This document shows positions 1 to 64,000 of a stretch of DNA of 64,000 nucleotides, piece by piece. Location: positions 1 through 64,000 of the forward strand of contig JAPLIB010000093.1 of NCBI GenBank assembly GCA_026389335.1. Direction: 5' to 3'. The DNA is from Cyanobacteriota bacterium. Lineage in GTDB: Bacteria > Cyanobacteriota > Cyanobacteriia > PCC-6307 > Cyanobiaceae. How positions within the stretch are numbered: the first letter of the stretch is position 1; every line of letters begins with the position of its first letter. The translations under genes and the position numbers were made by a program. The notes under the pieces are model-generated. The model was not told the DNA's origin, did not search any database, and was given only the letters and a program-made list of their open reading frames with translations.

Positions 1-135
1 ACGAGACAAATTCACGAAAAAGTGCCGAAATCGAGCCTTCTGCTGGGAGGTACAGCCAACGATCGACCGAAAACAGGAAGAAATCAGTTGTAGCTGTGGA
101 AAACTGATGCTGCGAGATGGTTTTTCTGCAAACTC

Positions 136-273
136 TTAGGGCGGTGAGGCTGGTGGCGTGCCCTCGCTCCAGAGGGCGGCGATGCCCACCGGCGTGGCAT
201 GCCAGATGAAGCTGGAGGTGCTGCCGATCGAAGGTTCCTTGAGGGCCTCTTCCAGCAGTTCGCGGATCGCCAT
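136..273 (-). CDS. Possible small protein (45 aa), function unknown
   Basis: A short frame begins at an ATG and ends at TAA just before a pyrimidine-rich stretch. The first half (AIRELLEEALKEPSIGS) reads like an amphipathic helix. The end is proline-rich (PPASPP). The frame stays open upstream of the ATG to about position 370, so it could be the tail of a longer or decayed gene. No family was recognised. It is divergent from the glycosyltransferase gene, with nothing that ties the two together. It may be chance in this high-GC DNA. Confidence 0.2.
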   Translation of the reverse strand: MAIRELLEEALKEPSIGSTSSFIWHATPVGIAALWSEGTPPASPP

Positions 274-392
274 CGGTTGCCGGCCTTCGCCCTGATCCAG
301 GTGGCCACAGCATCGGCAGGCTGGACCGGCAGGGCAATTGGCTGAGAGTTTTCGTGATGTGGCCCCCTACGGTGACCTCCTACGGAGGAGCC

Positions 393-1607
393 ATGAGCGC
401 GCTGCCGAGCCCGATCGCCTTAGTGCATGAGTGGTTCTCGCCCCGCTCGCTGGGCGGAGCGGAGCAGGTGGTGCGCCAACTGGACGCCATGCTCAGCGCT
501 GTCGGCCGGCAGCCCCAGCTCCATGCCCTGGTCGATGGGGAAAGCCGCCAGGCCGGCAGCTGGCTGGCGGGCCGGCAGGTGCACACCAGCTTCATCCAGC
601 GGCTGCCCTGGGGCGTGAGCCACGTGCAGCAGTATCTGCCGCTACTGCCTTTGGCAATCGAGCAGCTCGATCTGGCTGCCTATCCCCTGGTGTTGAGCAG
701 CAACCACCTGGTGGCCAAAGGGGTATTGACCGGCCCGGACCAGCTGCATGTCAGCTATGTACACACACCGGTGCGCTACGCCTGGGACCAGATGCATCCC
801 TATCTGGCCAGCTCCAGCCTGGCCCGGGGCCCCCTGGGTCCACTGGTGAGGCTGCAGCTGCATCACCTGCGCCAATGGGATGCGATCAGCAGCCTGCGAG
901 TGGATGCCTTGGTGGCCAACTCCCGCTTCACCGCCCGGCGCATCTGGCGCTGCTGGCGGCGGCAGGCCCGGGTGGTGCATCCGCCGGTGGCGGTGGAGCG
1001 CTTCCGCTGGGATCAACCCCGCGACGACGTCTACCTGAGCCTCTGCCGTCTGGTGCCGAACAAGCGGGTTGATGTGGTGGTGGAAGCGTTCAACCGCACG
1101 GGCCTGCCCCTGGTGGTGATCGGCGACGGCCCCGAGCGACAACGGCTGGAGGCCCTGGCCGGACCTCAGATCCGCTTTCTGGGGCGCTGCTCCGATGACG
1201 AGGTGACCCAGTGGATGCAGCGCTGCCGCGCCTACGTCTATGCCGGGCTGGAGGATTTCGGCATTGCTCCGGTGGAGGCGATGGCCGCCGGTGCGCCGGT
1301 GATCGGCTATGGCGCCGGCGGTCTGTGCGACAGCGTGCGCTGCCTGGCCCAGGGCGCTAGCCAACCCACCGGGCTGCTGTTTGCGGAACAGACCGCCGCC
1401 TCCCTGGCGGCGGCGCTGGAACATTTTGAGTCCGGCCGACTGTGGCGAGCCCTGCCGGCCGAAGCCCAGCGCAGCTGGGCCGAGAACTTCTCTCCTGCCC
1501 GCTTCGAGCAGCGCCTGCTGCCCCTGCTGGAGCACCTGTGGGAGGCCCATCAGGCGCGGCTACGGCGAACAAGCGCCCCCCTGGATCTGAGGGGGCCACT
1601 GGCATGA
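393..1607 (+). CDS. GT4-family glycosyltransferase (404 aa)
   Basis: A retaining glycosyltransferase of the GT-B fold (family GT4), expected to transfer a sugar from a nucleotide sugar to a lipid-linked or polysaccharide acceptor at the cytoplasmic membrane. The N-terminus has the acceptor-domain motif HEWFSPRSLGGAEQ. The C-terminal half has VVIGDGPER and the EX7E signature EDFGIAPVE followed by AMAAGAPVIGYGAGG. The ATG at 393 is preferred over the in-frame one at 354 because GGAGGA lies directly upstream and the family domain starts there. A sugar-phosphate transferase follows 65 bp downstream on the same strand, which points to exopolysaccharide or O-antigen synthesis. The exact sugar cannot be read from the sequence. 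Confidence 0.92.
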   Translation: MSALPSPIALVHEWFSPRSLGGAEQVVRQLDAMLSAVGRQPQLHALVDGESRQAGSWLAGRQVHTSFIQRLPWGVSHVQQYLPLLPLAIEQLDLAAYPLVLSSNHLVAKGVLTGPDQLHVSYVHTPVRYAWDQMHPYLASSSLARGPLGPLVRLQLHHLRQWDAISSLRVDALVANSRFTARRIWRCWRRQARVVHPPVAVERFRWDQPRDDVYLSLCRLVPNKRVDVVVEAFNRTGLPLVVIGDGPERQRLEALAGPQIRFLGRCSDDEVTQWMQRCRAYVYAGLEDFGIAPVEAMAAGAPVIGYGAGGLCDSVRCLAQGASQPTGLLFAEQTAASLAAALEHFESGRLWRALPAEAQRSWAENFSPARFEQRLLPLLEHLWEAHQARLRRTSAPLDLRGPLA

Positions 1608-1672
1608 GTGACCCCAAAGGCTGGAGTCCCAGTGAGACAGGTCCTTAGATTTCAGCATCGGCTGGGGGTCTG

Positions 1673-2497
1673 ATGATTGCTGCGCCAGGACAGGCCTCAA
1701 CCCCTGCGAACAACCCCTTACGGCCTGCCTTTGAACCCCGGCCTGCGCTTGAACTCCCGTCTGCCCGTGGACGCCGCCGCCCCGCCCCCCTTGCCCGGAC
1801 GCCCTTGATTTCCGTCGCTTCGTTGCCGTTGCTCACGCCAACCCCGACGGCAGAACAGCTGATCGAGTTGCAGTCGCGGCGGGCACGCACCTTCAAGCGC
1901 AGCGGCGACATCATCTTCTCGCTCGCGGCCCTCACCCTCGGCGCCCCCCTGTTTCTGGCCCTGGGAGTGCTGGTCAAGCTCAGCTCACGCGGTCCGGTGT
2001 TCTATGTGCAGCAGCGGGTGGGCCGCGACTATCGCAGCTTCGGTTGTATCAAGTTCCGCACGATGCGCCGCGATGCGGACAAGGTGCTCAGTGCCCTGCT
2101 GCTCAGTTCCCCGGACCTGGAAGAAGAGTTCCGCAACGATTTCAAGCTCAAAAACGATCCCCGCATCACCCGGCTGGGTAAGTTTCTGCGCCGCTCCAGC
2201 CTCGATGAACTGCCCCAGTTCCTCAATGTGTTGCGCGGTGAAATGAGCCTGGTGGGGCCGCGCCCCATCGTGCGCAAGGAACTGCCCCGCTACGGCGTGC
2301 GCATGGATGAAGTGCTGGCGGTGCGGCCCGGCCTCTCGGGACTGTGGCAGGTGTCTGGCCGCAACAATCTCAGCTACGAGGAGCGGGTGGAACTGGATGT
2401 GCGCTATGCCCGCCATCGCAGCGTGCTGATGGATCTCACGATCATCTTCAAAACCATTGCGGTGATCCTTGATCCCCGTGATCGTGGCGCCTACTGA
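1673..2497 (+). CDS. Polyprenyl-phosphate sugar-1-phosphate transferase (WcaJ/RfbP type, 274 aa)
   Basis: Bacterial sugar transferase that moves a sugar-1-phosphate onto undecaprenyl phosphate, the first step of exopolysaccharide repeat-unit assembly. About 80 low-complexity N-terminal residues are followed by a membrane segment (IIFSLAALTLGAPLFLAL) and then the catalytic domain: KFRTMRRDAD, RRSSLDELPQFLNVL, GEMSLVGPRP and RPGLSGLWQVSGRN. It is the short single-membrane-domain form, without the extra N-terminal transmembrane block of full-length WcaJ. It probably works with the glycosyltransferase upstream. The start at 1673 is the first ATG; the proline-rich leader is poorly conserved in such proteins, so a later start is possible. 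Confidence 0.93.
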   Translation: MIAAPGQASTPANNPLRPAFEPRPALELPSARGRRRPAPLARTPLISVASLPLLTPTPTAEQLIELQSRRARTFKRSGDIIFSLAALTLGAPLFLALGVLVKLSSRGPVFYVQQRVGRDYRSFGCIKFRTMRRDADKVLSALLLSSPDLEEEFRNDFKLKNDPRITRLGKFLRRSSLDELPQFLNVLRGEMSLVGPRPIVRKELPRYGVRMDEVLAVRPGLSGLWQVSGRNNLSYEERVELDVRYARHRSVLMDLTIIFKTIAVILDPRDRGAY

Positions 2498-2905
2498 AAC
2501 GATTCCCCGGCTTTCCACTTTCTAGCTGCACTTGCCAAGTCAATCTCTCAGCTGCTTGTTGGACTTGATGCGCAATTCCTGGTATTGGTGATGAACGTGC
2601 GATCATTACCGGGATCTGTATCAGCCTGGTCTGATCCAGTTTGCCGATGCCAATTGGCCGATGCCACCAATCCTGGCAGCAGGATCATGATTTTCATGGA
2701 GAGCGGACGTCTTGATTCCGCCGCTGCCACGGTGGCCTGCCATTTCCATTCCAGAAAGAAATGCGCCCCCATCACAATCAATCCATTCCTCAGCGGCTTT
2801 CCCTGGCCTGATCGAACGTTCTGGGTCATCGGGGTGAACCTGCTGCACCAGCACCGTATCCATCCTCGATTCGGCTGAGAAACCTCATCACCATCCAGGC
2901 AGCCT
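2498..2905. other. Intergenic stretch, no gene supported
   Basis: About 400 bp between two convergent genes (sugar transferase and cobD). Open frames exist on both strands but none shows a ribosome-binding site, a motif or protein-like composition. No clear terminator hairpin with a T-run was seen. Confidence 0.6.
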
Positions 2906-3952
2906 TCAGCTCAGAGGCAGCACCAGCCCACTGGCCAGTAGCCAGATCCACTCCAGCCTGGAGCTGAGCCTGAGAATCCGTTGCACGGCTTCGCCATCCG
3001 CGGCTGGATGCAAAGGTGCCAGCAGCGGCTTGATTTTCAATCCATCCGCATAGCGATTGGTGCCGCCCAGCCGAACCCCGGCCGCCAGGGCATAGGCCGC
3101 CTGGGAGACACCGGCATTGGGGGAAGGATCACTCGCCCCCTGCTCCAGGGCGCCGCAGAACCAGGCCAGGGTGCGGCCCGGCCGGGCCGCCGCCAGAGGC
3201 AGGCCCAGGGCCACCAAGCGACAGGGCAACCAGGTGAGCAGATCGTCCAGCCGCGCTCCGGCCGTCCCCAGCCAGGCCAGGCGACCGTGGCGATAGCCCA
3301 GCATCGAATCGAGGGTGCTCGCCGCCTTGAAGCCCCAGGCCAGGGCCAAGGGGCCGGGATAGGCCAGCTCAACCCCCTGGGGCAGCAACGTCAGCGGTTC
3401 AAATGCCAGGGGAGCAGCACCCCACAGGGCAGCCCCCACCAGCATCCAGAACAGCGGTGCGAACAGGCCATCCACGGCGTTTTCACTGGCGGTTTCAGCC
3501 GCCGCCCTGAGAATTTCGCCGTTGTCGAGCCCACTCACCTCGCGGCCGACGATCCAGGCCAGGCGCTGCCGCGCCAGGGCCGTATCGGGCAGGGCCCTCA
3601 ACACATCTTCCACCGCCTGCTCCAAGCTGCGGCCGGCCAGGGCACTGGCGAGGCCGAGCAGCAGCAAAGGCAGGCCCAGCAGGGGCCAGGCCAGGGCCAG
3701 GCACTCCACGGCCCACCCCGCCAGGAGGCTGGCGCCCACTACCAACAGGGTGATCAGGCCCCCGGCCAGTCGTAACCGCAGTGGCTGGTCGCCAGCCCAG
3801 GCTTCAGCCCAGCGGCGCAGCTGCGTGATGGCAGCCCCCATGAGTTGGACCGGATGAATCAACCCATGGGGATCGCCCAGCAAGCGGTCGAGGCCGCAGG
3901 CCATGAGCACCAGCAGCCAACATTGCAGCGGCGGCACCAGGGGCTGTATCAA
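2906..3952 (-). CDS. cobD: Adenosylcobinamide-phosphate synthase CbiB/CobD (348 aa)
   Basis: Integral membrane enzyme of cobalamin biosynthesis that attaches the aminopropanol(-phosphate) arm to adenosylcobyric acid. Family motifs visible are DRLLGDPHGLIHPVQLMG at the N-terminus, GREVSGLDNGEILRAAAETASENAVDG in the centre (residues near 130-160) and the late PNAGVSQAAYALAAGVRLGGTN segment. Several hydrophobic helices lie between. Length is normal for the family. It is 37 bp from the end of ilvC and on the same strand, so the two may be cotranscribed although the pathways are unrelated. In picocyanobacteria this pathway usually makes pseudocobalamin; the sequence itself does not show which lower ligand is used. 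Confidence 0.95.
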   Translation of the reverse strand: MIQPLVPPLQCWLLVLMACGLDRLLGDPHGLIHPVQLMGAAITQLRRWAEAWAGDQPLRLRLAGGLITLLVVGASLLAGWAVECLALAWPLLGLPLLLLGLASALAGRSLEQAVEDVLRALPDTALARQRLAWIVGREVSGLDNGEILRAAAETASENAVDGLFAPLFWMLVGAALWGAAPLAFEPLTLLPQGVELAYPGPLALAWGFKAASTLDSMLGYRHGRLAWLGTAGARLDDLLTWLPCRLVALGLPLAAARPGRTLAWFCGALEQGASDPSPNAGVSQAAYALAAGVRLGGTNRYADGLKIKPLLAPLHPAADGEAVQRILRLSSRLEWIWLLASGLVLPLS

Positions 3953-3989
3953 GGCCGCCTCCTGGTACCGCTGGCTGGCAACGACGCGA

Positions 3990-5015
<1,026 letters not shown>

Positions 5016-5120
5016 CTACCCAAGTGCCGGAGCGCTCCAGGGCAGGTTCGCACCGGGCTGTGGCTCCGGCCAGACGCCTCCTGACATCATCGCTGAATAG
5101 AAGCTTGCCGATCCGCTGCG

Positions 5121-5627
5121 ATGCCCCTCCCCGTTGCCAATGATCCCGCCGCCCTGTTCGAGGCCCACATGCGGGCCGAGCTGGAGGCGGATCTGGACAG
5201 CACCATGGCCACGATGGTGGCCGAGCCCCACCTGCTCAACCTGGCCTCCGGCACTGGCGGCACGGGTCATGAGGGCGTGAAGGAGTTCTACGCCACCCGC
5301 CTGATCGGTCAGTTCTTTCCGCCGGATGTGGAGTTCATCCCGATCTCCCGCACGGTGGCTGATGATCGACTGGTGGATGAGATGGTGATCCGTTTCACCC
5401 ACACCGAAACGATCGGCCACCTGCTGCCAGGGGTGGCACCCACCGGCCGGCGGGTGGAGATGGCCCTGGTGGTGATCGTGGGCGTGAAGGCAGGCAAGGT
5501 GGCCTACGAGCACATCTACTGGGATCAGGCCGGTCTGCTGGCCCAGCTGGGCCTGCTCGATCCGGCCGGCCTGCCGATCGCGCCCAACACGGCCTCCCAG
5601 TTGTTGGCGTTCACCGGCAAGGGCTGA
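5121..5627 (+). CDS. NTF2-like / SnoaL-type protein (168 aa)
   Basis: A small alpha+beta barrel protein of the NTF2/SnoaL superfamily, inferred from the overall pattern: an N-terminal helix (ALFEAHMRAELEADLDSTMATM), a GHEGVKEFYATRLIGQ segment and alternating strands ending in AYEHIYWDQAGLLAQLGLL. The last motif is typical of polyketide-cyclase-like ester cyclases. The ligand or reaction is unknown. It is divergent from ilvC and convergent with a second, unrelated-looking NTF2-like gene. Members of this fold are often stress- or redox-associated in cyanobacteria, but nothing in the sequence proves that here. Confidence 0.8.
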   Translation: MPLPVANDPAALFEAHMRAELEADLDSTMATMVAEPHLLNLASGTGGTGHEGVKEFYATRLIGQFFPPDVEFIPISRTVADDRLVDEMVIRFTHTETIGHLLPGVAPTGRRVEMALVVIVGVKAGKVAYEHIYWDQAGLLAQLGLLDPAGLPIAPNTASQLLAFTGKG

Positions 5628-5665
5628 ACCTCCCCCCGGGCCGAATCAGGGAATGGGCTGGGACG

Positions 5666-6052
5666 CTAGAAGCGATCGGTGTGGTGATGCACCACGCGCC
5701 ACTGGCCCGCTTCCTTGCGGAAGATCGTGGTGGCGCGGATGTCCGCCGTGATCACCTCGCCGGCTTTGGTCATGCCGCGGGTGCGCTCCACACACACCAG
5801 ATAGCCCATCTCCGGGGTTTCGACGAAGCGGCGCTCATCGGCCACCAGGTTGCCCTCGAAGCCCATGGCGGACTCCTTGGTGAACTCCTCCATCACCGCT
5901 CCGCGCCCCGTGCAGATGACACCCATGGGGCCCAGATGGCTGATATCGTCCGCGTCCGACCAGATGGCTGAGAAGGCGGAGGCATCACCGGCCAGCAGGC
6001 GGTTGCCGGCCGCATAGAAGGCGTCGGCGGCTGCTTCGAGGGTGGTGGGCAT
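5666..6052 (-). CDS. NTF2-like protein, DUF4440/SnoaL_3 type (128 aa)
   Basis: Second NTF2-superfamily protein, of the compact SnoaL_3/DUF4440 kind. Diagnostic features are AADAFYAAGNRLLAGDASAFSAIWS at the N-terminus, the central DISHLGPMGVICTGRGAVMEEF and the terminal RKEAGQWRVVHHHTDRF, which closes most proteins of this group. The function is unknown; such proteins are usually small-molecule-binding or calcium/calmodulin-kinase-association-like barrels. The start at 6052 is preferred, with an alternative ATG nine codons upstream at 6079. It lies tail to tail with the other NTF2-like gene. Confidence 0.82.
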   Translation of the reverse strand: MPTTLEAAADAFYAAGNRLLAGDASAFSAIWSDADDISHLGPMGVICTGRGAVMEEFTKESAMGFEGNLVADERRFVETPEMGYLVCVERTRGMTKAGEVITADIRATTIFRKEAGQWRVVHHHTDRF

Positions 6053-6298
6053 GGAGTGGGCTGCAAGGCAAAGGTTCATGCCTTGGTGCTTCCCGGAACC
6101 GTTGAGGTGCCAGAGGGGGCGAGGTCCGCTGATCGGAACCGATCGCCCAGGACGGAGTCAGACTCCAGGGCAGCACCATGACTGGATCAAGGTAACCGCT
6201 AGGGACCCCCGAGAAGCCACCCAGGCTGGGCTTAACCCAGGCGCTGGCGCAGCAGGAACCTGCGGCCGGGTTTCCGGAGGGGAGGCGCTCAGGCCGGC

Positions 6299-6901
6299 TC
6301 AGGCCTCGCTGGGATGGGCGATCACCCGGTCGATCAAGCCGTACTCCACCGCTTCGGCAGCGCTGAGGAAGTAGTCGCGATCGGTGTCCTTGGTGATCTT
6401 CGCCAGCTCCTGGCCGGTCATGTCGGCCATGCTCTGGTTGAGCATGTCCTTGATGCGCAGAATCTCGCGGGCCTCGATTTCGATGTCACTGGCCTGGCGT
6501 TGACTGGTGCCGCCCAGGGGCTGGTGAATCATGATGCGGCTGTGGGGCAAGGCCAGCCGCTTGCCCTTGGTACCGGCGGTCAGCAGGAAGGCCCCCATGG
6601 AGGCGGCCAGGCCGACACAGATGGTCACCACGTCACTCTTGACGTACTGCATCGTGTCAAAGATGGCCAGGCCGGCGGTCACCGAGCCGCCAGGGGAGTT
6701 GATGTAGAGATAGATCGGCTTTGAGCTGTCATCCGAGTCGAGGTACAGCATCTGAGCCACCAGGCTGTTGGCGATGCTGTCGGTCACTTCCTGGCCGAGG
6801 AACAGAATCCGCTCGACGCCCAGACGGGTGTAAATGTCGACCCAGCGCTCGTACTGGCTGCCAGGAAGGCGATAGGGAACGCTGGGGGTGCCGATGGGCA
6901 T
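6299..6901 (-). CDS. clpP: ATP-dependent Clp protease proteolytic subunit ClpP (200 aa)
   Basis: Serine peptidase subunit of the Clp protease. The catalytic triad is complete: Ser101 in [11 protein letters not shown], His126 in IMIHQP and Asp176 in DTDRDYFLS. The N-terminus [20 protein letters not shown] is that of the cyanobacterial ClpP3-type subunit, which forms a mixed core with ClpR. The clpR gene lies directly upstream on the same strand, separated by 64 bp that contain a short hairpin (roughly 6949-6970), so the two subunits are probably made from one transcript and assemble together. Confidence 0.97.
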
Positions 6902-6965
6902 GGGTCTTGCTGGTGGGGCGGTGAGGGCTGGTGGGGGAAAGAAAGGTGCTGAGCCCGCTGGGGAC

Positions 6966-7655
6966 TCAGCCGATGCCGGCGGCCGTGGCCACTGGAGCAG
7001 GCAGATCCTTGCGGCTGTTGAGCACCCGGTCGATCAGGCCGTAGGTCTTGGCTTCCTCCGCCGTCAGATAGGTCATGCGGTCAGAGTCGCGGGAGAGATC
7101 TTCGATGCTCCTGCCGGTGTTCTCTGACAGCATCTCCAACATGGTGTGCTTGTTGTGCAGCACTTCCTTGGCCCGGATCTGGATGTCGCTGGCCTGGCCC
7201 CGGGCGCCGCTGCGGGGCTGGTGCAGCACGATTGAGGCATGGGGCAGGGCAGCTCGCTGGCCCTTGGTGCCGGCACTGAGGATCATGGCGGCAGTGCCCA
7301 TGGCCTGACCAATGCAGATGGTGTGCACCGGCGGCTTCACGTAACGCAGCGTGTCGCAGATGGCGAATGCTTCGGTTTCAAAGCCGATCGCATCGCCCGA
7401 ATACCAGCTGGTACCAGTGGAGTTGATGTAAAAAAAGATCGGCTTCTCCGGATTGTCGAATTCCAGATAAAGCAACTGGGCAATGATCAACTCAGTTACG
7501 TCGATGCCCATCTGACGCTTGGCTTCGTCATCAGAGAACAGGGGCAACCCCAGATAGACGATCCGCTCCTTCAGCAGCAGCGAGGGCAGATCGGGGGGTG
7601 GGGTGCGCATCACGGCGGAATCGCCGTAGTAGGGGGCCGACACCGTCATCCGCAC
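6966..7655 (-). CDS. clpR: ClpR, inactive ClpP paralog (229 aa)
   Basis: Clp core subunit without proteolytic activity. It keeps the ClpP fold and the N-terminus typical of cyanobacterial ClpR ([29 protein letters not shown]). In the segment [15 protein letters not shown], glycine (about residue 120) occupies the position of the nucleophilic serine. The aspartate position is also changed (DSDRMTYLT), while the histidine is retained in IVLHQP. Family knowledge: ClpR subunits form a heptameric ring with ClpP3 in Synechococcus. Cotranscription with the downstream clpP is likely. Confidence 0.95.
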
Positions 7656-7680
7656 ACATCATCAGGCTTGGAACCGGAGC

Positions 7681-8898
7681 CTAGCTGGCTCCGGGAGGCA
7701 GCGGTTCCTGCGGGCTGGTGGGTTTGCCTCCTACAGCCCGGGCAGCGGACTTGCCCTGGGCTTTGGCGGACGGTGACTCCAGGCCCTTGATGGCAGGGCT
7801 GTCGGCCCCCTTGTCGCCGCTTTTTTCGCTGGGGCCCTTCTCACAGCGGGCGAAGACGATGCGGCCAGTGGGGGTCTGCAAGGCTCCGGTGATGGTGACG
7901 GCGAGCCGCTCGCCGATGCGGCGACGGGCATCTTCCACCACCACCATGGTGCCGTCCTCCAGATAGCCCACCCCCTGATCGGCCTCCTTGCCCTCGCGCA
8001 CGATCTTGAGCTGCAGGTCATCGCCGGGCCGGACCTCCGGCCGCAGGGCAATCACCAATTCGCTGAGGTTCATCACCTTGAGCTCCTGAACCTCAGCCAC
8101 CTTGGCCAGGTTGTAGTCGGCGGTGAGCAGGGTGCCGCCGGTGTCAGCGGTGAGCTTGAGCAGCTTGTCGTCGGCGCCATTGCCCTCATAACGGGTGCTG
8201 TTCACCACCAGCCGGCGTCCGTACTGGGCGCGCAACTCCGACAGCAACTTGAGGCCGCGGCGGCCCTTACCCCGCTTCTCGGCATTGGCTGAATCGGCAA
8301 GCGCCTGGAGTTCGTCGATCACAGCCTGGGCCACAATCACCTGCCCTTCCAGCAAACCCGAGGCGAGCAGCCCGCGAATGCGGCCGTCGATGATCACGCT
8401 GGTGTCGAGGATCTTGGCGCTGGCTGGTTGCAGCACCCCTTCGGCCACCAGCAGAGCCTCGGTGCTGGAGGGATTGAACAGCCGCAGCAAGGTGCGTCCG
8501 TGGACTTCGGCCAGGTTGTAGCCCAGCACCCCAAAAAACACATTGCTCAGCACCGCCGCCAGCGGCTTGACCAGCACCACCTCCCAGGGCAGGGGCAGCA
8601 ACAGAATCGGCGCCAGCAACAGGTTGGCCACCAGCAGTCCCAGGATCAAGCCGACGGCGCGGCTCACCAGCAGGTCGGTGGGCATGCTGCGCACCTGGGC
8701 CATCAGCCGCCGGCGCAGCTGCTGGAACATGAAACCGGCGATCAGGCCGAAGAAGGCGCCGAAGCCCGCGAGCACGCCACGCAGACCCTCGAGGTTCGTC
8801 ACCTCCAGCAGCAGCTTCTCCGGCAGCAGGTCCACACCAAGCCAGCCGGTGGCCGCACCGGAGATCAGGAACAGCACCAGGATGAGGGTGTCCACCAT
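7681..8898 (-). CDS. PIN/TRAM domain membrane protein, YacL-like (405 aa)
   Basis: Predicted membrane-anchored ribonuclease-like protein. The N-terminal ~130 residues hold four hydrophobic helices (for example LILVLFLISGAATGWLG and LLLAPILLLPLPWEVVLV). Next is a PIN domain with its acidic residues in KILDTSVIIDGRI, VIDELQALAD and TLLTADYNLAKVA. A TRAM RNA-binding domain follows (GYLEDGTMVVVEDARRRIG, VTGALQTPTGRIVFA analogue) and a low-complexity tail of about 45 residues ends the protein. Homologs are universal in cyanobacteria and Firmicutes, but the substrate is unknown. It ends 25 bp before clpR starts and has the same orientation, so it may be the first gene of a three-gene unit. Confidence 0.93.
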   Translation of the reverse strand: MVDTLILVLFLISGAATGWLGVDLLPEKLLLEVTNLEGLRGVLAGFGAFFGLIAGFMFQQLRRRLMAQVRSMPTDLLVSRAVGLILGLLVANLLLAPILLLPLPWEVVLVKPLAAVLSNVFFGVLGYNLAEVHGRTLLRLFNPSSTEALLVAEGVLQPASAKILDTSVIIDGRIRGLLASGLLEGQVIVAQAVIDELQALADSANAEKRGKGRRGLKLLSELRAQYGRRLVVNSTRYEGNGADDKLLKLTADTGGTLLTADYNLAKVAEVQELKVMNLSELVIALRPEVRPGDDLQLKIVREGKEADQGVGYLEDGTMVVVEDARRRIGERLAVTITGALQTPTGRIVFARCEKGPSEKSGDKGADSPAIKGLESPSAKAQGKSAARAVGGKPTSPQEPLPPGAS

Positions 8899-8983
8899 GC
8901 CGGAATCGTGTGGTGGCCCATCACTTCAGCCCTGAAGCATGCCCGATCTGCAGCCGATTTACAGGCAGGGGTTACCGCCCGTG

Positions 8984-10240
8984 ATGGGACCCCCATCAGC
9001 TCGCGAGACGCTGCGCCCACCGCGCTCGGCCTATGTGCACATCCCCTTCTGCCATCGGCGCTGCTTCTACTGCGATTTCCCGGTGGTGCCCCTGGGTGAT
9101 CGGGCCGATGGCGCCGGCGGCAGCGGCAGCGCCTCGATCGCCGCCTACCTGGAGCTGCTGCAGCGCGAGATCAGCACAGCGCCGCCGGGTCCGCCCCTGT
9201 CCACCGTCTATCTGGGCGGCGGCACCCCCTCGATACTGAGCCCCGATCAGGTGGGCGCCCTGCTGATGGCCCTGACGCACCGCTATGGCCTGGCACCGGG
9301 AGCGGAGATCAGCCTGGAGATGGATCCGGCCAGTTTCGATCAGGCGCGTCTGGCTGGCTATCTGGCGGCGGGGATCAACCGCGTCAGTCTTGGGGGCCAG
9401 AGTTTCGATGACGCCGTGCTGGCGACTCTGGGGCGGCGCCATCGGCTGGCGGACCTGCTGCAGGCCACCGATTGGCTGCGGCGTGCCCAGGCCCGGGCTG
9501 AGTTGGCCAGCTGGAGCCTGGATCTGATTCAATCCCTGCCGGGGCAGGGGCTGGCCCATTGGCAGCAGCAACTGGATGCGGCCCTGGCGGAGCAGCCGCC
9601 CCACCTGTCGGTGTATGACCTGATCGTGGAGCCCGGCACCGTGTTCGAGCGCCGCCTGGGGCGGGGCGAGCTGGAGCTGCCGGATGAGGATCTGGCCGCC
9701 GATCTCATGGACCTCACCCAGCGGCAACTGAGCCAGGCTGGCTACGGCCACTATGAAATCTCCAACTACGCCCTGCCCGGCCACGCCTCCCGGCATAACC
9801 GCGTCTACTGGAGTGGCGCCGGCTGGTGGGGCTTCGGCATGGGGGCCACGGCGGCGCCCGATGGCATTCGCCAGGCGCGGCCTCGCACCCGGGAGGCCTA
9901 TGCCGCCTGGTTGGCAGCCCGGAGCGCCCCAGCCCCTGCACGGGACGCCACCGCAGGTGAGCCGGCAGCCACCCAGGGCATGGCGAGCGATGAGCGCTGG
10001 ATGGTGGGCCTGCGGCGGCGGGAAGGGGTGAATGCCAGGGAGCTGGCCGCCGCCGCCGGCCTGGACCCGTGGGAGCTGGTGGCGCTGCGTCAGGAACTGG
10101 CCGTTTTCGAGGAACGCGGCCTGTTGCTGGTGGAAGGGGATCGTTGGCGGTTGAGTGATCCAGCCGGCCTGGCCCTCAGCAATGCGGTGCTGCGGGAGCT
10201 GCTGGCCTGGTGGCCGGCTGGGACGGTCGCTGGGCGCTGA
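8984..10240 (+). CDS. hemW: Radical SAM protein HemW (heme chaperone / HemN-like, 418 aa)
   Basis: Radical SAM enzyme of the HemN/HemW family. The iron-sulfur cluster motif CxxxCxxC is seen as [13 protein letters not shown] close to the N-terminus. It is followed by [37 protein letters not shown] and [11 protein letters not shown], all family hallmarks. It has the shorter HemW form and lacks the N-terminal extension of oxygen-independent coproporphyrinogen oxidases, so heme insertion or trafficking is the likelier role. The ATG at 8984 places the start about 20 residues before the cluster, as usual; an upstream ATG at 8939 is possible. Its last 65 bp overlap the end of panB on the other strand. 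Confidence 0.93.
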
Positions 10241-11018
10241 TCCACTGGCGCAAGGCCTGCACCGCCAGACCCCGACCATCGAGCAACGGTGGCGAGAAGG
10301 GCGGTTGGCGACTGGTGAGGCCCAGCAGGTCTGCGGTGACACGCACCTGGCCATCGCAGGCCTCACCGGCGCCGATGCCGATCACGGGGATGCGCCGATC
10401 GCGGCTCAGCTCGGTGGCCAGCTCCGCCGGAATGTGTTCGAGCACCAGGGCGAAGCAGCCGACGGCCTCAAGGCGTTCCGCCTGGCGGCGCAGGCGATCC
10501 TGGGCGATCGGATCCCTGGCCTGACGGCGATACCCCAACTGATGCACCGACTGGGGGGTGAGACCGAGATGGCCCAGCACCGGAATGCCACTGCGCACCA
10601 TGCGATCAATCACCACCAGCGTTTCCGGCTCAGCGCCTTCCAGCTTGACGCCCGCCGCCGGGGCCTCCTTGAGGACGCGACCAGCGGCGACCAGGGCTTC
10701 ATCAGCACCGCATTGATAACTCAGAAACGGCAGATCGCAGATCAGCAGGGGCACGGGTCGATCATTACCGCAGCGCCACTGCTCCTCGCGCCAGGCATCA
10801 AGACCGCGACCGGCGGCGCGGCAGTGATGCAACATCTCGTCGAGGGTGACGGGCAGGGTGGTGCCGTAGCCGAGCACCGTCATCGCCAGGGAATCCCCCA
10901 CCAGGACCATGTCGGCGCCGGCTTCAGCCACCACGATCGCCGAGAGGGCATCCCAGGCGGTCAGCATCGCAATCGGCAGGCCTTCCTGTTTGCGAACGAT
11001 CAGATCAGCGGGACGCAT
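10176..11018 (-). CDS. panB: 3-methyl-2-oxobutanoate hydroxymethyltransferase (280 aa)
   Basis: First step of pantothenate synthesis: transfer of hydroxymethyl from methylene-tetrahydrofolate to 2-oxoisovalerate, giving ketopantoate. The TIM-barrel motifs are intact: [28 protein letters not shown] with the metal-binding Asp, [31 protein letters not shown] and the late [15 protein letters not shown]. The ATG at 11018 ([11 protein letters not shown]) is chosen because the family begins here; an in-frame start lies 12 codons upstream. The C-terminus is extended by about 20 Ala/Pro-rich residues that overlap the hemW coding end on the other strand. Confidence 0.95.
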
Positions 11019-11112
11019 CGACGCAGGCCGGCGTTGTGCTGCCAAGCCTGGCATCCGACAGTGCGGCCCTCATCCAGGCGACACCGCTGCGATTGCTACA
11101 CTTATTTCGACT

Positions 11113-11208
11113 CGGACCCATGCGGCCCGGACGCCCAAATCTGGTCAGGACCGGAAGGGAGCAGCCACACGGGATGCTCCAGGCAGGCGTGGACTCCGGG
11201 TCACCCAA
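11113..11208 (+). ncRNA. ffs: Signal recognition particle RNA (small bacterial type, ~96 nt)
   Basis: The conserved domain IV of SRP RNA is present: ctggtcaggaccgg, then the aagggagcagcc internal-loop strand and the closing side around ctccaggcagg. Outer arms pair ggaccc (from 11114) with gggtc (ending near 11202), and further pairing brings cggacgcc against ggcgtgg. Length and secondary structure match the 4.5S-type RNA that works with Ffh in co-translational membrane targeting. The exact ends are estimated from the pairing. Confidence 0.93.
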
Positions 11209-12145
11209 ATGACGCAGGCCTGGGCGAAGTTTCCTTTGGTTTTGCGGAATAGGTGTTGAGCAGGAGCTCAAAAAGCGCTCGCGTTCCTGCAAGACGCGAC
11301 TCGCCCCCGAAGGTCAGCGAGCCGAACAGCTTGAACGTTGGCGAGGAGCCGGCGGAAATACCCCGCAGCAGATTTCACCAGTGCTCAGCCGGTATTCTCG
11401 CGCAAGCAGTCGCTCAACACTGGACTGCCGGGGGCTAAGACGACGTCCACCATGGCCGAGACAGGTTTTCCAGCAGTCCCTTTGGAACGTATTGCCAGGA
11501 GCCCCATCCTGAGCAAAGAGTCCGCACCTGCTTCGGACCAGCACCCGGCGCGGTCTCAGGACGATCTCATCTGGACCGCAGCTCGGGCCGGTCTGGCGCT
11601 CAAGATCGATCGCTCTGCGATGGATCTGGTTGAGCCAGCAAGTCGAGATTCATTCACGGCTGTCTCAGCATGATTCCGAAGCGAGTCTTCTCGGCAGCGG
11701 AAATTTCGCCGATGTTCTTTTCGGAGATCGCCGGCCACCAGGCTCCCCAGCCAAGCCGCCGAAGGTGAGATGGGTCCATCTCCAGGCAGAGCTTCAGCGG
11801 GTGTTGCGGCCGCCCATCGATACCGCAACCGATTGAGTGCCGCCTGAAGGGGGTCGCAACCAGCCTGCAGATCAGGCCGCAGCGCCCTCCCTTGCACCCC
11901 CAAAGCTCGTAGCCAGTCATCACCGGAGAGCCGTCAGCAGCCCCGCAGCAGTCCGATCCAGAAGTGCCAGAACCAGCTGAAGCCACAGGCCCATGGCACG
12001 GCTCCCGTTCTGCGTCCTTCGTACATTGATTTGCGATCAGCAGCGAGTCTGGAGGCGTGCAGCAGAAAAGCTCAACACTCAGAGCCCCGAGGCTCCAACT
12101 TCAACCCTGGGGACCACTGTCCTGGTTCGCCACGGCCTTGTAGGC
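11209..12145. other. Gene-poor stretch of ~940 bp with possibly decayed frames
   Basis: No convincing gene is present. Overlapping frames on both strands (for example 11338-11673 plus and 11654-11986 minus) have middling protein-like composition but no recognised motif, ribosome-binding site or family. One 23-bp block (11449-11471) occurs again, inverted, at 24214-24236, also between genes. The stretch may be the remains of a mobile or accessory gene between the SRP RNA and ftsZ. Confidence 0.5.
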
Positions 12146-12187
12146 GCACTGCCTTCTAGAAGCACTGCCTTCTAGAAGCTCTGCCTT
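12146..12187. repeat. 16-bp tandem repeat with internal palindrome, ~2.6 copies
   Basis: The unit gcactgccttctagaa is present twice in exact tandem (12146-12161 and 12162-12177), followed by a degenerate third copy that runs to about 12187. Each full copy contains the palindrome ttctagaa. It sits just downstream of the ftsZ stop codon (which is at 12211 on the minus strand), so it may form hairpins in the 3' end of the ftsZ transcript. Confidence 0.85.
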
Positions 12188-12210
12188 GCACGACAACAGG
12201 GCTCTGGCCC

Positions 12211-13419
12211 TCAGTCGATATGGCCCTGACGGTTGCGTAGGAAGGGAGGAATCATGGCGCCGCGTTCCTCGGGCAAGGCGGTGAGGGCATCAACGAAGCT
12301 GCTGCGGCTGCTGCGCTCCGGGCGGTAGATGCCGCCGCTCTCGAAGCCCGTGGCAATCACCGTCACATGGATCTCACCCTCAAGGCTTTCGTCCACCACT
12401 GCGCCAACAATGATGTTGGCGTCTGGATCGACCATGTCGTAGATCACTTCCGAAGCGGTGGTCATGTCCTCAAGGGTCATGTCCTTGCCGCCACTGATAT
12501 TGATCACGCAGCCGCGTGCTCCATCAATACGGGCCGACTCCAGCAGGGGGCAGGTCATGGCAGCCTGGGCCGCTTCGCTGGCGCGGGAGCGGCCCGAACC
12601 CACCCCGATGCCCAGCAGGGCGGTGCCGGCATCCGCCATCACCGAGCGAACATCGGCGAAGTCGACGTTGACCAGGCCCGCCTTGGTGATGATGTCGCTG
12701 ATGCCCTTCACGCCCATACGCAGGACGTCGTCGGCCGCGCGGAACGCATCCTGCAGGGCGGCGCCGGCGATCGCATCGCGCAGACGATCGTTGGGGATCA
12801 CGATCAGGGTGTCGACATGCTCCGCCAGGCGGGCGATGCCCTCCTCAGCCTGACGCAAGCGCTTGCGGCCCTCGAAGCCAAATGGTTTGGTGACGATGCC
12901 CACGGTCAGGGCGCCACATTCCTTGGCCACCTCGGCCAGGATCGGAGCAGCGCCGGTGCCGGTGCCACCGCCCATGCCGGCGGCGATGAAAACCAGATCC
13001 GCCCCCTGAAGGGACTGCTGCAGATCGGCGCGGGATTCCTCGGCGGCCTTCTGGCCGATCACCGGATTGCCGCCGGCACCGAGGCCGCGGGTGAGCTTCT
13101 GACCCAGCTGGATGCGCTGTTGGGCCGCCGATTGAAGCAGGGCCTGGGCATCCGTGTTGAGCACCCGGTAGCCCACGCCCTGCAGATCGGAGGCAATCAT
13201 GCGATTGACGGCATTGCTGCCGCCCCCACCAACGCCGATGACCTCGATCCGCGCCGACTGGCTCGGCACGATCCCATTGGATTGGGGTGAGGTCTCGCTC
13301 ATGTCTTGATGCTCCTGAGGGGAAGCCGGCTGGTCCGACTGGTCAACGGATGAAGAGTTGTCCTGATCGCGGGTGATCGCGGGGTGCGAAGGAGGGAATC
13401 CGTTGATCGACGGCTGCAT
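12211..13419 (-). CDS. ftsZ: Cell division protein FtsZ (402 aa)
   Basis: Tubulin-like GTPase that polymerises into the division ring. After a variable N-terminal extension of about 57 residues come the GTPase motifs: [17 protein letters not shown], the tubulin signature [10 protein letters not shown] within [16 protein letters not shown], the T7 synergy loop [15 protein letters not shown] and the C-terminal FtsZ domain. The extreme C-terminus, IPPFLRNRQ, is the conserved peptide that binds partner proteins. The start at 13419 gives the long N-terminus common in picocyanobacteria; internal ATGs exist (for example at MSETSPQ). It lies downstream of ddl, an unknown gene and ftsQ, a reduced dcw cluster. 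Confidence 0.97.
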
Positions 13420-13525
13420 TATGTGCGGGGCAGGGGCGGGAGCCTGTTGGTGTTGTACAGAATCCCTTCAAAAGCTTAGGAGCGCAATCCCCTGTGAGGA
13501 ATGGCTGGCTTGCCGGTGGGAGGAA

Positions 13526-14404
13526 TCACTGAGCACCCAGGGGCTTGCGAGCGTGGGCCGGGCCGCCGTCATTGCTGTCAAGCACCGGGCCGGGCAGGCT
13601 CAGTTCGGGCTGTTCCGGATCGCTGAGATCGATCAGCTGGAATTGTCGACCCTTCAACTGGTTGGGCAGCGTGTGAATGAGATGGGCCGCCACCTCCAAG
13701 CGCCGCCGCAGTTTGCCATCGGCCGGGCCGAGCCGCAGATCACCGAGTTCAGTGGTGGTGAGCCAGATGCTGCCGTCGGGCTCGAAGCGGATCTGCCGCA
13801 GGCCCGGGCCCAGGGCGGGTCGGTTGGCCAGCAGCAGCACCACCGCCGGACGATGGCGTTCATTCCAGCCGCTCACCAGCAGATCCTGGCTACGGGGATT
13901 GAGAACCACGGCGGCCTGATTGGCCGTGATCCAATTGCCCCGCTGATCGATGGATCCCAGCTCCAGGCCGGCAGCCGTACGGCGCTGGGCCCGGGCAACG
14001 GCTTCCCGGTCCATCAGGTCGATGCGCAGGCGGGGAGGCAGCATCAGCCGGGTCACACGCACCTGCTCCACCGGCAGAGCCTCGGCCAGCTCCGCCTTCA
14101 GTTGCCTGGGACTGAGCGCGAGCAGGGGCTGGGGGAACTGCAGATGGGCAGCGGCGATCACCTGGTCACGGCTGACGAGCCGGCTGCCCACCACCTGCAC
14201 CTGGGACGGATCACGCAGGCTCCAACCCTGGCGCAGCAATCCGTAGCCCAGGCCCGCAGAGATCAGACTGAACACCACCAGCCGCCAGAGATTGCGCCAG
14301 CGCTCCGCCCGCCGCTGCTGGCGCAGCTCCCTGCGGCGCTCTGAGCCGGGGGGCAAGGGGGAGCCAGCTGGCCGGGGGGCTTCCTGGGGTTCGCTCTCGC
14401 TCAT
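13526..14404 (-). CDS. ftsQ: Cell division protein FtsQ/DivIB (292 aa)
   Basis: Bitopic division protein with a POTRA domain. A charged cytoplasmic N-terminus (about 45 residues, RRRELRQQRRAERW) is followed by one membrane helix (VVFSLISAGLGYGLL). The POTRA-like segment VQVVGSRLVSRDQVIAAAHLQ comes next, with an FtsQ core ending in FQLIDLSDPEQPELSL. Its ATG overlaps the TGA of the preceding gene by 4 bp (ATGA), indicating translational coupling. It is one of the least conserved divisome proteins; position between ddl and ftsZ supports the assignment. Confidence 0.9.
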   Translation of the reverse strand: MSESEPQEAPRPAGSPLPPGSERRRELRQQRRAERWRNLWRLVVFSLISAGLGYGLLRQGWSLRDPSQVQVVGSRLVSRDQVIAAAHLQFPQPLLALSPRQLKAELAEALPVEQVRVTRLMLPPRLRIDLMDREAVARAQRRTAAGLELGSIDQRGNWITANQAAVVLNPRSQDLLVSGWNERHRPAVVLLLANRPALGPGLRQIRFEPDGSIWLTTTELGDLRLGPADGKLRRRLEVAAHLIHTLPNQLKGRQFQLIDLSDPEQPELSLPGPVLDSNDGGPAHARKPLGAQ

Positions 14405-14811
14405 AGCTCGCAGCGCGAGCGCGCCATCAACTCCTCGATCCAGCGCCGCGCCCGCTGGGCATCGGCGAAGGGCAGATCCTGCTGCTGGCCGTCGCCCACC
14501 AAGCGCAGGCGGCAGGCCCCGTGGCTTTCTTCGGTGAGCGGCGCTTCACCGGAACCGAGGGAGAGCAGCTCCACCAGCTCCAGCTGCTTGATCACAAACT
14601 CACCTTCAGGCTGGAAGCTACCCGCCTCAAAGCGACTCCAACGCAGGAGGCCGTCGCGCAGGCAGGCGGCACCACAACTGTCCAACTTGGCCAGCTCCGC
14701 CCCCTCGGCCCACTGGCGAAAGAGGGTCTGGCGGCGCCGCTCCAGCCAGCCCAGGGCGGCCAGCAGCACGAACACCAGCAACAAGGGCAACCAGAGCAGG
14801 CCGTGAATCAT
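14401..14811 (-). CDS. Conserved membrane-anchored protein of the ddl-ftsQ cluster (136 aa), function unknown
   Basis: The protein starts with one hydrophobic segment ([19 protein letters not shown]), followed by a soluble part with a [13 protein letters not shown] stretch and a C-terminal helix ([15 protein letters not shown]). The start at 14811 is fixed by ATGA overlap with the ddl stop codon, and its own stop overlaps the ftsQ start in the same way. It is therefore tightly coupled to cell-wall precursor and division genes. No family is recognised with confidence. The layout suggests a small inner-membrane accessory factor for division or peptidoglycan synthesis. Confidence 0.85.
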
Positions 14812-15905
14812 GCCGCCGCACCTCCGAAGTGATGGCGTTGCGCAAAGGATTCTCTCGCCCCCAGCACCAGTTCGTGCACCAGGTCTTCGAGTGGCAACCC
14901 CGTGGCCTGCCACAGCATCGGATACATGCTCTGGCTGGTGAAACCGGGCAGGGTGTTGATTTCGTTGAGCCAGAGATCACCGCTGCTCTCGTCGTAGAAA
15001 AAATCCACCCGCGACAGGCCGGCGGCGGCCACCGCGCGACAGGCCGCGATCGCCAGCACCTGGGCCCGCTGCGCCAGCGCCTGGGGCACGACCGCCGGAA
15101 TGACCGTATGGCTGCGCCCGTCGCTGTACTTGGTTTCGTAGTCGTACCAATCCGCCTCGAAGCAGATCTCGCCGAGCACCGAGGCCCGCAGCTGCCGGAC
15201 TCCGAGCACGGCACACTCCAGCTCCCGAGCGGTGACGCCCTGCTCCACCACCAGACGCGGATCCAGCGTGGCGGCCAGCTGCAGGCCCGCCAGTAGGCCG
15301 GGGCGGTCGATGGCCTTGCTGATTCCCACCGAAGATCCCATGTTGGCGGGCTTGACGAAGCAGGGGTAGCCCAGGTGAGCCTCCAGGCGCTCCAGCAAGG
15401 CGTCGGGATCGGCCTGGAGTTCGGCCGCATCAAGGCAGACGTAGGGGACCTGGGGCAGCTCGGCGGCCGCAAAGGCTGCCTTCATCGCCTGCTTGTCCAT
15501 GCCCACCGCTGAACCCAGCACGCCGGAACCGACAAAGGGCACCTGCATCAGCGTGAACAGCCCCTGGATCGTGCCGTCCTCCCCATTGGGGCCATGCAGC
15601 ACCGGGAACCACAGCTCCACCTCCAGGGCCCCGGCGGGAAACCCCCGAAAACCAGCGGCACCGTCAGGGTCTGGCAGGTCAGCGGCCAGGGCCGGCGTGC
15701 CCCGCTCCAGCACCCGCTGGGCCACGGCCGGCGGCCACCAGCGCCCCCGCTGGTCGATGTAGAAGCAGCTCACCCGATAGCGCTCGGCGTTGGCCCCCCG
15801 ACCCAGGGCCGCCAGCACGGTGGCGGCGGAGCGGATCGAGACCGCATGCTCGCCGGAGGCTCCCCCGAACACCAGGCCGAGGTGGGTGGGGAGCTGGGTC
15901 ATCAT
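14808..15905 (-). CDS. ddl: D-alanine--D-alanine ligase (365 aa)
   Basis: ATP-grasp ligase that makes D-Ala-D-Ala for peptidoglycan. Seen in order: [18 protein letters not shown] with the N-terminal His/Ser loop, [51 protein letters not shown] in the central ATP-binding domain, and the metal-binding end [19 protein letters not shown]. Full length. Together with murE, murA and the ftsQ/ftsZ genes, this window carries a good part of the cell-wall precursor pathway. Its TGA overlaps the ATG of the next gene. Confidence 0.97.
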
Positions 15906-15994
15906 CGGCCGATCGCGGCGCCAAACGTATCAGCCATCGGGCCGCTGACCAGGGTGCGGCTGTGGCCAATCAGTCTGAGGCGGCCGCGCTGGCC

Positions 15995-17398
15995 TCAGGC
16001 GAGACTGCCGCTGAGCGAAAAGGGACGCACCGCTTCGATCCGCACCGCCACCACCTCGCCTGGGGTGATGCCGCTGCCATCAGGCCGCTGGGCCGGGAAA
16101 AACGTGAGGCGGTTGCTACGGGTGCGGCCCATCAACTGCTGGTCGTTCTTGAGGTTCACCCCCTCCACCAGCACCGCCTCGACCCGACCGAGATAGCGGC
16201 CGCTGCGCTGGCGGGCGACCTGCTCCACCAGGGCATTGAGCTCCTGCAGGCGCGCCACCTTGACGGCCTCCTCCAACTGGTCCGGCCAGGTGGCCGCGGG
16301 GGTGTTCGGCCGTGGTGAGTAAGCGGCGGTGTTGACCAGATCGAAGCCGATCTCCTCGATCAGCGCGAGGGTGCGGCGGTACTGGGCATCGGTTTCACCC
16401 GGGAAGGCGACGATCACATCGGCACTGATCGAGGCATCGGGCATGCGCCGGCGGATGCGCTCGATGATGCGTCGGTAGCGCTCCACCGTGTAGCCCCGGG
16501 CCATGGCCCGCAGCACGTCGTCGTCGCCGCTCTGGAAGGGGATGTGGAAATGTTCACACACCTTGGGTAGATCGGCGCAGGCGTCGATCAGCCGATCGGT
16601 GAAGTAGCGGGGATGGCTGGTGGCAAAGCGGATCCGCTCCAGCCCCTTGACGTCGTGGACGTGCTGGAGAAGGTCGGTGAGGGTGTGGGCGCGGCGGCCC
16701 TCCGGCGTGATGCCTGGCAGATCGCGGCCATAGGCATCGATGTTCTGCCCCAGCAGAGTGATTTCCCGGATGCCCTGGGCCGCCAGGCCCTCCATCTCCA
16801 GGCGGATGGCCTCCGGCAACCGCGATTGCTCCCGGCCCCGCACCGCTGGCACCACGCAATAGGTGCAGCGCTCATTGCAGCCGTAGATCACGTTCACCCA
16901 GGCGCAGACCGTGCTGTCACGGCGGGCCGTGGTGATGTCTTCAAGGATGTGGTGTTCGCCCGTAGCCACCACCTGCTGGCCGCTCTCCACCTGGGTGAGC
17001 AGGGTTTCAAGCCGATTGGCGTGCTGGGGGCCCATCACCAGATCCAGCTCGGGCACTCGCCGCAGCAGCGCCTCCCCCTCCTGCTGGGCGACGCAGCCGG
17101 CCACCACCAGGGTGAGATGGGGGTTGTCGCGTTTGCGCTGGGCCTGGCGCCCCAGGTAGCTGTAGACCTTCTGCTCTGCGTTGTCGCGGATCGTGCAGGT
17201 GTTGTAGAGCACCAGATCGGCACTGTGTTCGTCGCTGCCGACGCTGTAGCCCATGGCCTCGAGGATTCCGGCCATGCGCTCGGAATCGGCCTTGTTCATC
17301 TGGCAGCCGAAGGTGGTGATCCAGTAGCTGCCGCGGCCGGGGGCAGGGCCGGCCGTGGGGATCGCCATGGAATGGAGGCTGGTCTCGGTGGCAGTCAT
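15995..17398 (-). CDS. miaB: tRNA-2-methylthio-N6-dimethylallyladenosine synthase MiaB (467 aa)
   Basis: Radical SAM methylthiotransferase that modifies A37 of tRNAs reading UNN codons. The N-terminal UPF0004 domain has [36 protein letters not shown] and [10 protein letters not shown] with three cluster cysteines. The radical SAM motif is [13 protein letters not shown], and a C-terminal TRAM domain covers about the last 65 residues. Three in-frame starts exist (17443, 17416 and 17398); 17398 (MTATET) gives the most typical length. It diverges from the D-glutamate pair. Confidence 0.95.
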
Positions 17399-17580
17399 GC
17401 CGACATTTTCAGCCATGGACCGCCAGCGCAGAACCTGTTCCACTCGCTGTCGCCGGCCCAGGGGAGGAGTCCGGAGCGACTGGATGGGCTTGGGACGGTG
17501 GCCCTGGCGCTGCGCTGACAGTTTGACTGCGCCCGGCCTGTGCCAGCGTGAGGCAAAAGCCGGCCAGCTCCACGTTCACC

Positions 17581-18696
17581 ATGCATTGCAGTCTGCGCCG
17601 CTTCCCCCTCACCAAGGCCGTCCCCCTGGCCATCAGTCGCGGCACCACGGCGGCGGTGGAACACCTACTGGTAAGTGTTGAGCATGGGGGCATCACCGGC
17701 CTGGGCGAAACCGGCGGATTCGAGACCGGCCATCGCCACTACGACAGCGAGGCCATCGCCCGCGAACTGGAAGCCCTGTTTCCCCGGCTGATCGGTCTGG
17801 CGCCCCAGCCGCTCCAGGCCCTGGAACCGCTGCTGGCCAATCTCTCACCACCAGCGCGCTGCGGGCTTGATCTGGCCCTGCACGACTGGTGGGGCAAGCG
17901 GCTGGGTTTGCCCGTGCATCAGCTCTGGGGACTCGATAGTGCACTGGCGGTCCCCACCAGCGTCACCCTGGGACTGGGTTCGGTGGAATCGGTGTTGCAG
18001 CGACTGGAGCGCTGGTGGGCCCAGCTGCCGGCCAGTCGCATCAAGCTCAAACTCGGCAGCCCGGAGGGTCTGGAGCACGACCGCAGCCTGGTGGAGGCCG
18101 TGGCGGCGGCCCTGGAGCGGCGGCGCCAGGAGCGGGGCGAGGCCCTGGAACTGCAGGTGGATGCCAATGGCGGCTGGGATACCGCCGCGGCCCGCTCGAT
18201 GCTGGGCTGGCTGGCCGAGCGTGGCGTGGTGCTGGTGGAGCAACCGCTGCCGCCCCTGGAGGATCCCGATGCCGACTGCGCCGCCTTCGCCGCCCTCGAG
18301 CTCGATTGCCCGATCCCGCTGGTGGCCGATGAGAGCTGCTGGAACCTGGCCGATGTGGTGCGTCTTGCCCCCTATGTGGATGGGGTCAACATCAAGCTGC
18401 TCAAGAGTGGCGGCCTGAGCGAAGCCTTGCTGATGGCTGAGGCGGCGCGGCGCCTGGGACTGGGGGTGATGGTGGGTTGCTACTCCGACAGCGCCCTGCT
18501 CAACGGCGCCGCCGCCCAGCTGCTGCCCCTGATCCAGTGGCCCGATCTCGACAGCCATCTGAACCTGCTCGATGACCCCTTCGAGGGACCGCGGCTGGAG
18601 GCCGATCGGCTGCTGGCCGGCCTGACCCCGGGCCTGGGGGTGACAGCCAAAGCAGCTGGGGAGGCGGCGGCAGGGCTGGAGCTGGGCCCGTGCTGA
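17581..18696 (+). CDS. dgcA: Enolase-superfamily racemase, DgcA/dipeptide-epimerase type (371 aa)
   Basis: Member of the muconate-lactonising subgroup of the enolase superfamily. The catalytic set of the Ala-Glu epimerase/N-acyl-amino-acid racemase group is intact: KxK (Lys155 and Lys157 in RIKLKLGS), Asp194 (VDANGGW), Glu220 (VLVEQPLP), Asp250 (VADES) and Lys272 (NIKLLKSGG). The next gene encodes DUF1611 and overlaps by 7 bp. Established knowledge: this gene pair is the DgcA/DgcN D-glutamate system, where DgcA racemises N-acetyl-D-glutamate to the L form. A true L-Ala-D/L-Glu epimerase is the alternative. The ATG at 17581 is preferred over an upstream GTG at 17548. Confidence 0.85.
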   Translation: MHCSLRRFPLTKAVPLAISRGTTAAVEHLLVSVEHGGITGLGETGGFETGHRHYDSEAIARELEALFPRLIGLAPQPLQALEPLLANLSPPARCGLDLALHDWWGKRLGLPVHQLWGLDSALAVPTSVTLGLGSVESVLQRLERWWAQLPASRIKLKLGSPEGLEHDRSLVEAVAAALERRRQERGEALELQVDANGGWDTAAARSMLGWLAERGVVLVEQPLPPLEDPDADCAAFAALELDCPIPLVADESCWNLADVVRLAPYVDGVNIKLLKSGGLSEALLMAEAARRLGLGVMVGCYSDSALLNGAAAQLLPLIQWPDLDSHLNLLDDPFEGPRLEADRLLAGLTPGLGVTAKAAGEAAAGLELGPC

Positions 18697-19802
18697 GCGC
18701 CGCAGCGCCTGTGGTACTGCTGCTGCACCATGGTCTCGACAATCTCGGTGGCAAGACCGGCCTGACCTTGCTGCGCTATCGATCGGGGCCGATCCTGGCC
18801 GTGATCGATCCCGACCATGCAGGGGGCTGCCTGCGGGAGATCACCGGCATCGATCGCGCCATCCCCGTGGTGGCCTCGATGGCCCAGGTCCTGCCGCTGC
18901 TGACTTCGGCGCCATCCAGCCGGGCCGACGGCAGCGATCCGTACACACCGGTGGCGGTGGTGGGCCTGGCCCCGGCCGGAGGGCGCCTGGATGAAGGGGT
19001 GCGGGCCGATCTGGAGATCGCCCTGCAGGCGGGCCTCTGCCTGGCCAGCGGCCTGCACACCCGGCTGGGGGACGATCCCCACTTGGCGGCCCTGGTGCAA
19101 CCAGGCCGCTGGATCTGGGACCTACGCCAGGAACCCGCCGATCTGCCGGTGGCCTCCGCCCTGGCCGCCAGCCTGCCGGGGCGACGCTGGTTGGCCGTGG
19201 GTTCCGACATGTCGGTGGGAAAGATGAGCGCCTGCCTGGAGCTGCAGGCGGCGGCCGCAAGCCGGGGCCTGGACGCCCGCTTCGTTGGTACGGGACAGGC
19301 CGGCATCCTGATCAGTGGCCGGGGGGTGGCCCTCGATGCGGTGCGAGTCGACTACGCCGCCGGCGCCGTGGAGCGGGCCGTGCTCGATGCCGCCGAGGCA
19401 GCCGGGCCGGACACCCTGGTCCTGGTGGAGGGGCAGGGCTCCTTCTGCCATCCAGGTTCCAGCGCCACCCTGCCGCTGCTAAGGGGCAGCCAGCCCACAG
19501 CCCTGCTGCTCGTGCATCGCGCCGGTCAGGCGACGATCCGCAATCACCCCCAGATTCCCCTGCCACCGCTGAACGAGCTGATCACGACCCTGGAGGCGAT
19601 AGCGGCCCTGGCCCGTCCCCAGGGCGCCGCAGCGCCGCCGCCACGGGTGCGGGCGATTGCGCTGAACACCGGCCATCTCGGGGCCGATGCCGCCGCCGAA
19701 GCAATCGCCGCCACGGCCGCTCTCACTGGCCTGACCTGCCACGACCCGGTGCGAGCCGGTGGCGGCGGCTTGCTGGAGGCCCTGCTAGCGCAGGCTGGTT
19801 AA
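18690..19802 (+). CDS. dgcN: DUF1611 P-loop protein, DgcN-like D-glutamate N-acetyltransferase (370 aa)
   Basis: DUF1611 family. The N-terminal Rossmann-like domain is followed by a P-loop, GSDMSVGKMS, at residues 171-180, and by FVGTGQAGILISGRGVALDAV and the strongly conserved LVLVEGQGSFCHPG. Characterised relatives (DgcN) acetylate D-glutamate to N-acetyl-D-glutamate, which the partner racemase DgcA then converts to the L form. The GTG start at 18690 overlaps the stop of dgcA (GTGCTGA), so translation is coupled and the pair is very probably one functional unit. The assignment to D-glutamate is by family and pairing; the substrate has not been shown in this organism. Confidence 0.83.
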   Translation: MLSAAAPVVLLLHHGLDNLGGKTGLTLLRYRSGPILAVIDPDHAGGCLREITGIDRAIPVVASMAQVLPLLTSAPSSRADGSDPYTPVAVVGLAPAGGRLDEGVRADLEIALQAGLCLASGLHTRLGDDPHLAALVQPGRWIWDLRQEPADLPVASALAASLPGRRWLAVGSDMSVGKMSACLELQAAAASRGLDARFVGTGQAGILISGRGVALDAVRVDYAAGAVERAVLDAAEAAGPDTLVLVEGQGSFCHPGSSATLPLLRGSQPTALLLVHRAGQATIRNHPQIPLPPLNELITTLEAIAALARPQGAAAPPPRVRAIALNTGHLGADAAAEAIAATAALTGLTCHDPVRAGGGGLLEALLAQAG

Positions 19803-19835
19803 AAAAACAGGCCCAGTGCCAGAGACACCGGACCT
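19801..19835 (-). terminator. Rho-independent terminator of tRNA-His
   Basis: Read on the minus strand directly after tRNA-His, a 10-bp stem (arms 19826-19835 and 19809-19818, two G-U wobbles) encloses a 7-nt loop and is followed by a run of seven T (complement of 19801-19807). The element starts at the dgcN stop region, so it may also limit readthrough between the convergent genes. Confidence 0.8.
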
Positions 19836-19840
19836 TAAAG

Positions 19841-19914
19841 GGCGAGCGAGGGGACTCGAACCCCCGAATAGTGGCGCCACAAGCCACTGCCTTAACCTCT
19901 TGGCGACGCCCGCC
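19841..19914 (-). tRNA. tRNA-His (anticodon GTG)
   Basis: Full cloverleaf on the minus strand. The acceptor stem GCGGGCG pairs with CGCTCGC and has the extra G(-1) opposite C73 that identifies histidine tRNA. The anticodon loop is TTGTGGC between the stems GTGGC and GCCAC, and the T-arm is GGGGGTTCGAGTCCCCT. CCA is not encoded. It lies between dgcN and the DUF4359 gene, on the opposite strand to both. Confidence 0.97.
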
Positions 19915-20162
19915 GCGCAAATGGGAACCTACAACATCGGCTGGCCTGAATGAGGCGCTGATCATGCCGGCCCGTACCGGGGTCCGGCCAGCACCATGGG
20001 GACCGGAGGCGTGCTGGCGCTGGACGGGATTCTGGGCCTCAGGCCCGATACCAGGCATGCCGAGGCGAGCTGAGGCGACCAGGCTCACACCGCAGATCGG
20101 TCTCAAGCGGGCGGCCATGCGGCCGGCCGGTGAAGGCCGAATGGGCCGCCGGCCCGCTCCGG

Positions 20163-20651
20163 ATGGCAACAGGGTCGTCATTTGCAATTCTGGGAGAGAT
20201 CACCGCCAGCTGGCGCTTGCCTCCCTCCAGCTTCACCACCACCTCCACCCTGCTTGGCATCCTGGCGACAGCCGGCGGAGCGATTGGCCTGGCCGCCACC
20301 AACCCGGGGCCGGTTGAGTTTCAGGAGTTCGCCGCCGAACAACTCACGGGCCTGATCACTGAGGAGATCTGCCACGAGGACGGCCTGCCCCTGATGTTGC
20401 GTCTGGTGATCCGGGACTGCCCTGCGGTGGTGGCGTCCCAGCGTCAGGTGCTGGGGAATCTGGCGCTGGAGCATTCCCGCCGCCGCAATCTGGTCCTGTT
20501 CAGCCTGTACAGCACCGAACTGGGCGGCGAGCGGATCCTGCCGAATTGGAGCCTGCCCCGCTACCACGCCCTCACCCTGGCAGCAGCCGGGCGGTTCGTG
20601 CTGTTGCGCACCGGTCAGGACAATGGGTCCACCCGAGCCGAAAGGCCCTGA
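20163..20651 (+). CDS. DUF4359 protein (162 aa)
   Basis: Cyanobacterial conserved protein of the DUF4359 family. One N-terminal hydrophobic helix (LLGILATAGGAIGLAA) is followed at once by the family signature NPGPVEFQEFAAEQL and a soluble domain containing EEICHEDGLPLML, RDCPAVVASQRQVL and RRRNLVLFSLYSTEL. The N-terminal helix suggests a membrane-anchored or secreted protein. Function is unknown. The ATG at 20163 is chosen to place the helix near the start; an upstream ATG at 20130 is possible. It lies just 14 bp before the amidohydrolase gene and may be cotranscribed with it. Confidence 0.85.
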   Translation: MATGSSFAILGEITASWRLPPSSFTTTSTLLGILATAGGAIGLAATNPGPVEFQEFAAEQLTGLITEEICHEDGLPLMLRLVIRDCPAVVASQRQVLGNLALEHSRRRNLVLFSLYSTELGGERILPNWSLPRYHALTLAAAGRFVLLRTGQDNGSTRAERP

Positions 20652-20665
20652 ATGGGACCAACCCC

Positions 20666-21982
20666 ATGAGCCGGCCTGAACGGCTGCCGCCGCTGCTGCT
20701 GCCAAGGGCCCTGCTTGATCCCCGGCTCGAGGGTCTGGGACCCGCCGATGACGACGGCTTGGTGGCGGTTCAACTTGAGCACCTCGAGGGGCGGATCAGC
20801 GCCATCCACCCCTGGCCCGATCCGGGGCACTCAGCTCCACAGCAGCGGGCTGCCGCCGCTCTGCCGCTGGCGATCACACCGCCGGTGGAGCCCCATGCCC
20901 ATCTCGACAAGCCCTTCACCGCCACGGCCTTTCCCAACCGGGAGGGCACCGTGGCCGGGGCCTTCACCGCCAACATCAACGAGTCGCAGAGCCGGGATCT
21001 CGAGGCGGTGCTGGCCCGCGCTGAACAGGGGCTGAAGCTGGCCTGGAGCCATGGGTTGCGCAGCATCCGCAGTCATGTCGACAGTCTTGGCGCCGCCGCC
21101 GACCCGAGCTGGGAGGCCCTGAGCACCCTTCGTCAGCGCTGGGCCGGACGCTTGGAGCTGCAGCTGGTGGCGCTGGTGCCGGTCCAGCACTGGCTCACTC
21201 CCGCAGGAGAGGCCCTGGCGGCCCGGGTGGCCGCCGCCGCCGGGATCCTGGGCGGGGTGATCGGGCCCCCCTTCGCCTCCCGCCGCCGCGATCGGGACGG
21301 CGTGGTGGCCCTGCTGCGGCTGGCGGAACAGCTGGGCTGCGCGGTGGATCTGCACATCGATGAGGGCAGCAGCGATCCGGGGCGGGGCGTGGCGATGGTG
21401 GGCCGCGAGCGGCTGGCCCAGCGCAGCGAGGTGCCCCTGGTGTGCAGCCATGCCAGCAGCATGGCGCTGCTGGCAGCTGAACCCTGCCAGCGCCTCTGCG
21501 ACACGATCGCCGCCGCCGGCATCGGCGTGGTCGCCTTGCCCACCACCAATCTCTGGCTGCTGGGCCGGCGGGCGGGCCATACGCCCCTGCAGCGCATCCA
21601 GGCGCCGATCCGCCAGCTGCAACTGGCCGGCGTCGAGGTGGCCCTCGGCGGCGACAACGTTCAGGACCCCTGGTACCCGGGCGGCGCCTTTGATCCGATC
21701 GAGCTGCTGCGGCTGGCGACCCTGATCAGCCATGTGGTGCCCTGGCAGCGGCAGGGCCTGGCCCCCTTCACCACCGCCCCCTCGCGGTTGCTGGGCCTGG
21801 CCTGGGATGGGGTGCTGCGCCTGGGGGCGCCAGCCGATCTGCTGGTGCTGGGGGCCAGCTCCTGGGGGCAGCTGCTGGCCCAGGCTCCCCAGCGACGGGT
21901 GCTGCGGGGCGGCCAATGGCTGCCGCCACCGCCAGCAGAGAGACTTTCCCCCTTGCTGGCTTGCCTGCCGCACCAACCATGA
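20666..21982 (+). CDS. Amidohydrolase, cytosine-deaminase-like (438 aa)
   Basis: TIM-barrel metal-dependent hydrolase of the amidohydrolase superfamily. The metal ligands are visible as EPHAHLDKPFT (HxH, near residue 75), VDLHIDE, VCSHASSM and the late Asp in VEVALGGDNVQDPW. The HAHLDK form is that of the CodA/cytosine-deaminase branch, so deamination of a cyclic amine or hydrolysis of a ring amide is likely, but the substrate cannot be read. The ATG at 20666 begins 14 bp after the DUF4359 stop. Its stop codon overlaps the start of the flavin oxidoreductase (ATGA), so the two enzymes are probably coupled in one pathway. Confidence 0.88.
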   Translation: MSRPERLPPLLLPRALLDPRLEGLGPADDDGLVAVQLEHLEGRISAIHPWPDPGHSAPQQRAAAALPLAITPPVEPHAHLDKPFTATAFPNREGTVAGAFTANINESQSRDLEAVLARAEQGLKLAWSHGLRSIRSHVDSLGAAADPSWEALSTLRQRWAGRLELQLVALVPVQHWLTPAGEALAARVAAAAGILGGVIGPPFASRRRDRDGVVALLRLAEQLGCAVDLHIDEGSSDPGRGVAMVGRERLAQRSEVPLVCSHASSMALLAAEPCQRLCDTIAAAGIGVVALPTTNLWLLGRRAGHTPLQRIQAPIRQLQLAGVEVALGGDNVQDPWYPGGAFDPIELLRLATLISHVVPWQRQGLAPFTTAPSRLLGLAWDGVLRLGAPADLLVLGASSWGQLLAQAPQRRVLRGGQWLPPPPAERLSPLLACLPHQP

Positions 21983-23379
21983 CCCTCTCCCAGCTGCCCG
22001 ATCTGCCGCCCCCACCCTCGCCCGAGCGGATCGCGGCGCTGGCGGCCGAGCTGTCGGAACTCGTCCCGATCGCGGACGGGACAGAGCTGGAACGGTTGTC
22101 CAAGGATTTTTACGCCTATTCGCCGGTGCTCAGCCCCCTGCTGGCGCCGTGCCGCGCCCAGCTGGTGGTGAAGGTGGAACGGCTGGAGCAGGTGCGGCAG
22201 GTGGCCTCGGCCTGCGCCCGGCTCAAGGTGCCGCTCACCCTGCGCGGCGCCGGCACCGGCAACTACGGCCAGTGCGTGCCGTTGCAAGGGGGGCTGGTGC
22301 TCGACCTCACCGGTCTGAAGCAGCTGCGCAGCCTTGATCCCGAGAGCGGCGAGATCATCGCCGAGCCCGGCTGCCTGCTGGCAGACCTCGATCGCCAGCT
22401 GGCGCCCCAGGGCCGGGCCCTGCGCCTGGCCCCGAGCACCTATCGAACAGCCAGCCTGGGGGGCTTCATCGCCGGGGGGGCCGGCGGCATCGGCTCGCTG
22501 CGCTGGGGTTTTCTGCGGGATCCGGGCAACCTGCTGGGCCTGGAGGTGATGACGGTGGAACCCGAGCCAAGGCTGGTGCACCTGGACGCCAGCGCCAGCG
22601 GCGCGCTCAACCATGCCTATGGCACCAATGGCATTCTCACGGCCCTGCGGCTGCCCACCTGCGCGGCTGTGGCCTGGCAGCAGCTGGTGCTCGGCTTCGA
22701 CGACTGGAACCAGGCGCTGGCGGCACTCCAGGGATTGGCAGCCAGCGCCCTGCTGCTCAACAATGTGGCGCTGCTGGAGGCGCCGGTGGCCGCTCGCATG
22801 CCCTGGCCCCTGGGGTGCCCCAGCAGCACCGGCGGCGAGCATCGCCTGCTGCTGCTGGCCGCCCCCGAAAGCCTGGCTAGCCACCCGAACCTGCTGGCGG
22901 CATGGGGGGGCCGGCTGCTCTGGCAGGAGCCCCAGGCGGCACATCGGGGTCTACCGCTGCGGGAGCTCTGCTGGAACCACACCACCCTGCACTGGCGCGG
23001 CCAGCAGCCCGACTGGACCTACCTGCAGCTGCTGCTGCCCCCCGATCCCCAACCCCTGCTGACGGCATTGCGCCAGCGCTGGGGCGATGGACTGCTGTGG
23101 CATCTGGAGGCGGTGCGCCAGCACGGCGAGGTGCGGCTGTCGGGGCTGCCGTTGCTGCACTACGCGGGCCCGGCGGCCCTGGCTGCGCTGATCGACCAGT
23201 GCCGCGACCTCGGTGCCCTGGTTTTCGACCCGCACCAGATCACGGTGGAGGAAGGCGGCCTGGGCGGCATTGATCCCGCCCAGGTGGCAGCCAAGACCCT
23301 CTATGACCCGAGCGGCCTGCTCAATCCCGGCAAATTGCGGGGCTGGCTGGAGCGGCCTGCCAGCGATCGCCCCGGCTGA
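21979..23379 (+). CDS. FAD-binding oxidoreductase (GlcD/VAO-like, 466 aa)
   Basis: Flavoprotein of the vanillyl-alcohol-oxidase (FAD-PCMH) fold. The N-terminal FAD-binding domain has the characteristic LTLRGAGTGNYGQ and VLDLTGLKQL, then EPGCLLADLDRQL, YRTASLGGFIAGGAGGIGS and YGTNGILTALRLP. A cap/substrate domain follows, ending in KTLYDPSGLLNPGKL, a typical GlcD/LDH-D closing motif. No iron-sulfur cysteine pairs are present, so it is a single-subunit type. The start is fixed by ATGA overlap with the amidohydrolase. Substrate unknown; an alpha-hydroxy acid or a product of the coupled amidohydrolase is plausible. Confidence 0.9.
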   Translation: MTLSQLPDLPPPPSPERIAALAAELSELVPIADGTELERLSKDFYAYSPVLSPLLAPCRAQLVVKVERLEQVRQVASACARLKVPLTLRGAGTGNYGQCVPLQGGLVLDLTGLKQLRSLDPESGEIIAEPGCLLADLDRQLAPQGRALRLAPSTYRTASLGGFIAGGAGGIGSLRWGFLRDPGNLLGLEVMTVEPEPRLVHLDASASGALNHAYGTNGILTALRLPTCAAVAWQQLVLGFDDWNQALAALQGLAASALLLNNVALLEAPVAARMPWPLGCPSSTGGEHRLLLLAAPESLASHPNLLAAWGGRLLWQEPQAAHRGLPLRELCWNHTTLHWRGQQPDWTYLQLLLPPDPQPLLTALRQRWGDGLLWHLEAVRQHGEVRLSGLPLLHYAGPAALAALIDQCRDLGALVFDPHQITVEEGGLGGIDPAQVAAKTLYDPSGLLNPGKLRGWLERPASDRPG

Positions 23380-23518
23380 GTGCAGCGCCAGCGGATCGAA
23401 CCGTCCGCCACACCTGGGCTGGCTGCCGCGAGCGCCGCCACCATGGCGCGACAGCCTGGGGCGCTTCCGCCCAGGCATGGCTGCCGCTCGGGGATGGCTG
23501 CCGCTGTGGGATGGCGCC

Positions 23519-24052
23519 TCAACCGCAATCCAGGCTCAGCCGGGTATCGACGCCGGTGATTGGATTGGTGCCACTGGCGTCGCGGCAGAGAGCCCGCTGA
23601 TCACTGCGATCGAGCAGGGCCTCACTGAAGTCGGCATTGGTGACGATCGCCCCACCGAAACTGCTGCCGGCGGCGATCACACCGCGCAACACGGCACCGC
23701 TGAAGTCGGCGCCACTGAAATCCACCTTGTCCATCAACACATCGCTGAGATCAGCGCCGCTGAAGTCCGCATCCGGGAAGGCGGCCTGGGTGAAAATCGC
23801 CCCGTGCAGATCGGCACCGGCGAAGCGGGCCCGCCGTCCCTGCACTCCAGCGAAGGAGGTGTGGGCCAGGTCCTGACCGCTGAAGTCCTGTTCATTCTGG
23901 TTGGTGAGGGTGTAGTCGATGCCGCTGAACTCAGCCCAGGCCGGAGCGCTGGGTGCGACGAGCAGCAGCAGCAGGGCCAGCACCAGGCCAAGCAGGCGGC
24001 GCTGCAGGCGGCTCTCTGGGGCGGAGGCAGCAGCCGGCGGGATCGGGACCAT
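23519..24052 (-). CDS. Secreted pentapeptide-repeat protein, probably thylakoid-lumenal (177 aa)
   Basis: A signal peptide (basic ESRLQRRL, hydrophobic LLGLVLALLLLLVA, cleavage after AWA) is followed by a right-handed beta-helix of pentapeptide repeats: AHTSFAGVQGRRARFAGADL, ATFTQAAFPDADFSGADL-type units and further A(D/N)(L/F)SG repeats. The C-terminal block ALCRDASGTNPITGVDTRLSLDC has two cysteines and is typical of lumenal pentapeptide proteins of cyanobacteria (TL15/TL17 type). The ATG at 24052 is preferred over an in-frame TTG at 24130 because it puts the basic n-region at a usual distance. Role unknown. Confidence 0.88.
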   Translation of the reverse strand: MVPIPPAAASAPESRLQRRLLGLVLALLLLLVAPSAPAWAEFSGIDYTLTNQNEQDFSGQDLAHTSFAGVQGRRARFAGADLHGAIFTQAAFPDADFSGADLSDVLMDKVDFSGADFSGAVLRGVIAAGSSFGGAIVTNADFSEALLDRSDQRALCRDASGTNPITGVDTRLSLDCG

Positions 24053-24367
24053 GGGGAGCGTGGGACTGGGGGCTGATGCTGATGCTGGCGGATCCGCTCC
24101 CGCCCCGTCCAGGGCCGATGCGACCGCCAACGCATCTGGCCCTGATCAGCCAGAACCTCGGCCCGACCCGATGTGCTCGGCAACCGCCTGGAGCGGCTGG
24201 TCAAGACACGGCGGGAAAACCTGTCTCGGCCATGGTTGAGCAGTGCTTCGCCACCCGACACCCCCGTGATCATTGGCTTTTCAGCCAGCCGGCACTGCGT
24301 CAGTCACATCGGCTGAGAATTCTTCAGCAGTCTTTTGGCCCTGCGCTCGCCATCCAGCCAGCAGTGC
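24053..24367. other. Intergenic stretch with a possible gene remnant
   Basis: Between the pentapeptide gene and folC. A plus-strand frame around 24160-24240 reads DVLGNRLERLVKTRREN, then SRPWLSS, which looks protein-like, but it has no start and ends in unrelated residues. It contains the 23-bp block (24214-24236) that recurs inverted at 11449-11471. It may be the tail of a degraded gene or mobile element. Confidence 0.45.
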
Positions 24368-25699
24368 TCAGCCCGGTTCCAGAGGATCCAGCAGGGGGAT
24401 CAAGGCACCGAGCAGATGCAGCGAACCGGTCACCACCGGCAGGGGCCCCGGGGCGCTGAGCCAGGTCAGTCCCGCCTCCAGATCGGCGATCGCTTCGATC
24501 CGGTCGGCCAGGGCGGGCCGCTCGGCCTGAAGATCGGCGGCGCTCCAGCTGGCATGAGCCGGGATGGCCACCACCGCCAGCCGATCACCAGGAGCCAACA
24601 GGGCATCAAGCAGCTCCGGGGCCTGCTTATGGCGCTGCATCCCCAACAGCCAGCGGCGCCCCTGCTGGCCATCGAGTTCCTGGCGCAGGGCTACCGCCGC
24701 CGGCGGGTTATGGGCACCGTCGAGCAGCAGCTCGCGGCCCCGCCAGCGGCGACGCTCCAGGCGGCCGGGCCAGCGGGCGGCAGCCAGGCCGCTGGCGATC
24801 GCCACGGCATCGATGGGCCAACCCCGCGCCGCCAGGGCCTGGGCCAGCGCCAGGGCCACCGCCCCATTGCTGCGCTGCCAGGTGCCGGCCAGACCCAGCG
24901 GCGGACCGCCGGCTGCAGGAGTCGCCAGGGGCTCGAGCCAGCGCAGCTCACAGCCCCGTCGGCTGGCTTCAGCCGTGAGCACGGCCACCACCTCCGGAGA
25001 CTGGGGAGCGCTGAAGGCCAGGCTCCCCAGGGCCATCACTGCGGCCTTCTCGTGGGCGATCGCCGTCAACGTGGCGCCCAGATGCTCGCGGTGATCGAGG
25101 CCGATGCTGCCGAAGCCGAGCAACGAGCGCTGTGGATGGGCAGTGGTGGCATCGAGACGACCACCGAGGCCCACCTCCAGGATCACCAGATCGGGGGCCT
25201 CGCTGGCGAAGCGATCGAAGGCAGCGGCGGTGAGCAGCTCGAAGGGAGTGAGCTGATGGCGACGACCAATCGGCTGCCAGCGGGCCAGATCGGCGCGCAG
25301 CTGGGCGGGGCTGATCCAGGCATCATCGAGCTGGATGCGCTCGCACCAGCTCACCAGATGGGGGGAGCGATAGCTGGCGCAACGCAGGCGGGAGGCCCGC
25401 AGGATGGCATGCAGCAGCGTGCAGATCGAGCCCTTGCCATTGGTGCCGGCCACCTGCACAGCGGCAAAGCGGCGCTCGGGATGGCCGCCTTCAGCCAGGG
25501 CCGCCTGCACCCGTTCCAGCCCCAGATCGACCCCGCGCCGGGCGAAGGGCTCCAGCAGGTCATCGAGATCGACGGGGGCCGGCAGGCCGAGGGCGACGGG
25601 TTGCCCCTGGGATCCCTGCGGGCCAGGGGCCAGGGTCGCCATCGGCGCGGGGGTCGACGCTGGGATGGCGGCCGCAGCGGCAGGGTCTGGCATCGACAC
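24368..25699 (-). CDS. folC: Folylpolyglutamate synthase / dihydrofolate synthase (443 aa)
   Basis: Mur-ligase-like ATP-dependent enzyme that joins L-glutamate to dihydropteroate and to folates. Motifs: VAGTNGKGSICTLLHAIL (P-loop), SPHLVSWCERIQLDD, LVILEVGLGGRLDATTA with catalytic acidic residues, SIGLDHREHLGATLTAIAHEKAAV and the C-terminal LLLDGAHNPPAAVALRQEL. Full length. The frame begins with GTG at 25699, next to the argD stop; ATG at 25693 is an alternative. It follows argD on the same strand with essentially no gap, so cotranscription is likely. Confidence 0.95.
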   Translation of the reverse strand: MSMPDPAAAAAIPASTPAPMATLAPGPQGSQGQPVALGLPAPVDLDDLLEPFARRGVDLGLERVQAALAEGGHPERRFAAVQVAGTNGKGSICTLLHAILRASRLRCASYRSPHLVSWCERIQLDDAWISPAQLRADLARWQPIGRRHQLTPFELLTAAAFDRFASEAPDLVILEVGLGGRLDATTAHPQRSLLGFGSIGLDHREHLGATLTAIAHEKAAVMALGSLAFSAPQSPEVVAVLTAEASRRGCELRWLEPLATPAAGGPPLGLAGTWQRSNGAVALALAQALAARGWPIDAVAIASGLAAARWPGRLERRRWRGRELLLDGAHNPPAAVALRQELDGQQGRRWLLGMQRHKQAPELLDALLAPGDRLAVVAIPAHASWSAADLQAERPALADRIEAIADLEAGLTWLSAPGPLPVVTGSLHLLGALIPLLDPLEPG

Positions 25700-25700
25700 T

Positions 25701-26879
25701 TCAGCAGGCGCTGATCAAAGCCTTCTCCAGGCGCTTGATCAGCTTGCGCAGATGGCGGCGGCGAATCACCAGGGGCGGCACGATGCGCACCACCCGGGGT
25801 CCGGCCGGCACCAGCAGCAAGCCTTCCGCCATCGCCGCCTTCACCACCTCCGCTGCGCTGGGGCCAACCTCGGACAGCACCACACCCTGCAGCAGGCCCC
25901 AGCCGCGCACCGCTGCAATGCGGCCGGGATGGCGGCTGGCCAGGTCCAGGAGCTGATCGACAAGCAAGCGCTCCATGGACTGCACATGGCCCAGCAGCTG
26001 GCGACGCTCGATTTCAGCGATCACCGTGAGTGCGGCGCGGCAGGCGAAGGGATTGCCACCGAAAGTGCTGGCATGGTCGCCCGGGCGGAAGTGATCGACG
26101 GCGCTCTTCACCGCCAGGGCGCCGATGGGAATGCCGCCGCCTAGGCCCTTGGCCATGGTGAAGGCATCCGGTTCAACGCCGAGCCGTTCATGGCCCCACC
26201 ACTGGCCACTGCGCCCGACACCGATCTGCACCTCATCGAAGATCAGCAGGATCCGGTGCTGATCACAGAGCTCCCGCACCCGGCGGAAGAAGGCCGGATC
26301 CCCGGGAATCACACCCCCCTCACCCTGGATCGGTTCAAGCAACACGGCGGCCACGCGCGGGCCCTCGGCCTCGCATTCGGCCAGCAAGGCTTCGAACGCC
26401 GCAGTGTCGTTGTAGGGGAAGTAGCGGAAGCCTTCCACCATCGGCTCAAAGCCCTGGTGGTACTTGGGCTGGCCCGTGGCTGTGACCGCAGCCAGGGTGC
26501 GGCCATGGAAACTGGCTTCCGCCGTGAGGATCAGCGGCCGCTCGCTGCCGCGCACCGTATGGCCGTGTTTCCGGGCCAGCTTGATGGCGGCCTCATTGGC
26601 TTCAGCGCCGGAATTACAGAAAAAGACCGCATCGGCGCCGCTGCGCTCGCAGATGGCCCGGGCCAGGGCCTCCTGCTCGGGAATCCGGTAGAGGTTGGAA
26701 ACGTGCTGGAGTTTGTCGAGCTGGCGGCAGAGCGCACGGCGCAGCACCGGATCGCTGTGGCCCAGGGTGCAGACGGCGATCCCAGCTACGGCATCGAGAT
26801 AACGCCGACCCTGGCTGTCCACCAACCAGACACCCTTGCCCCGCACCAACTCGAGCGGATAGCGGCCGTAGGTGCCCAT
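25701..26879 (-). CDS. argD: Acetylornithine aminotransferase (392 aa as called)
   Basis: PLP-dependent class III aminotransferase of arginine synthesis (N-acetylornithine to N-acetylglutamate semialdehyde). Seen: YLDAVAGIAVCTLGHSDP, FFCNSGAEANEAAIKLARKHG, FHGRTLAAVTATGQPKYH, LLEPIQGEGGV, LLIFDEVQIGVGRSG, the PLP lysine in AFTMAKGLGGGIPIGA and the terminal VVRIVPPLVI. The reading frame stays open upstream through a Ser/Ala-rich stretch into tRNA-Leu, so the true start may be upstream of the ATG used here (26879, MGTYGRYPLEL). A short variable leader is common in picocyanobacteria. Confidence 0.95.
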   Translation of the reverse strand: MGTYGRYPLELVRGKGVWLVDSQGRRYLDAVAGIAVCTLGHSDPVLRRALCRQLDKLQHVSNLYRIPEQEALARAICERSGADAVFFCNSGAEANEAAIKLARKHGHTVRGSERPLILTAEASFHGRTLAAVTATGQPKYHQGFEPMVEGFRYFPYNDTAAFEALLAECEAEGPRVAAVLLEPIQGEGGVIPGDPAFFRRVRELCDQHRILLIFDEVQIGVGRSGQWWGHERLGVEPDAFTMAKGLGGGIPIGALAVKSAVDHFRPGDHASTFGGNPFACRAALTVIAEIERRQLLGHVQSMERLLVDQLLDLASRHPGRIAAVRGWGLLQGVVLSEVGPSAAEVVKAAMAEGLLLVPAGPRVVRIVPPLVIRRRHLRKLIKRLEKALISAC

Positions 26880-27004
26880 CACCGACGAGGCCTTTGAGCC
26901 CTTGACCGGCTCCGTGCCAGTGGGGGCACCGGACCCGCTGAGGGCCGCAGAGCCTGGAGATTCAGCCCCACCCTCAAGCGCCGCGCTGGACGCCGAGGGG
27001 GGGA

Positions 27005-27086
27005 TGGGAGCGGTGGGACTCGAACCCACAAACCCGAAGGCGCTCGATTTTGAGTCGAGTCCGTCTACCAATTCCGGCACGCTCCC
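27005..27086 (-). tRNA. tRNA-Leu (anticodon CAA)
   Basis: Class II tRNA of 82 nt on the minus strand. The acceptor GGGAGCG pairs with CGCTCCC with discriminator A. The anticodon loop is CTCAAAA between CTCGA and TCGAG, giving CAA, and the long variable arm is GCGCCTTCGGGTTT. The T-arm is GTGGGTTCGAGTCCCAC. No encoded CCA. It lies between murA and argD. Confidence 0.97.
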
Positions 27087-27148
27087 GCAATGGCGATCTT
27101 AAGCCCCAACAGGGCTCTGAACCCGATTGGGGCCGGCTTCGCCTGGAC

Positions 27149-28522
27149 TCAGGCCGCCAGGGGCAGGCTGGTGGGTTCGTCGTGAAGACGCCGAATCTCG
27201 GCACCCACGGAGTTGAGCTTGCCTTCGAGATCGGCGTAGCCGCGATCGAGAAACTCCAGGCCCCGCACCGTGGTGGTGCCCTCCGCCGCCAGACCGGCCA
27301 GCACCATGGCCGCCGAAGCGCGCAGATCGGTGCCGTGGACCGGAGCGCCGCTGAGGCATGCCACACCCTCAATGATGGCGGTGTTGCCCTGCATGCGAAT
27401 CGAAGCCCCCATGCGCTGCAGCTCAGCGACGTGCTGGAGGCGATTCTCGAAAATGTTCTCCACAATCATGCTGGTGCCTTCAGCCGTGGCCAGCAGGCTC
27501 ATGAAGGGCGCCTGCAGATCGGTGGGAAAGCCGGGGAACGGTTGGGTGCGCAGATCCACAGCGGAGATGCGCTGGGCATCAATCACCACACCGAGGCCGT
27601 CGTGCTCGATGCGGCAGCCCGCCTCTTCCAGCTTGGTGAGCACGGCACCGAGATGTTCGGGCACCACGGGCGCCACCCGCAGCACGGAGCGGGTGATGGC
27701 AGCAGCCAGCAGGAAGGTGCCCGCCTCGATGCGATCGGGGATGACGGCGTAGTCGGCGCCATGCAGGCGCTCGACACCGACGATCGTGATCGTCGGGCTG
27801 CCGGCTCCGCGGATCTTGGCTCCCATGGCAATCAGCAGCCGGGCCAGGTCGATCACCTCAGGCTCCTGGGCGGCGTTGTCGATGGTGGTTTCACCGTCGG
27901 CCAGCGTGGCCGCCATCATCAGGGTTTCGGTGGCTCCCACGCTGGGGCAATCGAGATGGATGTGGCCGCCGGTGAGGCGATGGCTGCGGCCCGGCACCAC
28001 CGCGGTGACAACACCGTGCTCGATCGTGACCTGGGCGCCCAGGGCCTTGAGCCCCTTGACATGCTCCACCACTGGACGGGACCCGATCTGGCAACCACCC
28101 GGCAGTGGCACCTGGGCCATACCCATCCGGGCCACCAGGGGGCCGATGCAGAAGAAGCTGGCCCGCAGGCTGTTGACCAGCTCATAGGGCGGAGCGGCCT
28201 TGCTGATGTGGTCGCCATTGAGTTCGATGCTGTCGCCGCTGCGCGTCACGGCAACGCCGAGGGCACCGAGGATCTCACCCATGCCGGTGATGTCGGTTAG
28301 GGGTGGCACATTGCGTAGCCGCAGGGTGTCGCGGGTGAGCAGGCAAGCGGCCATCAGCACCAGGGCCGAATTCTTGGCGCCGCTGACCCGGATTTCTCCG
28401 GCGAGGGGTCGGCCACCACGGATCTCAAGCCGGGGCTGGCCCAGGGAGGCAAGCGGAGCCACGTCGACAAGCGAGAGGGAAGGACCGATTTTGGAAGGGG
28501 TGGGGACGGCGGTATTGGTCAT
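27149..28522 (-). CDS. murA: UDP-N-acetylglucosamine 1-carboxyvinyltransferase (457 aa)
   Basis: First committed enzyme of peptidoglycan synthesis (enolpyruvyl transfer from PEP to UDP-GlcNAc). The EPT fold is complete: [18 protein letters not shown] with the substrate-binding Lys/Asn, the active-site cysteine Cys144 in [43 protein letters not shown] and [18 protein letters not shown] near the end. The cysteine predicts fosfomycin sensitivity of the usual kind. The ATG at 28522 gives a short leader of about 30 residues; the open frame continues far upstream but without family similarity. Confidence 0.96.
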
Positions 28523-28754
28523 GGTTTGGCTGTCCACACAGATCATCTGGTTCGGAGATATTGACAATGAAACGACACACCGTCCAGATGGCCGCCACTC
28601 AAACTGGCTTGGCCTGGGAGCGGGCAGACCAGGGCCGGGCAGAGCGGCTTGGTGGCAGGCCCTGGGCGCGGAAGATGGCCGCAGAGTCGACTGGGGTGAC
28701 CACGATGTTTTATGGTGATGGAGTCGTGGCGGTTCTCGCTGCGGCGTTACGCCC

Positions 28755-28838
28755 GCGGATGTGGCGGAATTGGTAGACGCGCTAGTTTCAGGTACTAGTG
28801 GCAGCAATGTCGTGGGAGTTCAAGTCTCCCCATCCGCA
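28755..28838 (+). tRNA. tRNA-Leu (anticodon CAG)
   Basis: Class II tRNA of 84 nt. The acceptor GCGGATG pairs with CATCCGC with discriminator A. The D-arm is GGCGGAATTGGTAGAC. The anticodon loop TTCAGGT lies between CTAGT and ACTAG, giving CAG. A long variable arm and T-arm (GGGAGTTCAAGTCTCCC) follow. No encoded CCA. It lies between the divergent murA gene and a small conserved gene. Confidence 0.97.
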
Positions 28839-28849
28839 TCACCCACTCC

Positions 28850-29098
28850 ATGATCGTTCTCAAGATCACCAACGCTTCGGCGTTCATGGCAACCAAGGTG
28901 GGCAAGTTCCTTGAGAGCTTGACACCCGATGCATTCGACCAGAGCACGGTCGAAGACATTTTGGTTCGTAAATTGATGGAAAACCTCCAGGCCCAGGGTC
29001 TGGAGGGTGAAGTGGCATCCGTACGCGGTCTTGATCTCAAGGACAAGGAGCTCATCCTGCAGGACAAGCTGCATGTCCGCTCTCATCAGAGCTTCTGA
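28850..29098 (+). CDS. Conserved small cyanobacterial protein (82 aa), function unknown
   Basis: A compact acidic protein with regular alternation of hydrophobic residues (MIVLKITNASAFMATKVGKF, TVEDILVRKLMENLQAQGL). From memory it resembles a small protein conserved in cyanobacteria; no function can be named. It has no membrane segment or signal peptide. It starts 12 bp after tRNA-Leu and overlaps the SPOUT methyltransferase gene by 26 bp, so it is likely the first gene of that unit; a link to RNA metabolism is only an inference from position. Confidence 0.85.
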   Translation: MIVLKITNASAFMATKVGKFLESLTPDAFDQSTVEDILVRKLMENLQAQGLEGEVASVRGLDLKDKELILQDKLHVRSHQSF

Positions 29099-29909
29099 GT
29101 CCGAACCGATTAGCAGTCGGCGCAATCCCTTGGTGGGAAAGCTGCGCGATCTGCATGATGCCCGTGGTCGGCAGCAGCACCAGCGCCTGTTGCTGGAGGG
29201 CACCCACCTGCTGGAGGAAGCCCTGCGGTTGGGACTGAACCTGGAGCTGGTGCTGGCCACCCCAGATTGGCTCGCCCGCCATGGTTCGTTGCTGGCGGCG
29301 CTGGAATCCCACGCCCGTCTGCAGCCGGCCACCGCCGAGGTGCTGGCGGCGGTGGCCACCACCCGCAGTCCCGATGGTGTGGTGGCCAGTGTCGCGATCC
29401 CCTCCCTGGCGAACGCTTCAGCTCCGAACTTTGTGCTGGCCCTCGATCGGCTGCAGGATCCGGGCAATCTCGGCACCCTGTTGCGCACGGCACTGGCCGC
29501 CGGAGTGGACGAAGTGTGGTTGGCGGATGGCGCCGATCCCCATGCCCCCAAGGTGCTGCGGGCCTCCAGCGGCGCTGCCCTGGCCCTGCCGGTGCAACGG
29601 CTGCAGCGCGATGAGCTGCGCCAGCGCCTGGAGCAGGCTGGAGCCGCCGGGCTGCAGCGGCTGGCCACCCAGGTGGGTGACGGCGCCCAGCCCTACTGGG
29701 AACTGGACTGGACCCAGCCCACCTTGCTGTTGCTGGGCAATGAAGGTGCCGGCCTGGCAACGGAATTCCTGGCCCTGGCCGATCACTGCGTGACCATTCC
29801 CCACAGCGGGGCGGTGGAGTCGCTGAACGTGGCGGTGGCGGCGGCGCCACTGCTGCTGGAGCGCTGGCGCCAGCGTCTGCTCAGCGGTGCGGCGGCGCCG
29901 GCCACCTGA
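29073..29909 (+). CDS. SPOUT-class RNA methyltransferase, TrmH/SpoU family (278 aa)
   Basis: rRNA/tRNA 2'-O-methyltransferase of the SpoU group. The N-terminal substrate-binding domain (NPLVGKLRDLHDARGRQQHQ, LLLEGTHLLEEAL) precedes the knotted catalytic domain with motif 1 LDRLQDPGNLGTLLRTALA, motif 2 LLLLGNEGAGL and motif 3 IPHSGAVESLNVAVAAAPLL. All three are intact, so the protein should be active. The exact target nucleotide is unknown. The ATG at 29073 lies inside the end of the previous gene in another frame, a 26-bp overlap. Confidence 0.93.
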   Translation: MSALIRASESEPISSRRNPLVGKLRDLHDARGRQQHQRLLLEGTHLLEEALRLGLNLELVLATPDWLARHGSLLAALESHARLQPATAEVLAAVATTRSPDGVVASVAIPSLANASAPNFVLALDRLQDPGNLGTLLRTALAAGVDEVWLADGADPHAPKVLRASSGAALALPVQRLQRDELRQRLEQAGAAGLQRLATQVGDGAQPYWELDWTQPTLLLLGNEGAGLATEFLALADHCVTIPHSGAVESLNVAVAAAPLLLERWRQRLLSGAAAPAT

Positions 29910-29947
29910 GGGGGGAGAATGCCCGGCAACAAGCGCAGTATCCCCCG

Positions 29948-31417
29948 GTGATCGCAGACCCTGGTTCCTTCGATTTCGATGTGATCGTGATCGGTGCCGG
30001 CTATGGCGGCTTCGACGCCGCCAAACACGCGGCGGACCACGGCCTCAAGGTGGCGATCGTCGAATCCCGCGACATGGGCGGCACCTGCGTCAACCGGGGC
30101 TGCGTGCCCTCCAAGGCCCTGCTGGCCGCCAGTGGCCGGGTGCGGGAACTGGCCGATGCCGAACATCTCAAGGGCTTCGGTATTCATGCGGCGCCGGTGC
30201 GCTTCGAGCGCCAGAAGATCGCCGATCACGCCGCCCAGCTGGTGGCCACGATTCGCACCAACCTCACCAAGAGCCTGGAGCGCGCCGGCGCCACGATCCT
30301 GCGGGGCAAGGGCCGGCTCGAGGGGCCCCAGCGGGTGGCGGTGCGGGAAGCCAGTGGGGTGGAGCGGGTCTACGCGGCCCGGGAGGTGATCCTGGCCACC
30401 GGCTCCGATCCGTTCGTGCCCCCCGGCATCGAAACGGACGGTCGCACCGTGTTCACCAGCGACGAGGCGATCAACCTCGAATGGCTGCCCCGCTGGATCA
30501 CGATCATCGGCAGCGGCTACATCGGCCTGGAGTTCGCCGATGTGTACACCGCCCTGGGCTGTGAAGTGACGATGATCGAGGCCCTGGATCGGGTGATGCC
30601 CACCTTTGATCCCGACATCGCCAAGCTGGCGGCCCGCAAGCTGATCGAGGGCCGCGAGATCGACGCCCGCGCCGGCGTGCTGGCCAAGACGATCACCCCC
30701 GGCTGCCCGGTGCTGATCGAACTGGTGGACATGAAGACCCGCGAGCCGGTGGAAACCCTGGAGGTGGATGCGGTGCTGGTGGCCACCGGCCGGGTGCCGG
30801 TGAGCAAGGAGCTCAATCTGGCCTCAGTGGGCGTCACCACCAATCGGGGCTTCATCCCCGTCGACGACACCATGCGGGTGCTGGCCAGCTCTGAGGCCGG
30901 AGCACCGGCGGTGCCCCATCTGTGGGCCGTGGGCGACGTGACCGGCAAGATGATGCTGGCCCACACCGCCGCCGCCCAGGGGGCCGTGGCCGTGGACAAC
31001 ATCCTCGGCCATCCGCGCCGCATCGATTACCGCTCGATTCCGGCCGCCACCTTCACCCATCCGGAGATCAGCTCCGTGGGGCTCAGTGAGGCCGAGGCCA
31101 AACAGCTGGCGACCAGCGAAGGCTTTGAGCTCGGTTCGGTGCGCAGCTATTTCAAGGCCAATTCCAAGGCGCTGGCCGAACTGGACAGCGATGGCCTGAT
31201 GAAGCTGCTGTTCCGCAAGGACACCGGCGAAGTGCTTGGGGCCCACATCTTTGGCCTCCATGCCGCCGATCTGATCCAGGAGGTGGCCAATGCCGTGGCC
31301 CGACGCCAGAGCGTGCAGCAGCTGGCCAACGAGGTGCACACCCACCCCACCCTCAGCGAGGTGGTGGAAGTGGCCTACAAGCAAGCTGCCATGGCCATTG
31401 CACCTGTGAGGTCCTGA
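29948..31417 (+). CDS. lpdA: Dihydrolipoyl dehydrogenase (489 aa)
   Basis: E3 component of pyruvate dehydrogenase and related complexes (and possible glycine cleavage L-protein): FAD-dependent reoxidation of dihydrolipoamide with NAD+. The FAD motif [17 protein letters not shown] is at the N-terminus. The redox disulfide Cys47/Cys52 is in [13 protein letters not shown], the NAD-binding motif is [16 protein letters not shown], and the C-terminal interface ends with His-Glu in [13 protein letters not shown]. It starts at GTG (29948), after a purine-rich ggggggagaa leader. trpC begins 2 bp after its stop codon. Confidence 0.95.
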
Positions 31418-31418
31418 G

Positions 31419-32303
31419 ATGGAGATCCGTCGCCGGCCCCCCAACCCCTCGGTGAAAGTGGTTCACCTGGAATTCGGCATTCCTCACCCGGAGGAGAAGC
31501 CGCGCCACATCCTGGAGGAGATCGTCTGGGCCAAGGATCGGGAGGTGGCCAGCGCCCGCGAGCGGGTGCCGCTGCAGAAGTTGCAGAGCCAGGTGGCGGA
31601 GCTGCCGGCACCGCGCGATTTCGTCGCGGCCCTGAAGGCCAGCTGCCGCAAGCCGGCGGTGATCGCCGAAGTGAAGAAGGCCAGCCCCAGCAAGGGGGTG
31701 ATCCGCGAGGACTTCGATGCGGTGGCAATCGCCCGGGGCTACGCAGCCGGTGGCGCCAGCTGCCTGTCCGTGCTGACCGATCGCCAGTTCTTCCAGGGGG
31801 GCTTCGAGGTGCTGGTGGAGGTGCGCCAGACGGTGGACCTGCCCTTACTTTGCAAGGACTTCATCCTCTCCCCATATCAGCTTTATCAGGCCCGGGCCGC
31901 CGGCGCCGATGCCGCACTGCTGATCGCGGCCATCCTCACCGATGTGGACCTGGCCTACCTGCTCAAGGTGGCCCGCAGCCTGGCTCTGGCCGTGCTGGTG
32001 GAAGTGCACGATGAAGCCGAGCTGGAGCGGGTGCTGGCCCTGGAGGGTGTGCAACTGATCGGCATCAACAATCGCGATCTGAGCAGCTTCGAGGTCGATC
32101 TGGCCACCACCGAGCGCCTGATGGGCCTCTATGGCGAGCAGATCCGGGCCAAGGGCTGCCTGCTGGTGAGCGAATCGGGCCTGTTCAACCGCGACGATCT
32201 CGATCGCGTGCTGACAGCCGGAGCCGATGCGGTGCTGGTGGGTGAAGCGCTGATGCGCCAGGACGACGTGACCGCCGCACTGGAAACGTTGATTCAGGGA
32301 TGA
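31419..32303 (+). CDS. trpC: Indole-3-glycerol phosphate synthase (294 aa)
   Basis: Tryptophan pathway TIM-barrel enzyme that closes the indole ring of CdRP. An N-terminal extension of about 30 residues (typical of cyanobacteria) is followed by [32 protein letters not shown] with the catalytic lysine, [52 protein letters not shown] and VSESGL. It follows lpdA with a 1-bp gap and presumably shares its message. The same lpdA-trpC adjacency is common in picocyanobacteria (from memory). Confidence 0.97.
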
Positions 32304-32510
32304 GGGCCCAACCCGCCCCGGACGCAACAGACGCGAGCAGCTGGGGTCCGCACCACGGCCTCGGCACGATCGGAGCCTTCCCAGTCGTCCCCTGAAGTGG
32401 CGCTGTGCCCTGCCTGACATGGCTCCTCAAGTGGCAAAGCCTGCGCCAGCGACGCCCATAAACCAGGAGCAGCACCCTGCCCGCTCCCACAAAAAAGGCC
32501 TGCTCCCACA

Positions 32511-32553
32511 AAGAAAGCCCCGTTGCGGCAAGCGCAACAGGGCCCTGGTGGGA
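32511..32553 (-). terminator. Rho-independent terminator of rpsD
   Basis: On the minus strand just after rpsD, GCCCTGTTGCG pairs with CGCAACGGGGC around a short CTTGC loop and is followed by TTTCTTT. The stem is 11 bp with one mismatch or wobble. Beyond it a short direct repeat (gctcccacaaa, twice) is seen. The rest of the 293-bp trpC-rpsD gap holds nothing else recognisable. Confidence 0.8.
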
Positions 32554-32596
32554 CAAGGGGTGACGCCGCCACCCCCTGCGCTGCGGACAGGGTTCT

Positions 32597-33205
32597 TCAG
32601 ACCTTGCGGCTGTAGAACTCCACCACCAGCAGTTCGTTGATTTCGAGGGCGACCCATTCGCGCTCGATCTTGCCCGTGACCTTGGCGGTCATCTTGGCTT
32701 TGTCGAACTCCAGGTGGGGCGGCACGTTGGCCAGACCCGGGAAGGCCATGTTGGCTTCAGCGAGCAGCTTGCTGGCCTTGCGCTCACGGATCGCCACCAC
32801 ATCACCGGCCTTGCACTGGAAGGAGGGGATGTCGACCACCCGGCCGTTGACAACGACGTGGCCGTGGTTGACCAGCTGACGGGCGCCGGGAACCGTGGGC
32901 CCGAAGCCCAGACGGAAACAGACGTTGTCGAGCCGGTTTTCGAGAAGCTTGAGCAGGTTGGTTCCGGTGGAACCCTCCTGGGCACGGGCTTTCTTGACGT
33001 AGCGGACGAGCTGACGTTCGGAAATGCCGTAGTTGAAACGCAGTTTCTGCTTTTCTTCGAGACGGATCGCGTATTCGGAGCGCTTGCGACGGGCTTGGCC
33101 GTGCTGACCGGGGGGGTAAGACCGCTTGGCGGACTTACGGGTGAGACCGGGAAGGTCTCCCAAGCGCCGCGTGATCCTCAGGCGAGGGCCGCGGTAGCGA
33201 GACAT
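32597..33205 (-). CDS. rpsD: 30S ribosomal protein S4 (202 aa)
   Basis: Primary 16S rRNA-binding protein that nucleates 30S assembly. It opens with [20 protein letters not shown], typical of cyanobacterial and plastid S4, then [22 protein letters not shown]-type basic residues. The S4 domain is visible as [34 protein letters not shown]. The end is [13 protein letters not shown]. Length is standard. It stands alone here with its own terminator, divergent from yidD, unlike the alpha operon arrangement in many other bacteria. Confidence 0.98.
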
Positions 33206-33279
33206 AGAGAGGACTGGGGCTAGGGGATGGTCGAACGGGCAGCGACTGGGGCAAACTGGGTTACCCCGGCTGCTCCGCC

Positions 33280-33558
33280 GTGTCCGGCCGATTCGCGATC
33301 CTAAACGTCTGGCTGATCGCCCTCCGCCGTCGCCTGAATACGGCCCTGGCAGCCGTATTGATGGCCCTGATCAGCGCCTATCGCCTCGCCATCTCACCGC
33401 TGCTGGGCCCGCGCTGCCGCTTCATCCCCAGCTGCAGCGCCTACGGCCTCGAAGCGATCGGCCGCCATGGCCCCTGGAAGGGCGGCTGGCTGACATTGCG
33501 GCGGCTGGGTCGCTGCCATCCCTTCACCCCCTGCGGCTGCGATCCGGTGCCCGAATGA
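33280..33558 (+). CDS. yidD: Membrane protein insertion efficiency factor YidD (92 aa)
   Basis: Small membrane-associated protein of the YidD family, thought to help YidC-dependent insertion. The core [21 protein letters not shown] followed by [13 protein letters not shown] and the closing [13 protein letters not shown] are diagnostic. An amphipathic basic N-terminus precedes the core. It begins at GTG (33280); an ATG at 33361 would give a shorter protein that still contains most of the domain. The stop overlaps the start of the next gene by 4 bp. Confidence 0.92.
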
Positions 33559-33830
33559 CGCCCACCCTGCGCCTTTACACCCGGGCGGGCTGCTGCCTCT
33601 GCCAAGGACTGGAGGAACGGTTGCGAGCCCTGAACCCAGCTCCCATGCTTGAGCTGGTCGATATCGATGGCGATCCGACCCTGCAAAACCGCTACGACCT
33701 GGAGGTGCCGGTGCTGGCGCTCCTCGACGCCGAAGGCAGTCTGCACCAGTTGCCCCGGGTTTCGCCGCGCCTGGCGGGGGATCAACTTCAGAGCTGGTTA
33801 AGCAGACACGGGGCCAGCCCTCCGGCTTAG
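33555..33830 (+). CDS. Glutaredoxin/thioredoxin-like protein, DUF836 type (91 aa)
   Basis: Minimal thioredoxin-fold protein of the glutaredoxin-like DUF836 group. A first strand ([15 protein letters not shown]) carries the CxxC redox motif (Cys-Cys-Leu-Cys). [25 protein letters not shown] follows with the cis-proline in EVPV. It is coupled to yidD by ATGA overlap and ends 44 bp before murE. Its substrate is unknown; it probably acts in thiol-disulfide exchange. Confidence 0.9.
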
Positions 33831-33874
33831 AAAGGGCGGCACGTTCGTCCGGGTGGCATCCACCCGGCGTTGCC

Positions 33875-35386
33875 ATGGCCAAGCTGCTCCATCTGCTGCT
33901 GCATGAAGCGGGCCTGGCGGTGCCGCCGGGACTGCCCAACCCGCAGCTCTCGGGCCTCAGCTGTGATTCCCGCCGGATTCAGGCAGGTGATCTGTTCCTC
34001 GGCCTGAGCGGCACCACGGTGGATGGCGGCACCTACTGGCCTGAGGTGCTGAAGGCCGGGGCGGCCGCCGCCGTTATCGGTGCGGCCGCTGCCCGCCACG
34101 TACCACCTTCCGCAACAGATCCGGTGCTGGTGCTGGCGGACGATCTGGCCCGCACGGCCGGCGAACTGGCAGCCGCCTTCTGGGACCAACCGAGCCGGCA
34201 GCTGGGTCTGATCGGCGTCACCGGCACCAACGGCAAGACCACCACCACCTATCTGATTGAGCATCTGGCCAGCACCGCCGGACAACCGACGGCCTTGTTC
34301 GGCACCCTGGTGAACCGCTGGCCGGGCCACAGCGTCACCGCCCAGCACACCACGGCCTTCGCCGATCGGCTGCAGGGCCAGCTGGCGGCGGCGGTGGCGG
34401 CCGGCGCCCGGCTGGGAGCGATGGAGGTGAGCTCCCATGCCCTCGATCAGCAACGGGTGGCGGGCTGCCGCTTCAGCGGCGCCGTATTCACCAACCTCAC
34501 CCAGGATCACCTCGACTACCACCCGTCGATGGCGGCCTATTTCGAGGCCAAGGCACTGCTGTTCGCGCCACCGTTATTCGCACCACCGCTGCTGGCCGGA
34601 GGGGCTGTGGTCAATGTCGATGATCCCTGGGGGCAACAGCTGGCCGCACGGCTGCTCGCCGCCGGCAGCCCCTGCTGGCGCAGTTCGCTGCAGGATCCGG
34701 CCGCCGAATTGCGCATTGACGACCTGACCCTGGCGGCCAGCGGCATGGCCGGCACCCTGATCACTCCCGTGGGCAGTGGACCCTTCCGCTCGCCACTGGT
34801 GGGCCGCTTCAATCTGATGAATCTGCTGCAGGCCGTCGGGGTGCTGGCCCAGCAGGGGCTGCCGCTCGAGCCGCTGCTGGAGGCCCTCGCCAGCTTCGGC
34901 GGCGTGCCGGGGCGGATGGAACGGGTGCTGGCGACGGGCGGCGGCGAGGGAGCCCCGGCGGTGCTGGTGGATTACGCCCACACCCCCGATGGCCTGGAAA
35001 ACGCGCTGGCGGCCTGCCGGCCGTTCACGACGGGCCGGCTGATCTGCGTGTTCGGCTGTGGCGGTGATCGCGATCGCAGCAAGCGCCCGCTGATGGGGGC
35101 GATCGCCGCCCGGCTGGCCGATGTGGTGGTGGTGACCTCCGACAACCCGCGCACGGAAGATCCCGGACACATTCTTGAGGATGTGGTAGCCGGCATTCCG
35201 GCCGAATCAGGAGCGCGGGTGGAGCCCGATCGGGCGGTGGCGATTGCCTTGGCGATTGCCGCAGCCGGCCCCGACGACCTGGTGCTGATCGCCGGCAAAG
35301 GCCACGAGGACTACCAGATCCTCGGCACCGAGAAGGTGCATTTTGATGATCGGGAAGAAGCCCGCCGCTGCCTGGCCCGCCGTTGA
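33875..35386 (+). CDS. murE: UDP-N-acetylmuramoyl-tripeptide synthetase MurE (503 aa)
   Basis: Mur ligase that adds the third residue to the peptidoglycan stem peptide. Seen: N-terminal [20 protein letters not shown], the P-loop [48 protein letters not shown], the C-terminal [13 protein letters not shown] and SDNPRTEDP. The DNPR motif (with Arg) indicates meso-diaminopimelate rather than lysine as substrate, consistent with cyanobacterial peptidoglycan. The central region includes a small duplicated stretch ([16 protein letters not shown]). Confidence 0.96.
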
Positions 35387-35517
35387 AGCGGCACCGCCCG
35401 ATCGCTGAGAACCAGGCAGGTTGGGGTTGCTGTCGCGTTTGTCACAGATTGGCGATCATCCCAGACAGGCCCAGGGGTGCTGGCTAGGTTCCGGGAGTCG
35501 TTGCTCGTGGTTTTTTC

Positions 35518-36288
35518 ATGGCGCAGGGTGCTCCCTTGCCGAAGATTTTTCTCGCTGAATTATTCGGTACCTTCTGGCTTGTGCTCGGTGGTTGCGGCAG
35601 TGCCGTGCTGGCCGCCGTCTTCCCCTATGACAACCCCGCCGCCAACCCCCTGGGCCTCGGCTTTCTGGGCGTGGCGCTGGCCTTCGGCCTGACCCTGTTG
35701 ACGATGGCCTATGCCATCGGCCATATCTCCGGTTGCCACATCAATCCGGCCGTGAGTTTCGGCCTCTGGGCCGGTGGCCGCTTCCCCGGCTCACGCCTGC
35801 TGCCCTACATCGTCGCCCAGGTGATCGGTGCGGTGCTCGCCGGTGGCGTGATCAAGCTGATCGCCAGTGGCCGGCCCGGCTTTGAACTGGTAGGCAGCAA
35901 CCCCCTGGCCACCAATGGCTTCGGCGCCCACTCCCCCGGTGGCTACGGCCTGGGCGCGGCGCTGCTGATCGAGATCATCCTCACCTTCTTCTTCCTGCTG
36001 GTGATTCTCGGCGCCACCGACAAGCTGGCCCCCTCGGGTTTCGCCGGCGTGCCGATCGGCCTGTCGCTGGTGCTGATTCACCTGATCAGCATCCCCGTCA
36101 CCAACACCTCCGTGAACCCCGCCCGTAGCACCGGCGTGGCGTTCTGGGTGGGCGGCGAGGCCATGGGTCAGCTGTGGCTGTTCTGGCTGGCGCCGATTGT
36201 GGGAGCCCTGCTGGCCGGCTGGGTGTACCGCAATCTGCTCACCCACGAAACTGCAGTGAACGGCGAGATTCCTGCCGAAACGATCTGA
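35518..36288 (+). CDS. aqpZ: Aquaporin Z (256 aa)
   Basis: Six-helix water channel of the MIP family. Both NPA half-helices are present ([16 protein letters not shown] and [16 protein letters not shown]), along with the Arg of the selectivity filter after the second. The first helix [22 protein letters not shown] is a good match to AqpZ. Length is 20-25 residues above E. coli AqpZ, with a longer loop. The start is the ATG at 35518. A strong terminator follows, so it seems to be a single-gene unit. Osmotic or light control is possible but not visible. Confidence 0.95.
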
Positions 36289-36334
36289 GCGTTCGATCAT
36301 CCAAGGAGCGCTGGTTGCCACGTTCCCTGCCCAC

Positions 36335-36357
36335 GGGCCCGCAAGGGCCCTTTTTTG
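36335..36357 (+). terminator. Rho-independent terminator of aqpZ
   Basis: Perfect stem gggccc / gggccc around the tetraloop gcaa, followed by six T. It lies 47 bp after the aqpZ stop codon. No other feature is seen between it and the end of the aminotransferase gene on the other strand. Confidence 0.92.
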
Positions 36358-36493
36358 TTGGAGGAAGCTACTCGCTGCTGCCTGGGCAGATCGGCGCGCC
36401 GCAGCGTTGCGAACCTGCTGGGCGTTCTGATCGAACGGCTCACCCGCCAGGGGCCACCGCCGACAACAGCAGGGATCGCCGACTGCCGCCAGC

Positions 36494-37696
36494 TCACGCC
36501 GACGGCAAGGCCCGCTGCAGGGCAGCCAGCAGCTGGTCCACCTCAGCTGCCGTGGTGGTGAGATGGGTGCAGGCCCGCAGACAGATCGGATCGGCAAGAC
36601 TGCGCAACCAGATGGATTGGGCGCCGAGCTGCCGCACCCAATCGGCCGCCAACGGGGCCGGCATCGGGCCCTGAACTGGAGACCCCAGCACGAAGCTCAC
36701 CAAGCCCGCAGGCGGTGGTTGCTCCAGCAGGGTCTGGGCCCCGTCGATCTGCTGCAGGCCATGCCAGAGCTGCAGGCTGCGTGCACGGATGCGCTGCAGA
36801 CGGGACTGGGCATCGCCTTCGGCCTCGAGCAATTGCAGGGAGGTATCCAGACCAGCGAACAGGGGCAGACAGGAGGTGGCCACTTCAAAGCGACGGGCGT
36901 CGCGGTGGAAGGCGCTGCCGGCGTCGGTTTCGTTGCTGAGGCTGCGCCAGCCGATCAGCGTGGGGGAACTTTCGGCCAGCAGCCGCTCCGAAAGGGCGAT
37001 CGCCCCCAGGCCCTCGGGCCCGCAGCACCACTTATGGCCGGTGCAGGCGTAGATGTCGGCGGCGGCGGCGGCTTCAGCCACCGGAATCGCCCCCAGGGAC
37101 TGGGCGGCATCAACCAGCAACCAGGGCTGGCAGGGATGGGCCTGGAGCCGCTCGGCCACGGCGGCGATCGGCATCAGCTGGCCGGTGTTCCACAGCAGGT
37201 GGGAAAGCACAACCAAGCGGGTGCGGGGCGTGAGAGCGGCGTCCAGGGCCTCCAGAACGCCCACGGCTGCCACTTCGGCACTACCGCGCAGCTGCAACAC
37301 CGGCAACATGGACAACTCCAGCTGCTCCCGCCGGGCCAATTCGCGGATGCCAGCGACCACGCCAGGGTGCTCGGCGTCGCTGATCAGCAGCTGATCACCG
37401 GGCTGCCAGGGCAGGCCCCAGAGGGGTACCAGACAGGCGGTGGTGACGTTCTCACTGAAGGCCACCCGAGTCGGCGGTACGCCGAACCAGTTGGCCAACC
37501 GTTGGCGTAGCTGGTCCGTAGTGCGGGCCACAAAAGGCCAGACATCGCTGGTGAAAGGCCCCAGCTCCTGGATCGTCGTCCAGGCGGCGTTGATGGCCGC
37601 CAGCGAAGCCTGCGGCAACGGCCCCTGGCCGCCGTAGTTGAAGTAAGTCTTGTTGGCGAGGGCCGGCATCTGGGCCCGCAAGCTTTCAGGAGACAC
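36494..37696 (-). CDS. Class V aminotransferase-like PLP enzyme, cystine lyase/epimerase type (400 aa)
   Basis: PLP enzyme of the class V fold. It begins with the signature KTYFNYGGQGPLPQASLAAI, then AFSENVTTACLVPLWG, SDAEHPGV, LSHLLWNTGQLMP, LLVDAAQSLGAIPV and the PLP lysine in CTGHKWCCGPEGLGA. This form is close to the cyanobacterial cystine lyase C-DES and to isopenicillin-N-epimerase-like proteins; it differs from the IscS/SufS desulfurases. C-S lyase activity for sulfur mobilisation is the likeliest role. The start is taken as GTG at 37696; a TTG two codons upstream is possible and no ATG is suitably placed. It ends where the A/T-richer island begins. Confidence 0.85.
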   Translation of the reverse strand: MSPESLRAQMPALANKTYFNYGGQGPLPQASLAAINAAWTTIQELGPFTSDVWPFVARTTDQLRQRLANWFGVPPTRVAFSENVTTACLVPLWGLPWQPGDQLLISDAEHPGVVAGIRELARREQLELSMLPVLQLRGSAEVAAVGVLEALDAALTPRTRLVVLSHLLWNTGQLMPIAAVAERLQAHPCQPWLLVDAAQSLGAIPVAEAAAAADIYACTGHKWCCGPEGLGAIALSERLLAESSPTLIGWRSLSNETDAGSAFHRDARRFEVATSCLPLFAGLDTSLQLLEAEGDAQSRLQRIRARSLQLWHGLQQIDGAQTLLEQPPPAGLVSFVLGSPVQGPMPAPLAADWVRQLGAQSIWLRSLADPICLRACTHLTTTAAEVDQLLAALQRALPSA

Positions 37697-38513
37697 GAAC
37701 AAGTTCCAGATCAGAGGTTGATGCTGTAGTGAAAATGAGATATCCAAGAAGTGTCCAACAGATGCCGGCCAAATTTGCAAGGCTGGCTTGGATCCTGCGG
37801 CGGAGTGCCAAGAAGAATGGAGCGAACTCGGAGCGGCTGATCATGGACCACCAGCCAAGTGTAGACAGCCGAGCGACCCCCATAAAGATGATGAGGTGCT
37901 CTAGACCCAGCCGAGCCTGATGACCGAACCAGGCACCCGACAGACAACCAGGCGCTCTGCCGGCTTGAGGGAGTGCAGTCGAAGGCCAGACTGGGTCGAT
38001 AAGCAGAAAAAGTTCCAATAGCCCATGAATGCCAGGGTCAGCGAATTGACACTACAGGGATGAAGTCCTTAAAGCCTGGCTGGTGACCCAGGATCGCAAA
38101 AGCAAAGGACTGGGCTGGGCTGACTGGTAGCGCTTATTCAACCAGGGAGATAGGCTTGCTGATGTCTACTGAAAAGCGAAAAACAAAGAATAGGGCCATG
38201 GGAAGCGAGGCCGCCAGCCAACGAGTCCCACCACGTACCAGAGTGAATAGGGATGGATCCGAAGAACCATGGATCAGCCAAAATCGGTTGAGTAATGCGA
38301 CAAAGTCAATCCTAAAAGAAACCAAGAGCAGAGTCAGCAAGCCTTGCCCCAGTGGAGCCAGAGCCTGAACTCCCACGGCCAGCCATCAAGGCCAAGCACA
38401 ACAGGAAGCACATTCATGCTAAAATGGAAAAGGGAGATGTGAAGAAGCCCCGCCAAAAAAAATCAAGCCCAGCTCACCCGAAACTAAATCCATTCAACCT
38501 CCCGCATCCGTTC
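37697..38513. other. Left flank of the island: no intact gene, possible decayed membrane-protein gene on the minus strand
   Basis: Two minus-strand frames, 38376-38134 (hydrophobic, containing GQGLLTLLLVSFRIDFVALL) and 38018-37686 (containing GLEHLIIFMGVARLSTLGWW), look like pieces of one polytopic membrane protein broken by stops. No start codons with ribosome-binding sites, no family assigned. The base composition is clearly A/T-richer than upstream. The promoter for the acyl carrier protein gene should lie within the last 100 bp; ttcatgctaaaatgg near 38415 is A/T-rich but no clear -35/-10 pair can be claimed. Confidence 0.4.
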
Positions 38514-38768
38514 ATGAACGCGCAGCACAGCGAAGAAAGCCTCGAAAAACTGACAAAGCTACTGAACCGAGTAGCGGGGAAAGACCCATCGACAATTCGC
38601 CTTTCGTCAAGGTTGAACGAGGATCTGGAGTTAGAGTCGCTGGAAATGATGGAACTTCTGTTTGAAGCAGAGGATGAGTTTGGACTGAAAATAGAAATAC
38701 CAACCGAAAGCCTTGCAGACATAAAAACCGTAGAAGACATGTTAAATGCGCTCCAACCAAAGCAATAG
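38514..38768 (+). CDS. Acyl carrier protein of the type III PKS cluster (84 aa)
   Basis: Four-helix carrier protein. The 4'-phosphopantetheine serine is in LELESLEMMELLFEAEDEFG, where the usual DSL is ESL. The C-terminal helix IKTVEDMLNAL is standard. It needs activation by a phosphopantetheinyl transferase, not seen in this window. It heads the plus-strand trio ACP - ketosynthase - type III PKS, with 4 bp to the ketosynthase ATG used here. A dedicated ACP suggests that an acyl-ACP is built or tethered specifically for the polyketide synthase. The frame is open upstream to 38352, but the ACP domain starts at 38514. Confidence 0.9.
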   Translation: MNAQHSEESLEKLTKLLNRVAGKDPSTIRLSSRLNEDLELESLEMMELLFEAEDEFGLKIEIPTESLADIKTVEDMLNALQPKQ

Positions 38769-38772
38769 GGCA

Positions 38773-39984
38773 ATGGATTCAGCTGTTGCCATCACAGGTA
38801 CCGGAATCATTTGCCCTATGGGCAATGGAGCCAGCACGGTATGGGGAAATTGGCTTGATGGCACTGGAGCCATGGACAAACTCTGCGAAGAGTGGTCTGC
38901 AACGTTGAAGACGAGCCTTGTCGCACGCTGCAAGCATTTGCCGATAGAGCTGGAGCCACACCTGCTCAGGAGGCTGGACCGATACACCCAACTGGCAATG
39001 GCAGCAACTCAGCAAGCCTGGGGAGAGTGCGGGAAGCCTGAAATAAATCCGGAAAGGCTAGGGGTAGCAATTTCTTCCGGCATTGGAGGCCTTGAAACCA
39101 TTCACAATGGCACAGTAGAGCTGGAACAGAAAAAAATATTACGCGTCAATCCATATATTCTTCCCATGGCGATGCCCAACAGCGCCGCTGGACAGATCAG
39201 CATCATGATGAATGCTTCCGGTGACATCTCAGCACCAAATTCTGCCTGTGCAGGAGGAGCTGAGGCCATCACAATCGGTGCTCAGTGGATCAATGAGGGC
39301 CATGTAGATATGGCGATTGCAGGTGGGTGCGAGGCCCTAATCAACAAATTAGGCGTGTGTGCGTTTGAGGCACTAGGAGCATTATCGCCGGACAGCACAA
39401 ACCAGCCACAACCCTTTGGCCTTAATAGGAATGGATTTGTTCTGGGTGAGGGGGCTGGAGCCTTAGTACTGGAAAATGGCCAGCATGCGATCGATCGAGG
39501 TGCTTGTATCCTCGGCTGGATCCTTGGCTGGGGAAGCAGCGCTGATGCCTACCATTTGGTTGCCAGCAGACCAGATGGAGTGAACGCGAAAAGGGCAATA
39601 GAGAAAGCAATGAGAAAAGCGGGGCTGGAATTAGAGGACATCTCGCTGATCAAAGCCCATGCAACAGGAACAAAGGCAGGCGACCTGGCAGAGGCGCGCG
39701 TTCTTAGTGAGATCTGGGGAAATGTATCGAACAAGCCTACAGTCATCGCGCCAAAGTCAGAAATTGGTCACTGTATCAGCGCCTCTGGCCCGATTGAACT
39801 GATCATGGCTCTTTCGTGCCTCAAACAAGGAGTCGCGCCAGGCCTGTCACATGACTATGAACTGGATCCAATGATGACGCTACCATTTGCCGCCAAGAGC
39901 AGAGCGATTAATGGTAGCGTTGGCCTATGCAATTCATTTGGGTTTGGAGGCAAGAACCAAGTGCTGATCATCAAAAGCGCATGA
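38773..39984 (+). CDS. Beta-ketoacyl-ACP synthase, FabF/KAS II type, of the type III PKS cluster (403 aa)
   Basis: Condensing enzyme of the thiolase fold with the complete Cys-His-His triad: Cys159 in NSACAGGAEAI, His296 in KAHATGTKAGD and His333 in KSEIGHCISASG. The closing GLCNSFGFGGKNQVLIIK is the KAS glycine-rich motif. It resembles KAS II but is clearly diverged from a housekeeping copy, and its A/T-rich codons match its neighbours, not the rest of the window. The likely role is a final elongation of an acyl-ACP to provide the long-chain starter for the type III PKS. The ATG at 38773 is used; an earlier ATG at 38746 overlaps the ACP gene. Confidence 0.92.
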   Translation: MDSAVAITGTGIICPMGNGASTVWGNWLDGTGAMDKLCEEWSATLKTSLVARCKHLPIELEPHLLRRLDRYTQLAMAATQQAWGECGKPEINPERLGVAISSGIGGLETIHNGTVELEQKKILRVNPYILPMAMPNSAAGQISIMMNASGDISAPNSACAGGAEAITIGAQWINEGHVDMAIAGGCEALINKLGVCAFEALGALSPDSTNQPQPFGLNRNGFVLGEGAGALVLENGQHAIDRGACILGWILGWGSSADAYHLVASRPDGVNAKRAIEKAMRKAGLELEDISLIKAHATGTKAGDLAEARVLSEIWGNVSNKPTVIAPKSEIGHCISASGPIELIMALSCLKQGVAPGLSHDYELDPMMTLPFAAKSRAINGSVGLCNSFGFGGKNQVLIIKSA

Positions 39985-40028
39985 AGTCCCACGGAAATTG
40001 CTCACAAATCCACCAACGACACTAAAGA

Positions 40029-41141
40029 ATGCTAATCACAGCTATTGCTACCTCCACCCCTGAACAAGTCCTCACCCACAAGGAGGGGGAGTTGATGCAG
40101 CGCAAAATGTTTGCAAGACTCTCAACTGAGCCAGTCAGCGATCTGCTTAATATTCTGATCAACCATGTCTACAGAGGCGAAGATAACAAACGCCGTCACT
40201 GCGTTGCCCTGAAATACCATAAGCGCTTACTTGAAGACATCAACCCCGACGACGATAATCCTGGCACAAAAACCGAACAAAGAATGGAAATTTACGCCGA
40301 AGAAGCATTAGCCCTGACCATAAAATCCGTTAAAAAATTGCAAAATACAAAGAACAACCAGGAGTCACTTTTTTCACACATTATCTACGTATCGTGCACA
40401 GGGCAATCGGCACCAGGCATCTCATTTGACATTGCTCAGCATGTATCCCAAGACAACTCAATAAGCCTTTTGGAAATTAATTTTTATGGCGGCTGTGCAG
40501 GACTTCTATCTGGATTAAAAGTTGCCAAGGATATTGTTGATGCCAAGCCATCCAATAGGGTGTTACTATGCGCAACTGAGCTGTGCTCCCTCCACTTTAA
40601 GCCAACAAAAAGCAACGAGCAAGTCATTGTCAATTCGATATTCGCGGATGGTAGCGTTTGCCTAATCTGCGAAGGCGAAGACAATACTAAACAATCACAA
40701 GGCATAACCTCGCAGTCGTGGAGCCACATTTTGAGCAGAACCCACTTACTACCAGACACCAAGAGCATGGTTACCTGGGAGCTTGGTAGCGCAGGGTTTA
40801 AAATGGGCCTAAGCCCAGCATTACCAAAGTATATTGAGAAGAATCTAAAAGACATTGTCGAGATGATCCTAGCCCAAGAGAATCTTGAAGTTTCCAGCAT
40901 TGACAATTGGGCGATACACCCTGGCGGCCCCAAAATACTCGACGCCTGCCAGAGCGCATTGACACTCTCCGACGAGCAAGTAGCCACGAGCCGGGATATA
41001 TACAGAGATTTTGGAAATATGTCGTCATCAACTGTTGGATTCGTCCTGGAACGGATGAGATCGGAAAATAAACGTGGTTATTGTGTTGCCATCGCATTCG
41101 CCCCAGGAGTAAGATTGGAAATGGCGATACTGCACTACTGA
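40029..41141 (+). CDS. Type III polyketide synthase (chalcone/stilbene-synthase-like, 370 aa)
   Basis: Homodimeric iterative condensing enzyme that extends an acyl starter with malonyl-CoA without a carrier protein and cyclises the product. The catalytic triad is present: Cys156 in NFYGGCAGLLSGL, His297 in WAIHPGGPKI and Asn330 in FGNMSSSTVGFVLE. These correspond to Cys164, His303 and Asn336 of plant chalcone synthase. Sequence is far from plant enzymes and closer in style to bacterial alkylresorcinol/alkylpyrone synthases. The upstream ACP and ketosynthase point to a fatty-acyl starter. Established knowledge: hierridins, O-methylated alkylresorcinol-type lipids of Cyanobium, come from a type III PKS pathway. 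Confidence 0.93.
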   Translation: MLITAIATSTPEQVLTHKEGELMQRKMFARLSTEPVSDLLNILINHVYRGEDNKRRHCVALKYHKRLLEDINPDDDNPGTKTEQRMEIYAEEALALTIKSVKKLQNTKNNQESLFSHIIYVSCTGQSAPGISFDIAQHVSQDNSISLLEINFYGGCAGLLSGLKVAKDIVDAKPSNRVLLCATELCSLHFKPTKSNEQVIVNSIFADGSVCLICEGEDNTKQSQGITSQSWSHILSRTHLLPDTKSMVTWELGSAGFKMGLSPALPKYIEKNLKDIVEMILAQENLEVSSIDNWAIHPGGPKILDACQSALTLSDEQVATSRDIYRDFGNMSSSTVGFVLERMRSENKRGYCVAIAFAPGVRLEMAILHY

Positions 41142-41463
41142 TAACGATGAGAGAGCATGATCAATAGGCGATCAACAGGCAGGGGCCACCCTATTCATCG
41201 CAAAAACAATTATTCAGAGATGCTATCCAGCGAAACGAAACAACTCAACCCCTTAGTCGGTACACAAAAATAATTCTCAACAGCAAGTATCTCGCCAAAG
41301 CATTTTAATAGAACCTCGTGACGCCGAGGCCGACACCCTATCATCCCTGCCAATCATAGTATAAGCGGTAGTTGGCCCAATACAAAGCATACTGACATCA
41401 GTGATGAACAAAATATCGGACAGTGCTATGGCATCGTGAAGCAGTTCCGGAAACGAAAAGCGG
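41142..41463. other. Intergenic stretch between convergent cluster genes
   Basis: About 320 bp of A/T-rich DNA between the type III PKS and the UbiG-like methyltransferase. The minus-strand frame across 41277-41570 has no start signal and no motif. No clear terminator was found. Confidence 0.55.
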
Positions 41464-42168
41464 TCAAGACTTCGGCAAGCGGGCATGACCCGCATAAATG
41501 ACCTTAAGCGTTGGGAGCCTGCCGAAAGTGAAATCAAGCCGACGATTAAGCCCACAGGGACCAAGCCCAACGAAAGGCCCGACGATCAACCCCCTGCTGA
41601 CGAGCATCTGGGTTAACTCTGCAGGCTTCAAGAACTTGGCCGGATCATGGGTGCCCCGAGGCAGCAGCCCCAGAACATTCTCGCCTAAAGACACAAGAAC
41701 AAAGGCCGCCAACCTGCTGCGATTAACCGTATCAAATAGGAAGAAACCGCCAGGCTTCATCACGCGAACGATCTCATCAAGGACGCATTCGAGATCAGCA
41801 ACATGCTCAAGGACATCGACACACACGACACAATCAACACTTCGGTCAGCGAGAGGGATAGCCTCGCCGTTACCGAGGCGATAATCGATCACAACCCCTT
41901 GCTCACTAGCATGGGCTCTGGCAGCAAGAATGGCCGCCAAAGAGGGATCAACACCAATGACGCTTGCTCCACGCTTCAGGATCGCCTCAGACATGAAGCC
42001 ACCGCCGCAGCCCAGATCGAGAATAGTCAGGCCCTGCCAGCTCCCGACGATCTGATCAAAAAGAAACAGGCGCGCGGGCACAAGATTGGCCAACAGTCGT
42101 AGAAATCGCTGCGATCCATCCCACCAGTGAGATGCGTACGTGGTGTAAATAGATAGGTCGTTTCGCAT
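41464..42168 (-). CDS. Class I SAM methyltransferase, UbiG-like (234 aa)
   Basis: Rossmann-fold methyltransferase. Motif I is TILDLGCGGGFMSEAILKRG, motif II is around VIGVDPSLAAILAAR, post-I DCVVCVDVLEHVADLECVL and motif III VMKPGGFFLFDTVNRS. The order and the HWWD segment (YTTYASHWWDGSQRFL) near the N-terminus are those of the UbiG/Coq3 O-methyltransferases, which methylate phenolic hydroxyls of ubiquinone precursors. In this setting it is a good candidate for O-methylation of the alkylresorcinol or quinol product. It is transcribed toward the PKS gene. Confidence 0.9.
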   Translation of the reverse strand: MRNDLSIYTTYASHWWDGSQRFLRLLANLVPARLFLFDQIVGSWQGLTILDLGCGGGFMSEAILKRGASVIGVDPSLAAILAARAHASEQGVVIDYRLGNGEAIPLADRSVDCVVCVDVLEHVADLECVLDEIVRVMKPGGFFLFDTVNRSRLAAFVLVSLGENVLGLLPRGTHDPAKFLKPAELTQMLVSRGLIVGPFVGLGPCGLNRRLDFTFGRLPTLKVIYAGHARLPKS

Positions 42169-42686
42169 CAGTGTTCCCAGATCAGTGTTCCCGGATCAAC
42201 AATTGCCATCAGCACAGCCATCATCGCCGTCTTGGCCCGTCACGAGCACCAAGAAATACCTGCCAGTGTCTGGGGCTCGGAGACTGACCAGCCAAGCCGG
42301 CATACGAGCGATCGCCACCGCTAAATCAGCGGCAGCCTCAGAGCCTGGCGGTTCGCGTTGCCTTGGAGCGACTGAACGCATGGCGCAGGAACGTCAGTCA
42401 AGCCGACGTTGGATGTCAAGAGGCAAATGGAAAAGGCAGCTGTGGGCGCCTGATCCCGTTGAAGACCTACAAAGCAAAAAACAAGCCTACCTCGAGACCG
42501 TTTGATTTGGCGAGCAAGCTAGCGGAGCAGGATAACATTTTGATGACAGCAGAAAATGATTCCGGAATGGAATCGAACCGCTGCGTTACTGTAGGTGATA
42601 ATCGCTGGCTTGTGAAGGGAAATGGCATTTGTACGGTTCAGAGCTGATGCCGGCATCTCACTCTCATGGCTGGGAGGGTTGGCAAA
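42169..42686. other. Divergent intergenic stretch, probable promoter region
   Basis: About 520 bp between the start of the UbiG-like gene (minus) and the ICMT-like gene (plus). Overlapping frames are short and unconvincing. A duplicated cagtgttccc (around 42171 and 42184) is seen beside the methyltransferase start. One HIP1 palindrome lies at 42308-42315. It probably carries promoters for both flanking genes. Confidence 0.5.
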
Positions 42687-43481
42687 ATGAACAGGTTTTT
42701 TGGCTTTGTGTTCGGCTTGGGGACACAAGCTCTGTTTGCCGTCACCATCTGGTGTCTATTCTGGTTCTTGAAAGGACCATCGCTGCAGGACATTCAGCCA
42801 TCACCACTAGGACTCATCACGGCGCTCAGTATTGACGCACTTCTGGCGATGTCCTTCGCAGTACCGCATAGCATCTTGCTGATACCCTCAGTGCGGCGCA
42901 GACTGGTATCAACAAAATTCACTCCATTTTACGGTTGCTTCTACTGTGTAATCTCCTGTGCAACGCTACTACTGACGATCTTCAGCTGGCAAACCACGGC
43001 TGTGATCGCCTGGCACTGGCCGGCACCGATCGACAGCGCCATAACCGCCGCCTTCGCTATCTCCTGGGTTGCACTGATTTACAGCCTGTACCTCACGGGC
43101 CTGGGTTGGCAGACCGGGTGGACACCCTGGTTGCATTGGGCTCGCGGCCTACCACAACCCCAGCGCCAATTCGTCGAGCAGGGCGCGTACCGTGTGCTAC
43201 GCCACCCAGTTTACCTGAGTTTTCTGGGACTGATCTGGTTCACACCCCTGGTTACACTCGACAGGGCCATCTTGATCGCGATCTGGTCGGCCTATATCAT
43301 CGTCGGTAGCATCATCAAAGATGCTCGGTTGGTGCACTTCATGGGGGATACCTATCGTGATTACAAGTCCCGTGTACCTGGCTATCCGGGGGTGCGATTC
43401 GGGCCACTTGGGAGAATAGTCCACCTCGGGTCACAACGAGGAGTGCAAGCGAGGACGACAGACCCTGACGCCATTCTATAG
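42687..43481 (+). CDS. ICMT-type membrane methyltransferase, NnrU/MddA-like (264 aa)
   Basis: Polytopic membrane protein with about five hydrophobic helices and the C-terminal SAM-binding region of isoprenylcysteine carboxyl methyltransferase-like enzymes: FVEQGAYRVLRHPVYLSFLGL, then a helix and GDTYRDYKSRVPGYPG. It contains the NnrU/MddA feature AVPHSILLIPSVRRRL. A GGGAGG ribosome-binding site eight bases upstream fixes the ATG at 42687. Established precedent: B. subtilis BpsB and Streptomyces SrsB are ICMT-like enzymes that O-methylate type III PKS alkylpyrones and phenolic lipids, so this is a strong tailoring candidate for the membrane-bound lipid product. Confidence 0.88.
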   Translation: MNRFFGFVFGLGTQALFAVTIWCLFWFLKGPSLQDIQPSPLGLITALSIDALLAMSFAVPHSILLIPSVRRRLVSTKFTPFYGCFYCVISCATLLLTIFSWQTTAVIAWHWPAPIDSAITAAFAISWVALIYSLYLTGLGWQTGWTPWLHWARGLPQPQRQFVEQGAYRVLRHPVYLSFLGLIWFTPLVTLDRAILIAIWSAYIIVGSIIKDARLVHFMGDTYRDYKSRVPGYPGVRFGPLGRIVHLGSQRGVQARTTDPDAIL

Positions 43482-43763
43482 AGACGATGACGATCGGCAG
43501 GGAAGCACGCCAAGGCTAGGAAGGTAGACTGTGAATCTGATCAACATGGGCAACAGAATCGAAAACAGTTTGGTCTTATTTTGAAGGCCAGGCTCCTAGA
43601 GAATCGGAACGGAAGCCAGATGTTGTCAAGATTGTCACTGGCTTGGCGATGAAAGAGATCTGCTATTGTACGACTGCTCAGAATCAAGATGCAAGCGCAG
43701 GCGTGGATCAGGCAGCAGGATAACTGGAATATATCCAACCTCAGGAGCTAGATCCAGAATGAT

Positions 43764-44480
43764 TCACTGAGGGTTCCAAAAAACAAAATGGCCTGGGATA
43801 GCAGAATGGACGCACAACGATTGGAGCTGAGGGTCCGCTTCCACCAGAAGTGATGCCTCCTTTTTTGTCAGGCTTCTGCGAATAGAAAGACGACCATCAT
43901 CGTAGGCAAAGCTATTGCGCAAAAGCAGTTTGGCGCAGACCGAATAAAGAAAATAAGAGAAACGACTGCGTACCAAGTCGCTCATGATGCACTGCTCTCG
44001 ACAGGCAAGAACAACCAAATGCAAACAGTGAACAATCTCAGGGGTCGTGAGATGGTGAAGAAAATGATTGGAAAAGATAAAATCCCAATTGCCCTTGGGT
44101 GACTTTGAGAGAAGGGCGAGGGCATCACCCTGGTGCAGAATAATTTCTGGATAATTAACGAGGCGCTGCCGAGCAAACTCAACCACGCGGCTATCGTGAT
44201 CTATACAAGTGATAACAAGAGAGATCCGTTCCTGTCGGCACAGGTCGATTAGCCAGATAGCCAGATCACATCCTCCAGAGCCGATATCGAGCATGGTCCA
44301 CTCACGGCTGGGATCGGCTCGCATTTGCCTCAGCACATTGCGGCGCAATAGACGGCGTGAGGGCGTCATATGCTGATTAATCCACACAAACTGCTTGAGT
44401 GTATTACCCAACAACTGGCCCGAAGAATCGGGGCAATCCATGAGCTCTGGATCGGTGGAACGCTGTGAAAAATCAAGCAT
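43764..44480 (-). CDS. Class I SAM methyltransferase, PKS-cluster type (238 aa)
   Basis: Rossmann-fold methyltransferase with motif I in TMLDIGSGGCDLAIWLIDL, an acidic CIDHDSRVVEFARQRL and the FIFSNHFLHHLTTPEIV segment. Proteins of this pattern commonly sit beside type III PKS and FAD-dependent oxidoreductase genes in bacteria. The start overlaps the end of the UbiE-like gene by 8 bp, so the three minus-strand genes (FAD enzyme, UbiE-like, this one) form an operon read away from 46.5 kb. Target atom unknown; O- or C-methylation of the aromatic ring is likely. Confidence 0.85.
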   Translation of the reverse strand: MLDFSQRSTDPELMDCPDSSGQLLGNTLKQFVWINQHMTPSRRLLRRNVLRQMRADPSREWTMLDIGSGGCDLAIWLIDLCRQERISLVITCIDHDSRVVEFARQRLVNYPEIILHQGDALALLSKSPKGNWDFIFSNHFLHHLTTPEIVHCLHLVVLACREQCIMSDLVRSRFSYFLYSVCAKLLLRNSFAYDDGRLSIRRSLTKKEASLLVEADPQLQSLCVHSAIPGHFVFWNPQ

Positions 44481-45252
44481 AAGGAGCCGACTCCAATTCT
44501 GAGGAGGGTTTAATTACGGTAATCATCTCTAGGGTTCCAAAGTAAAAACGACGGCTGCAGACAGGCAAGAAGCCAATTTCAGATAACGTCTGCCGCAACT
44601 CGCGGCGATCAGGAAACTGCCAAAGAGACTTGGCAATATACGCATACACAGAGGGCTGGCGATGGAGCAGCAGTCCCCAAAAGGATCCCCAGACAAACAA
44701 CACACAATAGGCAAGACGTTGCCACAGCCAGTGTGGTGATTTCGAAAAATCAAGAAAGGCTGCAGTACCACCGGGACGCAACACACGATAAATCTCCTGC
44801 AATGCCACATTCAGCGCAGGGGCGTTCCTCAATGCATAGCTTCCGGTAACGATGTCAACACTGGCTGAAGGAAAAGGCAACTGATGCATATCACCGAGTT
44901 CAAGCCTGACATTGGAGTGGCGATTCCTGGCCCGAGCGATCGTCAACATTTCCGCCGTCAAGTCAAGTCCACAGACGCTGCCCTGCGGATAGCGCTGCGC
45001 CAGGGCAAAGGCGACATCGCCAGTACCACAGGCGAGATCGAGACACACCGGGGTGGGTAAGGCTGACGATGGCCCCTCCCCAGGCAAGGAGTTGATCAGG
45101 GTCCGCTTCCAAGCCTGATCGCGTCCCAGAGAAAGCGCCCGGGTGACAAAGTCGTAACGGCGAGCAACCTCAGCAAACAGCAATTCATTGTATTCACGCT
45201 TCGCTGCAGGAATGCGCAGGAAGTCGGCCTGATCAGATGGCAACGGGGACAT
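44473..45252 (-). CDS. UbiE/MenG-type SAM methyltransferase (259 aa)
   Basis: Methyltransferase of the UbiE/COQ5 family. It has FAEVARRYDFVTRALSLGRD near the N-terminus, VCLDLACGTGDVAFALAQRYP (motif I), GLDLTAEMLTIARARN, DIVTGSYALRNAP and RVLRPGGTAAFLDFSKSP, followed by the family end with the ETFGF-like ISEIGFLP. UbiE/MenG enzymes C-methylate quinone rings, so in this cluster it may C-methylate the alkylated ring, or it could be the organism's phylloquinone/plastoquinone enzyme that has been drawn into the operon. The ATG at 45252 is used since the upstream frame is shared with the FAD gene on another frame. Confidence 0.88.
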   Translation of the reverse strand: MSPLPSDQADFLRIPAAKREYNELLFAEVARRYDFVTRALSLGRDQAWKRTLINSLPGEGPSSALPTPVCLDLACGTGDVAFALAQRYPQGSVCGLDLTAEMLTIARARNRHSNVRLELGDMHQLPFPSASVDIVTGSYALRNAPALNVALQEIYRVLRPGGTAAFLDFSKSPHWLWQRLAYCVLFVWGSFWGLLLHRQPSVYAYIAKSLWQFPDRRELRQTLSEIGFLPVCSRRFYFGTLEMITVIKPSSELESAPYA

Positions 45253-45296
45253 GGGAAAGGGGAAGTGAGGGGAGCATCGGCTGATTTCCTGGGTGA

Positions 45297-46469
45297 CTAA
45301 CGTGGAACGGAGGTCAAGATGTGGGGGCGATTGAGCCAGAGAATGAAAGGCCTGGCCAGAAAGGGCAGATGACCCAGCAGTGTCACATTCAGTTCTGTAA
45401 GGCGTTGGTTCCGCAAGCTCCGCGTCACCAGTCGACAAAGACGCATTCGGCCGCGCAACAATCGCTTGCGCTCTGCAATCCAGCGTCCTGGCAGATCTTT
45501 GCTGTAGTTCCTGGCGGCCTGATGGGCAATGGGTGCGACGGATGCGCCTGAAGCAAGCGCCCATGCCATACCCTCACCGGTGAAGGGCTCGATATATCCT
45601 GCCGCATCGCCCACAAAAAAGATGCGGTGTCCCGCAGCTGGCAATGTCTGGCATGATAGTGGGGGAGTACCCTGCCACTTGAGTTCGCCGACTCCTTCGA
45701 ATCTCGGTAGAGCTGATTGCTGGAGAATGCGCTGCACCGTACCTCCCAAGCCAGAGCGCCTGATGGCCGCCGGATCGAGCGAGGCGGCGATTTCGATGTG
45801 ACCGTCTTCCACCTGCAGGCTGCCGACATAACCATCGCGACCAATTGCCATCTGAATCGTGCCGGGTTTGTAACCTTTGGGAACGAAAGTCGTGGCTGCC
45901 GACACGCCAATGCGCGAATGAGATTGGATAACCCTGGTACAGCCTGGGGTCTCCCGCGCTATCCCACCCGTGAGCCCATCGGCAGCAACGACTATCCGAG
46001 TGCTGATCTCGACATCGTTGTCCCCACAAATCAGCCGCAATCGACAACGCTCCACGTCATTATCGAGCAAATGCACTTCGGTACCCAGCAGGAGCGACGC
46101 ACCTGCGGCCATCGCCTCGTCTGACAACTGGACATCCAGCCAGTGGCGGGAGAGAGCTGCTCCCGTGGGGAGTGGCAGATAGGCCTGACGCCGGCCCGCT
46201 GACACGAAGACGCCGCGGACTGGTGGCGCGTCACCAGCCACAAGTAAGTGGGTGAGATCCAGCTGGGCAAGGGTCGCCAGGGCGTTGGCATTGAGAAAAC
46301 AGCCACACACTTTGCGACGCGGAAAAACGGCCTTGTCCACGAGAAGAACTCTGCTGCCCAAGCGAGCAGCCTCCCGCGCCGCAATCGACCCCGATACTCC
46401 GGCACCGATCACGACGATGTCCCAGATATCCCGGCAGGCATCATGGATGGAGATTTTTCTCCCGGCCAT
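45297..46469 (-). CDS. FAD-dependent oxidoreductase/monooxygenase, geranylgeranyl-reductase family (390 aa)
   Basis: Flavoprotein of the p-hydroxybenzoate-hydroxylase fold. The N-terminal dinucleotide motif is DIVVIGAGVSGSIAAREAAR, followed by KVCGCFLNANAL (typical of the geranylgeranyl-reductase group), VVAADGLTGGIARE and the second FAD motif IFFVGDAAGYIEPFTGEGM. It is the first gene of the minus-strand operon. By comparison with SrsC in Streptomyces (a flavoprotein that hydroxylates the alkylresorcinol), it may oxidise the ring to a hydroxyquinol or quinone. Reduction of an acyl chain is the alternative. Confidence 0.88.
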   Translation of the reverse strand: MAGRKISIHDACRDIWDIVVIGAGVSGSIAAREAARLGSRVLLVDKAVFPRRKVCGCFLNANALATLAQLDLTHLLVAGDAPPVRGVFVSAGRRQAYLPLPTGAALSRHWLDVQLSDEAMAAGASLLLGTEVHLLDNDVERCRLRLICGDNDVEISTRIVVAADGLTGGIARETPGCTRVIQSHSRIGVSAATTFVPKGYKPGTIQMAIGRDGYVGSLQVEDGHIEIAASLDPAAIRRSGLGGTVQRILQQSALPRFEGVGELKWQGTPPLSCQTLPAAGHRIFFVGDAAGYIEPFTGEGMAWALASGASVAPIAHQAARNYSKDLPGRWIAERKRLLRGRMRLCRLVTRSLRNQRLTELNVTLLGHLPFLARPFILWLNRPHILTSVPR

Positions 46470-47325
46470 AGAGATGGTGCGAATCGGCGATCTACCAATA
46501 TTATGTCAGAGCCTTCACGGCACTGACGTTCATCCTCGTTTATGAACGAACAGACAGAGAAGCTACCATCCATGCCCATGGAGCCATCATGTCCATAGCC
46601 TAGACCAAGTCATTGCTGCAGAAACAACAAAGAAATAGTCGACAGCAAGTTCGCTAAGGGCAGGACCTCAAGCGACATCTCTGCCATTTTTGATATATCG
46701 GCGCCAGATTGGCAATGCCACCCTTATTCCCAGTAGTTTTTTATTCTTTGATTTCTGCAACCTGGCTTGCGCTAGCCCTGCTGAGTGGAGCTTTACCTTT
46801 GCTCAAGTCGCTTGAAGTGACGCGATGAGTGCTGGGCACGAAGAGGTTGACGCCAGCTTTGCGCTGCTCTCGTTAGCAGAGTTGATTTTCCGCATAAAGC
46901 CCAGACCATGCTCACCACCTGAGATCATCACAATGCGATCGATCACTACTCTTTGGGATTATTTCTTCAAGACTAATTTCTTGAGCCAAATCCCGGCACT
47001 GGACATTTGCTAGCCATGCAACTTAAGAACTTATCTTAAAAAGTCAAGACTTTCTTTTCAGTATTTTGTAGCAATTAATTCGGCAATGCCGGCCTCTGCA
47101 ATGACTGTTCGTTTGTTGGCTTGGGTGATCCAATCAGCCACCTCCCCCGCCTGGATAGCGGCCATGCTCTCGGTGGCGCCTGGTCGAGCCCGGACTCAAA
47201 CCAGGAAATCGGGCCGAACCATCCCAGCCAACAACAGCCGCTGGGCTGATCGCCTGAGGGATCTGGGGAGTTCGCCAGTCGCGGGGAGCCAGCACCGCAG
47301 ACTGCAGCCTGGCCCTCCAAGAGGC
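46470..47325. other. Right flank of the island: A/T-rich, no supported gene
   Basis: Upstream of the FAD gene the DNA is strikingly A/T-rich (for example around 46690-46800 and 47010-47080), then returns to high GC near 47100. A plus-strand frame at 46825-47013 has no motif. The stretch should hold the promoter of the minus-strand operon. No tRNA, integrase or repeat that would mark an insertion site was seen. Confidence 0.5.
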
Positions 47326-47514
47326 TCAGATCACCTGACCTACCAGCACCGCTGCCATAGCCGAGAACAGGGTGATCGTAAGAGCGGTGAGAGGGTTTTG
47401 ACCCTGGGCTACGGCAATGCTGGTGACCACACCGGCACCAAGGGCAGCAACGGCCAACTGGGTGAGGAGTTCGCCGCGGGGACTGGGGGAAGGGGTCACG
47501 GCGCGCTCCAACAA
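47326..47514 (-). CDS. Small membrane protein (62 aa), function unknown
   Basis: After a short polar leader (MLERAVTPSPSPRGEL), two hydrophobic helices can be seen: LLTQLAVAALGAGVVTSIAVA and LTALTITLFSAMAAVLVGQV, joined by QGQNP. The regular pattern and compact length suggest a real double-spanning protein similar to small unknown membrane proteins of picocyanobacteria. No ribosome-binding site is clear. No role can be assigned. Confidence 0.5.
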   Translation of the reverse strand: MLERAVTPSPSPRGELLTQLAVAALGAGVVTSIAVAQGQNPLTALTITLFSAMAAVLVGQVI

Positions 47515-47903
47515 GTGCGGTGACCTTAGGAATCTCTTCCCGCAGTACCTCCGCTAAACAGGCAAGTTGTAACCAGTGGTGTTGGAACTTCAAGCGCGTT
47601 TACAAGCTGCTGGCGGATTCAAAGAATGCCTGAATAACTTCAGATTTGAAAATCACCGGCTGGCCTGCAACGGCGGCCTGACAGGCGCCTCCCGGCTCAG
47701 CATCCAGCAGCTGGGTGCCGAGCCTGCGTTGGAACCAGGCCTGGATCGGTGTGGTGCAGCCACAGGGAGGACCTGGCCTGGCCAGGCCAGCGATTGCGGT
47801 GAAGGTGCGGCCCCCTACCGGCACCGATCTGCAACGGGCAGGAATCTGCTCTCGAAACAGACTCCCAACCTCTCTGCTTGTCCAGCACGCCAACGAGGCG
47901 CAC
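47515..47903. other. Intergenic stretch downstream of katG
   Basis: A minus-strand frame (47926-47600) overlaps the end of katG and ends in FKSEVIQAFFESASSL, but lacks a start signal and family resemblance. No terminator was found for katG. Confidence 0.45.
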
Positions 47904-50483
<2,580 letters not shown>

Positions 50484-51167
50484 ATGCAACGGCAGCTGCT
50501 GGCTTTGCTGATGGTTCCCGGCCTCGCCTTTCTTCCCAGTCCCGGCGCAGCCGATCCAGTCCCGACCCAGAGCCCAGCCGCGGAAACGAGCGCAAGCCAT
50601 TCCCGCCTCTATGTGACTGGCGCCGTTGGCATGAATGGGCCAACGGCCAGGACGGGTACTGGTGATGCCGGATCATTCACGGAGTTTTCCAATCCTGGAT
50701 TCTCCACAGAAATCGGTTTTGGTTATAATTTTAAGCCATTAAGAGTTGAGTTGACGTATGCCCTGGACGCCAGCCGGCTGCAGGGTTACAACCTGGACTC
50801 TGATAAATATTATGCCTACAATCGTGGTGGCGACACCAGGAAAAATTCTGCTTTCGCAAGCCTCTACTGGGACCTGTTTCCCGATAAGCGCTTCACCCCC
50901 TACATCGGCGCAGGCCTGGGCCTATCCAGCCTGAGCGTTGGACAGTTTTCCGAGCCTGGCTATAATTACAGCGCCCACACAGATTTACTGCTTGGATACC
51001 AAGCAAAAGCAGGATTGTCCTACGGGATAGATCCTAAGTCGAAAGTATTTATCGAGGCAGTTTACCGAGGCACCAATGGATTCAAGACCAACGATGGCTA
51101 CAATGATTGGCGCAACTCATCGTTCTCGAGCTGGGGCGGGCAGATTGGTGTCCGGGTTGGCCTTTGA
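50484..51167 (+). CDS. Outer-membrane beta-barrel protein (227 aa)
   Basis: Secreted protein with a signal peptide (QRQLLALLMVPGLAFLPSPGAA) and then alternating amphipathic strands ending in aromatic residues, as in OmpA/P44-type eight-stranded barrels: SRLYVTGAVGMNG, FSTEIGFGYNFKPLRVELTYAL, FTPYIGAGLGLSSL, and the last strand GGQIGVRVGL. The terminal strand ends in Leu instead of Phe. Base composition is somewhat A/T-richer than the core genome. The role is unknown: a porin-like or structural outer-membrane protein. Confidence 0.85.
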   Translation: MQRQLLALLMVPGLAFLPSPGAADPVPTQSPAAETSASHSRLYVTGAVGMNGPTARTGTGDAGSFTEFSNPGFSTEIGFGYNFKPLRVELTYALDASRLQGYNLDSDKYYAYNRGGDTRKNSAFASLYWDLFPDKRFTPYIGAGLGLSSLSVGQFSEPGYNYSAHTDLLLGYQAKAGLSYGIDPKSKVFIEAVYRGTNGFKTNDGYNDWRNSSFSSWGGQIGVRVGL

Positions 51168-51618
51168 ATATAGGCCCAAGTCAACTACAGCGTCGAAGAC
51201 CAATCCAAAGCCATAATTTAGTCAATCGCGGCTTTATTTTAGCAGCCTATCGGTCTCAAAATTAAGTAACAATACAGCTAGCCGTGGGCTCAGGAGCCGA
51301 TAGGACTCAGGGAGGTTTCAGTCCACAACCCATGACAGGTCCGATGGACCCTGAAGTTGCATGTTGCCGGCAGCCGCCATGCCTGAGTCCTCAGCGACAT
51401 CAGCTTGTGGGCAGGCGAAATCGCCAGCGAAGATGATGTCGGAACTCAGGGGAGCACCCGCTGGAACGAACGCAATCACATCTGGGCGCATCCGGGCCTG
51501 AGGGCGCCGCCAGCAGGGGCTGGTTCTGTCTGGAATCCCCGCCACAGCCCCAGAGCTTGTGCATGTAGGCAGCTGCCAGCGCGACCAGGAGTCAGCTATC
51601 ACCTGGGCTGGGATGGCG
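51168..51618. other. Intergenic stretch, no gene supported
   Basis: The first 130 bp are A/T-rich. A minus-strand frame ending at 51318 (containing DIIFAGDFACPQADVAEDSG) is the only protein-like piece; it could be a small or broken gene, but it has no family match by eye. Confidence 0.45.
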
Positions 51619-52035
51619 TCATCGCAGCGAATCGTCGCGTTTCTGGCCGCCACAGTCCTCCCAGTTCTGCAGCAGGCCGGTCAACTCCGTGCGCAGCGCC
51701 TGCAGCGCCGAGAGTTTGTGCTGAATTTCGCCCACCTTGGCGGCGATCGTGGCCTTGAGATCCGTGCAGGTGCACAACCCGGAGCGCCGCGCCTCGAGAA
51801 TGCGCCGCCCATCAGCCAGAGGGATTTCCATGGTCTTGAGGGTGCGGATCAGTAACAGCTCCGCATAAACCTCCTCGCCATAGAGGCGATAGCGACCCTG
51901 CGATCTTCCGATCGGCACGATCAGACCTTCATCGCTATAGAAACGGATGGTCTTCACCGGCAGGCCGGAGCGCTCGGCGACCGCGCCGATCTGCTGGCCG
52001 GCCTCGGGACTGGGACGGGGGACAGCGGCCACCAC
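51619..52035 (-). CDS. MerR-family regulator, probably metal-responsive (138 aa)
   Basis: Winged-helix DNA-binding domain typical of MerR: IGAVAERSGLPVKTIRFYSDEGLI and RYRLYGEEVYAELLLIRTLK, followed by the dimerising coiled coil. Three cysteines in the effector region (Cys88 and Cys90 in GLCTCTDLK, Cys128 in EDCGG) resemble the metal sites of MerR/ZntR/CueR sensors. It starts at GTG immediately beside a 19-bp dyad of the MerR operator type. A Cys-rich peptide gene and a CDF exporter lie within 1 kb. Which metal is sensed is unknown. Confidence 0.9.
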   Translation of the reverse strand: MVAAVPRPSPEAGQQIGAVAERSGLPVKTIRFYSDEGLIVPIGRSQGRYRLYGEEVYAELLLIRTLKTMEIPLADGRRILEARRSGLCTCTDLKATIAAKVGEIQHKLSALQALRTELTGLLQNWEDCGGQKRDDSLR

Positions 52036-52058
52036 TTAACTCTCCAGTTACAGGAGAG
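52036..52058 (+). promoter_or_regulatory. Probable MerR operator/promoter
   Basis: A perfect dyad ctctcc-agttaca-ggagag (52040-52058) follows ttaact, which fits a -35 box. This layout (-35 box overlapping the left arm, dyad in an elongated spacer) is that of MerR-type promoters such as the zntA promoter. A -10 element is likely around cactctaggt (52061-52070). The dyad touches the MerR gene start, so it may control both directions. Confidence 0.7.
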
Positions 52059-52360
52059 ATCACTCTAGGTGCAGTCCTTTGGTTTGCGTCAGTCCGATGC
52101 ATCAAATCCAGACGCACCAAAATCTGCATCGGCAGCCGATCGATCTTGGGACCGCCAGGGCCATCGCCCATGGCGCCCATGGTCACGCCAGGGGACCCGC
52201 AGGCAGCACCCAGGAGCGGCGCTTGGATCGACGGCATGGTGCAACACCAAACCGGGGTATTGCGGATCAGTGCTTTCGGCTTCGGCTTCGGCTTCGACAT
52301 CGGCATGCCGGGGGTGGGGCAGTGGCTCAAGGCCTGGTACTACAACAACGGACCGCTGAA
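52059..52360. other. Stretch downstream of the MerR operator, gene uncertain
   Basis: If the operator drives plus-strand transcription, the message begins here. The open plus-strand frame 52146-52502 has a Phe-Gly repeat caused by four tandem ttcggc units (about 52270-52293) and WLKAWYYNNGPLKARG, but no recognised family. It may be a short unknown product or a leader. A minus-strand reading is no better. Confidence 0.3.
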
Positions 52361-52393
52361 AGCCAGGGGCCGTCGGCAGCCCCTGGCTTGTTT
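52361..52393. terminator. Hairpin, possible bidirectional terminator
   Basis: A perfect 10-bp stem (arms agccaggggc at 52361-52370 and gcccctggct at 52379-52388) with an 8-nt loop. In the plus direction it is followed by tgttt, in the minus direction by ttc, so the T-runs are weak. It directly follows the stop codon of the Cys-rich peptide gene on the minus strand. Confidence 0.6.
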
Positions 52394-52563
52394 CAAGGCT
52401 GCGCTGTGCCGCAACCGCAGTCACAGGCCTCTCCCTGGCTGCAGCTGCAGCTGGGGCCGCAGCCGCAACCGCAAGTGCAGCGTGATTCGTTCAGGGCGGT
52501 AGGGGCAGCGACACAGCAACAGCCGCGGCGGGCGACCGTGGCGACGGATTGGCTCGGGGTCAT
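52393..52563 (-). CDS. Cys-rich metallothionein-like peptide (56 aa)
   Basis: A 56-residue protein with 12 cysteines. A polar leader of 14 residues (MTPSQSVATVARRG) is followed by CCC, then after a spacer CTCGCGCGPSCSC and finally CDCGCG. The CxC/CxCxC spacing is that of metal-thiolate cluster proteins and bears no resemblance to a zinc finger. It is unlike SmtA, which has scattered CxxC pairs and His residues. A strong ribosome-binding site (aaggag, 7-8 bases before the ATG) supports translation. A MerR regulator and a CDF metal exporter flank it, suggesting metal storage or detoxification. Metal binding is inferred from composition and context only. Confidence 0.8.
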   Translation of the reverse strand: MTPSQSVATVARRGCCCVAAPTALNESRCTCGCGCGPSCSCSQGEACDCGCGTAQP

Positions 52564-52930
52564 GGGGTTCTCCTTGTTATGGGGTGGATCAGGCGGTTCT
52601 GAATGGGGAAAAGCCCGATGCCATCAGCTTGCAGCCTCCTGTCGACTAGAGAGTCCAGGGGTGCTCTGTACGGGTTTCCGGTGGCCCCCATCGCCAGCTG
52701 CCGCAGCGAATTGCCACTGCCAATTGCCACTGCCAATTGCCGCAGCGAACCGCCGCAGCTGATCGACGCCGTCCAGGCCCTGACTCTCGCCTCAGCCCCA
52801 GCTCCGAGAGGCTGCGAAGCGATCGCCCGGGAGCCTGGATCCATCCGGTGCGTCGCCACTTCAAAGCACGGGGGCCCATGCCGTGGAAGCGGTCCCAACC
52901 TGGATGTGCCTGACCCGTCACCACCGCCCC
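52564..52930. other. Intergenic stretch between the Cys-rich peptide and the cation exporter
   Basis: About 370 bp between divergent genes. It contains the 13-bp tandem repeat at 52709-52747. Long shadow frames cross it but none has a start signal. Promoters for both genes are expected here. Confidence 0.5.
52709..52747. repeat. 13-bp tandem repeat, 3 copies
   Basis: Unit aattgccactgcc in two exact copies (52709-52721, 52722-52734) followed by a degenerate copy aattgccgcagcg. It lies in the intergenic space before the exporter gene. A slippage-prone repeat here might alter promoter spacing; this is only a possibility. Confidence 0.85.
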
Positions 52931-53839
52931 ATGGCCTTCGCCTCCGCGCGCTCCTACACGCTGTTGTCGGTGGCAGCGGCCATTGCCACGATCGCGCTCA
53001 AGACGGCGGCCTGGAGGCTCACCGGCTCGGTGGGACTGCTGTCCGATGCGATGGAGTCTGGCGTGAATCTGGTGGCAGCCCTGGGCGCCTTCTGGGCCCT
53101 CACCCTGGCCAGTAAACCGGCTGATCGCAGCCATCACTACGGCCATTTCAAGGCCGAATACTTCTCCAGCGGCATCGAAAGTGCCCTGATCGTGGTGGCG
53201 GCCCTGGCGATCATCGCCGCAGCGGTGGGCCGGCTCCAGCATCCAGAACCGCTGGAGCAGCTGGGTATCGGGCTGGCGCTGTCCCTGGTGGCGACGGCCT
53301 TGAACGCCGGGGTGGCCTGGGTGCTGCTGCGGGCGGCGCGCCAGTTCCACTCGATCACCTTGCGGGCCGACGCCCACCATCTGCTCACCGATGTCTGGAC
53401 CTCGTTCGGCGTGGTGCTGGGACTCGCCCTGGTGAAGCTCACCGGACTGACGGCGCTTGATTCCCTGATCGCCATTGCTGTGGCACTAAATATCATTGTG
53501 ACGGGCTGGAAGTTACTGCACGAAACCGCATCCGGCCTGCTCGATCGTGCCCTGCCCGAGGAGGACCAGGACCAGCTGGAAGCGCTGCTGGCCAGCCATG
53601 AAACGGACCAGATTCGCTTCCATGCCCTGCGCTCCCGAGTGGCCGGCTCGCGGCGCTTTGTGGCCTTTCATGTGCTCGTCCCCGGCGACTGGAGCGTGCA
53701 GGCGGGGCATGAGCTCTGCGACGAACTTGAGCAGCAGATCGCCCGTACCCTGCCGCGCACCCACGTCTTCACCCATCTCGAACCACTCGAAGATCCACGA
53801 TCCTGGGATGACATCGGCTTTCGCTGGGAGAGAGACTGA
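52931..53839 (+). CDS. Cation diffusion facilitator (CDF) metal exporter (302 aa)
   Basis: Zn2+/Fe2+/Co2+-type CDF transporter. Five to six helices are visible. The metal site residues are in TGSVGLLSDAMESGVNL (Asp on TM2) and in ADAHHLLTDVWTSFG (His/Asp on TM5). The family loop is HHYGHFKAEYFSSGIESALI. A C-terminal cytoplasmic domain with FHALRSRVAGSRRFVAFHVLVPG ends the protein. It lacks the His-rich loop of many zinc exporters. The start at ATG 52931 fits the usual short N-terminus; an upstream ATG at 52883 is in frame. Context (MerR, Cys-rich peptide) suggests export of a toxic divalent metal. Confidence 0.93.
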   Translation: MAFASARSYTLLSVAAAIATIALKTAAWRLTGSVGLLSDAMESGVNLVAALGAFWALTLASKPADRSHHYGHFKAEYFSSGIESALIVVAALAIIAAAVGRLQHPEPLEQLGIGLALSLVATALNAGVAWVLLRAARQFHSITLRADAHHLLTDVWTSFGVVLGLALVKLTGLTALDSLIAIAVALNIIVTGWKLLHETASGLLDRALPEEDQDQLEALLASHETDQIRFHALRSRVAGSRRFVAFHVLVPGDWSVQAGHELCDELEQQIARTLPRTHVFTHLEPLEDPRSWDDIGFRWERD

Positions 53840-54012
53840 CCAGGGCCCACTTCAGACTCTGGGGATACAGAGCAGAGCCTCGGATGGACGGCTCCTTCCC
53901 GGGGGCATGGCATAAAGAAACATAAAGAAACCCGCCAACGATCACAACCCTGCCAGCTCCAGTAACGCTGCAGGCGTATCAGATCCCGTCCTCAGTGATC
54001 AGCGATCAGTGA

Positions 54013-54297
54013 TCAGCGGCCTGGGACCAGCGCCGTCACCATGCCCTGGCCTTGGAACTTGCCGTAGCCACTGCCATCCTTGCCTTGGGTATCGATTCCT
54101 TGGGTATCGATGCCTTGGGTATCGATCATCATGAGGTGAATTCTGAGTCCAGACTTCTGGCGCCCAGACTTCCGCTGGAGTTCAGATCTCTGGAGTTCAG
54201 CCAGGCTGATGTCTTCCACGTTGATGCCTTTCGGCAGTGAGGCGCCGAGCTCCAGGTTGCTGACAACCATCGTGCTGGTGCCGTATCTGGCCAGCAA
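54013..54297 (-). CDS. Uncertain ORF with internal 5-residue repeats (94 aa)
   Basis: The frame starts at TTG and reads ARYGTSTMVVSNLELGASLP, then KGINVEDISLAELQRSELQR, and later a DTQGI repeat (three copies) produced by the 15-bp tandem repeat at 54083-54127. The beginning is protein-like, the end looks like low-complexity expansion. No family is recognised and no ribosome-binding site is seen. It could be a decayed or novel surface-type protein. The remaining stretch between the CDF gene and 54496 holds nothing else recognisable. Confidence 0.3.
   Translation of the reverse strand: MLARYGTSTMVVSNLELGASLPKGINVEDISLAELQRSELQRKSGRQKSGLRIHLMMIDTQGIDTQGIDTQGKDGSGYGKFQGQGMVTALVPGR
54083..54127. 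repeat. 15-bp tandem repeat, 3 copies
   Basis: Unit ccttgggtatcgat(t/g/c), three consecutive copies differing only at the last base. Length divisible by three keeps the minus-strand frame open and encodes the pentapeptide repeat DTQGI. Confidence 0.92.
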
Positions 54298-54496
54298 GGC
54301 GTTTGTTGCCGTTCTGGCCCCAGCTATCGATGGGGGGATTTGAACCTGGCCCCATCACCGCAGCGGGCCGATGGCGCACCAAAGGCGCAACACAAGCCAC
54401 AGGCACGACATTCCCTTGGATTGCGTCCCCCAGCAGTATCCGCCGATGGCAAGCCATGGATGATCGATCAGGATTTAGCCTGCACTCGCCTCCCCC

Positions 54497-55120
54497 ATGA
54501 TCAACACCCGCGCCTTACGGCCTCGCCCTACCAGCTGGAGAGGCGCGGCACTCGCGGTCCTGCTGGGCCCAGCCCTGGCAGTGCCAGCCCTGGTCGTACC
54601 AGCTTTGACGGGGACGGCCCAGGCCGCGCCGTTCCGCAGCAGCCTCAGCCTGCAGGGAGTCAGGTTCCAGGTCCAGGCCAGCGGTGCGGGATCCGAGCAG
54701 CAACTCACGCTGAAGGTGAGCCGCGCCGGCCAACCGGTTCAGGTGATCAAGGAGCCGATTGAGGGCCAGGTGGTTGGTGCGGAAGTGGAGGATCTCAACA
54801 GTGACGGCCAGCCCGATCTGTTCGTGTACATCCAGAGCGCCGGCAGCGGCAGCTACGGCTCACTAAAGGGCTGGACCAGCAGCCGATCTGGCTCCCTGCT
54901 GCCGATTCATCTGCAGGAGCTGCCGGCCAAGGATGCTCAGGGTTATCGGGGGCATGATCAGTTCGCGGTGGTGGAAACCAGCCTGGTGCGCCGCTTTCCG
55001 CTCTACCGAGCCGGTGACACCAATGCCAGAGCCACAGGCGGCACCCGCCAGGTGACCTACAAGCTGGTGCCTGGTGAGGCGATGTGGCAACTCAAGCCCG
55101 TCAGCTCCACCCAGTTCTGA
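54497..55120 (+). CDS. PliI-like lysozyme-inhibitor family protein, exported (207 aa)
   Basis: Signal peptide (SWRGAALAVLLGPALAVPALVVPAL, cleavage near AQA) and one beta-rich domain. The signature is that of the PliI family (periplasmic inhibitor of I-type lysozyme): DLNSDGQPDLFVYIQSAGSG, then SYGSLKGW, GYRGHDQFAVVETSLVRRFP and LYRAGDTNARATGGTRQV. PliI proteins protect the cell wall from invertebrate-type lysozymes. The match is by motif recollection, so the fold is likely but inhibitory activity is untested. A high-light-inducible gene follows on the other strand, with a shared terminator between. Confidence 0.82.
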   Translation: MINTRALRPRPTSWRGAALAVLLGPALAVPALVVPALTGTAQAAPFRSSLSLQGVRFQVQASGAGSEQQLTLKVSRAGQPVQVIKEPIEGQVVGAEVEDLNSDGQPDLFVYIQSAGSGSYGSLKGWTSSRSGSLLPIHLQELPAKDAQGYRGHDQFAVVETSLVRRFPLYRAGDTNARATGGTRQVTYKLVPGEAMWQLKPVSSTQF

Positions 55121-55134
55121 GCGAACGGGGCCAG

Positions 55135-55166
55135 CAAAAAACCCGGATGGTCACCACCATCCGGGC
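55135..55166 (-). terminator. Rho-independent terminator of the hli gene (also usable from the PliI-like gene side)
   Basis: Perfect 9-bp stem cccggatgg / ccatccggg with a 6-nt loop and, on the minus strand, a run of six T directly after the stem. It sits between the two convergent genes. Confidence 0.92.
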
Positions 55167-55206
55167 CTGGAAACCCACGTTGTTGTCGAGCTGGAGCGGG
55201 GCTCGA

Positions 55207-55350
55207 TCAGCCGAGGCCGAGTTGGCCGAGGATGCCTTGGCCGGTGAGGATCTCGGTGGCCAGACCAATCACGAAACCGAGCATGGCCAGGCGGCCATTC
55301 CAGGTTTCGGCGAAGCCGACGAAACCGAAACGGGAAGGGGAATCAGCCAT
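55207..55350 (-). CDS. hli: High-light-inducible protein (HLIP/Scp, 47 aa)
   Basis: Single-helix chlorophyll-binding protein. The canonical motif ExxNGRxAMxGF is seen as AETWNGRLAMLGFVIGLATE in the membrane helix, with a short polar N-terminus (MADSPSRFGFVGF) and the C-terminal GQGILGQLGLG. HLIPs protect photosystem II assembly and dissipate excess light energy, and are induced by high light and nutrient stress. A perfect 21-bp inverted repeat lies about 90 bp upstream of its start and may be regulatory. A strong terminator follows. Confidence 0.95.
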   Translation of the reverse strand: MADSPSRFGFVGFAETWNGRLAMLGFVIGLATEILTGQGILGQLGLG

Positions 55351-55436
55351 GGAAGGTTGGGGGGAGAAACTGAAGAAAAGCTTACGGGGATGGGCTGGCT
55401 GCTGGGGGGCTTCACTGTTCGGGATTTCCTCTCACG

Positions 55437-55457
55437 GTGATCAGCGGCGCTGATCAC
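55437..55457. promoter_or_regulatory. Perfect 21-bp inverted repeat upstream of hli
   Basis: gtgatcagcg-g-cgctgatcac: two 10-bp arms around one base. It is in the gap between the hli start (55350, minus) and the DUF938 methyltransferase end (55509, minus), about 90 bp upstream of hli. Symmetry with a single central base suggests a protein-binding site more than a terminator, as no loop or T-run is present. Confidence 0.6.
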
Positions 55458-55508
55458 GTCTGTGACACCAAAGCTTTTGCCGGCTTGCAGACCTGGTTCG
55501 CGCCCAGA

Positions 55509-56180
55509 TCAACGAGACCCGCCATCTGCCGCGGCGAACACCAGCGTGCGGTTGTGGGCCGGCATCGCCACATCGGCCAGGGGCTCGAAGCCGAGTCGGC
55601 GGGCCTCGGCCCTGATCTGCTGGGCATCACGAATCCCCATCGCCGGATCCAGGCTGCGCAGCTGGGCATCAAAGGCCACGTTGTTGGACGAGCTCGCCAC
55701 ACCGCCATCGTTGAAGGGGCCATAGAGCAGCAGCACACCACCGGCTCTCAGGCTCCGGGCCGCCCCGGCCAGCAGCTGGGGCACGGAAGCCGCCGGCATG
55801 ATGTGCAGCGTGTTGGCGCTGAACACCGCATCGAACGGCGGCTGCGGCCAGTGATCGAGGCAATCGACATCCAGTTCCAGCGGCTCGGCCAGAACCGCAC
55901 CGGCAGCCAGGGGCCGCCAATCGGGATTGGCTGGGCCCGGATCAGGCCCGCCTTCCCTGGCAATCCGCTCGCCCAGTCCCGGGAGATAGGCGCTGCGATC
56001 ACTGGGCTGCCAGTGCAGGCCAGCCAGTTGCTGGCAGAAGTACACGGCGTGCTGACCGCTGCCGGAACCGATTTCCAGCACCCGGGCAGCGAGGGGCAAC
56101 CAATGGCGCAGTACCGCCAGGATTGGCTGCTTGTTGCGCTCGCAGGCGGCGGAGAACGGCAACACCTGGGCACTCGGCAA
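55509..56180 (-). CDS. DUF938 SAM-dependent methyltransferase (223 aa)
   Basis: Class I methyltransferase fold of the DUF938 family. Starts with MPSAQVLPFSAACERNKQPIL, then motif I RVLEIGSGSGQHAVYFCQQL, LELDVDCLDHWPQPPFDAVFSANTLHIM and LLLYGPFNDGG. The family is widespread in bacteria and eukaryotes; its substrate is unknown. It is the downstream neighbour of pirin on the same strand, separated by about 170 bp. Confidence 0.92.
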   Translation of the reverse strand: MPSAQVLPFSAACERNKQPILAVLRHWLPLAARVLEIGSGSGQHAVYFCQQLAGLHWQPSDRSAYLPGLGERIAREGGPDPGPANPDWRPLAAGAVLAEPLELDVDCLDHWPQPPFDAVFSANTLHIMPAASVPQLLAGAARSLRAGGVLLLYGPFNDGGVASSSNNVAFDAQLRSLDPAMGIRDAQQIRAEARRLGFEPLADVAMPAHNRTLVFAAADGGSR

Positions 56181-56352
56181 GGGGGAAGGAATCCATCCTC
56201 AGCCCTGGCCTGACTGCAGCGGCCGCTGGACCTCCATGCGGAACAGCTGCTGCAGGCGAGCGGCGGCCCAGGTGTAGAGGGCCATCTGCCGCAGGATGAA
56301 GCTCTGCTGTGGCCAGCGCGGGATGGGGCCAGGCGGCAGCGGCCGATCCCGT

Positions 56353-57156
56353 TCAGCGCAGTTCGAAGCAAAGCAGATCGGCACCAGTGTCCAGGGCCGT
56401 CAGTGAGGCCCGCGGGCCCGCCGTCAGCGCTGCTGCTCCGTTTGCCGATCGGTCTGCCTTAAGCCCCAGCCCGTCGCCCTGGCGCAGGCGGCCGGTGCAG
56501 GACCCGGACGGCCCGTGAACACTGAGCTCCAGCTCGCCGGCGATCATCTGAATCCAGCCCTCGGTTCCAGCGGCCAGGGGCATTTCGAGCCGAGCCCCCC
56601 CCCGTAGCCGGCCACGCCAGAGCCGCACCGGCCGCTGGATCGCCATGGCGCCGCCCCTCGCCTCGGGATCCAGCAGCAGGGTCCAGCCGGCTGCCTCCGC
56701 AAACGGCCGCTGGTCGTAACGGGGGGTGCCGCCCTGGTGGCTGGGCTCGATCCAGATCTGCAACAGATGGCAGCTCTGCTCGGAGCGATTGATCTCACTG
56801 TGCAGGATGCCACTGCCGGCACTCATGCACTGAACCTCACCGGCACGGAGGCTGCTGTGGTGGCCGATGGAATCCTGGTGGCTCAGCTCGCCTTCGAGCA
56901 TCACCGTGATGATCTCCATGTCGCGATGGCGGTGCATGTCGAAGCCCCGCCCCGCCGCAATGCGGTCGTCATTGATCACACGCAGGGGCCCGAAGCCCAT
57001 CCAGGCGGGGTCGAGATGGTCGGCAAAACTGAAGCTGTGCCAGCTGTCGAGCCAGCTGTGCTGGCTGTGGAAGCGTTCAGCGGCCGGCCGCCACACCAGA
57101 TCGGCATGACCAGCGAAGCCGCCGGGGGCAGGGGTGCGCGGAAGCAAAGTACTCAT
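56353..57156 (-). CDS. Pirin family protein (267 aa)
   Basis: Bicupin protein. The N-terminal cupin carries the metal ligands in GRGFDMHRHRDMEIITVMLEGELSHQDS (two His, one Glu) and the later His in SGILHSEIN. The N-terminal SWHSFSFADHLDPAWMGFGPLRVINDD is the family mark. A second, degenerate cupin domain forms the C-terminus. Pirins may have quercetinase activity or act as redox sensors. The ATG at 57156 (MSTLLPRTP) is used; the frame stays open upstream through the repeat that encodes the divergent HEATH-motif gene. Confidence 0.9.
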   Translation of the reverse strand: MSTLLPRTPAPGGFAGHADLVWRPAAERFHSQHSWLDSWHSFSFADHLDPAWMGFGPLRVINDDRIAAGRGFDMHRHRDMEIITVMLEGELSHQDSIGHHSSLRAGEVQCMSAGSGILHSEINRSEQSCHLLQIWIEPSHQGGTPRYDQRPFAEAAGWTLLLDPEARGGAMAIQRPVRLWRGRLRGGARLEMPLAAGTEGWIQMIAGELELSVHGPSGSCTGRLRQGDGLGLKADRSANGAAALTAGPRASLTALDTGADLLCFELR

Positions 57157-57265
57157 GGCCTGGTGGCGCGGGCGAGGAGGGATTGAAGCGGCGTCATGAA
57201 CCGACTGTGATCGACATCGGCACTCAGGACCATCAGGACCATGCATTCGGGGCGAAAGTGGAGCG

Positions 57266-57925
57266 ATGGTCGTCGCCGTGCCCCCGCCCCAGAAGCCGAC
57301 CGTCTTGACAGCGGCTGTCTTGGTCGCAACCTTCTTGGTCGCAGCCTTCTTGGTCGCAGACGTCTTGGTCGCAGACGTCTTGGCGGCAGATATCTTGGCG
57401 GCAGACGTGGTGGGGGCAGCAGGGCTCCCTGCTCCACCAGGGCTCCCTGCTCCAGGGCTCCCTGCAGCAGGGCTGCCGGCGGAGCTGCGACCGTTGGCGG
57501 AGGCCTTGATCAAGCACGGGTTCAGGATTCGACTGGCCCCGCCGCCCAGCCGGGGCAGCTACGGAGAGTTCGTGCAGCGCAGCCGCACCCTATGGATTGC
57601 CCCGCTGAGTTTTGAACTCGGCATCGGCAAGCAGGTGTTTCTGCATGAGGCCACCCATGCGGTGCAGAGCTGTCCCCAAGGGGTCCTCACACCGGTGGGC
57701 TGGACACTGCCACTGGCGCCGGTGGTGTCCCGGGAAATCAGCGGGATCCTGACGACCAACTATCACCATGGCAATCAGGTGGTGGAACAGGAGGCCTTTG
57801 CCCTGCAAGGCCAGGCTGATGCCAGCATCCGGCTGTTGCGGGCCCTGGCGACACGCTGCAAGGTGAAGGGAGGGAACCAAGCCGCCAACAAAGGTGTAAA
57901 CCGCAAAGCAGGCGGCACCAAGTGA
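57266..57925 (+). CDS. Putative metallopeptidase-like protein with HEATH motif and expanded N-terminal repeat (219 aa)
   Basis: The last ~145 residues look like a conserved domain: LRPLAEALIKHGFRIRLAPPPS, SRTLWIAPLSFELGIGKQVFLHEATHAVQSCP and REISGILTTNYHHGNQVVEQEAFALQ. HEATH fits the zinc-binding HExxH helix, and the later Glu of VEQEAFALQ could be the third ligand. The N-terminal 75 residues are a repeat of LVA(A/D)(F/V) units, then GLPAP units, encoded by a 15-bp tandem repeat and following low-complexity DNA; they could form a hydrophobic membrane anchor. The start at ATG 57266 is tentative. Domain family is not named with confidence. Confidence 0.75.
   Translation: MVVAVPPPQKPTVLTAAVLVATFLVAAFLVADVLVADVLAADILAADVVGAAGLPAPPGLPAPGLPAAGLPAELRPLAEALIKHGFRIRLAPPPSRGSYGEFVQRSRTLWIAPLSFELGIGKQVFLHEATHAVQSCPQGVLTPVGWTLPLAPVVSREISGILTTNYHHGNQVVEQEAFALQGQADASIRLLRALATRCKVKGGNQAANKGVNRKAGGTK
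57319..57408. repeat. 15-bp tandem repeat, 6 copies
   Basis: Six consecutive variants of cttggtcgcagacgt (57319, 57334, 57349, 57364, 57379, 57394), inside the start of the HEATH-motif gene. The plus frame encodes LVATF/LVAAF/LVADV/LAADI-like pentapeptides; the minus frame is also open and Lys/Ala/Thr-rich. A second short repeat (ggctccctgctcca) follows at about 57421-57475. Confidence 0.9.
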
Positions 57926-58071
57926 GCCGCCAGCATCGCTGCTATCGGATGAGCCATCCACGGAACAGGCCCAGGCAAAGGCGTGCTCGGCAGGCGACAA
58001 ACCTGAGAACGGCCAGCTCAAAAATGTTGACAATCGATTAGCCCCTGCAATCCCACGACAGCCCGCAGCCG

Positions 58072-58091
58072 ATCAGGGTGCGGGCTGCGGG
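58072..58091. terminator. GC-rich hairpin between convergent genes
   Basis: A 9-bp arm cccgcagcc pairs with the arm ggctgcggg (58083-58091) with practically no loop beyond tgatcaggg-type bases in a longer fold. It has no T-run. It lies between the ends of the HEATH-motif gene and the cupin gene. The remaining ~280 bp gap contains nothing else that stands out. Confidence 0.4.
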
Positions 58092-58208
58092 AAGGCCATC
58101 ACGCCTACGGGACCATGGCAACAGCCGCAAGGGCCCAGGCTGAGCGCGACGGCTGGGTGACTGGGTAGGAAAGGCTGGATCAAAACCTGAGGCGACAATC
58201 AGCGCCGC

Positions 58209-58817
58209 TCAGGGATGGGAATGGGGAACACTGTCGATCAGTTCCACATGTTCCTGTTCATTAGGATCATTACGGCTGACGATCGCCACGGCAGTCTCGC
58301 TGGTGCTGAGATTGGTGGGTTGATGGGGAAGGCCAGCTGGAATGTAGAGGAAATCACCAGCATGATTGACAATGGAATATTGCAACTTTTCGCCATAGCG
58401 GGTCAGCACCGTGCCTTGAATGATGTAGATCGCCGATTCCGAGCCAATGTGGCGATGGGCCTTGGCGCTGGCCCCCGGCGGGATCACGACGCGATTAAGC
58501 GATAACCCCTTGGCGCCACTGTTGGCCCCAGAAATCCCAACAAATTGCTGAAGTTGCTGTTTGCTGACGTTGCTGGTGCTGGGTCGGATCGTGACGATGT
58601 CGCCGGCGCCGGGCTTGCCGATCACCCGCGAATCAGCGTTCACCCGCAGGGGCAACAGCACGGTCGACGTCACGGTCAACAGCAGTGGCGACAACAGGGC
58701 CGCCACCAGGACCAGGTGATGGCGGCGGGCCGTCCCGCACTGGGTGTCAGCTCGGCTGGAACGACTTCCGGGGCTCGAGCGCTTGGGCAGCAGCAACGCC
58801 ATCCATCGGTGCGGCAT
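58209..58817 (-). CDS. Exported or membrane-anchored cupin-domain protein (202 aa)
   Basis: A hydrophobic segment (HHLVLVAALLSPLLLTVTSTVLL) near residues 30-55 is followed by a single cupin domain: VVIPPGASAKAHRHIGSESAIYIIQGTVLTR with two His and one Glu as in metal-binding cupins, and GDFLYIPAGLPHQPTN with the last His. It probably faces the periplasm. A role in sensing, sugar or polyketide modification cannot be decided. The start at ATG 58817 is preferred; the open frame continues to 58931. Confidence 0.82.
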   Translation of the reverse strand: MPHRWMALLLPKRSSPGSRSSRADTQCGTARRHHLVLVAALLSPLLLTVTSTVLLPLRVNADSRVIGKPGAGDIVTIRPSTSNVSKQQLQQFVGISGANSGAKGLSLNRVVIPPGASAKAHRHIGSESAIYIIQGTVLTRYGEKLQYSIVNHAGDFLYIPAGLPHQPTNLSTSETAVAIVSRNDPNEQEHVELIDSVPHSHP

Positions 58818-59061
58818 CGTGATGGGCAGAAGCGTAACTCTGCTGAGCTGGGGCCTTGAGCGGGCGGGGTGGAACACCAAACCGCCCCCAAAGGCGGGAG
58901 GTCCAGCAGCCGTTCCAACCCTGGATGGCACCAGGCGAGCCCTCCCCTCCGCTGCCTGGGGACAGACAGGATGGAATCCTGCCCGCCGAGCCCATGGGGT
59001 TCGTGTTGTCGCTCACCAGCGACGCCGAAGATGATGCAGGAAACTGGAGCAACGAACCGTG

Positions 59062-59460
59062 ATGGCGATGCCCCAGACCAAGCAAGAGCGACCCCTGCCG
59101 TTGGTGGTGACCCGATCAGCAGCAGACGAACCGAGCCCCGCCGCGGACATGCCCGCTGAAGAGCGGCGGGGATTCGGTGGTGGCGGCGGTAAATCGAGCC
59201 GTCGCAAGGGCGGCAAGAAGCGCAGTCCGGCGCTCAGCAAGGCCGATTGGGGACCGCTGGGCAAGCATCCTGATCTCGAGGCGATCGTGGCCCGACAGCG
59301 CCTCCACCTCCCCCTTTCGGGGCGGATCACCGAGGGGGCCGTCACCCGGGCCTGGAAGAATGCCGCCGCCGAACACCATCCCGATCGCGGAGGGCAACAC
59401 GACACCATGCAATCGGTGAACGGTGCCCGCGATCTGTTGTTGGGCCGGGGCGTGGGCTGA
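59062..59460 (+). CDS. Small J-domain protein (132 aa)
   Basis: A basic, Gly-rich N-terminus (GFGGGGGKSSRRKGGKKR) precedes a truncated J-domain at the C-terminus: ITEGAVTRAWKNAAAEHHPDRGGQHDTMQSVNGARDLLL. The HPD tripeptide (in HHPDRGG) is intact, so it can probably stimulate a DnaK ATPase. No Gly/Phe, zinc or substrate-binding region follows. It begins with GTG-ATG-GCG-ATG; the ATG at 59062 is taken. Related small J-proteins are found in marine and freshwater picocyanobacteria (from memory). The partner DnaK is not in this window. Confidence 0.82.
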   Translation: MAMPQTKQERPLPLVVTRSAADEPSPAADMPAEERRGFGGGGGKSSRRKGGKKRSPALSKADWGPLGKHPDLEAIVARQRLHLPLSGRITEGAVTRAWKNAAAEHHPDRGGQHDTMQSVNGARDLLLGRGVG

Positions 59461-59533
59461 GCGGGGCCGGACTGGCCTATCCGTGCCAACCAGCGAGGTT
59501 GCGCCTTCCAGCAAGTTCAGGGCTCAGGCCCAG

Positions 59534-59575
59534 GTCACTGGCCCCGGGTCACTGGCCCCAGGCCACTGGCCCCAG
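59534..59575. repeat. 14-bp tandem repeat, 3 copies
   Basis: Consecutive units gtcactggccccgg, gtcactggccccag, gccactggccccag in the intergenic DNA after the J-domain gene. No coding role is seen in any frame. The rest of 59461-59732 holds no gene. Confidence 0.88.
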
Positions 59576-59732
59576 CTTGTCCAGATGAGCCGGAGCAATC
59601 CCGTGGATGTCGATCGCCAGGCAGAGGAAATCAGCGGTGATCAGCCAACTGATTGCAACAAGCTGGCGGCTTGATGCTGAGTCAGCCTCGAACTGCTGCA
59701 GAGCCAGATCCACAGCTGCTGGTTGAGTTGAT

Positions 59733-59844
59733 GCCAATGACTATCGCTGCCACTGACTATCGCTGCCACTGACTATCCACGCTACTGACTATCCACGCCA
59801 CTGACTATTCAGGCCACTGACTACTCAGGCCACTAACTATCCAT
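59733..59844. repeat. 16-bp tandem repeat, 7 copies
   Basis: Seven head-to-tail copies of gccactgactatcnnn (start positions 59733, 59749, 59765, 59781, 59797, 59813, 59829), identical in the core actgactat apart from single changes. The final copy contains the stop codon of the SAP-motif gene on the minus strand. The unit is 16 bp, not a multiple of three. Confidence 0.93.
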
Positions 59845-60546
59845 ACCTCTGGTTAGGTTACTGAGGCAAGTTTGGTGCTTTGATTCGATGAGTTGATCGG
59901 GCTCCCAAGTCGTTCTTCCAGCGTTTGTCAATTCAGGCAATGTGCCGTCGGTCCTGACTGGGAATCCGGCGGTTTTCGTTGGGCGCAACGGGGACAATGA
60001 CACCATGATCTGGCCAGCATTTCTGACCAGGTAAGCCAGCACAATCAGCGACGTCGCGTTCCCCGCGTCAACGGCTGGGTGCAAGGGCTGGATAAAGCCG
60101 ACAGCCTGTCTGATTCCCCATGCCAGAGCGCAGTTCAGGCCTGCATCTCCCTCCTGCCATCCAGCTGGTTCAGCCAAGCCCGGTACCCTCAATCTCTTCA
60201 GCAGCAGCACCATGGCGGCCAACCCAGGTTTGCTGGACTGGATTGGCGGTTCCTTGGTTGGTGCGGCAGGGCTGAGGAGCCGATCAAGCAATTCCTGGCG
60301 ACGTGACGTCGAGCAGCCCTTCAGTCCACGTTGCCGCCAGAGTTGGCGCAACTCCGCGACGGTGAGCGTTTGAACGGCAGGGTCGGAGTGGATTCCAGCC
60401 TCAGGTTCGGGCAAGGAAAGCATGGCGCTGGATACAGCGATCCGGCTGCCCTGGCACTCCCCAATCCGCCGAGCCTGCCGCTGCAGCCAGGCCTCAAGTC
60501 CACGGATTTGCCTGGGCAGCCGCCGCATGATTGCAACTTCTTTCAT
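59833..60546 (-). CDS. SAP-motif protein, function unknown (237 aa)
   Basis: After a basic N-terminus (RRLPRQIRGLEAWLQRQARR) comes a SAP-like helix-extended-loop-helix, LTVAELRQLWRQRGLKGCSTSRRQELLDRLL (residues ~60-92), a motif that binds nucleic acid. The rest is hard to place: MVLLLKRLRVPG and a stretch ending in LIVLAYLVRNAGQIMVSL are hydrophobic, while the last 60 residues look non-conserved and run into the 16-bp repeat, where the stop lies. The real conserved protein may be shorter, followed by read-on into degraded sequence. The ATG at 60546 diverges from the DUF389 gene. Confidence 0.55.
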   Translation of the reverse strand: MKEVAIMRRLPRQIRGLEAWLQRQARRIGECQGSRIAVSSAMLSLPEPEAGIHSDPAVQTLTVAELRQLWRQRGLKGCSTSRRQELLDRLLSPAAPTKEPPIQSSKPGLAAMVLLLKRLRVPGLAEPAGWQEGDAGLNCALAWGIRQAVGFIQPLHPAVDAGNATSLIVLAYLVRNAGQIMVSLSPLRPTKTAGFPVRTDGTLPELTNAGRTTWEPDQLIESKHQTCLSNLTRGMDS

Positions 60547-60613
60547 CACGGGTAAGTAAGCCTGCGCAGGACCAGGCGCAACCACTGACGGGCGGCAAGA
60601 TTGGCAGCGACCC

Positions 60614-61726
60614 ATGCCAGCGGGCGCAACGGTGAGCAGCAGCAGCAGCAACGCCTCCGAAGACGACCGGCTCGAAGCCCTGCGCCTGGAGTTCGAGCAG
60701 GAGGCCAGCTTCAGTCAGGTGTTCGTGGTGCTCACGGTGGGGGCCACCCTGATCGCCACCCTGGGCCTGCTGGCCAACAGTCCCGGCGTGGTGATCGGAG
60801 CGATGGTGGTAGCACCCTGGATCCTGCCGCTGCAGGCGATGGCCTTCGAGATCCTGCGGGGTCGCGTGCCGATGTTCCTGCGGGCCCTGCGCACCCTGCT
60901 GCTGGGGGTAGTGATCTGCGTGCTGCTGGCGATGGGGGTGAGCCACCTGGTGGCCTTGCCGAGTTTCGGCAGTGAGGTGTTGAACCGCACCAGTCCCAAT
61001 CTGCTGGACCTGGGGGTGGCGCTGGTGGCCGGAGCGGTGGCGATGTACGCCAAATTGCGCAAGGAGGCCATCTCGGCCCTGGCCGGCCTGGCGATCGCCG
61101 TGGCCCTGGTGCCACCGATGTGCGTGGTAGGAATCCTGGTGGCCTCTTCGTACTGGATGGAGGCCTATGGGGCGTTGCTGCTATTCACCACCAACCTGCT
61201 GGGGATCATGGTGGGGGCGATGGCGACGCTGGGCACGCTTGAAAAGGTGTACCGGCGTCGGCTGTATCACAGCCACCTCGGTATCACCAGCGTGGCCCTC
61301 ACCGCCTTGCTGCTGATTCCCCTGGGCAGCAGCTTCTTCCGCCTGCTGAACCAGGCCCGGCGGGAAGCCAAAGCCCAGCAACTGGAGACCACCATTGAGC
61401 AGCAGTTGCGCACCAGCACGATCACCCTGGGCGGCGATCCCGGCATCGATCTGATGGACCTCAAGATCGACTGGCAGAAGAATCCGCCCCTGATCCGAGC
61501 CCGGGTGCGGGTCACCGATCCGCAACTGCCCACGTCCAAACAAGTGGCTGCTGTGCAGAACTTCATCAACAAGAGCCAGGCGCCCCTGCACTTCCGGTTG
61601 GTGGTGCAACGCACGGCCGTGGACCTGATTGGTCCGGAAACGGCCCCGAATCCCCCGGCACTGGAGGTGTTGCCGCCGGCGCCAGTGCCGCCGTTGCCCC
61701 TCAAGCAGACCAGGCAGGGAGAGTAG
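60614..61726 (+). CDS. DUF389 membrane protein (370 aa)
   Basis: Multi-span membrane protein of the DUF389 family (TIGR00341 type). A short cytoplasmic N-terminus is followed by about six helices in which the conserved GATLIATLGLLANSPGVVIGAMVVAPWILPLQAM and LVAGAVAMYAKLRKEAISALAGLAIAVALVPPMCVVGI segments are clear, then a soluble C-terminal domain of about 110 residues ending in a Pro-rich tail. Function unknown, sometimes annotated as a hydrophobic transporter-like protein. It diverges from the SAP-motif gene by 68 bp. Confidence 0.92.
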   Translation: MPAGATVSSSSSNASEDDRLEALRLEFEQEASFSQVFVVLTVGATLIATLGLLANSPGVVIGAMVVAPWILPLQAMAFEILRGRVPMFLRALRTLLLGVVICVLLAMGVSHLVALPSFGSEVLNRTSPNLLDLGVALVAGAVAMYAKLRKEAISALAGLAIAVALVPPMCVVGILVASSYWMEAYGALLLFTTNLLGIMVGAMATLGTLEKVYRRRLYHSHLGITSVALTALLLIPLGSSFFRLLNQARREAKAQQLETTIEQQLRTSTITLGGDPGIDLMDLKIDWQKNPPLIRARVRVTDPQLPTSKQVAAVQNFINKSQAPLHFRLVVQRTAVDLIGPETAPNPPALEVLPPAPVPPLPLKQTRQGE

Positions 61727-61884
61727 AACATCTGCCCCCGATGGCCAGCAGGCCCCGACACCAGACGGAGCGAACAACCTGAACACAGCACGGATCCAAG
61801 GCCTTGGGGATGACGGTGCCAGGCCTCAGCGCTGCCAAGCAAAGCAATGACAACAAATTCAAGACAGGTAGGGATGCTCAGTTG

Positions 61885-62376
61885 ATGACAGAACAACCAT
61901 CGCCATCCAAGCTCTTCCTGGCTCGCCTGGCGCTCATTCTCACCGTCACCTTCGTGGTGCTTGGGGTGGCCATGCACGGACTCTCGCTGCCGGTCCTGGG
62001 GCGGATCTGGCACAACCTGATCGAGCGCCCCAGTGGGCCGATGGGCTTCCGTTTCGTCCTGCAACCCATCATGGCCTCGATGGCGGCGCTGCTGGATGGG
62101 GTGAAGGACGCCCGCAATGGGCGTGCCCCCTACCTCTGGACCATTCTCACCAACCCCAACAAGCGCAGCCGTCGTCTGCACGAGGGGCTGATCGCCACGG
62201 CGCGGGTGCTCCTGCTCGGCCTGGGCATGGACCTGATCTACCAAGCAATTGAGTTCAAAACGTTTCACCCGGGTGAAGCGGTCATCCTCACAGCCTTCAT
62301 TGCCTTTCTGCCTTACCTGTTGCTACGTGGCCTGATCACACGAATCGCCAGCTGGTGGATCAAGCCTGGGCCTTGA
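61885..62376 (+). CDS. Small polytopic membrane protein (163 aa), function unknown
   Basis: At least three hydrophobic segments (LFLARLALILTVTFVVLGVAMHGL, LLLGLGMDLIYQAIEF and GEAVILTAFIAFLPYLLLRGL) separated by a polar loop with KRSRRLHEGLIATARV. It reads like a conserved family of unknown membrane proteins. The ATG at 61885 is chosen because the domain begins there (MTEQPSPSKLF); the frame is open to 61804. It follows DUF389 on the same strand. Confidence 0.78.
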   Translation: MTEQPSPSKLFLARLALILTVTFVVLGVAMHGLSLPVLGRIWHNLIERPSGPMGFRFVLQPIMASMAALLDGVKDARNGRAPYLWTILTNPNKRSRRLHEGLIATARVLLLGLGMDLIYQAIEFKTFHPGEAVILTAFIAFLPYLLLRGLITRIASWWIKPGP

Positions 62377-62576
62377 AACGAATGGCGCTGATCAACTTTG
62401 CCGGCGCAGACCCTGAAGAGCCGCCTACAGGAAAGTCCGCCCAAACCATGCAGCCATGGGGATCGGAATACAGCCAGAGAGGGCAGCTGGATAAAAACAA
62501 TTCGGAGCCAAAAATTCAAAAAACTTAACAATATATTAGGCTAATCAACCAGGATTAAGATCATTGATGAAAGTCA

Positions 62577-63051
62577 TTAAGCCTGACAGTCAGAGAGCCA
62601 ACTGTCCAGTTTTTCTGGGGTGACGATAATGGCCGCAAGACCATCCGTGACAAAACCCGTAGTCAGCTGGGCAAGCGCAGCTCCAGCCCTAGGAGACTCG
62701 CTAACGAGGGTTTGGCCATCAGCAGCGCCGATGGGCAGCAACGTGACGCGCCGGGTCGGGCCGCTTGCCTCACCGGCCAGAACCTGATCCACCGCAGCAG
62801 CACCGTTCTTGCCCTGGTGCAATACCTTGGCAAGGCCTGTCCACACCCACTGCGCGGACAAGCACAAGGGCAAGAGCGGCGGTCAGGGTGACCACAACCG
62901 GAGGATGAACTGCCGCCTGGCAGGTCTGGGAGCGCGGTTGACTGGGCCATCGGACGACGGGCACACTGCTTGTGACGGCCAGATTCAGTACCGGCCCAAT
63001 CTGTGACATGTGTCCGTAGTGGCGGATGTCCTTGTTCAGGAACAAAACCAT
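62577..63051 (-). pseudogene. Possible broken exported-protein gene
   Basis: The minus-strand frame 62577-62873 reads HQGKNGAAAVDQVLAGEASG, then VTLLPIGAADGQTLVSESPR and LTTGFVTDGLAAIIVTPEKL, which is reminiscent of the C-terminal part of periplasmic binding proteins. The next frame upstream (63051-62770) begins MVLFLNKDIRHYGH and has a hydrophobic stretch; the two overlap in different frames near 62770-62870, as expected for a frameshift. No strong start site is present. It could instead be two unrelated shadow frames. Confidence 0.3.
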
Positions 63052-63073
63052 CCAACCCAGGAGCGCATCTTCA

Positions 63074-63796
63074 ATGCAGCGATCTTTTTTCTATCGGCGA
63101 CTGCTCCTCGCCTGCCTCGCCCTGATGGTCTGTTTTGGTCTGCCACTACCATGGGGCCGACTGGCCTCAATCGGCTATCTGCTCCTAGGCTTGATTTTGA
63201 TTCAAGGTTTAGGTTCAGAACCTCCAGAGCCGGGAACTGGAGGCGCACCTTGCCGGTCCTACAGGATGCTCGGCCTCGGTGCCATTGGGTTCTGGTTGCT
63301 GTGGACCCTGACTCCCGTGGAGATGCGCAACACCGGCATCCCGGTGATCCTGCTGTGGACCGTCTTCGGGGGCTGGAGCGCGATTCGCTTGATTCAACGA
63401 CTGGCCCGTGAATGCAAGGTGAATGGAGCCGTGTTGCAGGGGGCGTTGGCGGGATACCTGATGCTCGGCTTGGCCAGTGGCCTGTTGCTCTGCGGGCTGG
63501 AAACGATCCAACCGGGCAGCTTCCGGGGCATTGATATCGGCACCCAGTTAGTCGGCACCCAGGCCGTCGGCCTAAATCACACGGTGTGGGGTCTGAACTT
63601 TGCGGAGTTGAACTACTTTGCCTTCGTCAGTCTGACCACCATGGGCTATGGCGATGTGGTGCCACTGACAGCGCCTGCCAGCATGATCTGCGTGATGATC
63701 GCCGTGACGGGCACCTTCTACATCGCCGCGGTCATGGGGGTCCTGATCAGCAGGCTCACCATTCAGGAAACCGAGCAGGCGCGTAACGCCGAATGA
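63074..63796 (+). CDS. Ion channel family protein with K+ selectivity filter (240 aa)
   Basis: Membrane protein of the Ion_trans_2 type. About four N-terminal helices (LLLACLALMVCFGLPLPWG, IGYLLLGLILIQGLG, MLGLGAIGFWLLWTL, VILLWTVFGGWSAI) are followed by a pore helix and the selectivity filter VSLTTMGYGDVVP, and a last helix ICVMIAVTGTFYIAAVMGVLI. The TxGYGD filter is exact for potassium channels. No RCK or cyclic-nucleotide domain follows, so gating is not visible. An AGGAG ribosome-binding site 10 bases upstream supports the ATG at 63074 over the in-frame ATG at 63026. Confidence 0.9.
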   Translation: MQRSFFYRRLLLACLALMVCFGLPLPWGRLASIGYLLLGLILIQGLGSEPPEPGTGGAPCRSYRMLGLGAIGFWLLWTLTPVEMRNTGIPVILLWTVFGGWSAIRLIQRLARECKVNGAVLQGALAGYLMLGLASGLLLCGLETIQPGSFRGIDIGTQLVGTQAVGLNHTVWGLNFAELNYFAFVSLTTMGYGDVVPLTAPASMICVMIAVTGTFYIAAVMGVLISRLTIQETEQARNAE

Positions 63797-63877
63797 CCAC
63801 GGCGTTAGCGCGTTGGCCGCCATCCCGTCCCACCCCTGCTCTCGCATGCCGGCCTGCTGGTCCGGAGCCACCAGGGC

Positions 63878-64000
63878 TCAGCCTCGTTCCGGCGGGCGGT
63901 ATCGAATCGGTGGACGAGGCTGGTGCGGCCGGCGAGGTCGGTGGTAGTCGGGGTCGGGGAAGGTGGCTTGCAACAGCGTGATCGTGCTGAGGGCGAAGCC
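63878..64000 (-). CDS. C-terminal end of a gene running beyond the window
   Basis: The minus-strand frame enters from the right edge and ends at TGA: GFALSTITLLQATFPDPDYH then an Arg/Pro-rich tail (RPRRPHQPRPPIRYRPPERG). The first part reads like protein; the tail is low-complexity. No family can be named from 40 residues. It could also be a shadow frame. Confidence 0.4.
   Translation of the reverse strand, partial: GFALSTITLLQATFPDPDYHRPRRPHQPRPPIRYRPPERG

Follow-up and report, generated by a model that had tools for sequence, protein, structure and literature searches.

A candidate enlarged relative of the hidABC phenolic-lipid pathway on a most likely acquired gene island in a Cyanobiaceae genome

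What could a compact set of eight biosynthetic genes around one type III polyketide synthase (PKS) make in a cyanobacterium, and how did the set come to lie there? The window, a 64,000-nucleotide stretch of contig JAPLIB010000093.1, had been described in an initial annotation as carrying such a cluster at 38514-46469. All eight open reading frames were found there, and Pfam and NCBIfam searches returned the enzyme kinds that had been claimed. The region that contains them, and the first three genes, are as follows.

37673..47324, no strand: island inserted in the genome, with a conserved class-V-aminotransferase-like gene on one flank and the katG side on the other
38514..38768, + strand: acyl carrier protein (ACP), 84 aa (PF00550, 34.2 bits)
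38773..39984 (ORF opens at 38746), + strand: FabF-like ketosynthase (KS), 403 aa (PF00109/PF02801)
40029..41141, + strand: type III PKS, 370 aa (PF00195/PF02797, above cut-off)

Borders and origin of the island

The borders were set by DNA comparison with two sister genomes (G015, locus L193, and G011, locus L192), in which homology ends at 37672 and restarts at 47325/47326. The same site holds approximately 100 bp in G015 and 95 bp in G011 instead of the 9.65-kb island. To the right of the island, homology to G015 runs on into katG (92%), and that to G011 spans 324 bp, with katG outside the stretch examined. The GC content is 52.4% in the island versus 65.8% in the remaining window, and GC3 is 0.50-0.64 in the eight island genes versus 0.77-0.83 in five flanking genes, in agreement with the earlier statement that composition differs from the flanks. 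The proposed extent held for the eight genes but not for the differing region, which is wider than the 8-kb gene block and includes about 0.85 kb at either end to which no gene was assigned. The genes lie on both strands and therefore need at least two transcripts.

Contamination was ruled out, as both flanks are native, with 85-91% DNA identity to sister G015. The island was most likely acquired horizontally as a foreign insert, judging from its borders and composition. No exact direct or inverted repeats longer than 9-10 bp were found across the two 0.6-kb island end regions, the island contained no tRNA, and no integrase or transposase was present among its eight genes. The isoprenylcysteine methyltransferase (ICMT)-type gene and the FAD enzyme (described below) point toward Planctomycetota as a source. 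The idea that the entire island came from a planctomycete was weighed and not adopted, given the FAD enzyme's AU p of 0.50 when grouped with cyanobacterial hid proteins and a PKS that could not be placed. The taxon labels used for genomes ("Cyanobacteria", "picocyanobacteria") follow from the named records that group with them in the tree, and on the same basis the host is apparently a Synechococcus/Cyanobium-like cyanobacterium.

The ACP-KS pair and the type III PKS

The ACP carries its presumed phosphopantetheine serine (Ser42) in an ESL motif, whereas its relatives, four aligned ACPs of related picocyanobacteria, have DSL. The KS probably starts at the ATG at 38773 and not at 38746; its best NCBIfam match was fabF (354.5 bits, under the cut-off of 493.75), and it contains what we take, by eye, to be the Cys, His, His, and Lys motifs. 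Another FabF in the genome, the apparent housekeeping copy by similarity only, is 36% identical to it. The ACP, KS, and PKS genes follow one another head to tail on a single strand, separated by about 4 and 44 bp.

The nearest KS relatives (39-42% identity) occur in related picocyanobacteria, with an ACP directly upstream in four of five loci, and none of the five 16-kb regions around these genes contained a type III PKS. One such locus adjoins, according to Pfam and NCBIfam, a GNAT protein that resembles part of the ornithine-lipid synthase OlsF, together with capsule genes; around KS relatives on two plasmids, no informative context was found. Conversely, neither an ACP nor a KS stood beside the PKS at any of 85 other best-scoring PKS loci (L047-L131; 3 plasmid, 80 genome, and 2 viral, several with short flanks, the genome loci being the best-scoring from at least 593 matched stretches). 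The pair is private to this cluster among the loci compared, as had been suggested when a new variant was proposed. The two null results would also fit a pair of unrelated modules, in which the ACP and KS supply an acyl chain for a lipid or capsule, as their picocyanobacterial relatives may, and have no connection with the PKS. What ties the pair to the PKS is its neighbouring position and shared strand in this single genome; however, the three genes are co-directional, closely spaced, and part of one foreign insert, and no GNAT or capsule gene was recognised in that insert. Two separate modules are considered unlikely, although more probable than any other rival.

The PKS has a CHS-like fold with a Cys-His-Asn triad and belongs to the type III family. 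The residues named in the initial annotation (Cys156, His297, and Asn330) were confirmed and were common to all 141 homologues in an alignment of 142. Met259 occupies the gatekeeper position of CHS Phe265 (the mapping to CHS numbering is our own), and methionine was found there in 132 of the 141 homologues; a Met gatekeeper is also reported for HidC-clade enzymes (PMC8086630). Directly before the catalytic Gly-Cys, the enzyme has one additional residue that was found in 1 of the 142 sequences, its own. This insertion beside the nucleophile may have altered or abolished activity. The AlphaFold2 model was confident (pLDDT 91.2), and its fold matches were type III PKSs, the best being a Mycobacterium marinum type III PKS and PKS18, an alkylpyrone synthase (PMC8086630). 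The best phmmer matches were Steely1 and pks18.

No other type III PKS locus was found in the genome, and identity did not exceed 40% to any of the matches listed. A single-protein search of genome contigs returned no close homologue, a profile search of the same contigs gave 37% for the best full-length match among those listed, searches of plasmids and phages brought up no close relative, and a scan of viral contigs yielded two distant loci. For phylogenetic analysis, duplicate rows and matches covering fewer than 240 query residues were removed; the quick tree used 142 rows, and 48 of these were chosen by hand for a careful tree. In the 48-row tree, the PKS fell inside a 36-row hid-type clade (93/97, not starred) on the longest end branch (5.08 versus a median of 0.63). 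In the 142-row quick tree, it fell outside a 115-row hid-type group (96, starred). Both trees placed it outside the cyanobacterial HidC clade on a very long branch, and an AU test with the PKS held together with cyanobacterial hid proteins gave p = 0.51, so that its placement is unsettled.

The quick tree and the Foldseek and phmmer matches would suit an alkylpyrone pathway, in which a tri- or tetraketide is lactonised by the PKS and the resulting pyrone is the substrate of the methyltransferases, as in Bacillus subtilis bpsAB; bpsA-bpsB is reported to yield triketide pyrones along with small amounts of alkylresorcinols (PMC5686519). However, type III PKS fold matches cannot tell the two ring closures apart, the PKS has the Met gatekeeper of hid-type enzymes, and the 48-row tree joins it to them. 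A ring hydroxylase and UbiE/UbiG-type methyltransferases would also fit a phenol better than a pyrone. This pathway is regarded as improbable, slightly more so than separate modules; the conflict between the two PKS trees gives it marginally more weight and the favoured reading (below) marginally less.

Tailoring enzymes and their linkage to type III PKS genes

The remaining five genes encode four methyltransferases and an FAD enzyme.

41464..42168, - strand: UbiG-like SAM methyltransferase, 234 aa (TIGR01983, 147.5 bits, cut-off 102.95)
42666..43481, + strand: ICMT/NnrU-type integral-membrane methyltransferase, 271 aa (PF07298, RHPVY motif)
43764..44480, - strand: HidA-like SAM methyltransferase, 238 aa (PRK06202, 161.2 bits, under the cut-off of 243)
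44473..45252, - strand: UbiE-like (C-)methyltransferase, about 259 aa (TIGR01934, 166 bits, cut-off 158.35)
45297..46469, - strand: HidB-like FAD-dependent oxidoreductase, 390 aa (PF01494, GG-reductase-like)

The UbiG-like protein belongs to TIGR01983, which does not imply a role in ubiquinone synthesis, and the UbiE-like protein belongs to TIGR01934 (UbiE/MenG). The latter probably starts at the ATG at 45252, the listed 363-aa ORF being over-long; a second UbiE/MenG-like gene in the genome, labelled by similarity only, is 35% identical to it. The earlier label "ICMT-like" proved loose, as the protein scored 18.1 with ICMT PF04140 (under the cut-off of 24) and 25.6 with NnrU PF07298 (over 24.7); its score with NCBIfam MddA was 81.2 (under 270). 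The RHP[VI]Y motif was conserved in all ten aligned rows, the window's included. Its AlphaFold2 model had a mean pLDDT of 80.4, with ICMT 5v7p as a weak top fold match (E 0.03), and a search of solved structures gave no match. The FAD enzyme was closest in NCBIfam to the GG-reductase subfamily (120.6 bits, under 158.8). Of 106 rows, 85 entered its tree; those removed were a duplicate of the window's own sequence and 20 rows that came from loci L002-L046.

Homologues of the ICMT-type protein (38-53% identity) were identified in 10 of 392 Planctomycetota genomes, every one within 3.6 kb of a type III PKS (nine of nine when the genome around which the search was centred is left out). The initial annotation had held that methyltransferases conserved without the PKS would speak against it; for the ICMT-type gene, the opposite was found in Planctomycetota. 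Among 375 other genomes of the window's class, one contained a weak homologue (26%), with no PKS within the 14 kb examined. YceI was near the ICMT gene at all ten planctomycete loci and was not found in the window. Two loci (L173 and L174) had the order PKS-YceI-UbiG-ICMT, with a UbiG homologue of 36% identity. UbiE homologues (44-48%) were located near PKS, methyltransferase, and FAD genes in three of four Dependentiae genomes (two of three without the locus that prompted the search). The PKSs of L173, L174, and the Dependentiae are 27-35% identical to the island PKS, and those of L173, L174, and L112 fall outside the hid-type clade; the UbiG and UbiE links therefore concern more distant PKSs. 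At the 85 best-scoring PKS loci, homologues scoring at least 45 bits were found for the HidA-like methyltransferase in 51 and for the HidB-like FAD enzyme in 66. Loci L171 and L098 are one locus reached twice.

Relation to known systems and a proposed pathway

The gene content supports the earlier view of a phenolic-lipid (alkylresorcinol-class) gene set that forms a new variant with extra methyltransferases. It does not support identity with the usual hierridin cluster of the genus. The island contains distant homologues of HidA, HidB, and HidC together (about 22-32%, 25-40%, and 31-40% identity to same-class loci), and it shares with the hidABC cluster of Cyanobium sp. LEGE 06113 and hierridin-like clusters a Met gatekeeper in the PKS (PMC8086630). 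However, those clusters are reported in the orders hidA>hidB>hidC or hidC>hidA>hidB (PMC8086630), whereas in the island the PKS lies on the plus strand and the FAD, UbiE, and HidA-like genes on the minus strand, and the ACP, KS, UbiG-, UbiE-, and ICMT-like genes are additional. The glyS region was looked at for replacement of the genus hid locus; here it has no hid gene, and glyS adjoins a chlP-like gene. This locus was set aside as a test, since of the 19 loci examined from the genus (flanks of about 1.5 kb) only 10 had hidC beside glyS, and neither of the two nearest sisters did.

Planctomycetota operons of methyltransferase, oxidoreductase, and type III PKS (PMC10896814) share the HidABC-like trio and a similar ICMT-type methyltransferase, and were seen here with a neighbouring group of YceI, CMAS-like methyltransferase, and ICMT genes. 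Unlike the island, they had no ACP or KS in the loci searched; a planctomycete CMAS-like query gave only a weak match in the window, to the UbiG-like gene. Planctomycete type III PKSs expressed in Corynebacterium glutamicum are reported to produce alkylresorcinols, and when the G. maris methyltransferase and oxidoreductase were added, a single methyl group was introduced, probably at a carbon (PMC10896814). Streptomyces griseus srsABC also combines a type III PKS, an ICMT-type methyltransferase (SrsB, named isoprenylcysteine carboxyl methyltransferase), and a monooxygenase, the latter two methylating and hydroxylating alkylresorcinols (PMC6669644); this is a likeness in the kinds of gene, with the Pfam ICMT score of the island protein under its cut-off, and srs has three genes where the island has eight. 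In the cylindrocyclophane type I/III hybrids (CylB ACP, CylD/CylH, CylI; PMC8086630), a type III PKS receives its substrate from a stand-alone ACP and upstream condensing enzymes, but the feeder there is a type I PKS, where the island has one FabF-like KS. The eight genes include neither a CylC- nor a CylK-like gene and no type I PKS modules, and the island is not of the (7.7)paracyclophane type.

An ordinary hidABC cluster that has drifted and been rearranged, with the other five genes as passengers, would account for the HidA-, HidB-, and HidC-like genes and for the AU values of 0.51 (PKS) and 0.50 (FAD). However, ICMT, UbiG, and UbiE recur beside type III PKSs in other phyla, and three of the five extra genes therefore look like partners; moreover, the ICMT-type gene was found in 1 of 375 other genomes of the class, and island identities are below the 48-55% reported between planctomycete and cyanobacterial hid proteins (PMC10896814). 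This explanation has a low probability. A decaying island, with a non-functional PKS or insert, is equally improbable, since the long branch, the inserted residue, and the gene-poor ends are set against eight intact ORFs, retained catalytic residues, and a confidently predicted PKS fold.

The explanation that we favour, with moderate confidence, is an acquired, composite pathway of the alkylresorcinol/alkylquinone kind, related to hidABC but larger and supplied with acyl-ACP of its own. The gene kinds, the hid-type clade of the 48-row tree, the Met gatekeeper, the alkylresorcinols reported for planctomycete enzymes, the naming of SrsB, the ICMT/UbiG/UbiE linkage, and the ACP-KS pairs of picocyanobacteria were counted in its favour, and the use of both strands, the long branch, the inserted residue, the quick tree, the distant linked PKSs, the absence of ACP-KS at the 85 loci, the lack of YceI, and the Foldseek match to PKS18 were counted against it. 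The private ACP and FabF-like KS would assemble a fatty acyl chain and keep it bound, so that this acyl-ACP stays apart from the housekeeping pool; the PKS would accept the acyl thioester, add malonyl units, and close a resorcinol ring; and the HidB-like FAD enzyme would hydroxylate the ring to a hydroquinone. Methylation would follow on carbon by the UbiE-like enzyme and on oxygen by the UbiG-like, HidA-like, and, as proposed for SrsB, the membrane ICMT-type enzymes. The predicted product is a membrane-located alkyl-hydroquinone or alkylquinone with a long chain and several methylations. The reactions, their order, the chain length, and the product are all deduced from sequence. A bolder version, to which we give little weight, is that the island suffices by itself to make a quinone mimic. 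A possibly beta-keto acyl chain would pass from the ACP and KS to a specialised PKS, and the UbiE-, UbiG-, and HidB-like enzymes would convert the alkylresorcinol ring to a benzoquinol that bears methyl and methoxy groups and has a fatty tail in place of an isoprenoid one; this lipid would be redox-active in the membrane. The inserted residue and long branch of the PKS would then reflect adaptation to an ACP-bound or beta-keto starter.

The titles and abstract openings shown by literature searches contained no link between UbiE and type III PKS, Dependentiae and type III PKS, or UbiG and alkylresorcinol. The linkages found here suggest that UbiE and UbiG, usually filed under quinone biosynthesis, and the ICMT/NnrU-type enzyme repeatedly accompany type III PKSs, at least in Planctomycetota and Dependentiae, and phenolic-lipid clusters of other phyla could be predicted from these linkages. 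Because of its small size, the island could be expressed in full, and one could then ask directly whether a type III PKS is fed by a stand-alone ACP-KS pair.

Gene content and insertion site of the island

The initial annotation described an eight-gene cluster at 38514-46469 on an A/T-rich island, which was confirmed by eight intact ORFs with family model matches in a low-GC stretch (37673-47324).

Genes of the cluster at 38514-46469, from the window ORF calls and family model matches
Genes 1-3, + strand: acyl carrier protein (ACP), FabF-like ketosynthase (KS) and type III polyketide synthase (PKS), in that order
Gene 4, - strand: UbiG-like methyltransferase (MT)
Gene 5, + strand: ICMT/NnrU-type membrane MT
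Genes 6-8 by coordinate, - strand: PRK06202/HidA-like MT, UbiE-like MT and HidB-like FAD oxidoreductase (read from FAD through UbiE to HidA-like)

The GC content of the island stretch was 52.4% as against 65.8% for the rest of the window, and GC3 was 0.50-0.64 in the eight cluster genes as against 0.77-0.83 in five flanking genes. In the sister genome G015, the aminotransferase-like gene that adjoins the cluster (87% identity) was located approximately 100 bp from sequence leading to katG (92%), and homology with the window ended at 37672 and restarted at 47325. The same break, with approximately 95 bp between, was observed in a second sister genome (G011), where the right-hand homology comprised 324 bp only and the fetched stretch lacked katG. 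The cluster lies in an insert of approximately 9.65 kb. This insert does not represent contamination of the assembly, because the sequence on either side is native to the genus. Nothing that would explain its entry (a repeat, a tRNA or an integrase) was found. Approximately 0.85 kb without an assigned gene was present at each insert end (37673-38513 and 46470-47324).

Divergence of the type III PKS

Type III PKSs were detected in 25 of 36 genomes of the same genus (E <= 1e-30), with 32-40% identity to the window PKS, and the best other PKS among 388 genomes of the class (own genome included) shared 39%. Among the matches listed in a scan of genome contigs, identity peaked at 37% for full-length PKSs (an uncultured Schlesneria) and at 40% for partial ones. 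A search of the window's genome found no second type III PKS. Judged by these identities, the island is not the usual cluster of the genus. Related type III PKSs (34-35%) also occurred on two putatively viral contigs from IMG/VR.

Cys156, His297 and Asn330 aligned with identical residues in all 141 homologues, and Met259 occupied, by our own mapping to CHS numbering, the position at which Met has been reported for the HidC clade, i.e., the PKS of the cyanobacterial hierridin cluster (PMC8086630); Met was found there in 132 of the 141. An extra residue directly before the active-site Gly-Cys occurred in the window PKS alone (1/142 sequences). The AlphaFold2 model had a pLDDT of 91.2, and the 50 Foldseek rows listed all belonged to the type III PKS family, including chalcone- and stilbene-synthase-like plant enzymes.

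The placement of the window PKS differed between trees. In a careful 48-row tree, it formed the longest end branch and grouped with hid-type enzymes of planctomycetes and cyanobacteria in a clade of 36 rows (93/97), whereas a quick 142-row tree placed it outside a 115-row hid-type group, in an open fork with a Dependentiae enzyme (L112). In the AU test, p was 0.51 for placing it with cyanobacterial HidC and 0.23 for placing it with the PKSs of loci L050 and L053, and neither arrangement was rejected.

Gene linkages in other genomes

Among the 85 best-scoring type III PKS loci, HidA-like and HidB-like genes (at least 45 bits) were found in 51 and 66, respectively, and an ACP or KS in none. The closest KS relatives among the matches listed (39-42%, E 2.9e-80 or better) came from ten genomes of three other genera of the same family, the remaining listed matches being at most 37%; an apparent housekeeping FabF elsewhere in the window's genome was 36% identical to the cluster KS. 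All five fetched loci with a related KS carried a related GNAT gene upstream, and four had a related ACP directly upstream of the KS (none was detected in L228). In the one locus scanned (L224), the GNAT resembled the acyltransferase part of the ornithine-lipid synthase OlsF, and the neighbours were capsule and polysaccharide-export genes; this GNAT-ACP-KS unit of other picocyanobacterial genera perhaps makes a lipid anchor. These linkages suggest that the ACP-KS pair may provide acyl-ACP reserved for lipid synthesis and stands, in this island, ahead of a type III PKS. HidC has been proposed to start from acyl-ACP, and CylI is able to use ACP-bound substrates (PMC8086630). None of the five 16-kb regions around the related KS genes contained a type III PKS match. 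Away from the island, the window's genome carried large ORFs (1552-2543 aa) on contigs C10, C28 and C66 that contain ketosynthase-like stretches and are apparently type I PKSs.

Within the class, one genome out of the 375 besides the window's own contained an ICMT-type homologue (26%), and the 14 kb fetched there held no type III PKS. Ten of 392 Planctomycetota genomes contained a homologue (38-53%); in all ten, the distance between its lower coordinate and that of a type III PKS was below 3.6 kb. One of these genomes (G424) was the search centre, picked for having the PKS, and several others are closely related to one another, so that the number of independent cases is below ten. A YceI gene was near the ICMT in all ten loci and a CMAS-like MT in eight; in eight of eight loci (L054, L166-L172), and in other Planctomycetota, the YceI, CMAS-like MT and ICMT-type group adjoined a hid-type PKS. 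The text of PMC10896814 lacks the terms isoprenylcysteine and YceI and mentions, for one strain, a lipid/isoprenoid-binding protein adjacent to two MTs. The remaining two of the ten loci (L173 and L174) had the order PKS-YceI-UbiG-ICMT, with UbiG proteins exceeding the same model cut-off as the window UbiG (TIGR01983) and PKSs that were 27-28% identical to the window PKS and outside the hid-type clade.

Four of 101 genomes from the phylum to which the Dependentiae MAG L112 belongs contained the PKS at E <= 1e-25. A UbiE homologue (44-48%) was located near the PKS, an MT and weakly similar FAD genes in three of these, with other genes intervening around it in one (L230), and was not found near the PKS in the fourth (L231). 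A further DAO-type FAD oxidoreductase followed UbiE in the Dependentiae PKS locus L229 (9673-10968). The window's genome harbored a second UbiE/MenG-like gene elsewhere (35% to the cluster UbiE).

Proposed pathway

In the simplest reading, each step of which we infer by analogy with hierridin B, planctomycete alkylresorcinols and srsABC, acyl-ACP would be supplied, a ring would be formed by the type III PKS and hydroxylated by the FAD enzyme, and C- and O-methylation would follow. Hierridin B is a hydroxylated, O-methylated pentadecylresorcinol derivative, and planctomycete alkylresorcinols provide a comparison product class (PMC10896814); SrsB of srsABC is an ICMT-type enzyme (PMC6669644), and the island likewise contains an ICMT/NnrU-type MT. 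The strongest alternatives to this reading are an ACP-KS pair unconnected to the PKS and an alkylpyrone product. The class of pathway proposed initially, a hierridin-like phenolic lipid route, is probably right, but it would be wrong to take the island for the hierridin cluster proper. The recurrent UbiE, UbiG and ICMT linkage, together with a putative ACP-KS feeder, makes the cluster unusual and testable.
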